Assembly (NCBI GenBank): GCA_015492515.1
Contig: WGEZ01000060.1
Span: 1 to 43,886, forward strand
Source of the DNA: Nitrospirota bacterium
GTDB lineage: Bacteria; Nitrospirota; Thermodesulfovibrionia; Thermodesulfovibrionales; JdFR-85
Length of the DNA stretch: 43,886 nt
Direction: 5' to 3'
Shown here piece by piece: positions 1 to 43,886 of this stretch (position 1 is its first letter; every line of letters starts with the position of its first letter). The notes beneath the pieces were generated by a model, which searched no databases, was not told where the DNA came from, and saw nothing but the letters and a program-made list of their open reading frames with translations. A program made the position numbers and the translations under genes.

Positions 1-686
1 CAGTTGATAAGTCTCGACAGGCTCTCTTTGTTCAGCTTGAAGCCCCTGATAGAGCTGTCGGTGATGACGCCCTCCTTCTTCAGCCTGGACATTATCCTGG
101 AGACGACCTCCCTTACAGTGCCGCTCATCGATGCGATATCCTGATGGGTTATCTTCAGGGAGACGATGGTGTCTTCCGGCGCCTTCTCCTCGGCCAGGCG
201 GAGCAGGGCCGTCGTGGCCCTCTGTTCGACGTCCTTGAAGGTGAGGTCCTCCACCAGGTTGGAGAGGTATCTGATCCTGCTGCAGAGTCCGGAGAGTATG
301 CGGAGACCGATCTCGTTCAGCCCGCTGCAGAGCATCTCCTTGAATTGATCGGCAGGGATGACGATGAGGGAGGTATCCTCGACCGCCTTGGCGCTCACGA
401 AGTAGGACCCGCCGGCATAGATGGGTGCACAACAGAAATAATCACCCCTGCCGATTATCTTCACGATCAGCTCCCTGCCTTCTGAGGAGGTCTTGTACAG
501 CTTGACGGCTCCGTTCCTGACGATGAAGAAGGACCTCATGGGCTCTGACTCCTCGAACAGGACCTCGTTCCTGGAGACCGTCTTCAGGACCGCCATCTCT
601 CCTATGGATGCGAGATCCTCCTCCTTCAGCCCGGAGAGGCAGGGGAGCCTCCGGAGGTCGATCCCTATTTCTGAAACCTGAGTCAT
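1..686 (-). CDS. Crp/Fnr-family transcriptional regulator (3' end cut by window)
   Basis: Reading leftward from the ATG at 686-684 gives 228 codons without a stop before the window edge. The N-terminal half is a cyclic-nucleotide-binding-like beta-barrel (FFIVRNGAVKLYKTSSEGRE, then GRGDYFCCAPIYAGG). The C-terminal half is a winged helix with the typical THQDIASMSGTVREVVSRI recognition region and a KLNKESLSRLIN tail. About 230 residues is normal for the family, so only a few C-terminal codons are missing. I see no N-terminal Fnr-type cysteine set, so a [4Fe-4S] oxygen sensor is not supported; a heme-binding (DNR/CooA-like) or nucleotide-free member is possible. It lies downstream of, and co-directional with, the sensor kinase/regulator pair and near the divergent nap-hao genes, so it may regulate nitrogen-oxide respiration (inference). 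Confidence 0.88.
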   Translation of the reverse strand, partial: MTQVSEIGIDLRRLPCLSGLKEEDLASIGEMAVLKTVSRNEVLFEESEPMRSFFIVRNGAVKLYKTSSEGRELIVKIIGRGDYFCCAPIYAGGSYFVSAKAVEDTSLIVIPADQFKEMLCSGLNEIGLRILSGLCSRIRYLSNLVEDLTFKDVEQRATTALLRLAEEKAPEDTIVSLKITHQDIASMSGTVREVVSRIMSRLKKEGVITDSSIRGFKLNKESLSRLIN

Positions 687-799
687 GATCTCCGATGACG
701 GCTGTTTCGCTAAATATAAATTAATGGAAATGAGCTTGAGATTACAATAGAATTTTCGTTCACGTAAGGGGGCGAATGTGTGAAGCGGACTTCACAGTC
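687..799. other. Short AT-rich intergenic stretch
   Basis: About 110 bp lie between the end of the response regulator gene and the start of the Crp-family gene, both on the minus strand. The stretch holds AT-rich runs compatible with a promoter for the Crp-family gene, but I could not assign a convincing -35/-10 pair or operator. Confidence 0.4.
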
Positions 800-1447
800 T
801 TACCGGAGGTAGTCCTCCAGTATCCTGAGGCAGTCGAGGGTCTTCTCTCCCTCCTTGGTGAGGGTGTAGGCCTTGTCCTCGTCCTGGGTGACGATGCCCG
901 ATTCCTTGAGCATCTTGAGGTGGAAGACCACCTTCGTGTGGTCCTCTATCTCCAGCTCCCTGGTGATCTCCATCAACCGCATCCTCGACCTGTCGTTCAG
1001 CATCCTTATCACCCGTCTCCTTATGGGGTTGGAGAGGGAGTTGAGGGTGTGGTCGAGGTCGAGGTTCTTTATATCCTCCTCGAACTTCGCCTCCTCGATG
1101 ACCCGTCTCACCGTGGTGAGGAGTTCATCGATCTTGAAGGGTTTCGATATATAGTCACTGGCGCCCTTCTTTATGGCATCGACGGCGTTCTCCACGGTGG
1201 CGAAGGCGGTGACCATGATTATCTTCGTCCTGGAGCTCACCCTCCTCAGCTCGATCAGGGTCTCGATGCCGCTCATCTTGGGCATCATGAAGTCCAGGAG
1301 TACGACGTCGAACTCTCCGGAGCCGCACTTCTCGACGGCCTCCTTACCTGAAGAGGCCCCCTCGGTATGGTAGCCGGCCTCCTTCAGCACCTCCGAGAGG
1401 TTCTCCCTCAGTTCCGCATCATCGTCAACTATGAGTATCCTGTTCAT
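800..1447 (-). CDS. Response regulator: receiver plus ArsR-like winged-helix output
   Basis: This 215-residue protein has a receiver domain at about 1-120 with the acidic pocket DDD at 8-10, phospho-acceptor Asp52 and the conserved Lys102 (SKPF). Residues about 128-215 form a winged helix (LSNPIRRRVIRMLNDRSRMR, then HTKVVFHLKMLKESG) like ArsR or archaeal HTH proteins rather than the OmpR, NarL or Fis domains usual in bacterial regulators. Its start overlaps the end of the kinase gene by 23 bp, so the two are translationally coupled and presumably cognate. The pair is divergent from napA, which makes control of nitrate or nitrite respiration a reasonable inference. The direct target is not shown by the sequence. 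Confidence 0.9.
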   Translation of the reverse strand: MNRILIVDDDAELRENLSEVLKEAGYHTEGASSGKEAVEKCGSGEFDVVLLDFMMPKMSGIETLIELRRVSSRTKIIMVTAFATVENAVDAIKKGASDYISKPFKIDELLTTVRRVIEEAKFEEDIKNLDLDHTLNSLSNPIRRRVIRMLNDRSRMRLMEITRELEIEDHTKVVFHLKMLKESGIVTQDEDKAYTLTKEGEKTLDCLRILEDYLR

Positions 1448-2870
1448 CTCTCTCCATTCCGGGGAGCCTGACGGTCACCGTCGTCCCCACACCCTCGGTG
1501 CTCGTTATATCGATGCTGCCGTTGTGCTGTTTTATTATGCCATAACAGATCGAGAGTCCCAGCCCCGTGCCCGCTCCGATCTCCTTCGTGGTGAAGAAGG
1601 GGTCGAAGACCTTCGAGAGGTTCTCCTCGGAGATGCCGTGGCCTGTATCTGCTATCTCCACCTTCACCTGACCGTTTACGAAGGCGTTGCTGATGAAGAT
1701 CTCCCCTCCTTCAGGCATCGCCTCGACAGAGTTGGAGAGGATGTTGATGAAGAGCTGTTCCAGTTTGACGGGATCGCCCATCACCTCTGGGACGTCGGAG
1801 AGCTCCTTATGGACCGAGACGCCGTTCAGTCTGTACCTGAGGAGGGTGAGGGCGCTGTTTATCACGTTGTTCAGGTCAAGGGGGATGATCTCGGAGTGAC
1901 CGGGACGGGAGAACTGGAGCAGCTCCTTCGCTATCGTGGAGGCCCTGTCGATGTTCCTCTCCACGGCCTCGAGCTTCTCCAGGAGGGGCTCATCGGGGTT
2001 GTTGTTCCTGATCCTGCCCTTCAGTATCTGCATGGTGAGCGATGCGTTGGTGAGGGGGTTGTTTATCTCGTGGGCAACACCGGCGGCGAGCTGCCCCAGG
2101 GAGGCCATCTTGTCGGCCTGGGCCAGGTGTTTGAGCTGCTGTTCGAGCTTCTTTCTCGTCTCTATGTCGAAGATGTTGAGGGCCTTTATGATGAAGCACG
2201 CGATCAGGACCGCCGACACGCCCCGGAGGGCCTCTACCGGGATCGAGAGGTAGGGCAGGACCGACCGGGAGGGGACCATGCCCGCGAAGACGCTGTAGAA
2301 GATGAAGACCACTCCGGTGTAGAAGAGGTTCTTCGAGACCGAGAGGCTCAGGTTCTTCACCTCCTTCGAGTAGGTCATCAGTCCGTAGGCGGTGACGAGC
2401 CCGGCCACGAGGCCGAGGGTGTTGCGGGCCATCACGTTCGCCTTGTCGAAGAACCCCGCATCGGGAGTGAAGCCGAGCTTCCAGAGGTAGGCCGCCCAGA
2501 GGATGAATAGGGCCGCAGGGGCCCACTTGAGTCTGCTGAGGAATCTGTTGCCGCCCGTGTCTATCAGGGAGAGGCCGAAGAGGAGCAGAAAGAGGAAGGA
2601 GAGGACCACGACGGATACGGTGAGGAACTTCACCCAGAGCATCTCACGCTCCGATATGTACTGCCCCTGAAGCAGGAGGAAGAGCTCGAGCCAGGCATGC
2701 CCTCCGGTGGCGAACCCGAACGCCGCCAGGAGCTTGAGGCTTCCCGCAAGCCTCAGCTTGCTCTCCTTCATGTCCTTCACGGCGATGGAGACGCCGAGGA
2801 AGAGGAAGGCGAGGCCGTAAAAGAGGTAGAGCAGACAGGACTGCGGAATATTTGCAAAGAGATTGACCAT
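1425..2870 (-). CDS. Membrane sensor histidine kinase with multi-TM input domain
   Basis: This 481-residue protein has an N-terminal half with about seven hydrophobic helices (roughly 10-30, 43-63, 80-103, 115-133, 150-166, 183-200, 212-232), resembling 7TM-type histidine kinases. The HisKA segment contains the H-box HEINNPL with phospho-acceptor His267. It is followed by a HATPase domain with the N box (NILSNSVEAM), DTGHGI, and the GTGLGLSI lid region. There is no periplasmic sensor domain of size, so the signal may be membrane-borne or a small ligand. It is the first gene of a kinase-regulator unit divergent from napA across about 210 bp. The partner is the receiver/ArsR-type regulator at 800-1447. 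Confidence 0.9.
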   Translation of the reverse strand: MVNLFANIPQSCLLYLFYGLAFLFLGVSIAVKDMKESKLRLAGSLKLLAAFGFATGGHAWLELFLLLQGQYISEREMLWVKFLTVSVVVLSFLFLLLFGLSLIDTGGNRFLSRLKWAPAALFILWAAYLWKLGFTPDAGFFDKANVMARNTLGLVAGLVTAYGLMTYSKEVKNLSLSVSKNLFYTGVVFIFYSVFAGMVPSRSVLPYLSIPVEALRGVSAVLIACFIIKALNIFDIETRKKLEQQLKHLAQADKMASLGQLAAGVAHEINNPLTNASLTMQILKGRIRNNNPDEPLLEKLEAVERNIDRASTIAKELLQFSRPGHSEIIPLDLNNVINSALTLLRYRLNGVSVHKELSDVPEVMGDPVKLEQLFINILSNSVEAMPEGGEIFISNAFVNGQVKVEIADTGHGISEENLSKVFDPFFTTKEIGAGTGLGLSICYGIIKQHNGSIDITSTEGVGTTVTVRLPGMERDEQDTHS

Positions 2871-3079
2871 TCAGGATATTTTATAAATTTTGCCGTACCC
2901 TGCACAAGGGCCGCGGAGGCGGGGCCCTTTTACAGAAAATTTACACCAATTGACGTACAATTTACACCGCTTTGTGAAAAAATAATACCATGGGCAGACC
3001 TCAAGCCGTTATAGAGGAGCAGAGAGCGGGGTCTTCTTGAAACAAAAGAGGCACGGCCTCAAAAACAGGAGGTGTGGAT
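2871..3079. promoter_or_regulatory. Divergent control region: nap operon and sensor-kinase gene
   Basis: The 209-bp gap between divergent genes contains a direct repeat AATTTACACC at 2938-2947 and 2959-2968, 21 bp apart (two helical turns). A perfect inverted repeat AATTG-ACGTA-CAATT lies at 2948-2962, nested between and overlapping the second copy. The nap-side ribosome-binding site AGGAGGT is at 3067-3073. Such a layout fits an activator binding on one DNA face. Candidates are the adjacent response regulator or a Crp/Fnr protein, but the inverted repeat does not match the textbook FNR box. Promoter hexamers could not be fixed. Confidence 0.55.
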
Positions 3080-5500
3080 ATGGCTTTAAGCAGAAGGGAC
3101 TTTATCAAGGCTTCGGCAGCGGCTGCAGCGCTGTCGATGGCCGGGCTGCCTGTGGAGGTCCTGGCTGATCCGTCGATCCGTTACGGGAGGTCGCAGTGCA
3201 GGTTCTGCGGTACGGGATGTACGGTCCTGGCAGGTGTGAAGAACGGAAAGGTGGTCTCTGTGAAGGGTGATGCCGACAGTCCCATAAACTTCGGAAGGCT
3301 CTGCATGAAGGGCTATTCCCTCCCCCACATCATGTACGGGAAGGACAGGCTCACGAGGCCCCTGGTGAGACAGGCCGACGGTGGATACAAGGAGGTGAGC
3401 TGGGACGAGGCCTTCGATCTGATCGCCGAGAGGTTCGCCGGTTATATCAAGAAGTACGGCCCCGACAGCGTTGCATGGTACGGTTCGGGGCAGAACACCA
3501 CGCAGGAGGCCTTCGCCGCAAACAAGCTCTTCAAGGGGATCATAGGTACGGCCAACGTTGAGGGCAACCCCAGGCTCTGTATGGCATCGGCCGTGGGCGG
3601 CTACCTCAACACCTTCGGTGCGGACGAGCCTGCAGGCACCTATGACGACCTGGACGCCACGGACTGTTTCTTCATAATAGGGTCGAACACCGCCGAGCAG
3701 CACCCCATGCTCTTCAGAAGGGTGATAGACCGGAAGAGCGCATACCCCGGGAGGGTGAAGGTGATCGTCGCTGACCCCAGGTACACACCCACGGCGCGTT
3801 ATGCAGACCTGCACCTCAAGTTCAGGCCCGGATACGACACCTTCCTGCTGAACGCGATGGCGCAGGTGATCATCGAAGAAGGTCTGGTGGACCACGATCA
3901 TCTGAAGTACTGCACCTTCAGGAAGGGCCTCAAGACCAAGGGCGACTTCGTGGATTTCGAGGCTTTCAAGGCCTTCCTCTCCGATTATGCACCCGAGAAG
4001 GTGGAGTCCAGGGTCGGTGTGCCCGCCGGGGACATAAGGGAGGCCGCAAGGTTGTTCGGAAGGAAGGGGTATGCAACGGTAAGCCTCTGGACGATGGGGT
4101 TGAATCAGAGGACGAAGGGCGTGCAGCTGAACTGTCAGGTCCACAACCTCCACCTCCTGACGGGGAAGATCGGCAAGCCCGGCTGCGACTCCCTCTCCCT
4201 CACGGGTCAGCCGAACGCCTGCGGCGGGACGAGGGAGCAGGGTGGACTCACCCATATACTGCCCGGACACAGGGCCGTGGCAAACCCGAAACACAGGGCT
4301 GAGATAGCGGAGATCTGGGGGGTGCCCGTAGAGTGGCTGCCGAAGAAACCCACCGGCCCGGCGGTGAACATGTTCATGAGACTCGGAGAGGGGAAGATCA
4401 AGGCCATCTGGATAAACACCACCAACCCCGGCCAGAGCCTCCCGAACGCCTCAAGGCACAGGGAGGCGATGAAGAAGGCCTTTACGGTGGTGAGTGACGT
4501 CTACCCCACGAGGACGACGGAACTGGCCACGGTGATCCTCCCCTCATCCATGTGGGTGGAGAAGGAAGGCGTGATGGGCCAGACGGACAGGCGCTCCCAG
4601 TTCATACCCAAACTGGTCGACCCGCCCGCCGGAGCGATCTCCGACTTCCAGCAGATAAAGGAGGTGGCCCGGAGGATCGCCAGGAAACTCGGAAGGAAGA
4701 CCCGCTACAGGGTGATCGACCCCGGGACGGGAAAGGTGAAGGGGGTCAAGGAGGTCTACGGCCTCGGCTTCGAGACCGAGGAGGAGGCATGGAACGAATA
4801 CAGGCTATGCACCAGGGGGCAGGATGTCGACCTCTGGGGGGCCACCTATGAGAAGCTCAAGGCCCATGCAGGCGGTGTACAGTGGCCCTGCACGAGCACG
4901 GAGTTCAACAACAGGGGATCGGCGAAGAGATACATATCGAAGGACCGCGCCAGGGAGGTCTTCGGCAGTACCGTCAGACAGTACAGGACCGGTTACGTCA
5001 CCCTCTACGATCAGCACCTGGAGCAGAAGGGGCTGAAGGGCCCGATCAATTATTACGGCGGACATCCCTTCCACAAAGGCTCGAAGGGGAAGGCCATCGT
5101 GAGGGTGCTGAAGGCGGGGCTCGACTATGAGATGCCCGACGCCGAGTACCCCTATGTGCTGAACACCGGTAGGGTGATCGAGCACTGGCATTCAGGCACC
5201 ATGACGATGCGGGTGAAACTGCTGAGAGAGCTGAACCCCCGTGCATACGTGGAGGTCTCGCCGGAAGACGCCAGGAGCTTGGGCGTCAGCAGCGGCGACA
5301 GGTTGAAGCTGACATCCAGGAGGGGTGAGATCGTCCTGCCCGTCTGGGTGACGGAGAGGGCGAGGCCAGGCATGGTCTTCGTCCCCTGGTTTGACGAGAA
5401 GAAGCTGATCAACCTGCTCACGATCGATGATCCGAAGAGCTGGTCCGGAGCAAAACAGCCCGACTACAAGGTCTGTGCAATAAAGATCCAGCGGGTCTGA
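3080..5500 (+). CDS. napA: Periplasmic nitrate reductase catalytic subunit NapA
   Basis: This 806-residue molybdopterin bis-MGD oxidoreductase reduces nitrate to nitrite in the periplasm. It begins with a Tat signal (SRRDFIK, hydrophobic stretch, cleavage near VLA-DP). The [4Fe-4S] ligands are Cys40, 43, 47 and 75, with the conserved Lys77 (GRLCMKG). The molybdenum ligand is Cys167 in NPRLCMASAVGGY, a Nap signature that argues against formate dehydrogenase. The C-terminal MGD-binding region is intact (VLNTGRVIEHWHSGTMT). Length is normal. The start at 3080 is chosen because AGGAGGT lies 6 bp upstream and the Tat motif follows directly. It leads the nap-hao operon. No napB is adjacent, as in monomeric NapA systems of Desulfovibrio. 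Confidence 0.93.
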   Translation: MALSRRDFIKASAAAAALSMAGLPVEVLADPSIRYGRSQCRFCGTGCTVLAGVKNGKVVSVKGDADSPINFGRLCMKGYSLPHIMYGKDRLTRPLVRQADGGYKEVSWDEAFDLIAERFAGYIKKYGPDSVAWYGSGQNTTQEAFAANKLFKGIIGTANVEGNPRLCMASAVGGYLNTFGADEPAGTYDDLDATDCFFIIGSNTAEQHPMLFRRVIDRKSAYPGRVKVIVADPRYTPTARYADLHLKFRPGYDTFLLNAMAQVIIEEGLVDHDHLKYCTFRKGLKTKGDFVDFEAFKAFLSDYAPEKVESRVGVPAGDIREAARLFGRKGYATVSLWTMGLNQRTKGVQLNCQVHNLHLLTGKIGKPGCDSLSLTGQPNACGGTREQGGLTHILPGHRAVANPKHRAEIAEIWGVPVEWLPKKPTGPAVNMFMRLGEGKIKAIWINTTNPGQSLPNASRHREAMKKAFTVVSDVYPTRTTELATVILPSSMWVEKEGVMGQTDRRSQFIPKLVDPPAGAISDFQQIKEVARRIARKLGRKTRYRVIDPGTGKVKGVKEVYGLGFETEEEAWNEYRLCTRGQDVDLWGATYEKLKAHAGGVQWPCTSTEFNNRGSAKRYISKDRAREVFGSTVRQYRTGYVTLYDQHLEQKGLKGPINYYGGHPFHKGSKGKAIVRVLKAGLDYEMPDAEYPYVLNTGRVIEHWHSGTMTMRVKLLRELNPRAYVEVSPEDARSLGVSSGDRLKLTSRRGEIVLPVWVTERARPGMVFVPWFDEKKLINLLTIDDPKSWSGAKQPDYKVCAIKIQRV

Positions 5501-5502
5501 GG

Positions 5503-5886
5503 ATGGGGTTTCCCCTTCCCCTCATCATCTGCGCGCTCCTTCTGGCCGGGTGCGTGGAGAAGGAAAGCCCTGTCGGAGAGAAGGCAGGCCCCCGGGAAAG
5601 AGAGGCGAAGGTCGTCTCCATAGCGGCCGTCCTGGACAGAAGGGACCTGTACAGGGGCAGGGAGGTGACGGTATCGGGCAAGGTCACCCCGGGGCTTGCC
5701 TTTGAGTTCGTGAATGAGCAGCCCTACCTCCTTGATGACGGCACGGCAAGGATATGGGTGATTACGAAGACGGTGGTGCCGGAAGAGGGCTCCTGGGTCA
5801 CGGTCCGCGGCAGGGTCGTGATGCCCTACCAGATAAAGGGGCGAAGGTATGATATCGCCATAGTGGAGACGGAGAGGAAGGGATGA
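5503..5886 (+). CDS. Nap-operon lipoprotein with OB-fold-like domain
   Basis: This 127-residue protein has a short signal peptide ending in the lipobox LLAGC (Cys16), so it is a predicted lipoprotein. The remainder (YRGREVTVSGKVTPGL, LLDDGTARIWVITKT, GSWVTVRGRV) looks like a single OB-fold of the tRNA_anti/BOF type found in small periplasmic proteins. It starts 2 bp after the napA stop and ends overlapping napG by 4 bp, so it is made with Nap. It has no heme or metal motif and so is not NapB, NapE or NapL as usually defined. A role in NapA docking or redox-partner assembly is only a guess. Confidence 0.8.
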   Translation: MGFPLPLIICALLLAGCVEKESPVGEKAGPREREAKVVSIAAVLDRRDLYRGREVTVSGKVTPGLAFEFVNEQPYLLDDGTARIWVITKTVVPEEGSWVTVRGRVVMPYQIKGRRYDIAIVETERKG

Positions 5887-6641
5887 GGAACCCCTGGTCA
5901 GCGGACCTGACGAGGAGGGCCTTTCTGAGGCAGACGGGCGTCTGCGGCCTCCTGGCTCTCCTGCCCCTCAACTGGCGGGAGACGGTGCTGAGGCCTCCGG
6001 GGAGTGTGAGGGACTTCCTGGCCAGGTGCATCCGCTGCGGGAAGTGCCTGGAGGCCTGTCCCTATGACAGCATAAGGTTTCTGGACATAACGGCCGGTGC
6101 ACTGATCCACACCCCTCACATCGACCCCCTGAGGACCCCGTGCTATCTCTGCCAGCAGAGGGGGCCGGACGGAAAGGACAGGCCCATCAGCAGGTATCTC
6201 CGCTGCGGTGAGGCCTGCCCCACGGGAGCCATAAGGAGGATCGTCAACGACAAAGAGGTGCTGGCCGCGGTGCCTGAAGAGATGAAGATAGGGGTTTCGG
6301 TGCTCGACAGGAGGATCTGTCTCGCATGGCAGTACGACTCCTGCGGAGAGTGCTACTACAACTGCCCTCTCAAGGACAAGGCCCTGAGGGACAGGCCTCC
6401 CCGCGAGGTGATCACCGGTGCAACCGGCATAAGGCCCTACGTCGACCCCGGGCACTGTATAGGTTGCGGCATGTGCAACTATGTCTGCCCCGTGAGGAGG
6501 CATATCGCCGAGTCCGTTATGAAGAGGGAGGTGAGGCTCAGTCGCTTCGAGCAGCGGTATGCAGCGATGGTCAGAAACGTGATCGGCAGGGTAGGGGAGG
6601 ACGTGAAGCTGCCCGCCGTGAGGGTGATCATGAGGCCTTAG
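5883..6641 (+). CDS. napG: Ferredoxin-type protein NapG
   Basis: This 252-residue protein begins with a Tat-like motif (TRRAFLRQ) and a hydrophobic segment, so it is exported folded. It carries four [4Fe-4S]-type cysteine clusters: CIRCGKCLEACP, a CYLC...CGEACP pair, CGECYYNCP, and CIGCGMCNYVCP. In the NapGH quinol dehydrogenase, NapG passes electrons from membrane NapH toward NapA. The ATG overlaps the lipoprotein stop (ATGA-type coupling). napH follows after 52 bp containing a GC-rich hairpin at 6671-6687. The length matches the family. Confidence 0.92.
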   Translation: MRNPWSADLTRRAFLRQTGVCGLLALLPLNWRETVLRPPGSVRDFLARCIRCGKCLEACPYDSIRFLDITAGALIHTPHIDPLRTPCYLCQQRGPDGKDRPISRYLRCGEACPTGAIRRIVNDKEVLAAVPEEMKIGVSVLDRRICLAWQYDSCGECYYNCPLKDKALRDRPPREVITGATGIRPYVDPGHCIGCGMCNYVCPVRRHIAESVMKREVRLSRFEQRYAAMVRNVIGRVGEDVKLPAVRVIMRP

Positions 6642-6670
6642 GGATGTCGGAAGTGAGGCGACGTCCTCCG

Positions 6671-6687
6671 GCGGCGCGCGCAGCCGC
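6671..6687 (+). other. GC-rich hairpin just upstream of napH
   Basis: The arms GCGGC (6671-6675) and GCCGC (6683-6687) enclose a 7-nt loop a few bases before the napH start codon. It could tune napH translation. The stem is short, and no T tract follows, so it is not an intrinsic terminator. Confidence 0.4.
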
Positions 6688-6693
6688 GAAACC

Positions 6694-7575
6694 ATGATGG
6701 CAGAAGGAAAGAGACATAGGTTCAGGATAAAGCCGCCGAGGAGGCTGGTGCAGCTCGGGGTCATCGTGGTGCTGATCGGGGTGCCCTTCTACACGCAGAA
6801 CCCCCTGGAGTGGTCGCCTTCAAGGATCGTCCTCGGCCATTTGCCGAAGCCGAGGGTCTTCCCGCTATCGGGTGATACGTGGAGCTTCTCCATCGGGGGG
6901 TTCACCCTCACCCACCCGGTAGCGTTCATCGAGGAGGTGCTCTCCTCCAAGGTCGTCTACCAGCCGCTCCTCATCTCCGCCCTGATCCCCCTGGTGCTGA
7001 CCCTCGTCCTGGGGAGGGTCTTCTGTTCCTGGCTCTGTCCCGTGGGGTTCCTACTGGAGCTTAACCAGAAGGTGAACAGCCTCTTCAGGAGGGCCGGTCT
7101 GCACCTGAGGGTGCGGATCAAGGACCTCCGCTACACCATCCTTGCACTGGCCCTTGTCCTCGTCTTCTTCTTCGCCTTTCCCATCCTCTCGATCTTCGAC
7201 CCTCCCCACCTCTTCGGCAGGGAACTGATGTACATCTTCACCCACGGAGCGGTCAGCCTGAGCGGTGCGGGCCTCCTCCTGGGGATATTCCTGCTCGATC
7301 TCTTCTTCGCACCGAGGGTGTGGTGCAGGAGCCTCTGCCCCTCGGGAGGAGCGCTCTCACTGCTCGGTGCAAGGAGGCTCTGGCGGATAAGGATGGATGC
7401 CGGGAGGTGTACGCACTGCGGCTACTGCGATGAGGCGTGCCCCTACGGTCTGGAGCCGATGGGGCTTGCCGAGGCGAAGGGGTTCGATTGGCTCAAGTGT
7501 GACAACTGCGGCCTCTGCAGGGACGTCTGTCCCACCGGGGCCCTATCATACAGGTTTGATCTGAAAGGGGGTTGA
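6694..7575 (+). CDS. napH: Membrane ferredoxin-type quinol dehydrogenase NapH
   Basis: This 293-residue membrane protein has about four TM segments (near 25-42, 98-120, 150-172, 185-205) and the two diagnostic cytoplasmic-loop motifs CSWLCPVG and CRSLCPSG. Two C-terminal [4Fe-4S] clusters follow (CTHCGYCDEACP and CDNCGLCRDVCP). NapH oxidises the quinol pool and passes electrons to NapG, replacing NapC in such operons. The start is given at the first of two tandem ATGs (6694, 6697); the upstream Shine-Dalgarno is weak. It overlaps the next gene at the TGATG junction. Confidence 0.92.
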   Translation: MMAEGKRHRFRIKPPRRLVQLGVIVVLIGVPFYTQNPLEWSPSRIVLGHLPKPRVFPLSGDTWSFSIGGFTLTHPVAFIEEVLSSKVVYQPLLISALIPLVLTLVLGRVFCSWLCPVGFLLELNQKVNSLFRRAGLHLRVRIKDLRYTILALALVLVFFFAFPILSIFDPPHLFGRELMYIFTHGAVSLSGAGLLLGIFLLDLFFAPRVWCRSLCPSGGALSLLGARRLWRIRMDAGRCTHCGYCDEACPYGLEPMGLAEAKGFDWLKCDNCGLCRDVCPTGALSYRFDLKGG

Positions 7576-7814
7576 TGCCGATGGCCATAGCAGGAGCGGT
7601 GGTGGTTCCTGTGGGGAAGGAGTTCGAGGACGACCTCAAGGCGAGGCTGAACTCGCTCAGGGAGGTGGAGGTGCAGGATGTGGGCAGCAAGGGTATAGCC
7701 ATCGTCCTTGAGGCGGAGGATGCAGGGAGGCTCAAAGAGGTGTCTGAGGAGATCAACGGATGGGAGGAGGTGATCGACTTTCAGCTCGTCTACTACAACT
7801 GGGAGGAGGTCTGA
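7575..7814 (+). CDS. napD: NapD-like chaperone for NapA
   Basis: This 79-residue protein has a ferredoxin-like alpha-beta pattern (AIAGAVVVPVG, EVEVQDVGSKGIAIVLEAED, VIDFQLVYYNWEEV) characteristic of NapD, which binds the NapA Tat signal and helps maturation. The start is ambiguous. ATG at 7575 overlaps the napH stop (TGATG), ATG at 7581 lies at a better distance from the GGGGG at 7567-7571, and TTG at 7572 is also in frame. The position at the end of the nap genes and the length support the call. Confidence 0.8.
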   Translation: MPMAIAGAVVVPVGKEFEDDLKARLNSLREVEVQDVGSKGIAIVLEAEDAGRLKEVSEEINGWEEVIDFQLVYYNWEEV

Positions 7815-7818
7815 GGAA

Positions 7819-7835
7819 GGCCTGTGCCTCAGGCC
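7819..7835 (+). other. Hairpin upstream of the octaheme cytochrome gene
   Basis: A perfect 6-bp stem GGCCTG (7819-7824) / CAGGCC (7830-7835) with a 5-nt loop sits in the 52-bp gap between napD and the HAO-like gene. It is followed by the strong ribosome-binding site AAAGGAGGT. No T tract is present, so an mRNA-processing or stabilising hairpin fits better than a terminator. Confidence 0.5.
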
Positions 7836-7866
7836 CGGGTAAGGAATCTTTAAAAAGGAGGTGTCT

Positions 7867-9366
7867 ATGAAGAGGCTGAGTATCCTTGCAGCTGTTTCCT
7901 TCGTGGCTCTGGTGGCGGTGCCCGTCCTCGCCTCTGCCGAGACCACACCGATAACACCGTGCATCAACTGCCATGACACGGTGACGCCCGGGGTGGTGAA
8001 GCAGTGGCAGGAGAGCAAGCACAGCAAGGTCGGTGTGAAGTGCTATGTCTGCCACCAGGCAAAGGAGGGAGACCCTTCAGGGTTCGACCATAACGGTTTC
8101 AGGGTCACCGCTGTAGTGACGCCGAGGTACTGCGAGAGCTGTCACCCGAAGCAGGTGAAGGAGTTCAGGGAGAGCCTCCATGACGAGGCCGGTCTCTTCT
8201 CCCTCTCTGCCTACGGTGTGGTGAGTGGAGAGAAGGTGGAAGGCAACGTCACCATGGGGCAGACGAGGAACTACAAGACGAACTTCTCGAGAGAGAGCGC
8301 CGAGGCCGGGTGCCTCGACTGCCACGGAACGGTCATCAAGGTCGGAGAGGACGGCAGGTTGATAAACTGGCCGAACATGGGTATCGGGAGGTTCAACCCC
8401 GACGGAAGCGTAGGCTCCTGTGCCGCCTGCCACACCAGGCACACCTTCAGCCTCGCCCAGGCGAGGAAACCCGAGACCTGCGGACAGTGCCACCTCGGTC
8501 CGGACCACCCTCAACGGGAGATCTATGAGGAGAGCAAGCACGGAAACCTCTTCTCAGCCAACGGTGAGGAATGGAACTGGGATGTACCGCCTGGGCAGTG
8601 GGGACCCGAGGATATCGAGGCACCGACCTGTGCAACCTGCCACATGAGCGGCTTCGGCGGTGCCGTGGAGAGTACGCACAATGTGAGCGCAAGGCTCAAG
8701 TGGGAGCTCGAGCCCGCCTTCTCCTGGCCGACGGAGGCGAAGTACCTCGCCGGGAAGGAGAAGTTCCCCATCGACCCGGAGATCGCCAGGCGTTACGAGA
8801 AGATCCACAACCTGCCTCCCGGCACGTTGAAGGCCGTGAAGACGGGGGTTCCCAACCCCTTCGGTATAGCCAGGAAGTTCGCTCCCGAGGTGTACAGGGC
8901 CTATGTCGGCCCGGGGAAGTGGTGGTCAAAGGGCGCGAGCCGTCTCGACGCCTTCGGAGGCGATGCCCTCCGTTCCCCCGAGGAAAAGCGCGAGGACATG
9001 CTGAAGGTCTGCACGCAGTGCCATACCAGGAGCTGGGCAGAGGGCGATCTGAACAAGGCGGACAAGACGATCGACGTATACAACGCCGTTGTGCTCGCCA
9101 TCAAGAAGAAGTACTACGATCCCATAAAGAAGGAGAACCTCGACAAGGACATAAAGTTCAACGGAAAGAGCGAGGTCGACACCCTCTGGCACGAGATATG
9201 GCACCACGAGGGCCGTATCTGGAGGATGGGAGCGTTCATGCAGGGCCAGGACTGGCAACAGTGGGAAGGCTCCTATGAGGTGGTTGATGACGGCACCCAC
9301 CTGGCCGACTGGATCGAGAAGCTCAGGGTGAGGAAGGCCGTCAAGGAAAAGCTGGGTATCAAGTAA
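7867..9366 (+). CDS. Octaheme c-type cytochrome, hydroxylamine oxidoreductase (HAO) family
   Basis: This 499-residue exported protein has a cleavable signal peptide (cut near ASA-ETTP) and eight CxxCH heme motifs: CINCH, CYVCH, CESCH, CLDCH, CAACH, CGQCH, CATCH and CTQCH. Heme spacing and length match the HAO family, not the pentaheme NrfA, which has a CxxCK active-site heme. HAO-like enzymes act as hydroxylamine or nitrite reductases in ammonifiers that lack NrfA (as proposed for Campylobacterota such as Nautilia). Placed right behind nap, this one plausibly reduces nitrite or hydroxylamine to ammonium (inference). The start at 7867 follows AAAGGAGGT; an in-frame GTG lies at 7861. Direction depends on the cross-linking Tyr near heme P460, which needs an alignment. 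Confidence 0.88.
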   Translation: MKRLSILAAVSFVALVAVPVLASAETTPITPCINCHDTVTPGVVKQWQESKHSKVGVKCYVCHQAKEGDPSGFDHNGFRVTAVVTPRYCESCHPKQVKEFRESLHDEAGLFSLSAYGVVSGEKVEGNVTMGQTRNYKTNFSRESAEAGCLDCHGTVIKVGEDGRLINWPNMGIGRFNPDGSVGSCAACHTRHTFSLAQARKPETCGQCHLGPDHPQREIYEESKHGNLFSANGEEWNWDVPPGQWGPEDIEAPTCATCHMSGFGGAVESTHNVSARLKWELEPAFSWPTEAKYLAGKEKFPIDPEIARRYEKIHNLPPGTLKAVKTGVPNPFGIARKFAPEVYRAYVGPGKWWSKGASRLDAFGGDALRSPEEKREDMLKVCTQCHTRSWAEGDLNKADKTIDVYNAVVLAIKKKYYDPIKKENLDKDIKFNGKSEVDTLWHEIWHHEGRIWRMGAFMQGQDWQQWEGSYEVVDDGTHLADWIEKLRVRKAVKEKLGIK

Positions 9367-9378
9367 ACGGAGTGTGGA

Positions 9379-9407
9379 GGCCTGCGGGTGCACGGCGCCT
9401 GCAGGCC
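9379..9407 (+). other. Stable hairpin between the HAO-like gene and the flavoprotein gene
   Basis: The arms 9379-9388 and 9398-9407 pair over 10 bp (one G-U) with a 9-nt loop. The stem covers the possible GTG start at 9388 and the GGAGG before it. No U tract follows, so an RNA-processing or attenuation element separating hao from the flavoprotein genes is more likely than a strong terminator. Confidence 0.5.
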
Positions 9408-9414
9408 CTCTTCC

Positions 9415-11139
9415 ATGACCCATTATTTCGATACGGTCATCATAGGTTCCGGCCTCGCGGGCCTGAGGGCCGCCATCGCGGCGTCGAGACACGGCTCTGT
9501 CGGGGTGCTCACCAAGCTCTATCCCACCCGCTCCCATTCAACCGCTGCACAGGGCGGCATAGCGGCTGCCCTCGGTAACGAGGAGCCCGACTCCCCTGAA
9601 TGGCACTTCTATGACACGGTGAAGGGGAGCGATTACCTCGGCGACCAGGACGCCATAGAGGTGATGTGCGGCGACGCGGTCAGGACCGTGGTCGAGCTTG
9701 AACACATGGGGGTCCCCTTCTCCAGGACAGGGGAGGGGAGGATCGCCCAGAGGCGCTTCGGCGGGCATACGAAGGGCTTCGGTGCAGCACCGGTGAGGAG
9801 GGCGTGCTATTCGGCGGACAGGACGGGACACGCCATCCTCTTCGCCCTCTACGAGCAGTCCGAGCTGCAGGGGGTCCGGTTCTTTCCAGAGTTCCACGTC
9901 CTGGAGATAGTGATCCAAGAGGGGAGGTGCCTCGGCGTCGTCGCCCTGGAGATAGAGACCGGCGAGATCCACCGCTTCAACGCCAGGGCCACCCTGGTGG
10001 CCTCGGGAGGTTTCGGGAGGCTCTTCAAGACCACCTCGAACGCCCTCGCCAGCACCGGTGACTGTCTGAGCATCCTCTTCAACGCCGGCGTCCCCCTGGA
10101 GGATATGGAGTTCTTCCAGTTCCATCCCACAGGCCTGTACGGCCTCGGGATACTGGTTACAGAGGGTGCCAGAGGGGAGGGTGGTGTGCTGGTCAACGGC
10201 AGGGGCGAGCGGTTCATGGAGAGGTACGCGCCGGTGATCAAGGACCTGGCACCGAGGGACCTCGTCGCCAGGGCGATAATGATCGAGATCCGGGAGGGCA
10301 GGGGTGTGGAGGGGAAGGACTACGTCCACCTCGACCTCAGGGGGATCGACAGGAGGGTGCTCATGGAGAGGCTCCCCGAGATCGTGACCTTCATAAACAC
10401 CTACCTCGGTATCGATCCCTCGGAATCGCCCGTGCCGGTGCTCCCCACCGCACACTACGCGATGGGCGGGATCCCGACGGATATGGACGGAAGGGTCCTG
10501 ATCGATGAAGGGGGCGCGGTCGTGGAGGGGCTCTTCGCCGCCGGCGAGTGCGCCTGTGTCTCCGTCCACGGCGCCAACAGGCTCGGCTGTAACTCCCTCC
10601 TCGACACCGTGGTCTTCGGCAGAAGGGCGGGGAGGACGATAGGCGGGTTCCTGAAGACCGCTGAGAGGGCCGAGATGCCCGGAGGGGCTGTGGAGAGGGC
10701 GAGGGACGTCGTCGAGTCCCTCCTTGCAAGAGGTGGAGAAGAACGGGTCGGCGCCCTCCGGAAGGAGCTCCAGGAGGCGATGATGCAGAGGTGCTCCCTC
10801 TTCAGGGATGAGCAGGGGTTGAAGGGGCTCCTCCAGAGGATCCGGCAGCTGAAGGAGAGGGCCGGCAGGATGGCGGTCGATGACAGGGGCAGGAGGTTCA
10901 ATACAGAGCTCCTCGAGGCCGTCGAGTTCGGCCACCTCCTGAACCTCGCCGAGGTCGTCGCCCTCTCCGCACTCCAGAGGAGGGAGAGCCGGGGGGTCCA
11001 CTACAGGGAGGACTTTCCCGAAAGGGACGACACTGACTGGCTCAAGCACACCTTCGCGTTCAGGCGGGGAGAAGGGATAGAGTTCAGATACAGACCCGTC
11101 ACGATCACCAGATTCCAGCCCCTGGAGAGGAGATATTAA
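9415..11139 (+). CDS. Fumarate reductase/succinate dehydrogenase-type flavoprotein subunit
   Basis: This 574-residue FAD protein interconverts fumarate and succinate or acts on a related substrate. It has an N-terminal dinucleotide fold ([14 protein letters not shown]) and the covalent-FAD motif HSTAAQGG. Active-site segments are FHPTGLYG, the [12 protein letters not shown] region, [13 protein letters not shown] and [12 protein letters not shown]. The ATG at 9415 matches family N termini (a few residues before the FAD fold). A GTG at 9388 has a better GGAGG but lies inside the hairpin. No signal peptide is present, so it is cytoplasmic. The iron-sulfur subunit follows after 24 bp, but no cytochrome b anchor is adjacent. 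It could be a soluble enzyme, or the anchor may be elsewhere. Confidence 0.9.
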
Positions 11140-11163
11140 CCCTCCGGCGCGGAACCCTGAACG

Positions 11164-11871
11164 ATGAAGAGATACAGGATCAGGATAAAGAGGTTCGACC
11201 CGGAGAGGGACCGCTCGCCGGGGTGGCAGGTCTTCAGCGTGCAGATGGGGCCCACGGAGAGGCTCCTTGACGGCCTCATCAGGATAAAGGAGGAGATCGA
11301 CGGCAGCCTCACCTTCCGGAGGTCCTGCGGCCACGGCATATGCGGTTCCTGTGCCGTGAAGATAAACGGCAGAAACGGCCTCGCCTGCCAGAGCCTTGCC
11401 AGGGAGCTGCCCGAGACCCTCACGGTCGAACCCCTCCCCGCCTTCGCCGTCATAAAGGACCTGGTCGTGGATATGAGGCCCTTCTTCGAGAAGAACGACC
11501 AGGTGATGCCCTACCTCATAAACAGCGAACCCCCTCCCGAGAGGGAGAGGCTCCAGGTCCCGGAGGACCAGCACAGGATCCTCCAGTCCATCACGTGTAT
11601 CATGTGCGCATCCTGTACATCGGCCTGTCCGAGCTATTGGGCGGACAGGGACTACCTGGGGCCCTCGGCGCTTCTGAAGGCCTACAGGTTCATCTTCGAC
11701 ACCCGTGACAGGGCCGAATCGGAGAGGCTCGGTAGGGTAGCCCATGGACACGGCATCTGGAGGTGCCACTCCATCTACAACTGCGTCGAGGTCTGCCCGA
11801 AAGGGATCGATGTGGCAGGCCATATATCGGCCCTCAAGCGCCTCGCCATCAGAAGGAGGTTCGGACGGTAG
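11164..11871 (+). CDS. Fumarate reductase/succinate dehydrogenase iron-sulfur subunit
   Basis: This 235-residue protein has an N-terminal [2Fe-2S] ferredoxin domain (CGHGICGSCAVKINGRNGLAC). Its C-terminal part has CIMCASCTSACPSYW ([4Fe-4S]) and CHSIYNCVEVCPKGID ([3Fe-4S] plus the last 4Fe ligand). These are the canonical SdhB/FrdB patterns, and the length is normal. It passes electrons between the flavoprotein and a quinone or another acceptor. No SdhC/SdhD/FrdC-type gene follows; about 250 bp of non-coding sequence comes next. Confidence 0.92.
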   Translation: MKRYRIRIKRFDPERDRSPGWQVFSVQMGPTERLLDGLIRIKEEIDGSLTFRRSCGHGICGSCAVKINGRNGLACQSLARELPETLTVEPLPAFAVIKDLVVDMRPFFEKNDQVMPYLINSEPPPERERLQVPEDQHRILQSITCIMCASCTSACPSYWADRDYLGPSALLKAYRFIFDTRDRAESERLGRVAHGHGIWRCHSIYNCVEVCPKGIDVAGHISALKRLAIRRRFGR

Positions 11872-12121
11872 CCCTCCGTTTCCGTCCCCTCCCGGGCCGC
11901 TGTGTGCACCCGGCGGCTTATGAAGGCCTTACCCTCATCCATTGATCCGGCTGGTTCAGGCATCGGCTGATCATCGCCCTGGTCGGGGGGGTGATCAACA
12001 ACATCCCCTCGATGTGGACATTAAAAAGAGTTAACAGGCATGTTATTTGTTAAACCCTTTTCACTCAAGGTGTGTCAGATATAATCAAGACGGAGAGAAT
12101 CCCATTTCAGGAGGTGAGGTT
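11872..12121 (+). promoter_or_regulatory. Intergenic region with candidate promoter for the secreted-protein pair
   Basis: No gene is supported here. A perfect TATAAT at 12080-12085 has only a weak -35 upstream. TTAACA (12031-12036) and TGTTAA (12049-12054) form an inverted repeat further upstream that could bind an activator. The ribosome-binding site AGGAGGTGAGG directly precedes the ATG at 12122. Confidence 0.45.
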
Positions 12122-12679
12122 ATGAAGAGATGTCATCTGGCGGTCTTAATGCTTTCGCCGCTGCTCTGTCTCTCCCTGCTCCTTCTCCACCGGCCCTCGG
12201 AGGCGGCCGGCGACGTTCATCGGGTAGGCTCGTTCACCGTGGCGGTGGCGGAGTCGAGGGCGCACATCACGGGTGATCAGGCGGTGGCGGCGGAGAACAT
12301 CAAGGTGATCGACCCCGGCGAGACGGTGTATCCCGTTGCATTGTATCAGACCATCTTCTTCCGATCCAACTACGACGTGGCGTGGTTCGACGGTGCCGAA
12401 GGGACCATCACCGGCAGTTTAAGGCTCTATGTGGACGGCGTGCTGGTGGACGAGACCCCTCTGGAGGATTACACGCTCACCGCCACGGGGCCTCACAGGG
12501 AGCCTCATCACCGGGGAGAGCCCGAGTATCAGGCATTCAAGGTCGGCCACCGCTTCACCGAGACCGGCATCCATGAGGTGGTGGTGGAGGTCACCTTCAC
12601 CGCCGAATCAGCAGCAGGGTATGCCGAGGACACCGACAGGGTGAGCTTCCTGGTGAACGTGGTGCCGTGGCGGCTCTGA
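12122..12679 (+). CDS. Secreted protein of unknown function (beta-sandwich-like)
   Basis: I do not recognise this family. The 185-residue product has a signal peptide (MKRCHLAVLMLSPLLCLSLL, cut near SEAAG). Its mature domain alternates hydrophobic strands (VYPVALYQTIFFRSNYDVAW, GTITGSLRLYVDGVLVDE, GIHEVVVEVTFTAES, VSFLVNVVPW) like an Ig- or PKD-type sandwich. Start at 12122 is set by AGGAGGTGAGG. The next gene encodes a similar product: both share an Fr/kS-x4-Wy/f-GT-I core followed by a domain ending in a long V/T-rich strand, so a tandem duplication is likely. Export is supported; function is not. Confidence 0.75.
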   Translation: MKRCHLAVLMLSPLLCLSLLLLHRPSEAAGDVHRVGSFTVAVAESRAHITGDQAVAAENIKVIDPGETVYPVALYQTIFFRSNYDVAWFDGAEGTITGSLRLYVDGVLVDETPLEDYTLTATGPHREPHHRGEPEYQAFKVGHRFTETGIHEVVVEVTFTAESAAGYAEDTDRVSFLVNVVPWRL

Positions 12680-12706
12680 TGGCGGGGGACACCCCTGAAC
12701 CGAAAG

Positions 12707-12727
12707 GGCCCGGCCTTTGTCCGGGCC
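12707..12727 (+). other. Hairpin between the two secreted-protein genes
   Basis: The perfect 7-bp arms GGCCCGG (12707-12713) and CCGGGCC (12721-12727) enclose a 7-nt loop. No T tract follows, and the next ribosome-binding site begins about 8 bp later. A processing or expression-ratio element is plausible. Confidence 0.5.
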
Positions 12728-12747
12728 GTGACCGAAGGAGGTACAGG

Positions 12748-13362
12748 ATGGGTTTACAGAGTCTGTCGAAGCGCATGACGTCAGGGTCGTTTCTTACGGC
12801 CCTTTGGGTTTTTTCGGTCATCCTGGCCGGAGGACCGGCATGGGCGGGCCAGCTCGGAGAGTGTCACTTCAACCCGGGATGGGTCTATGAGGTGGCGGCG
12901 CCGAGGGCGGCGATACTCAGCGATACGGTGGGTGACGGAGACAACTTCGACCAGGGGGATGACAACGGCGAATGCGGGCCTGAGGAGGTACCGGCTGGTA
13001 CGACGGTCTACTTCAAGTCAGGCTTCGGGTATTACCTTACCTGGTACAGCGGATCAAGCGGGACCATCGACGTGGAGATCGCCGTGGAGGTCTCCACGGA
13101 CATGGTGAACTGGGAGTTCGTGGGCGAGGACCTGGACAGCTTCGACCTCACCGGTCCGGAGATCAGAACCGGGAGCGTGAGGGTAGGGTATACATTCGAC
13201 ACACCCGGTGAGTACTTCGTGAGGTCCACCCTCACCACCAGGGTCTCCCCGGCCTCCTCACCCGCACCTGTGGAGAAGACCGACGTCGTCCTTACAACCA
13301 TCACGGTGATCGCGAATGACGACGGCGGCGGCGGCGGGGGTCCCGGCTGGTGGTGGAGATAG
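12748..13362 (+). CDS. Secreted protein with Gly-rich, tri-Trp C terminus, paralog of preceding gene
   Basis: This 204-residue product has a signal peptide (hydrophobic FLTALWVFSVILAGGPAWA, cut after AWA). The mature part is strand-rich (GTTVYFKSGFGYYLTWYSG, DVEIAVEVSTDMVNWEF, GSVRVGYTFDTPGEYFVRST, TDVVLTTITVIAND) and aligns by eye with the preceding gene. It ends in DDGGGGGGPGWWWR, an unusual low-complexity tail. The tail could be a sorting or anchoring signal, but it does not match PEP-CTERM, LPXTG or other tags I know. Start at 12748 follows AAGGAGGTACAGG. Acidic patches (DTVGDGDNFDQGDDNGE) suggest calcium binding (inference). Confidence 0.75.
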   Translation: MGLQSLSKRMTSGSFLTALWVFSVILAGGPAWAGQLGECHFNPGWVYEVAAPRAAILSDTVGDGDNFDQGDDNGECGPEEVPAGTTVYFKSGFGYYLTWYSGSSGTIDVEIAVEVSTDMVNWEFVGEDLDSFDLTGPEIRTGSVRVGYTFDTPGEYFVRSTLTTRVSPASSPAPVEKTDVVLTTITVIANDDGGGGGGPGWWWR

Positions 13363-13443
13363 GCCGCTATACATGACGGCTTGAGGTGTGCAGCGGACAG
13401 CGCCACGGGCCTTCTCAACACCGGTTCTTCGTGGGCGGGGAAA

Positions 13444-13473
13444 TTGCCATAGCCTCCGGTGATCTGCGATAAT
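13444..13473 (+). promoter_or_regulatory. Candidate sigma70 promoter for miaB
   Basis: TTGCCA (13444-13449) and GATAAT (13468-13473) are separated by 18 bp. Transcription would start around 13480, almost at the GTG start codon at 13482, giving a leaderless or near-leaderless message. This fits the lack of a clear Shine-Dalgarno there. Confidence 0.45.
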
Positions 13474-13481
13474 AGAGTGTT

Positions 13482-14786
13482 GTGAAAAGGGTATACATAA
13501 AGACCTTCGGCTGTCAGATGAACGCCCATGACTCGGAGAAGATGATGGGTCTGCTCAGAGAGGAGGGGTACGACCCCGTCGGAGACCCCGGTGAGGCGGA
13601 CCTCATAGTCTTCAACACCTGCAGCATCAGGGAGAAGGCTGAGCAGAAGTTTTACAGCCAGCTCGGCTGTACAAGGCGGTTGAAGGAGCGGAACCCCCTG
13701 CTGAAGATCGCTGTGGCCGGCTGTATAGCCCAGCAGGAGGGTGTGAGGATCAGGGAGAAGGCGCCCCATGTGGATTATATCATCGGCCCTCAGAACATCG
13801 GCAGGGTGGGGGAGGCGGTTGCCCGTTCAGAGGGCGGGGTGTTGACGGAAGACAACCCCGGGATCGTCTCGGCAGACCTACCAGCAGAGAGGCGGAACCA
13901 CGTCAAGGCCTGGGTGAATATCATGTACGGGTGCAACAACTTCTGCTCCTACTGCGTCGTCCCCTATACCAGGGGGAGGGAGAGGTCGAGACCGGTGGAG
14001 AAGGTCCTGGCGGAGATCAGGGGGCTCGCAGGGAGCGGCTACAGGGAGGTCACCCTCCTCGGACAGAACGTAAACTCCTACAGAGGAGAGGTCTCTTTCC
14101 CGGGACTCCTCAGGCTTGTAAACGACGTAGAGGGGCTCGAGAGGATACGTTTCGTCACCTCCCATCCGAAGGACCTCGGCGAGGACCTCGTCGCAGCGAT
14201 GAGGGACCTGGAGAAGGTCTGCGAACACATCCACCTTCCCCTCCAGTCAGGGTCGGACAGGATTCTGAGACTGATGAACAGAGGGTACACATATGCCGAG
14301 TATCGCACGAAGGTCGAGAGGCTCAGGAGGGCCGTTCCGGGGATAGCCATAACAACTGATATCATCGCGGGCTTCCCCGGTGAGACAGAGGCTGACCACA
14401 GGGCAACGGTCTCGGCCCTCGGAGAGATCGGGTTCGACGGCATCTTCGCCTTCAAGTTCTCTCCGAGGCCCATGACCAGGGCTTCGGAGATGGAGGGGCA
14501 GCTCCCTGAAGGGATAAAGTCCGAGAGACTGTCGGAGATCCTCCGCCTCCAGGACGATATAACGGAGAAGAAGAACAGGGCCCTCGAGGGGAGCGTGCAG
14601 GAGGTCCTTCTGGAGGGTCCCTCTGGATCAGATCCCGGGACGGCTACAGGGAGGACGAGGACCAACAAGATCGTCAACATCCCCCTATCAGGGGATATCG
14701 TGCCCGGCATGCTGTTGCAGGTGAAAATCACAAAGGGGCACCGACATTCCCTTGAGGGTACGGTCATCGTAACCGATCACCGTTAA
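13482..14786 (+). CDS. miaB: tRNA-2-methylthio-N6-dimethylallyladenosine synthase MiaB
   Basis: This 434-residue radical-SAM methylthiotransferase modifies A37 of tRNAs reading UNN codons. The N-terminal UPF0004 domain has its three cluster cysteines (TFGCQMN, FNTCSIRE, AGCIAQ). The radical SAM motif is CNNFCSYC (CxxxCxxC), followed by TLLGQNVNSY and the LPLQSGS segment. A C-terminal TRAM domain ends the protein. The start is a GTG at 13482, as KRVYIKTFGCQMN matches the family N terminus. The paralog mtaB follows after 10 bp, so the two are probably co-transcribed. Confidence 0.93.
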   Translation: MKRVYIKTFGCQMNAHDSEKMMGLLREEGYDPVGDPGEADLIVFNTCSIREKAEQKFYSQLGCTRRLKERNPLLKIAVAGCIAQQEGVRIREKAPHVDYIIGPQNIGRVGEAVARSEGGVLTEDNPGIVSADLPAERRNHVKAWVNIMYGCNNFCSYCVVPYTRGRERSRPVEKVLAEIRGLAGSGYREVTLLGQNVNSYRGEVSFPGLLRLVNDVEGLERIRFVTSHPKDLGEDLVAAMRDLEKVCEHIHLPLQSGSDRILRLMNRGYTYAEYRTKVERLRRAVPGIAITTDIIAGFPGETEADHRATVSALGEIGFDGIFAFKFSPRPMTRASEMEGQLPEGIKSERLSEILRLQDDITEKKNRALEGSVQEVLLEGPSGSDPGTATGRTRTNKIVNIPLSGDIVPGMLLQVKITKGHRHSLEGTVIVTDHR

Positions 14787-14796
14787 AGGATCAATT

Positions 14797-16047
14797 ATGA
14801 AGATCGCCGTACTCACCCTCGGTTGCAAGACGAACCAGGCTGAAAGCAGCTCGATTGAGAGCAGTGCACTGAGTTCAGGCCATTCCATAGTATCCCTCGG
14901 AGACTCTCCCGATATCTGCATAGTAAACACCTGTACCGTTACCGCCAAGAGCGATTCCCAGTCCAGGCAGTTGATCAGGCGGGCCCTCAGATCCGGGGCA
15001 GAGGTGGTGGTGACCGGCTGTTACGCAGAGCTGAGGGGTGAGGAGCTGAGGGGGATAGCTGAGGGGTTGAGGGTAGTCAGGAACAGTGAAAAAAGCCATA
15101 TAATCAACATCTTGTCCGATGAGAACGAAACCATGCCCTTAAGTATATCGCGGCCCTCCAGGGCCCGTTCAAGGCCCTTTGTGAAGATACAGGACGGGTG
15201 CGACTACTCCTGCTCTTACTGCACGATCCCGATGGCGCGGGGTCCCTCAAGGAGCAGACCGGTAGAGGAGGTGCTGTGGGAGGTGAGGGAGCTCGAGGGC
15301 ATGGGCTTTGCCGAGGTCGTTCTGACAGGAATCCACATAGGTCTCTACGGTTACGATCTCAAACCTGAGGTGTCACTTTCAGAACTGGTCACCATCCTCC
15401 TGGAAAAGACATCGAGTATCAGGGTGAGGGTCAGCTCCCTCGAGGTGGACGAGATAGACGACCGATTGATCGATCTCCTCTCTGACGGCAGGCTCTGTCC
15501 CCACCTTCACGTACCTCTTCAGAGCGGTGATGACGGTATTCTTGAGATGATGAAAAGACCTTATACAACAAGGGGTTACAGGGCCAAAGTAGATAAAGTG
15601 CTTGATAGAGTTCCCAATCTCGCCCTCGGCACCGACGTGATCGTGGGCTTCCCCGGCGAGGGAGAGAGGGAGTTTGAGGCCACCGTAAGGCTCCTCCAGG
15701 AGGTCCCTTTCTCCTATCTCCACATCTTTCCCTACTCAGACCGGCCTGGTACGCCATCATCGACCATGGGAGGGCGTGTGGCTCCTGAGGTGAAGAGGTC
15801 CCGCTCGGAGAGGCTGAAGTCCCTGGACGAGGAGAAGAGGTCTCTGTACAGGAGGCGCCAGATAGGCAGGGTTCTCAACGTGGTTTGTGAGGGCGAGTTC
15901 ACAAAGGCGCTGCACACGGGCAAATCGGAGAATTATCTAAGTATTTATTTTGAAAATTCACCCTGTGAGCCCGGTGCCGTCGTATGCGTCAAGATCGGTG
16001 AGCTGTTTCGGGATGGGCTTTATGGACTTCCTGTAAAAAGCATCTAA
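14797..16047 (+). CDS. mtaB: tRNA threonylcarbamoyladenosine (t6A) methylthiotransferase MtaB
   Basis: This 416-residue MiaB paralog adds the methylthio group to t6A37 in tRNAs reading ANN codons. Its N terminus MKIAVLTLGCKTNQAES and the motif NTCTVT are typical of the MtaB subfamily. The radical SAM motif is CDYSCSYCTIP, followed by VLTGIHIGLYG and HLHVPLQSGDD. A short TRAM-like domain ends the protein. The RimO-type pattern is absent, so MtaB is preferred over RimO. It is downstream of miaB on the same strand; MiaB and MtaB encoded side by side is less common than separate loci. Confidence 0.9.
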   Translation: MKIAVLTLGCKTNQAESSSIESSALSSGHSIVSLGDSPDICIVNTCTVTAKSDSQSRQLIRRALRSGAEVVVTGCYAELRGEELRGIAEGLRVVRNSEKSHIINILSDENETMPLSISRPSRARSRPFVKIQDGCDYSCSYCTIPMARGPSRSRPVEEVLWEVRELEGMGFAEVVLTGIHIGLYGYDLKPEVSLSELVTILLEKTSSIRVRVSSLEVDEIDDRLIDLLSDGRLCPHLHVPLQSGDDGILEMMKRPYTTRGYRAKVDKVLDRVPNLALGTDVIVGFPGEGEREFEATVRLLQEVPFSYLHIFPYSDRPGTPSSTMGGRVAPEVKRSRSERLKSLDEEKRSLYRRRQIGRVLNVVCEGEFTKALHTGKSENYLSIYFENSPCEPGAVVCVKIGELFRDGLYGLPVKSI

Positions 16048-16228
16048 TGTGCTGATTTTTCGAGGTTTTCTGACTGCCCAAAAGTTGTACAAAACCGTAG
16101 ATCCATTGAAGGATAAGGCCTCTGTCCATGATTTACACATACTTCATAACAGCTTATCAACATATAATGTTGATATATAACGTCTGATAATTTATATTAT
16201 GTAAAATTCAAAGAAAGGAGGCTCGCAC
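16048..16228 (+). promoter_or_regulatory. AT-rich control region of the macro-domain gene, with perfect palindrome
   Basis: A perfect 21-bp inverted repeat TATCAACAT-ATA-ATGTTGATA occupies 16155-16175. The right arm contains most of a -35-like TTGATA (16171-16176). TATATT (16193-16198) or TATTAT (16195-16200) follows at 16-18 bp spacing as the -10. AAAGGAGG (16214-16221) is the ribosome-binding site. A regulator bound to the palindrome would block the promoter, suggesting repression (inference). A TATAAT also sits in the palindrome centre (16163-16168). Confidence 0.6.
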
Positions 16229-16768
16229 ATGGAGGTCGTATCTGAGAAGAGGCTGGACGGCAAGGTCCTGAGGCTCGTAAAGGGGGACATCACGGAGAGG
16301 GATGTGGATGCCATAGTGAATGCAGCCAATTCCCATCTGAAGCACGGCGGTGGGGTGGCCGGCGCCATAGTGAGGAGAGGCGGAAGGGTGATTCAGGAAG
16401 AGAGCGACAGGATCGGGTTCGTCCCGGTGGGCTCTGCAGCCCTCACGACAGCGGGCAGCCTCCCCTGCAAGGCGGTGATCCATGCAGTGGGGCCGAGGAT
16501 GGGCGAAGGGGATGAGGACGACAAGCTGAAGAACGCCGTGGTCAGCTCCCTCAGGCTCGCCTCCAGGAACGGCTTCAGGAGCATCTCCATGCCTGCCATC
16601 AGTTCGGGGATATTCGGCTTTCCGAAGGACAGGTGCGCTGAGATACTGGTCAACGAATCAAGGAGGTTCCTTCAGGACAACCCGGACACCTCCCTCGAGA
16701 CGGTGGAGTTCTGCATATTCGATGACGAGACACTCGGGCATTTCCTGAGGGAGTTCGAGAAGCTCTGA
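16229..16768 (+). CDS. Macro-domain protein (ADP-ribose / O-acetyl-ADP-ribose deacylase type)
   Basis: This 179-residue single macro domain binds ADP-ribose and may remove it from proteins or hydrolyse O-acetyl-ADP-ribose. Visible motifs are VKGDITERDVDAIVNAANSH (adenine and distal ribose loop), HGGGVAGAIVRRGG (catalytic loop 1) and PAISSGIFGFP (diphosphate loop 2), all intact as in the MacroD-like/AF1521 class. AAAGGAGG lies 7 bp before the ATG. The gene is alone, with its own promoter and palindromic operator, and faces the convergent mazG. Stress-linked control would fit but is inferred. Confidence 0.9.
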   Translation: MEVVSEKRLDGKVLRLVKGDITERDVDAIVNAANSHLKHGGGVAGAIVRRGGRVIQEESDRIGFVPVGSAALTTAGSLPCKAVIHAVGPRMGEGDEDDKLKNAVVSSLRLASRNGFRSISMPAISSGIFGFPKDRCAEILVNESRRFLQDNPDTSLETVEFCIFDDETLGHFLREFEKL

Positions 16769-16844
16769 CCAGCAGGCGGCCGCCGCCCCGGAGACCGCCT
16801 CCCGCACAGGCTCCGCCGATCACGGGAAGAGGACCTCCTCCTGC

Positions 16845-17594
16845 TCAACCCCCCTTTGCCTCCTCCCAGAGACGGTCCATCTCCTCAATGGTGTATCCGG
16901 AGAGGTCCCTTCCCTCCGCCTTCGCCCTTGCCTCGATGTAGCTGAAGCGTGTGATGAACTTGTTTATGGTCTTCCTGAGCGCTCCGTCGGGGCTCACGCC
17001 GCTGAGCCGGGCCAGGTTCACAAGGGTGAAGAAGAGGTCTCCAAGCTCGTCCTCCATCGCTTCACGGTCTCCTGCTGCAAGGGCACTCCTGAATTCGGTG
17101 AACTCCTCTTCGACCGTCTGGAGCGCATCCTCCGGTCTTTCCCAGTCGAAACCCACCCTTGAGGCGCGCTCCTGGACCCTGAGGGCCTTGAGCAGCGGGG
17201 GGAGAGCCGTCGGGATCCCTTCAAAGATCGAGTCCATCATCTTCCCCTCCCGCCTCTTCCGCTCCTCCCATCCGGCCGGAACACCCTGTTCCGGGTCTCC
17301 GAACACATGGGGATGACGGGAGAGCATCTTTTCAGAGATCGTCCTGATCACGTCCTGGATCTCGAACTCACCCCTCTCCCTCGCTATCTGGGCGTGAAAG
17401 ACTATCTGGAAGAGGAGATCGCCCAGCTCCTCCTTGATCTTCTCCGGGTCGTCCTCCTCTATGGCCTCGAGCAGCTCGTAGGCCTCCTCGATCAGGAAGG
17501 ACCTGAGGGAGCTCCTGGTCTGCTCCCTGTCCCAGGGGCAGCCTCCCTCGGCCCTCAACGCCTCCATCAGCCTGACGAGTTCATCGAAGCTCAT
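16845..17594 (-). CDS. mazG: Nucleoside triphosphate pyrophosphohydrolase MazG
   Basis: This 249-residue protein is full-length MazG with two all-alpha NTP-PPase repeats. The first has WDREQTRSSLRSFLIEEAYE, then EEIKEELGDLLFQIVFHAQI-type EExxE and ExxD magnesium ligands. The second has EEFTEFRSAL and EDELGDLFFTLVNLAR. MazG hydrolyses aberrant or excess dNTPs to monophosphates and damps (p)ppGpp in E. coli. The AGGATATG context at the start gives a weak ribosome-binding site. It is the last gene of the long minus-strand run, 28 bp after the CCA-adding enzyme, and converges on the macro-domain gene. Confidence 0.92.
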   Translation of the reverse strand: MSFDELVRLMEALRAEGGCPWDREQTRSSLRSFLIEEAYELLEAIEEDDPEKIKEELGDLLFQIVFHAQIARERGEFEIQDVIRTISEKMLSRHPHVFGDPEQGVPAGWEERKRREGKMMDSIFEGIPTALPPLLKALRVQERASRVGFDWERPEDALQTVEEEFTEFRSALAAGDREAMEDELGDLFFTLVNLARLSGVSPDGALRKTINKFITRFSYIEARAKAEGRDLSGYTIEEMDRLWEEAKGG

Positions 17595-17621
17595 ATCCTA
17601 TAGTATAACCAAAACGGATCC

Positions 17622-18737
17622 TCAGGGTCTGTCTCGTTCCCCCCGATCCTTCGTCGACAACCCCTTGAGATACCGGACCGCCTCGCTCCTTTCGCGGACC
17701 CTTCCGGTGAATTGAGCCCTCTTTATCTCCCTCAGGAGCCTCCCTATCCACGGCCCCTCTCCGGTCCTGAGCACCTCCTTGATCTCCTCACCGTTCAACA
17801 GAGGCCTCCTGCAGACGGCGATGAACCGTTGAGCCTTCTCCAGGAGCCCGGCGTCACCCTCGATCAGGACGGCCTCGAGGATCGAGTCACCGAGTGCCGA
17901 GAAGGCATCGAAGAGCCTCCCGTCATCAAGCCCTCTCAGCGCCCTCACCCTCCTGAACCCGAGGATGCGGGTCTTCGTCTTCCTGGAGAGGCTGAGTCTG
18001 ACAGCGCCGAGGTCCGCCTCCCTGAGCAGGACCTCGAGCACGATCAACCCCCTGAGGGTGAGGCCCTGGGAGACCTCATTCTGCAGCAGTTGAGCGATAA
18101 CCTCAGGCGGTCTTTGAAGTTTTCGATTTACCTCGACCAGTTTCTGGAAAGCCCTCTCCAGGGCCTTGTTTTCTAAAGGAATTATCCCTTCAGCCACACC
18201 GTCCCTGAAGGCGCTCTCCAGCCCCTTCAGGTATGCCCTGGACTGGATGAGCTTGAAAAACTCTGAGGTGATCCTTTCAGGAGCAGCGGTCCTGAGGCGG
18301 TCCCTGTATCTCTTTATAACCCTCACCGTCTCTTCCTCTATAAAGCCGTCCAGCTCGCCCACGAACCTGTAGGCCCTGAGCAACCTCACGGGATCGGCGG
18401 CGAGGTTGTCTTCCCTCACCATCCTCACCCTACCCTTCTTGAGGTCCTCCATCCCCCCGAAGGGGTCGTGGTGCCCTCTGGACGGTGAGAAGGCCATGGC
18501 ATTGAAGGTGAAGTCGCGTCTGCAGAGGTCCTCCGCCACGTCCTGCCCATAGCCGGTGAAATCGAGGGTTATCCCGCCGCTGAGTGTGATCCTGATGGTC
18601 TGCCCCTCCTTCAGCCTCACCAGGCTCCCCCCGGTCAGCTCCCTCACGAGGGAGGCGGATGCCTCCGGGTCTTTCACGGCGTAGTCCCGGTCCTGTGAGT
18701 CCTTGCCGATGAGGGCGTCCCTGATGAAGCCGCCCAC
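17622..18737 (-). CDS. CCA tRNA nucleotidyltransferase / poly(A) polymerase family protein (start uncertain)
   Basis: This class II nucleotidyltransferase adds or repairs the 3' CCA of tRNA. The head domain shows GGFIRDALIG, the catalytic-type DRDYAV, the LDFTGYGQDVAEDLCRRDFT region and RLLRAYRF. From the GTG at 18737 the product is 371 residues, but that GTG sits inside the conserved FLVGGFIRD motif, so it is almost certainly not the true start. The frame is open upstream through about 18880 (RIVDDPYNALVFNNLPDAFLVGG) and reads like the normal N terminus, yet offers no ATG, GTG or TTG. An AGGAG at 18840-18836 lies at the preceding stop. A non-canonical start or an N-terminal lesion must be considered. 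Specificity (CCA, A-adding or poly(A)) is not resolvable here. Confidence 0.85.
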   Translation of the reverse strand: MGGFIRDALIGKDSQDRDYAVKDPEASASLVRELTGGSLVRLKEGQTIRITLSGGITLDFTGYGQDVAEDLCRRDFTFNAMAFSPSRGHHDPFGGMEDLKKGRVRMVREDNLAADPVRLLRAYRFVGELDGFIEEETVRVIKRYRDRLRTAAPERITSEFFKLIQSRAYLKGLESAFRDGVAEGIIPLENKALERAFQKLVEVNRKLQRPPEVIAQLLQNEVSQGLTLRGLIVLEVLLREADLGAVRLSLSRKTKTRILGFRRVRALRGLDDGRLFDAFSALGDSILEAVLIEGDAGLLEKAQRFIAVCRRPLLNGEEIKEVLRTGEGPWIGRLLREIKRAQFTGRVRERSEAVRYLKGLSTKDRGERDRP

Positions 18738-18838
18738 AAGGAAGGCATCGGGCAGGTTATTGAAGACGAGCGCGTTGTAAGGGTCGTCGACGATCCTCCC
18801 GACGACCCTGCTGAAGCCCTCTTTGCAGGATTCCGCTC

Positions 18839-19222
18839 CTATAGGGCTATTCCCAGTATCTCCGATGTCCTTGAGACCACCTCATCGGGGTTGAAGGGTT
18901 TCGTCATGTAGATGTCGGCCCCTGCACTCTCTCCTCTCTCTCTGTCGATCTCCTGGCCTTTTGCGGTAAGGAGCACTATGTAGACGTCGCCTATCTTCAT
19001 CTCGTTCTTGACCTTCTCGCAGACGTCAAAGCCGCTCATGCCGGGCATCATCACGTCGAGGAAGACAAGGTCGGGCCTCTCGGTCTCGATGATCCTGAGG
19101 GCGTCGAGGCCATTGTCGGCGGAGATGATCCTGACGCCTTCGTTCTCGAAATCCTCGAGGGTCTGCTCGAGGAGGAGCCGTATATGGGGCTCGTCATCAA
19201 CTATCAGTATCTTCCTTTGCAC
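18839..19222 (-). CDS. Stand-alone receiver (CheY-like) response regulator
   Basis: This 127-residue protein is a receiver domain only. It has acidic residues D9, D10 and E11, phospho-acceptor Asp56 (VFLDVMMPG), Thr87 (LLTAKG) and Lys108 (MTKPF). It overlaps the 3' end of the hybrid kinase by 26 bp, so it is translationally coupled to it. With no DNA-binding or enzymatic output, it likely acts through protein contact (flagellar, pilus, or phosphorelay shuttle). It is part of the hydrogenase-kinase unit. Confidence 0.92.
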   Translation of the reverse strand: MQRKILIVDDEPHIRLLLEQTLEDFENEGVRIISADNGLDALRIIETERPDLVFLDVMMPGMSGFDVCEKVKNEMKIGDVYIVLLTAKGQEIDRERGESAGADIYMTKPFNPDEVVSRTSEILGIAL

Positions 19223-21185
19223 TGTCTCTGACCCCCTTTATCATGTAAACGAGCTTTGAATTCCTCAACGCCTCCCTGACGGAGGCGTCCTGTGCAAGGA
19301 GAGCCGAGAACTCCTCTCCAAGGGTCTCGACGTCCACGAGCACCAGCTCGGGAGCCTGTCTCAACCCCTCCTTGATCTCGTCCTCCAGCCCGCTACAGCC
19401 TATCACGTCGAAGCCCCTGACCTTCATCATGGAGGCGATCCTCTCGAGGGCCCCCCTGTCCTTCTCTATTATCAGGACCCTGTATCTGCTCTGGACCGGC
19501 TCCTCCTCGAGCACCCTGGATATGCTCTGGAGGAGCCTCTCTTCGTCGACAGGCTTGGTGATGTAGTCCGATGCCCCGAGCATCAGCGCCTTCTCCCTGT
19601 CCTCAAGGACGGAGACGACGATCACCGGTATATCCCTGGTCAGTTCGTCGTTCTTCAGCACCCTCATGACGTCGTAACCGCTGAGGTCGGGCATCATGAC
19701 GTCGAGGAGGATCAGGGAGGGCCTTGCCGTCCTTGCCCTGGCTATCGCACTCTTTGCGTCTTCGGCCTCCATGACGCCGTAACCCTTCTCCTCGAGACAC
19801 TCCCTCAGCATCCTCCTGATGTGGGCGTCGTCGTCCACGGTCAGTATGGCTCCCCTGGTCTTCATATGGTTCTCCACGGATGTAAGCAGTATCTCCTTCT
19901 CGACCCTGAGGTCCCTCATCAACGTCTTTTCCTCGAGGGAGGGCCCGGCACCTTCCTTGAGGGGGATCTCAAAGATGAACCTGCTTCCTCCGCCCTCTCT
20001 GCTGTCGGCCCAAATCTCTCCCCCGTGGTGTCTTATGATCTCGCGGCATATGGGGAGGCCGAGCCCGGTGCCCCAGGGTTTGTTGGTCATGGTGTCTCCT
20101 GCCTGCTTGAACTTCTCGAAGATGGTCTCGAGCATCCCTTCCGGTATCCCGCAGCCCGTGTCCTCGACCTCGCATCTCACCCTGCCGTGGCGGTCCTTTA
20201 TCCTGTAGGTGATCCCGCCCCTGTCGGTGAACTTGACGGCGTTGCTGAAGAGGTTCATCACCACCTGTATCAACCTGTCGCGGTCACCGCGTACGATGAA
20301 ACCCCGGCCCTCGATCCTCTTCTTCAGGTACAGCCCCTTCGACTGAATCAGTGCCGAGGCCGCCGAGGCCGCCCTCTCGAAGACCTCGGTTACATCGACA
20401 TCCTCGTCCCTCCACTCGATACGTCCCGATTCTATCTTTGCCAGGTCGAGGACGTCGTTGATCAGTGCCGTGAGCCTCTCACCCTCGGAGACGATTATAT
20501 CCAGGTTCTTCCTCACCTGCCCCATGGTCTTCCGGACCTTCCCGTCCTTCACCTCCAGGGCCGAGAAGATCACGTCCTCGAGCCTCTTCTTTATGATCTT
20601 CGCAAAACCGAGTACCGATGTGAGGGGGGTCCGGAGCTCGTGTGAGACGGTGGAGATGAAGTCCGTCTTCATCTTGTCCACCTCGACCTCAAGGGTGACG
20701 TCCCTGAAGGTGCTGACCACGCCCGACACCAGGTTGTCGATCTGGATCGAGGAGGAGACGTTCTTGATGAACCGTCCGTCACAGAGCCGTATCTGTGCGG
20801 TCAGCGCCTTGTGGGGCTCCTCGAGCACCTGGAGGATTATCCTTACAAACTCGGGGTTGTCGATGACCTCTGATATGTGGCGGTTGTGGATCGTCTCGAT
20901 ACCCCTGTTGAAGAACTCACAGAAGGCCTGATTCGCCAGGACGATCCTGCCCTGACCGTCCACCACCACGAGCCCGTCCGCGATGTTCTCAAGGACGGCC
21001 TTCAGCTTCCTCCGTTCCTCCTCCAGCTCTTCGTTCTTCTTCTCTATCTCGGCCTGGCCGGAGGCTATCTCGGAATAGAGGTGCTCCATCTGCTGGATGA
21101 CGGTCCGGAAGGCCGTCTCCTGTATCTCGTATTCCCTCACCTTCTCAAGGAGTTCTTCGTATGTGGCCTTTGTCTCTTCCGTCAT
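19197..21185 (-). CDS. Cytoplasmic PAS hybrid histidine kinase with two receiver-like domains
   Basis: This 662-residue protein has no TM segments. Order: coiled coil (about 1-62), PAS domain (63-165, ENIADGLVVVDGQGRIVLAN), HisKA with His182 in SHELRTPL, HATPase (about 300-412, NAVKFT, DTGCGIP, GTGLGLPI), receiver 1 (446-560; Asp495, Lys544) and a degenerate receiver 2 (567-655, LVLVDVETLG without the usual loop). It begins 33 bp after the hydrogenase large-subunit gene with AGGAGGCGGAG upstream. In HupUV/HoxBC systems a soluble PAS kinase (HupT/HoxJ) contacts the sensor hydrogenase; this protein occupies the same genomic position, so it is the likely H2-signal kinase (inference). Confidence 0.9.
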   Translation of the reverse strand: MTEETKATYEELLEKVREYEIQETAFRTVIQQMEHLYSEIASGQAEIEKKNEELEEERRKLKAVLENIADGLVVVDGQGRIVLANQAFCEFFNRGIETIHNRHISEVIDNPEFVRIILQVLEEPHKALTAQIRLCDGRFIKNVSSSIQIDNLVSGVVSTFRDVTLEVEVDKMKTDFISTVSHELRTPLTSVLGFAKIIKKRLEDVIFSALEVKDGKVRKTMGQVRKNLDIIVSEGERLTALINDVLDLAKIESGRIEWRDEDVDVTEVFERAASAASALIQSKGLYLKKRIEGRGFIVRGDRDRLIQVVMNLFSNAVKFTDRGGITYRIKDRHGRVRCEVEDTGCGIPEGMLETIFEKFKQAGDTMTNKPWGTGLGLPICREIIRHHGGEIWADSREGGGSRFIFEIPLKEGAGPSLEEKTLMRDLRVEKEILLTSVENHMKTRGAILTVDDDAHIRRMLRECLEEKGYGVMEAEDAKSAIARARTARPSLILLDVMMPDLSGYDVMRVLKNDELTRDIPVIVVSVLEDREKALMLGASDYITKPVDEERLLQSISRVLEEEPVQSRYRVLIIEKDRGALERIASMMKVRGFDVIGCSGLEDEIKEGLRQAPELVLVDVETLGEEFSALLAQDASVREALRNSKLVYMIKGVRDSAKEDTDS

Positions 21186-21218
21186 CTCCGCTCCGCCTCC
21201 TGCACAGGGGTGCAGGCC

Positions 21219-22670
21219 TCAATGGACTGTACAGACGAGACACGGGTCGTATGACCTGATGACATGATCCACCTCGACCGGATTGTCCTCGTCCTCGACG
21301 GCCGTCTCCATGAGGGACTGCTCCAGCGCGCCCGGTCTGCCTTTATCGTCACGGGGCGAGCAGTTCCATGCAGTCGGCGTTATCACCTGGTAGTTCCTGA
21401 TCCGCCCGTTCTCCACAGACAACCAGTGGCCCAGGAACCCGCGGGCAGCCTCTGTGATACCGAAACCGGCCCCGTTCTCCCTCACGACGTTCTTCTTGTA
21501 GTAGTTCTCTTCAGGGTCGAGGAGTTCTATCCATGAACCCATCTCATGGAGCAGTTTGACCGCCTCGTGCAGTCTTGCAAACACCCTGGTGAAGACGGTC
21601 GAGCCGTATTCCGAGTGGAGCTCCCTTATGAGCGGGTCTCCGCTGATCACCTGCCTGGCAAGGGCGCCCACCTCGACGACCAGCCCCTTATAGCGCGGTG
21701 ATTTGGCCCAGCTGTAAGCTCCGGGCTTATCCCATCGGGGCTCCGAGGCGTCGTCGAAGGGGCTCGATGACCCCTCAGGGGCGGTGAAGAAGGAATACCG
21801 GATCGACTCCGTTATCCCCTCCACCTCGAGCTCCGCGAGACGTTCTCCGTCCCAATAACCGGACGGTATGTAGAGTGAGCCGTCAGACCGGGGGAATGCG
21901 CCTGCAGAGAGGAACCTGCCCGGTCCGCTGCCCATCCTCATCAGCCCCGCCTCTCCGGCGACACGGCAGAACAGCCCCAGGTCCGCTGCTCCATCACCGC
22001 TGAAGGCCGACTCAAGGTCGGCCCTCGTCTCCATCTCGAGGTACTCCCTGAGCGGCATACCGAGGAGGACCTTCTCGACGAGGGATGTGAAGGAGGCCAG
22101 GATCCCCTTTATCCGGAATATCTCGGAGGATCCGAGGGACCTTGTGACACCGCCTGGCTGGATCGCCAGGGTATGGGGCCACTTGCCCACTATGAGGCCG
22201 AGTATCTCCAGAAACCTCTTCCGTTCCTCCATGATCCTCACGACCGACTCCCCCTGAAGTGGTGCAAACCGTCTGACCAAGACCCTGTAATCGGCGAGGT
22301 CCTTGTATTTCCTGTTCAACAGGTCCGGGGCGAAGTAGAGATAGAACTGCGTGATGTGACTCATCGCGTTCTCCGTGGCGTGGCTTATGTTCTTTGCGTA
22401 TTGACCGCTCGCCGAGGGGGTGAACTCCGCTGAAACGGCGCCGAGTGCAGAGGCCGCGGCGATCGAGTGAGAGATGCTGCATATCCCGCATATCCTCGGT
22501 GTATAGACGAGCCCGTCCTCTGGGAAGTGGTTCTTGAGTATCTTCTCGAAGCCTCTGAACATCACCCCCGAGGCCATCGCGTCCTTCACCACGCCGTCAG
22601 CTATCTCGATCTTGATCTTCAGATCCCCCTCCACCCTGCTCATGGGATTCACGGTGATCTTCCTGCTCAT
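21219..22670 (-). CDS. NiFe hydrogenase large subunit without C-terminal extension (sensor-like)
   Basis: This 483-residue protein holds the NiFe(CN)2CO site. The proximal pair is RICGIC (Cys61, Cys64) and the distal pair is DPCLVC (Cys477, Cys480). The protein ends at His483 of DPCLVCTVH. Most uptake enzymes carry a cleavable peptide after this His (or Arg), whereas sensory hydrogenases HupV/HoxC lack it and need no maturation protease. The N terminus PMSRVEGDLKIKIEI resembles group 2 enzymes. It overlaps the small-subunit stop by 4 bp. The hybrid kinase follows. H2 sensing is favoured over respiration. Confidence 0.9.
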   Translation of the reverse strand: MSRKITVNPMSRVEGDLKIKIEIADGVVKDAMASGVMFRGFEKILKNHFPEDGLVYTPRICGICSISHSIAAASALGAVSAEFTPSASGQYAKNISHATENAMSHITQFYLYFAPDLLNRKYKDLADYRVLVRRFAPLQGESVVRIMEERKRFLEILGLIVGKWPHTLAIQPGGVTRSLGSSEIFRIKGILASFTSLVEKVLLGMPLREYLEMETRADLESAFSGDGAADLGLFCRVAGEAGLMRMGSGPGRFLSAGAFPRSDGSLYIPSGYWDGERLAELEVEGITESIRYSFFTAPEGSSSPFDDASEPRWDKPGAYSWAKSPRYKGLVVEVGALARQVISGDPLIRELHSEYGSTVFTRVFARLHEAVKLLHEMGSWIELLDPEENYYKKNVVRENGAGFGITEAARGFLGHWLSVENGRIRNYQVITPTAWNCSPRDDKGRPGALEQSLMETAVEDEDNPVEVDHVIRSYDPCLVCTVH

Positions 22671-23674
22671 TTCCGGCCCCGCTCCTCCTTTCGCTGGGCG
22701 TATACCGGGTGGGGAGATACGGAGTTCACCTTCAACCGCTCAGGGGTGGCCATCTTCGACAGACCCGCAATGCCGATATACCACGCCTTGGGGACGTCGA
22801 AAGGGAGGTACTTCGGGATGTTGCCGATCGTCTCGGTGGTGAAGAACCTGCTGTTCTGGGGCGGGAAGTCCTGGGAGGTGCAGGCTATGCAGGGATAGCC
22901 GCCCCTGGTGCAGCTGCCCGTCCTTCCGAGCCAGAGGCGGCTGTTGCAGTCGGACTCGCACTGCGTGCCCCTGCAGCCGAGGAACTCGAAGAGACAGCCC
23001 ATCTGACCGAAATCGGTCGCCGAGGACTTGAACTCGTAGAACTCGTTCCTGGTGCAGCCGTGATGGGCGAGGCCTGTGTAGAAGAGCCTCGGCCGGTTCG
23101 CGTAATCGAGCAGATCAGCGGTCAGTTTACCGGAGGTGACGAGGTGGAGGGTCTCGATGATCCAGTCCGGGTGGGCGGGGCAGCCGGGGATGTTGGTCAC
23201 CGGCAGACCGGCCCTGGAGCGGTAGTCTTCTCCCAGGACACCGCCGTTCTTCCCGTGATGGAACTGCATGCCCGTGGCCTTGGTGGGGTTCGTCCCCGAG
23301 GCCGGGATCCCGCCCGTTGCCGCACATGTGCCTACGGCAAGGGTGTACTCGGCGACGGAGGCAAGGTCCCTCACCCACTCCGCGAAAGGTCTCTCCATGA
23401 AGCAGTGTATCCTTCCCGTGCCCATGGGTGCTGTGGATACCGCACCCTCTATCAGCAGCAGGTCAAGGGACTTCTTTCCCTCGAGAAAGTCTGAACAGAT
23501 CCCGAGGACGTCGTCCCCCTCTTCAGATGACAGCGAGGGGTGCCAGGCGATGCTGATGCCGAGCATCTTCAGGGCGGTAAGCAGGTCCGGCTCTTCGGCG
23601 TTCAGCAGGGATATCGTATCACCGCCGCAGCTCAACCCCTGTAGGTACAACAGGTTCTTCATCGACCTCCGCAT
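22667..23674 (-). CDS. NiFe hydrogenase small subunit, group-2-like, no Tat signal
   Basis: This 335-residue (or 331 from ATG 23662) iron-sulfur subunit starts almost at its proximal-cluster motif LQGLSCGGDTISLLNAEEP, resembling cyanobacterial HupS/HupU. It has no Tat signal or C-terminal anchor, so it is cytoplasmic. The position that is the second Cys of the usual CxxC pair is Asp19 (C16-G-G-D). Other ligands are visible: VGTCAATGG, PGCPAHP, then HHGC and several Cys from 240 on for medial and distal clusters (CLFEFLGCRGTQCESDC, CTRGGYPCIAC). A 3Cys-1Asp proximal cluster is known from the Ralstonia actinobacterial-type enzyme. The start codon is ambiguous: GGAGG lies only 3 nt before the second ATG. 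Confidence 0.9.
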   Translation of the reverse strand: MRRSMKNLLYLQGLSCGGDTISLLNAEEPDLLTALKMLGISIAWHPSLSSEEGDDVLGICSDFLEGKKSLDLLLIEGAVSTAPMGTGRIHCFMERPFAEWVRDLASVAEYTLAVGTCAATGGIPASGTNPTKATGMQFHHGKNGGVLGEDYRSRAGLPVTNIPGCPAHPDWIIETLHLVTSGKLTADLLDYANRPRLFYTGLAHHGCTRNEFYEFKSSATDFGQMGCLFEFLGCRGTQCESDCNSRLWLGRTGSCTRGGYPCIACTSQDFPPQNSRFFTTETIGNIPKYLPFDVPKAWYIGIAGLSKMATPERLKVNSVSPHPVYAQRKEERGRK

Positions 23675-23727
23675 AACAAAGAGGATTAGGATATTTAATC
23701 ATGTTCAGGCCAAAAAATCAAACCACC
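23675..23727 (-). promoter_or_regulatory. Possible terminator/promoter gap before the hydrogenase genes
   Basis: On the minus strand, a short CCTCA/TGAGG hairpin overlapping the J-protein stop is followed by a T-rich stretch. Then come TTGATT and TTAAAT hexamers 17 bp apart, ahead of the small-subunit start. This suggests that the hydrogenase-kinase-receiver genes can be transcribed separately from the upstream signalling genes. The matches are modest. Confidence 0.35.
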
Positions 23728-24357
23728 TCATCCCTTCTGAGGCACCCTCCCCTTCTCCCCGCAGTAGAGCCTGCCCTCTGAGTAGTCAAACAGAGCCACC
23801 CTCACCCCCTCGTCAGACGGGAAGGGCCCCTGTATGGACCGGCCGTCTTCCCTCACTACAAGCACCAGAAAGGTCTCGGAGGTGAGAAAGGACCTCTTCA
23901 TCAGGTAGCGTTTGATATCCCTGAAGGCCTTCTCCGTCTCGGCTCCGGAGGCCCTCTCCACAACCCTGAAGAATACAAAGTACGATCTCAAGAGCCTTCT
24001 CCCCTCGTAGACGGCGTCGAATCCCGGCACCTCTTTTGGCCTCAGATCCACGGCAGGGAAGTAGTCCCGGTACTTGTCGAGGATCTCCCGGGCGGAGAAA
24101 TGGAAATACCCCCGCGTCGCTCTCCGGCCCTCCCTCCTCCCCTCCATCCGAGACAGCTCTCTGTCGTAATGGAGGCGCTTTACCGGGTCTCGAAGCACCG
24201 AGTATGCCTCGTTGATCATGGCCATCTTCTCCCTGGAGGCAGGGTCCCTGGACCTGTCCGGATGGTATAAACCAGCCAGCCTCCTGTAGGCGCTCTTGAT
24301 CTCCTTCAGGTCGGCATCCCTGCCCACCTTGAGCAACTCGTAGTAGTCCTCAGGCAT
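23728..24357 (-). CDS. J-domain (DnaJ-like) protein with unknown C-terminal region
   Basis: This 209-residue protein has a J domain at 4-68 with the catalytic HPD ([15 protein letters not shown]) and the typical helix I start [12 protein letters not shown]. No Gly/Phe region, zinc fingers or DnaJ C-terminal domains are present. The remaining 140 residues ([20 protein letters not shown] and onward) are unrecognised; similar stand-alone J proteins occur near GspE-like genes in deltaproteobacteria and Nitrospirota. The ATG overlaps the end of the ATPase gene by 8 bp, so the two are coupled. It may recruit DnaK to the ATPase or to hydrogenase assembly (inference). Confidence 0.85.
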
Positions 24358-26611
24358 GCGTCCTCTGCAGAAGCCTCTTCACCCTCGCCTGCAGTTCTGT
24401 GTACTCGAAGGGCTTGGTGATGTAGTCGTCCGTCCCGTAGGTGAACCCCCGGAGCTTGTCCTCGCTCGTATCCCTCGATGAAAGGATTATTATGGGGATG
24501 AACATGGTGTTCACCCTGCTCCGGAGATGCCTTATCAGCTCGAAGCCGTCCAGTACAGGCATGTTGATGTCAGTGATTATGAGGCTGGGGTTGACCCTCT
24601 GAGTAAGGTCGAGGGCCTCCCTGCCGTTGCGGGCGGTGTGGATCTCGAGAGCGAGCGGCCTCAGTGCAACCTCGATCATCTTCAGGACCCCGGGCTCGTC
24701 ATCCACTGCAAGCACCCTCGGTGTTGACGGAAGCTCCGGTCTCTTCCCCGGCCCCTTCTGTCTGCCGCAGTTCGGACAGAACCTCCAGTCGAAGGAGACG
24801 GGTCTGCCGCATCCTGTGCAGATCCCCTCGGACGGCTCTCCACAGTAGGGGCATTCACTCTCTGTATACGTCCTGCAGCAGACAGGACAGTACCTCTCCC
24901 TCACCGTCTCGGGAGCTATCACCCTCAGGATCTCCTCGGGGGTCGTCAACCTCCTGTACACCTTCTCCATCGCGGCTTCGTACAGGGTCTTCATCCCCTC
25001 CTTCCTGGCCTGTGACCTTATATCCTTCTCGGAAGCACCGCTGGATATGAGGCTCTTTATCGACGGGGTGACCTCAAGGATCTCAAAGACGGCGACCCTT
25101 CCCCTGTAGCCGGTGTTGTTGCACCTGTCACAGCCCTTTCCCCTGACATACCGCGCACCGCTGTCGATCTTCGGAAGGAGTGAGATCACGTCGTCTGGAG
25201 GCACGTAGCTTACCGTGCACTCTCCGCAGTTGATCCTCACCAGCCTCTGGGCCGCTATCGAGAGGAGGGAGGATGCCAGGATGTAGGGCTCGACACCGAT
25301 GTCGAGGAGACGTGTGATGGTTGAGGTCGTGTCGTTCGTGTGGAGCGTGCTCAGGACTAAATGGCCCGTCATCGAGGCCCTGAAGGCTATCTCGGCTGTA
25401 TCCCTGTCCCTTATCTCTCCCACCATCACGATGTCGGGGTCCTGCCGGAGTATCGACCTCAGGGTGTTGGCGAATGTAAGCCCCGCCTTCTCATTCACCT
25501 GGACCTGGGTTATCCCCTTCAGCTCGTACTCCACAGGGTCTTCCACGGTGATGATGTTTGTCTGACCGGTGTTGAGCTCCTTCAGTATGCCATGCAACGT
25601 CGTGGTCTTGCCGCTGCCGGTGGGGCCTGTAACGAGTATCATCCCCTGCGGCTGCGAGAAGGAGCGCTTCAGGATGCTGTAGTCGTCCTGTCCGATCCCG
25701 GTGTCCTTCAGCTCCAGCTCCCCCTCCTCCGGGTTCAGCAGCCTGATCACGGCCTTCTCACCCAGGTTCGTCGGGAGGGTCGATACCCTCAGATCGACGG
25801 GGTTGCCGGCTATGCGGATCTTTATCGCTCCGTCCTGAGGGGTCCTCCGGTTGCTTATGTCGAGTTTCGACATTATCTTTATCCTCGAGACGAGGGCGGA
25901 GTGCAGCCACCTGGGCACCTCCATATGGGGCTTCAGTACCCCGTCGATCCTGAACCTCACCTCGACGGCCTTCTGTCCCGGCTCTATATGTATATCGCTC
26001 GCCCTGCTCTGCATGGCATCCTTCAGCAGGATGTTCACGAGTTTGATGGCCGGAGCTGACAGGGTCTCTTCATCAGGGATCTCCAGCCTCTGACCGCTCT
26101 GAAACACCGCGGTGGCTGCCTGCGAGTCCTCCTCTATGAACTCTATGTTCTCCACATCGGTGGAGCTGATGTTGTCAAGGATGTTCACGATCTCGGAGCT
26201 GACTTCATAGCAGTTGTTGATCGCCGTCAGGACCTCGGTCCTGGTGGCGACAAAGGGTACGACGGTGAGACCCGTGATGAATGATATATCCTGGACGGCA
26301 TCCAGGTCGAGGGGATCAACCATCGCCACCTTCAGCCTCAGGCCTTCCCTCGCAAAGGGGATGCTCAGGTACTTGAAGGCGAGCTTTTCCGAGTATCGCC
26401 TCAGTGCCTCGGGCTGGACGTCTCTCGGTGACACCCTCGTGATCCTGAACCTCTCGGTGTATATCGAGGCCAGCCTCTCCTCGTCAACCGGGACCGTATC
26501 AAGCATCTCAAGGATGAAACTCCTGCCCTTCGGCGTCCTTTCCTTGATCTCCTTCAGCTTCTCTTCAGATACCATGCCTTCACTGACAAGGGCTTCGCTT
26601 AAAGGATCCAT
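24350..26611 (-). CDS. PilB/GspE-family ATPase fused to zinc ribbons and a receiver domain
   Basis: This 753-residue protein has an N-terminal MshEN/T2SSE_N-type region (about 1-150), known in MshE to bind c-di-GMP. The secretion ATPase core (about 180-560) has Walker A GPTGSGKT at 329-336, an Asp box near 355, Walker [13 protein letters not shown] (391-402), and the four Cys of the zinc site (462, 465, 494, 497). Unusually, zinc-ribbon pairs follow (CPVC 575-578, CPYC 587-590, CTGC 598-601, CPNC 612-615). The protein ends in a full receiver domain (632-750; Asp681, Lys733). It could be a phosphorylation-controlled type IV pilus or secretion motor. It lies between a GAF kinase and a J protein. 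No pilin, pilC or pilQ is present in the window. Confidence 0.9.
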
Positions 26612-26624
26612 ACAACCTCCCGTC

Positions 26625-28079
26625 TCACTGGATTTCCCTGGATAAAGGGAGCCTTATCACGAAATTCGCACCGTTAAACCCCTCGACACCCGAGTAGTTG
26701 CCGTTCACGGCGATGATGCTGCCTCCGTGCTCTTCCACGATCCTCTTCGTAACGGCGAGGCCGAGACCGGTACCCGACCTCTTGCCCCTTGTGACAAAGG
26801 GCTCGAAGAGGGTCTCCATGATCTCCTCCGGTATCCCCTCGCCCGTATCGGAGAAGACCATCTCCACTGCATCGTCGAGTCTTCTTGCCAGTATCAGCAA
26901 CAGTCCGCCCTCATGTATGGCCTCTTTCGCATTACCCGATATGTTGTATATCGCCCTCTTGAACTTCTCTGGATCGATGTACAGGGGTCCTCTGTATTCC
27001 GCTCTGAGGATCACCCTGATATCCCTTGTCTCCATGTCCTTCCTTATGAACTCGGTGATCTCCGTCAGGTAGTTGCCTGCATCCGTCTCCTTGATGGAGA
27101 GCTTCGTCTTGAACCCCCTTGAGAAGGCGAGCAGGTCCTCCACCATCGCCACCAGTCTGTCGATCTCGGAGATGATCATGGAGCTGTACTCCTTCCGTTC
27201 ATCGGGTGTGAAGTCGAGGTCACCGAGCAGTCCGGCGAATCCCTTTATCGTGGCCATCGGGTTCTTGATGTCATGGACGATGCCGGCCGCCATCTGCCCG
27301 ATGGTGGCGAACCTCTCGTTCCTGAGCTTCTCCTCCAGGAGCCTCGACGCCTCGATTGCACCGGCGATCATTGCGGAGACGGAGACCAGAAGGGCCTCGT
27401 CTTCACTGCTGAACTCCCCCCTGGACTTGTTGCTGACGTTCAACACACCCACGGTCCTGTCCTTCACCCTGAGGGGAACGCAGAGCATCGACCTCAACTC
27501 CCTCTCGCCTGCTGCGAAATCGGGGTGTCTCCGGGGAGAGTTCGCTATGACGGGGCTGCCCGTCTCGATGACCCTTCCGGCAATGCCGCCGGAGAGCTCA
27601 AGCCATGAGGGCTCATTCACCGTTCTTCCCGAGACGGACTTGATGTACAGCCTCTCATCACCCTCGTTTATCAGCATGACGGAGCAGTTCTCTGCACCGA
27701 GGATCTCGGAGCAGCGTTTCGTGGCCGCACTGAGGATCTCGTCTATCTCGATGGACTCTCCCAGTATCTCGCTGATCTCCGAGAGAACGTTGATCTCCCT
27801 GTACTTGTGCAGCGTATGGGTCGTGAGGGCCCTCTTTTCGTCGATCTCCTTCAAGAAGATACCGAGGAGGGCGGCTCCGGCATCCACTCTTCCGTCGGGT
27901 CCTGTTACATAACCGACCGTAGCGCCTCCCACCTTCACCTCGCTCCGGTGGAGTGAAGGGGCACTCCCCTGGTGGCCCGGCGACACGAAGACGGGGTTGC
28001 CCTCGGGGGTCCAGAACCCGAAGGGGCCGATCAGTCTCTGGAGGGATTCACAGAAGGCCCTCAGCTCCTTTCTTCTCAC
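26625..28079 (-). CDS. GAF-domain histidine kinase (soluble)
   Basis: This 484-residue protein has no TM segments. An unassigned N-terminal domain (1-85) precedes a GAF domain at about 105-250 (ENCSVMLINEGDERLYIKSV, GGIAGRVIETGSPVIAN, SMLCVPLRVKDRTVGVLNV). HisKA has His269 in GIVHDIKNPMATIKG, and HATPase is intact (ISGNAKEAI, DTGEGIPEE, GTGLGLAVTKRIVEEHGG). The start is a GTG at 28079 behind an AGAGG. It is likely partner to the receiver of the ATPase that begins 13 bp downstream or to the diguanylate cyclase 40 bp upstream. The GAF ligand is unknown. Confidence 0.9.
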   Translation of the reverse strand: MRRKELRAFCESLQRLIGPFGFWTPEGNPVFVSPGHQGSAPSLHRSEVKVGGATVGYVTGPDGRVDAGAALLGIFLKEIDEKRALTTHTLHKYREINVLSEISEILGESIEIDEILSAATKRCSEILGAENCSVMLINEGDERLYIKSVSGRTVNEPSWLELSGGIAGRVIETGSPVIANSPRRHPDFAAGERELRSMLCVPLRVKDRTVGVLNVSNKSRGEFSSEDEALLVSVSAMIAGAIEASRLLEEKLRNERFATIGQMAAGIVHDIKNPMATIKGFAGLLGDLDFTPDERKEYSSMIISEIDRLVAMVEDLLAFSRGFKTKLSIKETDAGNYLTEITEFIRKDMETRDIRVILRAEYRGPLYIDPEKFKRAIYNISGNAKEAIHEGGLLLILARRLDDAVEMVFSDTGEGIPEEIMETLFEPFVTRGKRSGTGLGLAVTKRIVEEHGGSIIAVNGNYSGVEGFNGANFVIRLPLSREIQ

Positions 28080-28119
28080 ACCGACCTCTCAGGTCCACTT
28101 CCGGGTTGCATGGAACAGC

Positions 28120-29433
28120 TCAATCTCCCTCAACAACGACCCTGTCCTTCCCTTCCTCTTTGGCTCGATAAAGCGCCCTGTCCGCGGCCCTGCTCAGTGT
28201 GGCAGCGTCTCCGAAACAGGGGAAAGCGGCTATCCCACAGCTGAAGGTGACGTTGAACTCCCGGCCCTCACAGCGATGTCTCAACTGGGAGAAGCTTGCA
28301 CGGATCTCGTCCATTATCCTTCTGCCTGTTCCGGCATCGGTCTTCTCAAGCACCACTGCGAACTCCTCCCCTCCGTACCTGCCGATCACGTCCGTCTTCC
28401 GGAGCCTCTGCTTCAGGAGCCGCGAGAGAACGACCAGTACCGTATCACCGGCGGGATGGCCGTATATGTCGTTGATGTGCTTGAAGTCGTCGATATCGAG
28501 CATTGCGAAGGTGACGCTGCCCCCTTCCCTCTTCGTCCTTGAGAGGGCGATGTCCAGTTCTTCCTTCGTCTTGGTGTGGTTCAGCAGGCCCGTGAGACTG
28601 TCACGGTCCATGAAGGATCTGATCAACCGCATCCTCTCAGCCCTGTAGGTGACGGACGAGATCAGGTGTTCAGGCTCGATCGGTTTTGTCAGGAAGTCGT
28701 CTCCACCGATGCTCATCGCCGAGAGCTGTTTGTTCAGGTCCTTCTCTGCAGAGAGGAAGACGATGGGTATGCAGAAGTAGGCCCTCATCTGGCGTATCAC
28801 CTTTGCAAGTTCACGGCCTGTGCATGCAGGCATGTACATATCCATCAGGATGAGGTCGGGCTTGAACTCGAAGAGCGGCTTGAACACCTTGAGTGGATCA
28901 TTCACCGTCATCGTCTCCATGCCGGCCTTCTGCAGGAGGACGGAATAATAGAGGGAGAGCTTCTCCTCGTCCTCCACAATGAGGATGCGGAAGGGTTCCT
29001 TCTGTTTCTCGCCGGTCAATGCATCCAGTCTGTCTATCAGTTCCGTTATATTGACGGGCTTCACGAAGTAGGCGTCACAGCCTGTACGTATTGCCTGGAG
29101 ACGGGAGTTTATGTCGGCCTGGCTGGAGATGAAGAATACAGGCGCTGACGAGGGCGCTTTCCTCCTCATCTCCGCGATGTACTCCATACCTCCCGGTCTC
29201 CCCCCCTGGAACACCACCTCTGTGATTATAGCCGAGGGAAGGACATGGTCCAGTGCGGCAAGGAGGTCTTCAGGACGTAAGAATGCCCGCACCTGATATC
29301 CGAAATGGCTCACCTGGAGCGCCAGATCCTCCAGACAGGCTCTATCCCGGTCCAGCAGGAAGATGACATCCTCACCCCTTCTGCCGGAGAGGCTGGCAGA
29401 AGGCAGGGAATAGACCGCCCCTCTGTTCTCCAT
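28120..29433 (-). CDS. Double-receiver diguanylate cyclase (REC-REC-GGDEF)
   Basis: This 437-residue PleD-like protein makes c-di-GMP. Receiver 1 (about 22-138) is degenerate: the acceptor position is Glu72 (AIITEV) although Lys125 remains. Receiver 2 (148-265) is canonical (E154-D155, Asp198, Lys250). The GGDEF domain (about 275-435) has DRDSLTGLLN, DIDDFKHINDIYGH, and the active site GGEEF at 354-358. An RxxD inhibitory site (RKTD, 345-348) lies exactly five residues before it, so product feedback is expected. It is the first gene of the minus-strand signalling run. Confidence 0.92.
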   Translation of the reverse strand: MENRGAVYSLPSASLSGRRGEDVIFLLDRDRACLEDLALQVSHFGYQVRAFLRPEDLLAALDHVLPSAIITEVVFQGGRPGGMEYIAEMRRKAPSSAPVFFISSQADINSRLQAIRTGCDAYFVKPVNITELIDRLDALTGEKQKEPFRILIVEDEEKLSLYYSVLLQKAGMETMTVNDPLKVFKPLFEFKPDLILMDMYMPACTGRELAKVIRQMRAYFCIPIVFLSAEKDLNKQLSAMSIGGDDFLTKPIEPEHLISSVTYRAERMRLIRSFMDRDSLTGLLNHTKTKEELDIALSRTKREGGSVTFAMLDIDDFKHINDIYGHPAGDTVLVVLSRLLKQRLRKTDVIGRYGGEEFAVVLEKTDAGTGRRIMDEIRASFSQLRHRCEGREFNVTFSCGIAAFPCFGDAATLSRAADRALYRAKEEGKDRVVVEGD

Positions 29434-29447
29434 CTCTATTCAGCAAA

Positions 29448-29476
29448 ATTATATCATAAACCCGCCTTGAGGTAAA
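29448..29476 (-). promoter_or_regulatory. Candidate promoter of the signalling operon
   Basis: On the minus strand, TATAAT (29453-29448) is preceded by TTTACC (29476-29471) with a 17-bp spacer. It lies just upstream of the diguanylate cyclase start at 29433. It overlaps the divergent intergenic region that also serves the coiled-coil gene. Confidence 0.5.
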
Positions 29477-29501
29477 GATTCCTCTCCCACCTCACCGGGA
29501 T

Positions 29502-29531
29502 TTGACCTCTCAAAAGAATGCATGGTAAAAT
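29502..29531 (+). promoter_or_regulatory. Candidate promoter of the coiled-coil/nuclease-fold gene
   Basis: TTGACC (29502-29507) and TAAAAT (29526-29531) are 18 bp apart. Transcription would begin near 29538, with AGGAGGAG before the TTG start at 29562. Confidence 0.5.
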
Positions 29532-29561
29532 TGGTCAAGAACCTACAGGAGGAGATCCCGA

Positions 29562-30221
29562 TTGCCGACGATCGAATACAGGGTCGATAGCCTTGAAAGC
29601 ATACTGGGGCAGTTCATCGTTCATACCGACACCGCCCTCAGACGGCTCGAGAGGGAGATGAAGGAGTTCAAGGAGGAGATGAGCAAGTTCAGGGACGAGA
29701 TGAGCAAGTTCAAGGACGAGATGAGCAAGTTCAAGGACGAGATGGGCGGGTTCAGGGACAGGACGGAGGAGATCCTTGCCGAGCAGAACAGGCGCTGGGG
29801 AGAGCTTGCAAACAAGATGGGTACAATCGTCGAGGATATCGTGGCGCCCAATATACCCAGGATCGCAAGGGAGTACTTCGGGTTCAAGGATATGGACTTC
29901 TTCGCCATGAGGGTGGAGAAGAGGGACAAGAAGAGGAACAGGACGAGGGAGTTTGATGTGATAGCAGTGTATGACGAAAAGGTGATCCTCAACGAGACGA
30001 AGTCAACACCGAGACAGAGTTATCTGGATGAGTTCGTGGAGTTCATCAAGGCAGGGGAGTTCTTCAACTACTTCCCCGAGTACAAGGAAGCGGAGCTGAT
30101 CCCCATATTCTCGTCCCTCTATCTCCCTGACACCGTGGTAAACTATCTTACTAAGAACAGGATCTATGCCATGGCCATGAAGGGTAACACCATGGACATA
30201 CTGAATCCTGACCTGAAATAG
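29562..30221 (+). CDS. Coiled-coil protein with PD-(D/E)XK-like domain (DUF3782-type)
   Basis: This 219-residue protein begins at a TTG (29562) placed after AGGAGGAG. Residues about 25-85 form a coiled coil with exact heptad repeats (MSKFKDE units). Residues about 95-215 resemble the DUF3782 family. The segment EFDVIAVYDEKVILNETKS has a D...ExK layout like the restriction-endonuclease (PD-(D/E)XK) fold, and GKDMDFF/MRVEKRDKKRN precedes it. Such proteins are abundant in Nitrospirota, cyanobacteria and thermophiles, often as repeated, possibly mobile paralogs. Their role is unknown; DNA binding or cleavage is only inferred. Confidence 0.8.
   Translation: MPTIEYRVDSLESILGQFIVHTDTALRRLEREMKEFKEEMSKFRDEMSKFKDEMSKFKDEMGGFRDRTEEILAEQNRRWGELANKMGTIVEDIVAPNIPRIAREYFGFKDMDFFAMRVEKRDKKRNRTREFDVIAVYDEKVILNETKSTPRQSYLDEFVEFIKAGEFFNYFPEYKEAELIPIFSSLYLPDTVVNYLTKNRIYAMAMKGNTMDILNPDLK
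29655..29759 (+). repeat. Tandem 21-bp repeats coding coiled-coil heptads
   Basis: Five consecutive 21-bp units start at 29655, 29676, 29697, 29718 and 29739. The units at 29697 and 29718 are identical, and the others differ at a few positions. Each encodes one heptad, so copy-number change by slippage would keep the frame and the coiled coil. Confidence 0.9.
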
Positions 30222-30235
30222 CCTACACCCAGCAA

Positions 30236-30310
30236 GCGGGCGTAACTCAGCGGTAGAGTGTCAGCTTCCCAAGCTGAAGGTCGCGGGTTCAAATCCCGTC
30301 GCCCGCTCCA
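30236..30310 (+). tRNA. tRNA-Gly(CCC) with encoded CCA
   Basis: The acceptor stem GCGGGCG (30236-30242) pairs with CGCCCGC (30300-30306), followed by discriminator T and CCA at 30308-30310. The anticodon stem TCAGC/GCTGA flanks the loop TTCCCAA, giving anticodon CCC (reads GGG, glycine). The T arm GCGGG-TTCAAAT-CCCGT is canonical. It is 75 nt with CCA, single, and not flanked by other tRNAs. Confidence 0.96.
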
Positions 30311-30392
30311 TCCCCATCCATAGAGCCTGCCCGAGGGTTTGTCCTACAGGGATGTCAGACTCAGACCGATAGAATTTTTAAAAAGAATGGTT

Positions 30393-30398
30393 TATAAT
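30393..30398 (+). promoter_or_regulatory. Possible -10 element upstream of the two-CW gene
   Basis: A perfect TATAAT lies in an AT-rich block between the tRNA and the next gene. No good -35 is seen at 16-18 bp, so the assignment is tentative. Confidence 0.35.
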
Positions 30399-30448
30399 TT
30401 CCCACCGGATTCTCACACCGGCCCATAAAGACCTAATGGGGGAGAGGG

Positions 30449-30760
30449 ATGAAACATGGAGGAAGGGTCCAGAACTGCTGGGAGTACATGAAATGCGGGC
30501 GTGAGCCCGGCGGCAGCAGGGCCGATGAGCTGGGTGTCTGCCCCGTAACCACGGCTGAGAAGTACGACGGGGTCAACAGGGGAAAGAACGCAGGCCGTTT
30601 CTGCTGGTTCGTGGCAGGGACCTTCTGTGACGGTGAGGTCCAGGGGACGTGGGCCAGGAAGTTCGGTAGCTGCCTCGAGTGCCCCTTCTTCAGGCTCGTC
30701 GAGAGAGAGGAAGACAGGTTCTTCGTGTTGACGGACGAGGACCTCCCGCCGTCAGGCTGA
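30449..30760 (+). CDS. Small cysteine-rich two-CW domain protein
   Basis: This 103-residue protein has the paired Cys-Trp signature of the two-CW family: NCWEYMKCGREPGG near the N terminus and GRFCWFVAGTFC in the middle, ending with CLECPFFR. Eight cysteines suggest metal or Fe-S binding. The domain is often fused to sensory or regulatory proteins in deltaproteobacteria and Nitrospirota; here it stands alone. GGGGGAGAGGG precedes the ATG. Function is unknown. Confidence 0.8.
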   Translation: MKHGGRVQNCWEYMKCGREPGGSRADELGVCPVTTAEKYDGVNRGKNAGRFCWFVAGTFCDGEVQGTWARKFGSCLECPFFRLVEREEDRFFVLTDEDLPPSG

Positions 30761-30884
30761 ATCACGGAACCCCTTCGGATACCTCCACCGCTGCTCAGGG
30801 GTATGGACATGCACCGGAGAACCTGTAAGGCCCGCCTCACGACGAGATTCCATTTTTCTCCGGAAAAACAATAAAATACATTAT

Positions 30885-31802
30885 ATGGCTTGGATCGACG
30901 AGCTGAAGGCCCAGCTTTCCACCGTGATCAAGGGGAAGGAGGGGGCGATCAAGATGGCCATCGTCACCCTGATCTCAAGGGGGCATCTCTTGATAGAGGA
31001 CGTCCCCGGTGTGGGCAAGACGACCCTCGCCCTCAGCCTGGCCCGGGCAACGGACTGCACCTTCCAGAGGATACAGTTCACCAGCGACCTCATGCCCTCG
31101 GACATCCTCGGTGTCAACGTCTACAACCCTGAAGAGAGGGAGTTCGAGTTCAGGCCTGGACCGATATTCGCCAACATCGTCCTTGCAGACGAGATAAACA
31201 GGACCACCCCGAAGACCCAGTCCGCCCTCCTTGAGGCCATGAACGAGAGGAAGGTCTCCATCGAGAGGACCACCTATCACCTGCCCTCACCCTTCATGGT
31301 GATCGCCACCCAGAACCCCCTCGAATATCACGGGACCTTTCCCCTGCCCGAGAGCCAGCTTGACAGGTTCATGATGCACCTGAGACTCGGTTATCCATCC
31401 TTTGAGGACGAAAAGCAGGCCCTCATGGAGATGAAGGACATCGAGGACATAGAGGGCATCAGTCCCGTCGTCTCAAGGGAGGAGATCCTCTCCGCCCAGG
31501 AGGCGGTGGAGGGTGTCTTCGTCGACGAGAGCCTTGTGGACTACGTGATGCAGATAGTCGGCCTCACAAGGAGGGACGACAGGATCAGGCTCGGTGTCAG
31601 TACAAGGGGTGCACAGTTCCTGCTGAAGGCCGCGAAAGGGGCGGCCTTCTTCGAGGGAAGGGATCACCTCCTGCCAGATGACGTGAAGGAGGTGGCCCCC
31701 CTGGTGCTCGGTCACAGGCTCATGCTGAAGACGAGGACTTACATCAGGGATGCAGTGGAACTGGTGATGGAGATACTCGACAGCACACCGGTTCCCGTCT
31801 GA
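30885..31802 (+). CDS. MoxR-family AAA+ ATPase
   Basis: This 305-residue protein has Walker A GVGKTTLA (within IEDVPGVGKTTLALSLARA), Walker B VLADEINR, sensor-1 ATQNP and the arginine-rich second region typical of MoxR. MoxR ATPases act as chaperones for metalloproteins or cell-envelope complexes and are encoded beside DUF58 and transglutaminase proteins, as here. There is no clear Shine-Dalgarno. A TAAAAT at 30872-30877 places the transcript start near the ATG, so a leaderless mRNA is possible. The DUF58 gene follows after 41 bp. Confidence 0.93.
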   Translation: MAWIDELKAQLSTVIKGKEGAIKMAIVTLISRGHLLIEDVPGVGKTTLALSLARATDCTFQRIQFTSDLMPSDILGVNVYNPEEREFEFRPGPIFANIVLADEINRTTPKTQSALLEAMNERKVSIERTTYHLPSPFMVIATQNPLEYHGTFPLPESQLDRFMMHLRLGYPSFEDEKQALMEMKDIEDIEGISPVVSREEILSAQEAVEGVFVDESLVDYVMQIVGLTRRDDRIRLGVSTRGAQFLLKAAKGAAFFEGRDHLLPDDVKEVAPLVLGHRLMLKTRTYIRDAVELVMEILDSTPVPV

Positions 31803-31843
31803 CATCCCTGGACCCCGGACGAGGCGAGTACGAGGCAGAGGAG

Positions 31844-32854
31844 ATGATAAAGGTCACCCGTGAGGGAAAGCGGTTCCTTCTGGCCGTCTTTATCGTCGGG
31901 TTTGCCGCATCCAATACGGGCAACAACCTCATATACCTCATCTTCTCTATGATGTTCTCCGTCTTCCTCCTCTCCCTCTTCCTGCCGAACATCAACCTCA
32001 CGGGCCTCCGTCCGGCGCTCGACATCCAGGAGCCGGTCTTCGCAACGACCCCCGTGACCCTCAAGACGAAGATCATCAACCGTAAGAGGTTCATCTCCTC
32101 CCTCTCCTTCAGGCTCAACCTTCCCGTCAACGGAACGGAGGGGATCTATATCGAGAGGATCGGTCCTGGAGAGACCAGGGAGTACACGCTGAGGCTGAAC
32201 TTTCCCAGAAGGGGGATGTACGATCTTGCGGATACGACGATCAGGAGCGAGTTCCCTTTCATCTTCTTCTCCTTCGTCAGGAGAGCCGTTGTGGAGAGGA
32301 GGATACTCGTCTATCCACGCATCTACGACGTCAGTGGGGAGGCGGCCGGGTTCGTGGCTGACGTTTCAGGGCCTTTCAGGCCCAGGCCAGGCCCTGGAGA
32401 GGACCTCTTCAAGCTGAGGCCTTTCAGGTACGGTGACGAGCTGAGGAGCATCCACTGGAAGGCCACCGCCAGGGCCGGCGAGGTGGTGGTGAAGGAGTTC
32501 TCGATGAGTGAGCCGGAGAAGGTGACCGTCTTCCTCGATGACCTCCGGCACTGCGGGGAGGAGCAGTTCGAGAAGGCCGTCTCTTTCACCGCCTCCATCG
32601 CCGCCGAGCTCCTCAACTCCGGCTTCGCCGTCCGGCTCGTCACCTCCCGCAAGACCATCCCCTTCGGTACCGGCAGAGGGCATCTGTACAGGATCCTCGA
32701 CTTTCTGGCCCTCCTGGAGCAGCACGACGAGCCTGCCCCGACCTTCGACGGAACCGCGGAGGGATCGGGCATACTCGTCCTCTCCTCTCGATCCTCTCCG
32801 ATGGCAATGCTCGCTCCCCTGGCGGACAGGACCTATCATGCCGAGGACCTATAA
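31844..32854 (+). CDS. DUF58 (vWA-like) membrane protein
   Basis: This 336-residue protein has two N-terminal hydrophobic helices (about 12-45), a beta-rich segment and the DUF58 signature GEDLFKLRPFRYGDELRSIHWKATARAGEVVVKEF at about 185-220. A degenerate von Willebrand A-like fold follows (TVFLDD...). DUF58 proteins partner with MoxR ATPases. Its 3' end overlaps the transglutaminase gene by 17 bp. Confidence 0.92.
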   Translation: MIKVTREGKRFLLAVFIVGFAASNTGNNLIYLIFSMMFSVFLLSLFLPNINLTGLRPALDIQEPVFATTPVTLKTKIINRKRFISSLSFRLNLPVNGTEGIYIERIGPGETREYTLRLNFPRRGMYDLADTTIRSEFPFIFFSFVRRAVVERRILVYPRIYDVSGEAAGFVADVSGPFRPRPGPGEDLFKLRPFRYGDELRSIHWKATARAGEVVVKEFSMSEPEKVTVFLDDLRHCGEEQFEKAVSFTASIAAELLNSGFAVRLVTSRKTIPFGTGRGHLYRILDFLALLEQHDEPAPTFDGTAEGSGILVLSSRSSPMAMLAPLADRTYHAEDL

Positions 32855-34784
32855 GTTACTGACAGCCCTCTCCGCGCTCGCCGGCAACCTCGCGCTGGTC
32901 ATAACAGGCGAGCTGAACCCCCTCTTCGTGATATCCGGCTCCGCCATCTTCATCGGATACTACAGGGCGATCAGAGGGTATCCCCAGGCCCCGAGGCTCC
33001 TGGTGGGAGGGCTCTCAACCCTCGTTGTCTTCATATTCGTCATGGACGCCTTCCTCATTACAGGAGATATGATAACCGCGGTGGCCCATCTCACCCTGCT
33101 GTTTCACGCCATAAAGAGCTTTGACATGAAGGAACACTGGGATTCCCTCCAGGTCTTCTTCATGTCCCTGATCCAGTTGCTCCTCGCCTCAGAGCTTACA
33201 TTCTCGATCGTCTTCGGTGTGCTGTTTGTCATCTTTATGATCATAATGGTGGTTTCGATATCCTATTCACACCTGATCAAGGAAGGAAAGCCGAGGATGA
33301 GGCCCTTCGTCAGGCCCGTCACCGTTACAGCCCTGCTGGTCCTTCTGATGACGGTGCTCCTCTTCATAGCCCTGCCCCGCGTCAAGGGAAGGCTCTGGGG
33401 GAAAGGGATCGGCAGGGGTATAAGGACCGGCTTTTCCGAGACCCTCCAGCTCGGAAGCTTCGGGGAGGTGAAGCGTGATCCAACGGTGGTCATGAGGGTG
33501 AAGCTTGAACCGCGGCTGACACACAGCCCCTACCTCAGGGGTATGACCTTCGAGATATACAGGGACGACACCTGGCTCGACATAAAGGACGAGAGGTGGA
33601 GATACGTGAGTCACGACGGGCGGTTCAGCATAGAGGACTCATCGGGGACAGGGCTGATAAGGCAGGAGGTCCTGCTCGAGCCACTCGATACGGACCTGAT
33701 ATTCACCCTCAGGGGGACGACCGAGGTGGTTGCGGAGAGCAGGTTCCTCCTGAGGGACCTCTCCGGTTCCCTCTACATCCCGCAGAAGAGATCGAAGAGG
33801 ACGGGCTACACCGCCTTCAGCACCGATGAGGCGTTGCCTGTTTCAGAGCCGCTCCCCTTATATCTGCAGCTCCCGGAAGGTTCGGAACGGATAAAGAGGC
33901 TTGCCGAGGATGTGGCGCGGGAAGGCGGCTCTGACCTCGAACGTGCAGGGCTGATACAGCGGTATCTGAAGGAGAACTATACCTACTCCCTGAAGGTCGA
34001 TCCACCTGCAGAGGGCATGGACCCTGTCGAGGACTTCCTCTTCAGGACAAGGAAGGGTTACTGTGAGCACTATGCCACCTCTATGGTGCTCATGCTGAGG
34101 TCGATAGGGATACCGGCAAGGGTGGTGTCAGGGTTCCTCGGTGGCGAGTACAACAGATACGGCGGCTATCTGATCGTCCGCCAGAGCGACGCCCATACCT
34201 GGGTCGAGGCGGCGATAGACGGCCACTGGGTGAGGTTCGATCCAACCCCGGGTGGTGTGAGTGGACCGAAGCCGGAGACGGTGCTCCTCTACCTCGACCT
34301 GCTGAAGCTCCACTGGGAGAGGTATGTTGTGGGTTACAGCAGGTTCGACCAGATGAGGCTCTTCAGCTCCCTCTCCGCTTCGTTAAGGCCGCCGAGGGTC
34401 TTCAGAGACGGTGGATGGAGGGCCCCTGCACCGACTCTCCTGCTGATCGGCGTGGTGCCGGTCGTCCTGCTCCTCATCGTCAGGCTCTACAGAAGACCGA
34501 AGAGGTACAGCCAGGCAAGCCGGTATTACCTCGACATAAGAAGAAGGTTGGGCAGGACGACCAGGGTGAAGGACTCGCACACAGGCGGTGAGATCCTCGC
34601 CGGCCTGGAGGGGCTGGACAGCGAGAAGGCCCTGCTCATCAAGGAGTTCTTCGACCTTTACGGCAGGATACGCTTCGGCGGACATAAGGCCGAGGGATTA
34701 ATGGTAGAATACAAGGCTGCATACAGAAGGGTGAAGAGATTGAAGATCGACGTGCAGCAGGACCGAGGTCTCGATAGTCGGTAA
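32838..34784 (+). CDS. Membrane transglutaminase-like protease/peptidase (TgpA-type)
   Basis: This 648-residue protein has about six N-terminal TM helices (residues 5-180) and a C-terminal TM near 535-555. A periplasmic transglutaminase-like domain carries the triad Cys409 (GYCEHYA), His453 (DAHTWVEA) and Asp468 (RFDPTPG). A DUF4129-like tail follows. The ATG at 32838 (MPRTYKLLTALSALAG) is chosen over upstream in-frame codons because those lie deep inside the DUF58 gene and the TM region begins here. Together with MoxR and DUF58 it forms the common three-gene envelope module; its substrate is unknown. Confidence 0.92.
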   Translation: MPRTYKLLTALSALAGNLALVITGELNPLFVISGSAIFIGYYRAIRGYPQAPRLLVGGLSTLVVFIFVMDAFLITGDMITAVAHLTLLFHAIKSFDMKEHWDSLQVFFMSLIQLLLASELTFSIVFGVLFVIFMIIMVVSISYSHLIKEGKPRMRPFVRPVTVTALLVLLMTVLLFIALPRVKGRLWGKGIGRGIRTGFSETLQLGSFGEVKRDPTVVMRVKLEPRLTHSPYLRGMTFEIYRDDTWLDIKDERWRYVSHDGRFSIEDSSGTGLIRQEVLLEPLDTDLIFTLRGTTEVVAESRFLLRDLSGSLYIPQKRSKRTGYTAFSTDEALPVSEPLPLYLQLPEGSERIKRLAEDVAREGGSDLERAGLIQRYLKENYTYSLKVDPPAEGMDPVEDFLFRTRKGYCEHYATSMVLMLRSIGIPARVVSGFLGGEYNRYGGYLIVRQSDAHTWVEAAIDGHWVRFDPTPGGVSGPKPETVLLYLDLLKLHWERYVVGYSRFDQMRLFSSLSASLRPPRVFRDGGWRAPAPTLLLIGVVPVVLLLIVRLYRRPKRYSQASRYYLDIRRRLGRTTRVKDSHTGGEILAGLEGLDSEKALLIKEFFDLYGRIRFGGHKAEGLMVEYKAAYRRVKRLKIDVQQDRGLDSR

Positions 34785-34802
34785 CCTGGGGAGGGAGGAT
34801 GG

Positions 34803-35543
34803 ATGGAGCAGTTTGTTCTGATCCTGTCAGCCACCATGGCCGTAAGCCTCATCTCACTGGCGGGGATATTCTTCGTCGGGATGAAGGACGAGAGGATGGA
34901 GGACTTCCTCGAACACCTCGTGGCCTTTGCAGCGGGAGGGCTCCTTGGCGGCGCCTTCTTTCACCTCCTTCCCGAGTCTTTGACGGACGCGAACCCCTCA
35001 GGCATCCAGCATGTACTCTTCGGGATCATCGTCTTCTTCGTGATAGAGAAGCTCTTTCACTGGAGGCACTGCCACCAGGACCACTGCGAGGTCCACACGT
35101 TCACCTACCTCAACCTCATCGGCGACGGCATCCACAACTTCATCGACGGAATGATCATAGCCGCAGCCTTCGTCTCCGATCCCAGGCTCGGTCTGGTCAC
35201 CACCCTGGCCGTAGCCGCCCACGAGATACCGCAGGAGATCGGGGACTTCGCCGTCCTCGTATACGGCGGGTTCAGCAGGACGAGGGCCCTCGTTTATAAC
35301 CTCCTGACCGCACTTACCGCCGTCATCGGAGCCGTCATCGCCTACGTCACCTTCGGACAGGTCCTCTGGCTGAGGGCTTTCCTGATTCCCTTCACTGCCG
35401 GGGGGTTCATCTATATCGCCCTCGTCGACCTCATCCCCGAGCTCCACAGGAGGACAAAGGGTGGAAAGCTGATGGTCCAGATGACCTTCCTGGCCCTTGG
35501 ACTTGTCATAATGTGGGGGTTGAGGCTGCTCTTCGGAGAATGA
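34803..35543 (+). CDS. ZIP-family divalent metal transporter
   Basis: This 246-residue protein has about eight TM helices and the family metal-binding motifs HNFIDG (TM4) and HEIPQEIGD (TM5), plus a His/Cys-rich loop (HWRHCHQDHCEVH) between TM3 and TM4. It takes zinc or other divalent metals into the cytoplasm, or moves them by gradient. GGGAGGGAGG precedes the ATG. It follows the transglutaminase gene by 18 bp and converges on merA. Confidence 0.92.
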   Translation: MEQFVLILSATMAVSLISLAGIFFVGMKDERMEDFLEHLVAFAAGGLLGGAFFHLLPESLTDANPSGIQHVLFGIIVFFVIEKLFHWRHCHQDHCEVHTFTYLNLIGDGIHNFIDGMIIAAAFVSDPRLGLVTTLAVAAHEIPQEIGDFAVLVYGGFSRTRALVYNLLTALTAVIGAVIAYVTFGQVLWLRAFLIPFTAGGFIYIALVDLIPELHRRTKGGKLMVQMTFLALGLVIMWGLRLLFGE

Positions 35544-35561
35544 CCAAGCCCTATCCTTCCA

Positions 35562-36968
35562 TCACTCGACACAGCAGGCCATGTCGTCAAGATTCTGCTC
35601 GAAACTCTGGGCAACCTTCTTGATGACCTCGCTTAATGTGGGGAAAACATGCACCGTCTCCCTGATATCATAAATGGTCATTTTGTTCTTTATTGCATAG
35701 GTGGCCGTAGTGATTATATCAGCCGCCATGGGCCCCACCATATGAACGCCCATCACCTGCTTCGTCTCCGGTTCGACAACCATATTGATTAATCCCCTTG
35801 TATCCTTTATTGCGGCGGCCTTCTCCACGTGCTCAAGCGATATCGTCCTGCAGAGACAGACGTTGTGTTTCTCCATGTACTCCGCCTCTGTCATCCCCAC
35901 CGAGGCGACCTCGGGCGAAGTGAAAACGGCCCTCGGTACCTCGAGGTAATCGATCGTTCTGCCGGCGTCTTCGAACATGTTCAGCACCGCGATGTTACCC
36001 TGCTTTGCAGCCACCGTCTCAAGGGGCATCAGACCGGTCACGTCCCCTGCCGCGTAGATATGCCTCTGCGAGGTCTGCAGGTATTCGTTCACCCTGACGA
36101 AGCCCTTCTCGTCGACTTCGACACCTGACTTCTCGATATCGAGCCCCTCCGTGTTCGCCTTAAGACCGGTGGCTATGAGGAGGCCCTCGGCGCTTATCCT
36201 CTGCCTCCCCTTGTCTTTTACGTCGACCACGAGCTCCACCCCTCCCCTCGATCTCTTCGCCTCCCTGACGGATGTCCCCGTAAGGATGGTGATCCCTTCC
36301 TCTTCAAGATATTTTTGCAGTTCCCTTGCGATCATCTCGTCAAATTTCGTAAGGATCCTGTCGGACCGCTGCAGCACGGTGACCTTTATGCCGAAGTGAT
36401 GGAAGATCTGCGAGAACTCCATTGCTTCGGGCCCGCCGCCGAAGATGATCATCGATTCAGGCCTCTTCTCCAAACCGAATACCGTCCTGTTTGTCAGATA
36501 CTCGACGTCTTCGATCCCTTTCACAGGTGGAATGAATGTAGACGCCCCTGTTGCAATGAGGATGTTCTCGGACTCAAACTCTTCGTCTCCGACCGTCACG
36601 GTGTGGGGATCTCTGAAGGCTGCGTGTCCTTCCCTGAAATCCACGTATTGCTGTTTTTCGATAACATTGAGATAGTTCTTCCTCTGAAAACCCCTTACCA
36701 TCTCCCTCGTCTCTCTCAACGCCTCCACGAAGTCCGCCTCTCCCTGCACGGAGATCGCCCTGAACCTGCTCCTTGTGGGATAGTAATACTCTGCTCCCTG
36801 ACGGAGCATGATCTTCGATGGAACGCATCCGACATTTACACACGTGCCTCCGAGGGGGAGGATGTTTCTGTCATTAATTAGCAAGGTCCTTTTCTTGAGT
36901 TGATTCGCCCTGTTGGCTGCCGCAAAGGCGGCGGCACCGCCTCCGATAATGATCAGGTCATATCTCAT
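35562..36968 (-). CDS. merA: Mercuric reductase MerA (no N-terminal HMA domain)
   Basis: This 468-residue flavoprotein disulfide reductase reduces Hg(II) to volatile Hg(0) with NAD(P)H. It has the FAD-binding DLIIIGGGAAAFAAANRA, the redox pair GGTCVNVGCVPSK (Cys43, Cys48), and NAD fold IFGGGPEAMEF. The vicinal C-terminal pair Cys465-Cys466 (MACCVE) delivers Hg from the partner subunit and separates MerA from dihydrolipoamide dehydrogenase. The start at 36968 follows AAAGGAGGT; an in-frame ATG at 36995 has no such site. The N-terminal metal-binding domain is absent, as in short MerA forms. It is the last gene of the mer-type operon. Confidence 0.93.
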   Translation of the reverse strand: MRYDLIIIGGGAAAFAAANRANQLKKRTLLINDRNILPLGGTCVNVGCVPSKIMLRQGAEYYYPTRSRFRAISVQGEADFVEALRETREMVRGFQRKNYLNVIEKQQYVDFREGHAAFRDPHTVTVGDEEFESENILIATGASTFIPPVKGIEDVEYLTNRTVFGLEKRPESMIIFGGGPEAMEFSQIFHHFGIKVTVLQRSDRILTKFDEMIARELQKYLEEEGITILTGTSVREAKRSRGGVELVVDVKDKGRQRISAEGLLIATGLKANTEGLDIEKSGVEVDEKGFVRVNEYLQTSQRHIYAAGDVTGLMPLETVAAKQGNIAVLNMFEDAGRTIDYLEVPRAVFTSPEVASVGMTEAEYMEKHNVCLCRTISLEHVEKAAAIKDTRGLINMVVEPETKQVMGVHMVGPMAADIITTATYAIKNKMTIYDIRETVHVFPTLSEVIKKVAQSFEQNLDDMACCVE

Positions 36969-37025
36969 GATACCTCCTTTCTCCTGGGTCTTCAATGCTG
37001 GTAGTTGAAGCTGAATGACATTTTC

Positions 37026-37229
37026 CTACTCACAGCATGGGCCAGAGTTTATGCTATATCCGTGCCTGACAAAGGCCCTCTTGAGGCTCTTCTTCTCCTC
37101 GGGAGTCAGGGATGTATACAGAGAGACGACCTTCTCCTTTGAGCGTTTCTCTGTGCATCAATGCTGCGATTCATTGCAACACGACCGGTCCGTTTCTCTA
37201 AGGCTCCATAATGCTTGCCATGTATCCAA
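37026..37229 (-). other. Short ORF with in-frame TGA and SECIS-like hairpin (candidate small selenoprotein or remnant)
   Basis: In the 229-bp gap between merP and merA, one minus-strand frame is open from a TTG at 37229 to TAG at 37028-37026, apart from one TGA at 37160-37158. Upstream of TGA it reads SCCNESQH; downstream, CTEKRSKEKVVSLYTSLTPE and then GYSINSGPCCE. After the TGA a hairpin GGAGA/TCTCT (37137-37133, 37126-37122) exposes the loop AGGTCG, with GGT starting 27 nt after the TGA, the same offset as in the candidate selenocytochrome gene of this operon. There is no ATG start, and the 5' part overlaps merP by 32 bp. It may be a small Cys-rich selenoprotein or a decayed gene. Confidence 0.35.
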
Positions 37230-37518
37230 GGTCCTCTATAGTCTTTATCATCTGTTCCACGGTTACCTTACCATCCTGATACATGACGGTCGCCTTTTCT
37301 TCCTTGTAACTCACCTCTGCCTTGACTACACCTGGAAGCCTCTTTAATGCTGCCTTGATCGTGGCCGGGCAGGAGACACAGGTCATCCCATCAACCTTCA
37401 GTGTGACCTGCTTTAAGTTATCTTCGGCACTCAATACACTGCCTGCTGAAACCAACAGTAACCCCATCAGGACAACCATTGAGATAACCATCCTTTGAAA
37501 GTGGATATACTTTTTCAT
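37198..37518 (-). CDS. merP: Periplasmic mercury-binding protein MerP-like (HMA domain)
   Basis: This 106-residue protein has a signal peptide (VISMVVLMGLLLVSAGSVLS) and a heavy-metal-associated domain with GMTCVSC, the Hg-binding pair. MerP shuttles Hg(II) to MerT. Two starts are possible. ATG 37518 follows AAAGGAGGT at about 10 nt and places the signal peptide correctly. ATG 37614 has a stronger GGAGGAGG but adds a 32-residue non-signal leader. I prefer 37518. Confidence 0.9.
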   Translation of the reverse strand: MKKYIHFQRMVISMVVLMGLLLVSAGSVLSAEDNLKQVTLKVDGMTCVSCPATIKAALKRLPGVVKAEVSYKEEKATVMYQDGKVTVEQMIKTIEDLGYMASIMEP

Positions 37519-37636
37519 TGATACCAGACCTCCTTTTGTAAAATTTAGCCCTTTTGGTCTTAATGTTGAGCCTCTCAGGATAAGGCTATGTGGACGCCAA
37601 TAACTGGATAACATGTACCTCCTCCACTACTGCCTC

Positions 37637-38059
37637 CTATGCCAGTTGTGCGATGAGATAGGGGAGTACCAGAAGAACAGCCACAACAACCGTGGCGATC
37701 CAGAGGACAGCCTTCTGGAGCCTCTTTGTTTTGGGTGCAGCACAGATACCACCCGGTTCACATTCCTTTGGTTTTTTGTAGACACTGTAAAAACCTGCAA
37801 CAAGAAAACCGATAGTAAAGAGGATGAAGATCGGCTTGTAGGGCTCAAGCGCCCGCAGGCTTCCGATCCATGCACCGCTTACCCCGAGCATCACAAGGAC
37901 AAAGGGACCCACGCAGCAGGCAGATGCCAGCAGTGCGGTAACAATTGCCAGAGGGCCAAACGAGAAAAATCTCTTTTGTTTCATACTCTCACCGGTGGCA
38001 TTTACTTCTGCTGGAGCACAGCAGGGCTGATCTGCTGTGGCAGGAATCTTATCTTTCAT
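37637..38059 (-). CDS. merT: Mercuric ion transport protein MerT
   Basis: This 140-residue membrane protein has about three TM helices and the TM1 Cys pair ASACCVGPFVLVMLGVSGAW that takes Hg(II) from MerP. A second Cys pair lies in the cytoplasmic loop (CEPGGIC). The N-terminal extension carries another CC (DQPCCAP). GGGAGGTGTAAAG precedes the ATG at 38059. It is preceded by the CopZ-like gene (15 bp) and followed by merP. Confidence 0.9.
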   Translation of the reverse strand: MKDKIPATADQPCCAPAEVNATGESMKQKRFFSFGPLAIVTALLASACCVGPFVLVMLGVSGAWIGSLRALEPYKPIFILFTIGFLVAGFYSVYKKPKECEPGGICAAPKTKRLQKAVLWIATVVVAVLLVLPYLIAQLA

Positions 38060-38074
38060 CTTTACACCTCCCTC

Positions 38075-38590
38075 TCATTTTACCTTACAGCAGTCTTTAT
38101 TTCCCTTGTCCACAATTTGATCCTCCTTTATACCCAGCTCAAGGAGCACTTCATTCACAAAATGATTCACAGTGCTGAGGCAGCATGAACCCTGAGGGTT
38201 TCTGGTCTCACATGAGCATCCCTCTTCTTTCATACGAGATTTGATGTCCTCAATAACTGTGGTTTTACCGGTCCTTTTAATCTCGTCGTATATCTCCTCC
38301 AGTGAATGATTAAAACAATAGCAGAGTGGCCGGGGAGGAGAGTCCTCCTTGATCCCCACCCTGACTGTAAGATCCTCTTTGTAAAAAGGCTGGATGCCAT
38401 CTTCGGAGAAGTAAACCACGTTGCAGTCTCCGGTGTTACAGAAAAAGTACTGGTTGACCGTAATACGTCCCTGTCTTTCCTTTTTGATGAGAGAGCGTAA
38501 GGTGGTCATCTTCACGGCACTGCCCTTACTGCCGCAGGATGGGCATCGGGCAGTCTGCTTACCTGCTGTTTCTGTCTTGATCGTATCCAT
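38075..38590 (-). CDS. CopZ-like iron-sulfur/zinc metallochaperone
   Basis: This 171-residue protein resembles the N-terminal part of Archaeoglobus CopZ: a zinc-type pair (CPSCGSKG...CNTGDC) and a BFD-like [2Fe-2S] site (CYCF near 95, then CSCETRNPQGSCC). It lacks a C-terminal HMA domain. The start at 38590 is set by AAAGGAGAAAGG; in-frame ATGs at 38611 and 38608 lie upstream. The preceding cytochrome gene stops at 38608, within this context. It probably receives Hg or Cu in the cytoplasm and is common in mer operons lacking MerR. Confidence 0.82.
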   Translation of the reverse strand: MDTIKTETAGKQTARCPSCGSKGSAVKMTTLRSLIKKERQGRITVNQYFFCNTGDCNVVYFSEDGIQPFYKEDLTVRVGIKEDSPPRPLCYCFNHSLEEIYDEIKRTGKTTVIEDIKSRMKEEGCSCETRNPQGSCCLSTVNHFVNEVLLELGIKEDQIVDKGNKDCCKVK

Positions 38591-38607
38591 AAACCTTTCT
38601 CCTTTCA

Positions 38608-41286
38608 TCATTTCTTCAAAGAGACCCTCCTCTGAGCTGTTGCCATCACCACCGGCGGGTTGGTGGACTCAAGGGTATTCATCGCTGCCATCCGGGCCGG
38701 TATCTCCTCGTTCAGTATCTTCTCCTTGATCTCGGCTGGAGAGGACTCTATGCGCCTGATGATGGCCTTCTGCATACGGTTCTTGGCTTCAGACGGCGGG
38801 GTTACGAACCAGACGTAAATCAACGATGCCTTCACCGTGAGGGTCTCTATCGCGCCTTCCATATCCGGTTTTCCTTCGAATCGTTCAACGAACTTCTTCT
38901 GAGGAGGGATCATGAAGTCCACCCTGCCTGCCATATCACTCACCATGGAAGGTCTGAAGCCGTCATTGCCCACGATGTCCCATCCGTACTCCTTCTGTAC
39001 AGAGAAGACCTCCCATCCGTCCTTGTCTTCCGCCCAGACCTTGAGCAGTACTCGTGAGCGGGGCGGTCAACCATCTGGTATGCTGTGTCCTGTCCGGTTT
39101 TCCAGTTCCAGTTCCACCTGTAATATCCCCTTTTGCACCTCTGCCCTCAGAAACCGCATCTTCACCGCCCTCCTGAGCATATCCGGGTCTCTGCTTCCGG
39201 GCATGAGGTGGCTGACACGACCGCGGTCGTCCAGGTACCGCTGAAGACCCGTCAGGGAGAAGAGCCAGTTGAGAAATCTTGATTTCTCTTTCATCACCCC
39301 CATGGTGTCGCGCATATGACAGGACTGGCAGGTTACCCCTTCCCTTGCATACTCTGTCTTTGCAAGGCCTCGGTAAACAGTGCAGCACGGGGTTGTGGGC
39401 TCTTCAGGATGTGGTATGTTGATACCGTTGTAGTCATGGCAGGAAGAGCAGAGCTCGGATGAACGTGTCAGATCAGTACGAAATAGGCTGTGATAGGGCG
39501 GTACAGAGTTGACCTCATAGGTTGCAGGTGCTGTCCAGTCGTAGTCCTTTGCATCCACATACCTGACCATGTGACAGGAGGTGCATGTCACCCCCTCGCT
39601 GGGCAGGTACTCGCCATTGAGCACCCTCCTGGAGAGCTCCTCTGCACGTGCCTTGCCGAGGAACTTTGTTGCTGGGTCGTGACAGTTAAAGCAGTACTCC
39701 GGCATTTTGCCCTCTGTAGAATAGTTAAAGATTGTATACATGGCCCTGAATGTGGGTGTATGGATAGATCGGGAATGGTATGACTTCTTCCATTGTCTGT
39801 ACTCACGGGGGTGGCATCCCTTGCAGTTTTCAGCTGAAGGGAAGGGGTCTGCAGAGACACCGGGCACAGGCTCTCTCACTGTGCTCCCCCTCGTAGGGGA
39901 GTCAGGCGGGGTCTGAAGACGGACCTTCTGTGCAGGCCCTGGTGTGCCGCTGTCAGGTGAGCAGCCGACAAGGATTGGTAGTCCCAGAAGCACTGCAATG
40001 GTCATGGTCTTGACAGCGGTGCCGAGGCTGCCCTTACGGCCCTGCAGCACCTGTGCTCCTTTGCTGAGCACCACACCATAACCGATCAGAATGCCATACA
40101 CCGTCATCGCCAAAATCCGTCCCATCCATTCATGTATAATATCTGTATACCGGACTGCCCATAAACCTACTGACTCCATGAGATAGAAGGACTTCCATTG
40201 GGCAATACCTGTCCCGATCATGACAAGGATACCACAAAGCAGGTACCAGTAGGTAAGTTTCACCTTCACAGAAGAGACGGGTCTTCCCGGGGTCAGTCCC
40301 CGTTTTATCTCATCAAGTAGGCTGCGGAGCCAGTCCTCGGGCAGGCGCATCTTCTGCCTGAGAGAAGGACTGAAGGCGAGACAGATTAGATGCACTGCTG
40401 CGGTTACTACAAGTCCCAGTGCTGACAGCCGGTGAACGAGGCTTCTGATGTCGTCTGAGCCAAGCAAGGATATCACGAACCTGCTCACCCTGTGCATCAG
40501 AATCTCCATCACCCCGCCTGATGGAGGAGAGTAAAGCAGGCTGACCCCGGTAAGATCAAGGGGGATAAAGAAGATGATGAAAAAGAGCAACTGTACCCAC
40601 AGCCAGCGGGGCCACTTCGGTTTCTCCGGCAGGGGTTCTCCCCTCAGGTTACGGATCCACTGCAGTATAAAGAGCAGTCCAAGTGCAAAGAGACCGAGCG
40701 TCAGCACTCCCATTATCCCTTTGACCACTAACGTGGATAGGGTATCCTTACGGTAGAGTGTGCGGCCGGTAGCAGGGGTGCTCAGTATCGCTGCCATCCT
40801 GGCCTTATCACCGGTGGTCCCCGCATGGCAGCCGGCACATATGAGGCCTGTATTGGCGGGATTGATCGGTGACAGTGCCTCTGTGCGGGGCAGCTCGTGG
40901 CCGGCATGGCAGAAGATACAGGTGGGGACATTCTTCTTTCCCAGTGATAGGTGTTTGCCATGATAGGTGGAGTTGAATATCCTCACCTGTGCATCATGAC
41001 ACCTGCCACAGGTCCTTACATCTTTACCGCGGGTAAGGGGAGAATTTGATGCTTCGGGGTTGGTCTTTCCATGGGGGGCATGGCAGGACAGACATGTGAG
41101 CCTCTCAGCACCCGTCTGTTCAGGGGCATGCACACTCGCATTTACCTCAGACTCCGAAGAGGCATGACACCTTGCGCAATCCTGCCCACTGTAAAATCCC
41201 ACCTTGCCGGCATCCACTGCTACAGAAGATAACATGACCAGCAATGGAACCAGTACAAAAGGTGGCCATGCTCTATTTACAACCAT
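38608..41286 (-). CDS. Ten-heme membrane cytochrome with in-frame TGA (candidate selenoprotein)
   Basis: Read through the TGA at 39069-39067, this gene gives one 892-residue protein with Sec (or another residue) at position 740. It has a signal-like N terminus (FVLVPLLVMLSSVAVDAG) and five CxxCH motifs (CARCH, CLSCH, CGRCH, CIFCH, CAGCH). A central membrane region of about five TM helices follows, with b-type-heme-like His (MHRVSRFV, VHRLSALGLVVTAAVHL). Then come five more CxxCH motifs (CKGCH, CFNCH, CTSCH, CSSCH, CQSCH). After TGHSIPDG-TGA the reading frame continues as PPRSRVLLKVWAEDKDGWEV, with normal coding character for 122 codons to the stop at 38608. An in-frame stop without Sec would cut the C-terminal domain. 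It could move electrons between the quinone pool and the periplasm. The family resembles cytochrome c554/NapC-like multihemes. Confidence 0.75.
39030..39069 (-). promoter_or_regulatory. Candidate bacterial SECIS element at the in-frame TGA
   Basis: On the mRNA, TGA (39069-39067) is followed after 18 nt by the stem CTGCTC (39048-39043) / GGGCGG (39035-39030) with loop AAGGTCT (39042-39036). The stem has two G-U pairs, and GGTCT matches the E. coli fdhF SECIS loop core. Stop-to-loop distance (24 nt) is in the usual range for bacterial SECIS. An alternative pairing CCGCCC (39066-39061) / GGGCGG competes, so folding should be modelled. Confidence 0.6.
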
Positions 41287-41293
41287 AAACGCT

Positions 41294-41809
41294 TCACTCA
41301 GTAGCAGCCCTTACAAAGGCCTCAACCATTGGGTCCATCCTCTTCCTCGCCATCTTTGTGAGCTTTTCGTTGCCATAGTGTGCAAACAGATAAGACGGAC
41401 GGTAGTAGATGACAACGATACCGCCGTCATTGAGTTCACGTACTGTAATTCGCATGGGCATTTCAAGGGCGGCAAGGGGTTCCACGGTGAGGAACTTCGC
41501 GGCCACCTGTGGCTTTGCAAACCCGATGGTTATGCTCTTTCTGCTTTCGATCCCCACTATCTTCATCATATTCTGATGATTCGCCTCGAAGACAATATTG
41601 AGCCCTTTGCCTTTAATCGCATCCTTGAGCTTCTTGACGGTGACTTCAAAGGAATTTGAAGACTTAACGACAACAGGCTGGCCCTTCGATAGAGCCATTG
41701 CAGGCGAACTCACGAGCACAAACAAGAATGCGATCAAACAGGTCAGAACATGGATACGTGTCCTCAGCTGACTGGTAAGGTGCTTTCTTATCCTTTCAGG
41801 TTTGTTCAT
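41294..41809 (-). CDS. DUF302-domain exported protein
   Basis: This 171-residue protein has an N-terminal hydrophobic segment (VLTCLIAFLFVLVSSPAMA) and a DUF302 domain (SFEVTVKKLKDAIKGKGLNI, SITIGFAKPQVAAKFL, PMRITVRELNDGGIVVIYYRP). DUF302 proteins are often linked to metal or sulfur redox genes, but their function is unknown. The start at 41809 is set by GGAGGTTGTT before the ATG; ATG 41824 is the in-frame alternative. The cytochrome gene begins 7 bp after its stop. The sensor gene lies 95 bp upstream. Confidence 0.82.
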   Translation of the reverse strand: MNKPERIRKHLTSQLRTRIHVLTCLIAFLFVLVSSPAMALSKGQPVVVKSSNSFEVTVKKLKDAIKGKGLNIVFEANHQNMMKIVGIESRKSITIGFAKPQVAAKFLTVEPLAALEMPMRITVRELNDGGIVVIYYRPSYLFAHYGNEKLTKMARKRMDPMVEAFVRAATE

Positions 41810-41904
41810 AACAACCTCCTCCAAGTTTATGAATGTAAAATTTTTAAGCAGCAGACATGCTTCCTCCGCCTTATGAATACCAATTATGGGATACTATATT
41901 ACGC

Positions 41905-42282
41905 TCACCCCCTTTCCGCTCCCGAGGCCTGTCCCACTTCAGTATCCGTCCTTTCGTGGTCCCTGACCACCTCACACGAAAGCACACCCTCCAGTATCCC
42001 CCTCACATGTTCATCGGCAAGGTCTGTTATTTTCAGTACCTTTTCGCTTTTTATAGAATAGTGGACATTCTTGCCGTTCTTCTCAGAACTCACCAGGCCA
42101 CAGTTCTTAAGACAGCTCAGGTGGTGAGAGATGAGGTTCTGTTCCCTGCCTAACCGCTCACATATCTCAGAAACAGTTAAAGGAGATTCTTCTCTCAGAT
42201 GCTCCAGTATCTCCAGCCTCACCCTCTCACCCAGTGCCCTGAATAGATGTGCCCTTGCTGTTAACATATCGCCGTATATCAT
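41905..42282 (-). CDS. ArsR/SmtB-family metal sensor, CmtR-like
   Basis: This 125-residue winged-helix repressor has the ArsR core (FRALGERVRLEILEHLRE, HHLSCLKNCGLVSSEKNGK). Three cysteines at 57, 61 and 103 match the Cd/Pb-binding residues Cys57, Cys61 and Cys102 of Mycobacterium CmtR (CxxxC in the recognition helix plus one C-terminal Cys). The usual alpha-3 ELCVCDL site is absent (EICERLG). It heads the mer-type operon in place of MerR, so it should derepress on Hg, Pb or Cd (inference). AAAGGAGGCAGG precedes the ATG. A perfect operator and promoter lie just upstream. Confidence 0.88.
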   Translation of the reverse strand: MIYGDMLTARAHLFRALGERVRLEILEHLREESPLTVSEICERLGREQNLISHHLSCLKNCGLVSSEKNGKNVHYSIKSEKVLKITDLADEHVRGILEGVLSCEVVRDHERTDTEVGQASGAERG

Positions 42283-42306
42283 AAAGCCTGCCTCCTTTAT
42301 ACAAAC

Positions 42307-42355
42307 AGTTCAACGTATGTTGAACTATTATATCATCACACGTTTTGGATGTCAA
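42307..42355 (-). promoter_or_regulatory. Promoter and palindromic operator of the mer-type operon
   Basis: On the minus strand, TTGACA (42355-42350) and TATAAT (42332-42327) have a 17-bp spacer, a consensus sigma70 promoter. Immediately downstream is the perfect inverted repeat AGTTCAAC-N4-GTTGAACT (42307-42326). Its position over the start site fits repression by the CmtR-like protein. Confidence 0.85.
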
Positions 42356-42363
42356 GCTCTTTG

Positions 42364-42403
42364 TTGACAGGGCAGGTCTATTGCTATATTTAAACGATAT
42401 AAT
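42364..42403 (+). promoter_or_regulatory. Divergent promoter-like sequence before the ArsR fragment
   Basis: TTGACA at 42364-42369 is followed by TATATT (42385-42390) or TATTTA (42387-42392) at 15-17 bp. A separate TATAAT lies at 42398-42403. It would drive rightward transcription into the truncated ArsR-like ORF. Confidence 0.4.
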
Positions 42404-42413
42404 GAATAATATG

Positions 42414-42482
42414 ATGCGGGATTTAATTATTCAGGCAAAGGCAATATCTGATGAGACGCGGGCGGGGATACTGAAACTGTGA
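42414..42482 (+). pseudogene. ArsR-like N-terminal fragment
   Basis: The 22-codon ORF reads MRDLIIQAKAISDETRAGIL and ends KL-stop. It matches the first helix of ArsR-family regulators (ALSDPTRLRILKLL-type consensus), but the helix-turn-helix core is missing. It looks like the remains of a second metal-sensor gene cut by rearrangement near the integron-like region. A tiny functional peptide cannot be excluded. Confidence 0.5.
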
Positions 42483-42647
42483 GGGGCTGTGTCCGTCAGT
42501 TAATGGACATATTGGGTATGGGGCAGGACCGGATACGAAAATACGAATCAGCATCATCTGTCCAGTACCAGGTGAACATGCATTCCACCGCTACTACAGG
42601 GTTAAAACATCTTACCGCATTGCGGTATAATTAAGGAGGCCTTAATT
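42483..42647. other. Gene-free stretch with small palindromes
   Basis: No ORF is supported. It holds a perfect palindrome TACCGCA-T-TGCGGTA (42613-42627) whose right arm runs into a TATAAT (42626-42631), and a second palindrome TTAAGG-AGG-CCTTAA (42631-42645). These could be a promoter-operator of a lost gene. Confidence 0.45.
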
Positions 42648-42709
42648 AGTAACATGGCGCTCAACCAGGACGCACGGTAAGCGCGCGCTGGTTAGCTCTG
42701 CGTTATGTC
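42648..42709 (+). repeat. Integron attC-like site 1
   Basis: The outer boxes TAACATGG (left) and GCGTTATG (right) pair through TAAC/GTTA. Inside, GCTCAACC on the left faces GGTTAGC on the right with mismatches and an extra base, as in folded bottom-strand attC sites. The inner part is GC-rich and imperfectly palindromic. GTTATGT fits the GTTRRRY-type core. Confidence 0.65.
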
Positions 42710-42726
42710 TAAATAAGGAGAATTAA

Positions 42727-43020
42727 ATGTACGCTGTCATTTTCAGAGCAAAAGTTGCTGAGATGGATGAAGAATATAGTCGAACCGCAGAACGAATGAG
42801 GCAGCTTGCCATTGAAAAATATGGGTGTACAGGGTTCACCTCAGTTACTGAGGATGATGAAGAGATTTCAATTTCCTATTGGAAAACCCAAGAGCAAATA
42901 AAAGCGTGGAAAAATGATGCTGAGCATATCGCTGCTCAGGAGTTGGGTAAATCCAAGTGGTATAGACGGTATAAGGTCCAAGTTGTAGAGATTGTGAGGG
43001 AGTATGAGGGTAACACATAA
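42727..43020 (+). CDS. Antibiotic-biosynthesis-monooxygenase-fold (ABM) family protein in a gene cassette
   Basis: This 97-residue small alpha-beta protein (MYAVIFRAKVAEMDEEYSRT, FTSVTEDDEEISISYWKTQE, KAWKNDAEHIAAQELGK, KVQVVEIVREYEG) matches the dimeric ABM/YqjZ-like ferredoxin fold. Such genes are frequent in integron cassettes. AAGGAG is 6 bp before the ATG, only about 10 bp after attC site 1, and the TAA lies inside attC site 2. Lower GC and different arginine codons (CGA, CGG, AGA) than the chromosome support recent acquisition. The substrate is unknown. Confidence 0.82.
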   Translation: MYAVIFRAKVAEMDEEYSRTAERMRQLAIEKYGCTGFTSVTEDDEEISISYWKTQEQIKAWKNDAEHIAAQELGKSKWYRRYKVQVVEIVREYEGNT

Positions 43021-43092
43021 CCAAATCATTCAAGTTCGCTCCCTTCGGTCGCCGAACGCGCTAACGCGCGCCGCTCAATTCTGTCGTTACCT
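43015..43092 (+). repeat. Integron attC-like site 2
   Basis: About 78 bp from ATAAC (43017-43021) to GTTAC (43086-43090), with L boxes ATTCAAG and GCTCAATT. The centre is GC-rich and nearly palindromic (CGCTCCCTTCGG...GCGCGCCG). The layout strongly resembles cassette-associated attC sites of environmental integrons. It contains the stop codon of the ABM gene, typical of compact cassettes. Confidence 0.75.
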
Positions 43093-43176
43093 GTAAAATA
43101 ATAAAACATCCCAAAAGCAGCAAACCATGGTAAAATATAAGTACAAGAAGAGGATGAATGTGAGGAGGCACTTGCT

Positions 43177-43401
43177 ATGAAACAATATAAAATCATTGTA
43201 GAAAAACACCCTGATGGATTTGTTGCTTATCCACTCGGGATGAAGGGTGTTGTAGTCGGACAAGGAGACACTTATGAAGAAGCCCTGTCAGATGTGAAAT
43301 CGGCAATCAAATTTCATATCGAAACCTTTGGCGATGAAGTACTTGATATAGATCCACCCGTACTTGAAGCCTTTGTTGCCGAGGCAGGGATAGAAATTTA
43401 A
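43177..43401 (+). CDS. hicB: HicB-family antitoxin
   Basis: This 74-residue protein has the HicB partial RNase-H-like fold (YKIIVEKHPDGFVAYPLGMK, GVVVGQGDTYEEALSDVKSA, IKFHIETFG). It has no added DNA-binding tail, so autoregulation may need another factor. GGAGGC lies upstream of the ATG. The stop overlaps the hicA start by 1 bp. Antitoxin precedes toxin, the reverse of many hicAB loci. Confidence 0.88.
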   Translation: MKQYKIIVEKHPDGFVAYPLGMKGVVVGQGDTYEEALSDVKSAIKFHIETFGDEVLDIDPPVLEAFVAEAGIEI

Positions 43402-43640
43402 TGCCAAAATTCCCAATTGATGCTCCAAAACGGAGGGTAGTTAAGGCACTTGAGATTTTAGGTTTTCGTGTGGTTCGAGAAAAAGAGCATATTTCCATGA
43501 TGCGTGATAATCCAGATGGTACCAAAACTCCCTTGACAATGCCTAACCATCCTGAAATAAAGGCATCCACATTAAGAACAATTTGTACACAAGCAGGTAT
43601 TTCAAGAAACGAATTCCTTAAAGCTTATAATAAAACTTAA
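43401..43640 (+). CDS. hicA: HicA-family mRNA interferase toxin
   Basis: This 79-residue double-stranded-RNA-binding-like toxin has the catalytic His30 (REKEHISM) and the family C terminus TMPNHPEIKASTLRTICTQ followed by AGISRNEFL. It cleaves mRNA when not bound by HicB. The 1-bp overlap with hicB ensures coupled translation. It may help retain the mobile segment. Confidence 0.9.
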   Translation: MPKFPIDAPKRRVVKALEILGFRVVREKEHISMMRDNPDGTKTPLTMPNHPEIKASTLRTICTQAGISRNEFLKAYNKT

Positions 43641-43737
43641 TATACAATACACTTATAAGGCCTCCTCGTGTCAAGGGCAAAAAGGGCTGTAAACGGAAAT
43701 CCGATAAATAATCTTTTCCGCATCTACGTGGCGATAC
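43641..43737. other. Spacer between hicA and the insertion sequence
   Basis: No gene is seen. TAAGGCCTCCT at 43656-43666 is the exact reverse complement of 42634-42644. No attC-like site could be recognised here, so I cannot show that hicBA is itself a cassette. Confidence 0.4.
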
Positions 43738-43886
43738 GGGGCTGTCCAACTGTGTAAGTAGTTAAACTAAGGAAAACACAGGAGGTGGACAATGGGGAAT
43801 CAGGAGAAGGCCTCTCGGCCAGAGGAAGTAAGAAGCCGGATTAAGGAATTAGTACAACAAACCCTTCAAGAAGCCCTTGAGGCAGA
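43738..43886 (+). mobile_element. Left end of an IS256-family insertion sequence (cut by window)
   Basis: GGGGCTGTCCAACTGTGTAA at 43738-43757 resembles the terminal inverted repeat of IS256-family elements, which start with GGGGCTGTCC or similar. A transposase-like start follows 35 bp inside. The right end and target duplication lie outside the window. Confidence 0.6.
43792..43886 (+). CDS. Transposase, N-terminal fragment (probable IS256 family; runs off window)
   Basis: The ATG at 43792 after AGGAGGTGGACA opens a frame to the window edge (MGNQEKASRPEEVRSRIKEL, then VQQTLQEALEAE). The Gln/Glu-rich helical start LVQQTLQEALEAE is typical of IS256 (mutator-type) transposases. The catalytic DDE region is not in the window. 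Confidence 0.6.
   Translation, partial: MGNQEKASRPEEVRSRIKELVQQTLQEALEA

Follow-up and report, generated by a model that had tools for sequence, protein, structure and literature searches.

The window, i.e., the whole 43,886-nucleotide stretch of DNA analyzed here, carries on its minus strand (positions 38608 to 41286) a gene for an 892-residue multiheme b/c cytochrome that almost certainly contains selenocysteine (Sec) and is encoded among mercury resistance (mer) genes; codon 740 is a TGA, as is the terminal stop. The evidence, all of it computational, comes from the Sec site, the Sec machinery of the genome, the domain architecture, the gene order, and the reappearance of the cassette at another locus of the mer type. 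The reading that we favor, and consider fairly likely, is that this selenoprotein is a membrane cytochrome passing quinol electrons to a periplasmic Sec-Cys site and serving mercury detoxification beside MerA.

The cytochrome ORF extends from position 41286 to 39067 and encodes 739 amino acyl residues before it is closed by the TGA at 39069-39067, past which the same frame stays open until a TGA at 38610-38608. An earlier note on this DNA had described a frame that continues through the first TGA to a stop at 38608, which is correct, and had counted 122 further sense codons, where there are 152 (residues 741-892). Its ten-CxxCH membrane cytochrome on the minus strand is found as described, with motifs at residues 37, 65, 93, 123, 150, 488, 532, 568, 613, and 653. 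The closest relative of the protein is encoded at another mer-linked locus in a distant lineage, referred to as L079. The two cytochromes are identical at 48% of 258 columns ahead of the TGA and at 40% of 149 columns behind it, and on both sides the differences fall more often on the third codon position than on the first and second. Because identity and third-position bias persist there, the tail after the TGA looks like conserved coding sequence, homologous to L079, which agrees with the earlier view of this part as the natural continuation of the C-terminal domain. The same persistence argues against a pseudogene or an assembly error in which a Cys codon (TGT/TGC) became TGA and left a truncated 739-residue protein. 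Such an event would be in line with the TGT of L079, which is one base away, and with the draft state of the genome (148 contigs), but a random lesion would need to have struck the one codon among 892 that is TGA in Sec homologs, the gene and its neighbors show no other lesion, and the genome possesses the full Sec machinery; we therefore regard this explanation as extremely improbable. At its end, the cytochrome gene has a tandem in-frame TGA-TGA (38610-38605) that overlaps the start region of the following CopZ-like gene.

The in-frame TGA (39067-39069, minus strand) lies within the motif GHSIPDG-U-PP, which in the family reads GHxIPDG[U/C]. In an alignment of 82 pentaheme sequences, window included, the column of this TGA contains Sec/TGA in 36 sequences (the window counted) and Cys in 13, and nearly all of these 49 have the setting GHxxPDG[U/C]. 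The other 33 aligned sequences constitute different subfamilies, and their residue in this column is M, T, H, D, S, or yet another. L079 has a TGT (Cys) at this position ('GHRIPNGCPPRTRIVLKV') and thus provides the Cys-containing homolog that the earlier note had called decisive. The family profile matches the PDB chains 9wt8_A and 9wt9_A (MccSep; U325A mutant) with an E value of about 1e-130, and the column of Sec740 is that of U325 in MccSep, the 'multiheme cytochrome c selenoprotein' (PDB 9wt8), a relative of the window protein deposited in the PDB as a selenoprotein. The in-frame UGA therefore occupies a position that is UGA or Cys in homologs and is flanked by homologous sequence before and after it, as is required of a bacterial selenoprotein. 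A search for selA, selB, selC, and selD detected all components in the genome, i.e., selA (606 bits), selB (315 bits, beginning at a contig end), selD (345 bits), and tRNA-SeC with the anticodon tca. Judging from column, machinery, and homologs, it is near certain that the UGA at codon 740 is decoded as Sec by the organism's own SelABCD system, as had been proposed for residue 740. The case against chance is made by the exact coincidence of the TGA with the Sec/Cys column of the family and not by the hairpin that follows it. The genome probably encodes at least one other selenoprotein since selD (L083, G000:C131:33185-34096) has an in-frame TGA of its own in the N-terminal region (AAG-U-AGKLG). 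In the assembly containing L079, no tRNA-Sec was detected above the family cut-off.

A candidate SECIS upper hairpin, CUGCUC-AAGGUCU-GGGCGG, with GG in its loop, occurs 18 nt 3' of the TGA (39030-39048, minus strand), and its loop sequence GGUCU recalls the SECIS of E. coli fdhF. Presence, distance, and loop (AAGGUCU) had been reported correctly, but the hairpin is weaker evidence than had been claimed. Its energy is ordinary when compared with dinucleotide shuffles (z about -0.5). When the region was recoded synonymously 150 times, a hairpin with GG in the loop and an energy of -7.9 kcal/mol or better arose in 29 cases, and the actual hairpin reaches -7.4 on this scale. Its stability being no better than chance, the hairpin was rejected as main proof of Sec. 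In most TGA members of the ExtKL type, the family to which MccSep belongs, a hairpin lies 15 nt 3' of the UGA, typically with the sequence GUGGUC-NUGGANGU-GACCGC. Over 26 sequences, 95.5% of cells pair in this structure, as opposed to 19-65% in slid structures, and two pairs are changed on both sides; folding z averages -2.0 among TGA members and 0.06 among Cys members. This covarying hairpin of ExtKL mRNAs is not shared by the window, whose own hairpin may be a working SECIS, although sequence alone is insufficient to establish this. With so weak a hairpin, Sec insertion might be inefficient, and all ten heme motifs are situated upstream of the TGA, which would suit a UGA acting as a real, perhaps regulated stop, the 739-residue form being functional and the tail made at times by selenium- or mercury-dependent read-through. 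Termination at this point would, however, leave two of the seven strands of an Ig-like domain, and Cys relatives make the full domain uninterrupted, so that a genuine stop seems very unlikely and Sec insertion at codon 740 is the reading retained here.

The predicted product is a single 892-residue chain composed of five hemes, a b561-type membrane part, and an ExtKL-like pentaheme plus Ig-like domain. Residues 1-185 comprise the signal and five hemes, the N-terminal periplasmic c-type domain with its five CxxCH motifs (residues 37-154; 40825-41178, minus strand) being 46% identical to the cytochrome c of L079. The membrane region takes up about residues 186-440 (delimited as residues 190-442 for 39961-40719, minus strand); in it, a first transmembrane segment is followed by a b561/FdnI-like part and a lipobox-like last hydrophobic segment. 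With 29.0 bits, the b-type domain scores just below the Pfam cut-off of 30.1, and its counterpart in L079 is of the b561/formate-dehydrogenase-gamma type (Pfam b561, 60 bits; TIGR01583, E 3.5e-15). Among the candidate His ligands of b hemes, H285 and H385 are retained, whereas R227 and I401 replace His residues of L079. Going by FdnI, we take the positions of R227 and I401 to be one complete ligand pair, and one of the two b hemes has thus probably been lost. As judged from sequence, the loss of this His pair together with the sub-cut-off score of the b-type domain leaves quinol oxidation uncertain. The last hydrophobic segment (residues 424-442) resembles a lipoprotein signal (LVGC) and is likely the scar of a fusion with a formerly secreted ExtKL-like protein. 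The C-terminal pentaheme domain (residues 488-657; 39316-39825, minus strand) precedes an Ig-like beta-sandwich domain (residues 690-892; 38611-39219, minus strand), which AlphaFold predicts with a mean pLDDT of 73. Sec740 is placed in the loop that joins strands 2 and 3 of this predicted domain, and five of its seven strands are encoded after the TGA. A structure of the whole C-terminal half, predicted from two sequences, was of low confidence (mean pLDDT 43), only the Ig-like domain being usable. The top match in Foldseek is the penta-heme cytochrome c552 5ze8, in agreement with the ExtKL/PHC grouping (PMC11976967).

A second residue of possible relevance is Cys634 (39385-39387, minus strand), which is located outside every heme motif. 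In the alignment of 82 pentaheme cytochromes, it is Cys in all 49 Sec/Cys members, whereas in the 33 others the column is never Cys but I, L, T, S, Q, V, or G; four of these 33 have a Cys one column away, where an alignment error is possible. Shared ancestry accounts for part of this conservation pattern. By alignment, the counterpart of Cys634 in MccSep is C239. The invariance of Cys634 in the 49 members and its absence from the column elsewhere suggest that Cys634 and Sec740, presumably close to one another, jointly make up a site for redox chemistry or soft metals in the vicinity of a heme.

The gene order in the window is ArsR (42282) - DUF302 - cytochrome - CopZ-like - MerT - MerP-like - MerA (35562), all on the minus strand. 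The operon starts with an ArsR/SmtB-family metalloregulator (41905-42282), which is followed by a DUF302 protein upstream of the cytochrome (41294-41824; 34% identity to its L079 counterpart). Downstream of the cytochrome are genes for a CopZ-N-terminal-like metallochaperone (38075-38611; NF047645), the mercuric ion transporter MerT (37637-38059; 108.4 bits, above the Pfam cut-off), a MerP-like HMA protein (37198-37614), and the mercury(II) reductase MerA (35562-36959; TIGR02053, 510.7 bits versus a cut-off of 454.45). A MerA above its equivalog cut-off and a MerT above its Pfam cut-off thus occur side by side, identifying a mer operon with which the cytochrome is presumably co-transcribed. 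A MerR-type regulator is absent from the operon in the window, and ArsR/SmtB stands first, as it does in two related operons. MerT exceeds the cut-off in only 16 of 149 relatives. A related operon (L147) encodes ArsR (86% identical), CopZ-like (60%), MerT (66%), and MerP (56%) proteins in the same order but has nothing between ArsR and CopZ-like, i.e., the DUF302-cytochrome pair is absent, and the L150 operon consists of ArsR-MerT-MerP. From these two operons it seems probable that DUF302 and cytochrome genes were inserted into an existing mer operon, or else were lost elsewhere. Another mer-linked cytochrome module, of different make-up, occurs in a genome of the same family (L152, G004:C39, 1567-8362), where, with genes named by eye, a mer operon of MerR-like regulator, MerT, MerP, and MerA is directly followed by two 5-CxxCH cytochromes, between which a Rieske-like protein and then a cytochrome b-like protein are encoded. 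In a further related genome (L148, 7897-9087; G029), a four-CxxCH protein is encoded downstream of a CopZ-like/MerT/MerP cluster.

L079 is the sole other full-length relative found, and there the cytochrome modules exist as three genes. Its genes form a row made up of a truncated MerT-like end, DUF302, and cytochromes, so that the cassette recurs at a second mer-type locus. The MerT-like end is a weak, truncated match (E 1.3e-4) with 28% identity to the MerT of the window (pairwise E 3e-8). Searches of some 420 genomes from the order and the phylum revealed no other full-length fusion, and 395 genomes of the phylum to which L079 belongs gave none besides L079. A GTDB pattern scan, the reach of which is close relatives, returned L079 alone, and tblastn against plasmids gave partial matches alone (22-28% identity). 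The best additional match (G458; 109 bits) has a TGA, and mer genes are not adjacent to it. In this genome, which is from the phylum of L079, the divergent Sec cytochrome (L102/L111, 3646-4872; HRVPDS-U-PW) scores 179 bits to NF040886 and has no mer genes next to it. In the phylogenetic tree, the window and L079 proteins pair with a support of 100/100, and the branch of this pair, which may or may not nest inside the ExtKL clade, is weakly placed. The AU test does not reject one common clade of the Sec/Cys members (p-AU 0.41).

The link to mercury is drawn from the genes for MerA, MerT, and MerP-like proteins that adjoin the cytochrome and from L079, where MerT-like, DUF302, and cytochrome modules are kept together; it is this neighborhood in two loci from which we infer mercury as a substrate. 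According to the reading that we favor, the cytochrome would sit in the cytoplasmic membrane, its b561-like domain would take electrons from quinol, and respiratory electrons would then pass from the quinone pool to a periplasmic Sec740-Cys634 site. This site might reduce mercury, selenium, or thiol species in the periplasm, or the electrons might keep the pair reduced, so that Hg(II) could be bound. Either activity would complement the cytoplasmic reduction of Hg(II) by MerA. A bolder version, in which quinol electrons reach, through ten hemes, a Sec740-Cys634 pair where Hg(II) (or Hg-Se/Hg-thiol species) would be bound and reduced outside the cytoplasm, as a second, membrane-driven detoxification route encoded by a cassette moving between mer operons of different phyla, appears unlikely to us. 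A less likely alternative to the favored reading is an ordinary quinol-linked periplasmic or extracellular conduit (CbcL plus ExtKL-like) that is a selenoprotein and simply resides in the mer operon or is induced with it, the acceptor being selenite, tellurite, Fe(III), or another compound. ExtKL has been implicated in the reduction of selenite and tellurite, not of mercury (PMC5877670), CbcL, in which c and b domains are fused, acts as a quinone oxidoreductase (PMC9129911), and most homologs are not known to be near mer genes, their loci being too short to tell. However, in a distant lineage, too, the same DUF302 and cytochrome modules lie next to a MerT-like gene, the genes in the window are tightly packed between ArsR and CopZ-like/MerT, and a separate ExtKL is absent from the genome.

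Mercury toxicity is usually explained by binding to selenocysteine. If the mercury link holds, the cytochrome would be a testable case of selenocysteine being used against mercury. The window (Sec) and L079 (Cys) represent a natural Sec/Cys pair in a similar genomic setting, and Cys634 is a candidate second residue taking part in the chemistry of ExtKL proteins in general. With the window protein, the known range of the Sec-cytochrome family (ExtKL/MccSep) comes to include mercury operons as well as a single chain that reaches from the membrane part to the Sec.

The earlier note knew of no described selenoprotein that joins multiheme c, b-type membrane, and mercury genes. This is valid for that combination, and a full-text search of open-access papers retrieved none joining selenoprotein, mercury resistance, and multiheme cytochrome; yet the multiheme Sec cytochrome of this family is known as ExtKL/MccSep (NF040886; PMC5877670; PMC13188914). 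The fused single-chain form and the mer-operon setting appear to be new, the Sec cytochrome family itself being already known. ExtKL was proposed as a Sec cytochrome of Geobacter and tentatively connected with the reduction of selenite (PMC5877670), and a 2026 review lists ExtKL along with Sec-containing mercuric transport and metal-binding proteins (PMC13188914); for MccSep, the literature search yielded no relevant paper. NF040886 ('multiheme c-type cytochrome (seleno)protein ExtKL') aligns to residues 691-831 at an E value of 1.7e-31, and the whole protein scores 109.3 bits, under the cut-off of 250 bits, compared with 101.1 for L079 and 448 and 485 for two typical relatives. With ExtKL/MccSep (GSU2937-2936; PDB 9wt8-9wtc), the window protein shares the pentaheme plus Ig-like domain, the motif GHxIPDG[U/C]P, the Sec column, and the extra Cys. 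It differs in being 24-33% identical to family members versus 44% to L079, in having a five-heme domain at the N terminus and a b-type membrane part fused to it, in the mer genes and DUF302 that surround it in place of an ext gene cluster, and in the hairpin after the UGA, which is unlike theirs. CbcL, an inner-membrane quinone oxidoreductase of Geobacter, unites in one chain a multiheme c domain on the periplasmic side and a b-type domain in the membrane (PMC9129911), and the layout of the window protein resembles a CbcL joined to an ExtKL. However, CbcL binds nine c-type and two b-type hemes, whereas the window protein has ten c motifs in two domains, likely lacks one b-heme His pair, and possesses in addition the ExtKL-like Sec domain. 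Finally, there are Sec-containing mercury-type proteins, i.e., the MerT/CopZ fusion NF045683, the UxxU metal-binding protein NF041115, and CopZ_Nterm_CU NF045877, and the neighbors encoded at 37198-38611 (MerP-like, MerT, and CopZ-like) match these families or their Cys relatives. In the window, these neighbors carry Cys, and it is the cytochrome in which the Sec is located.
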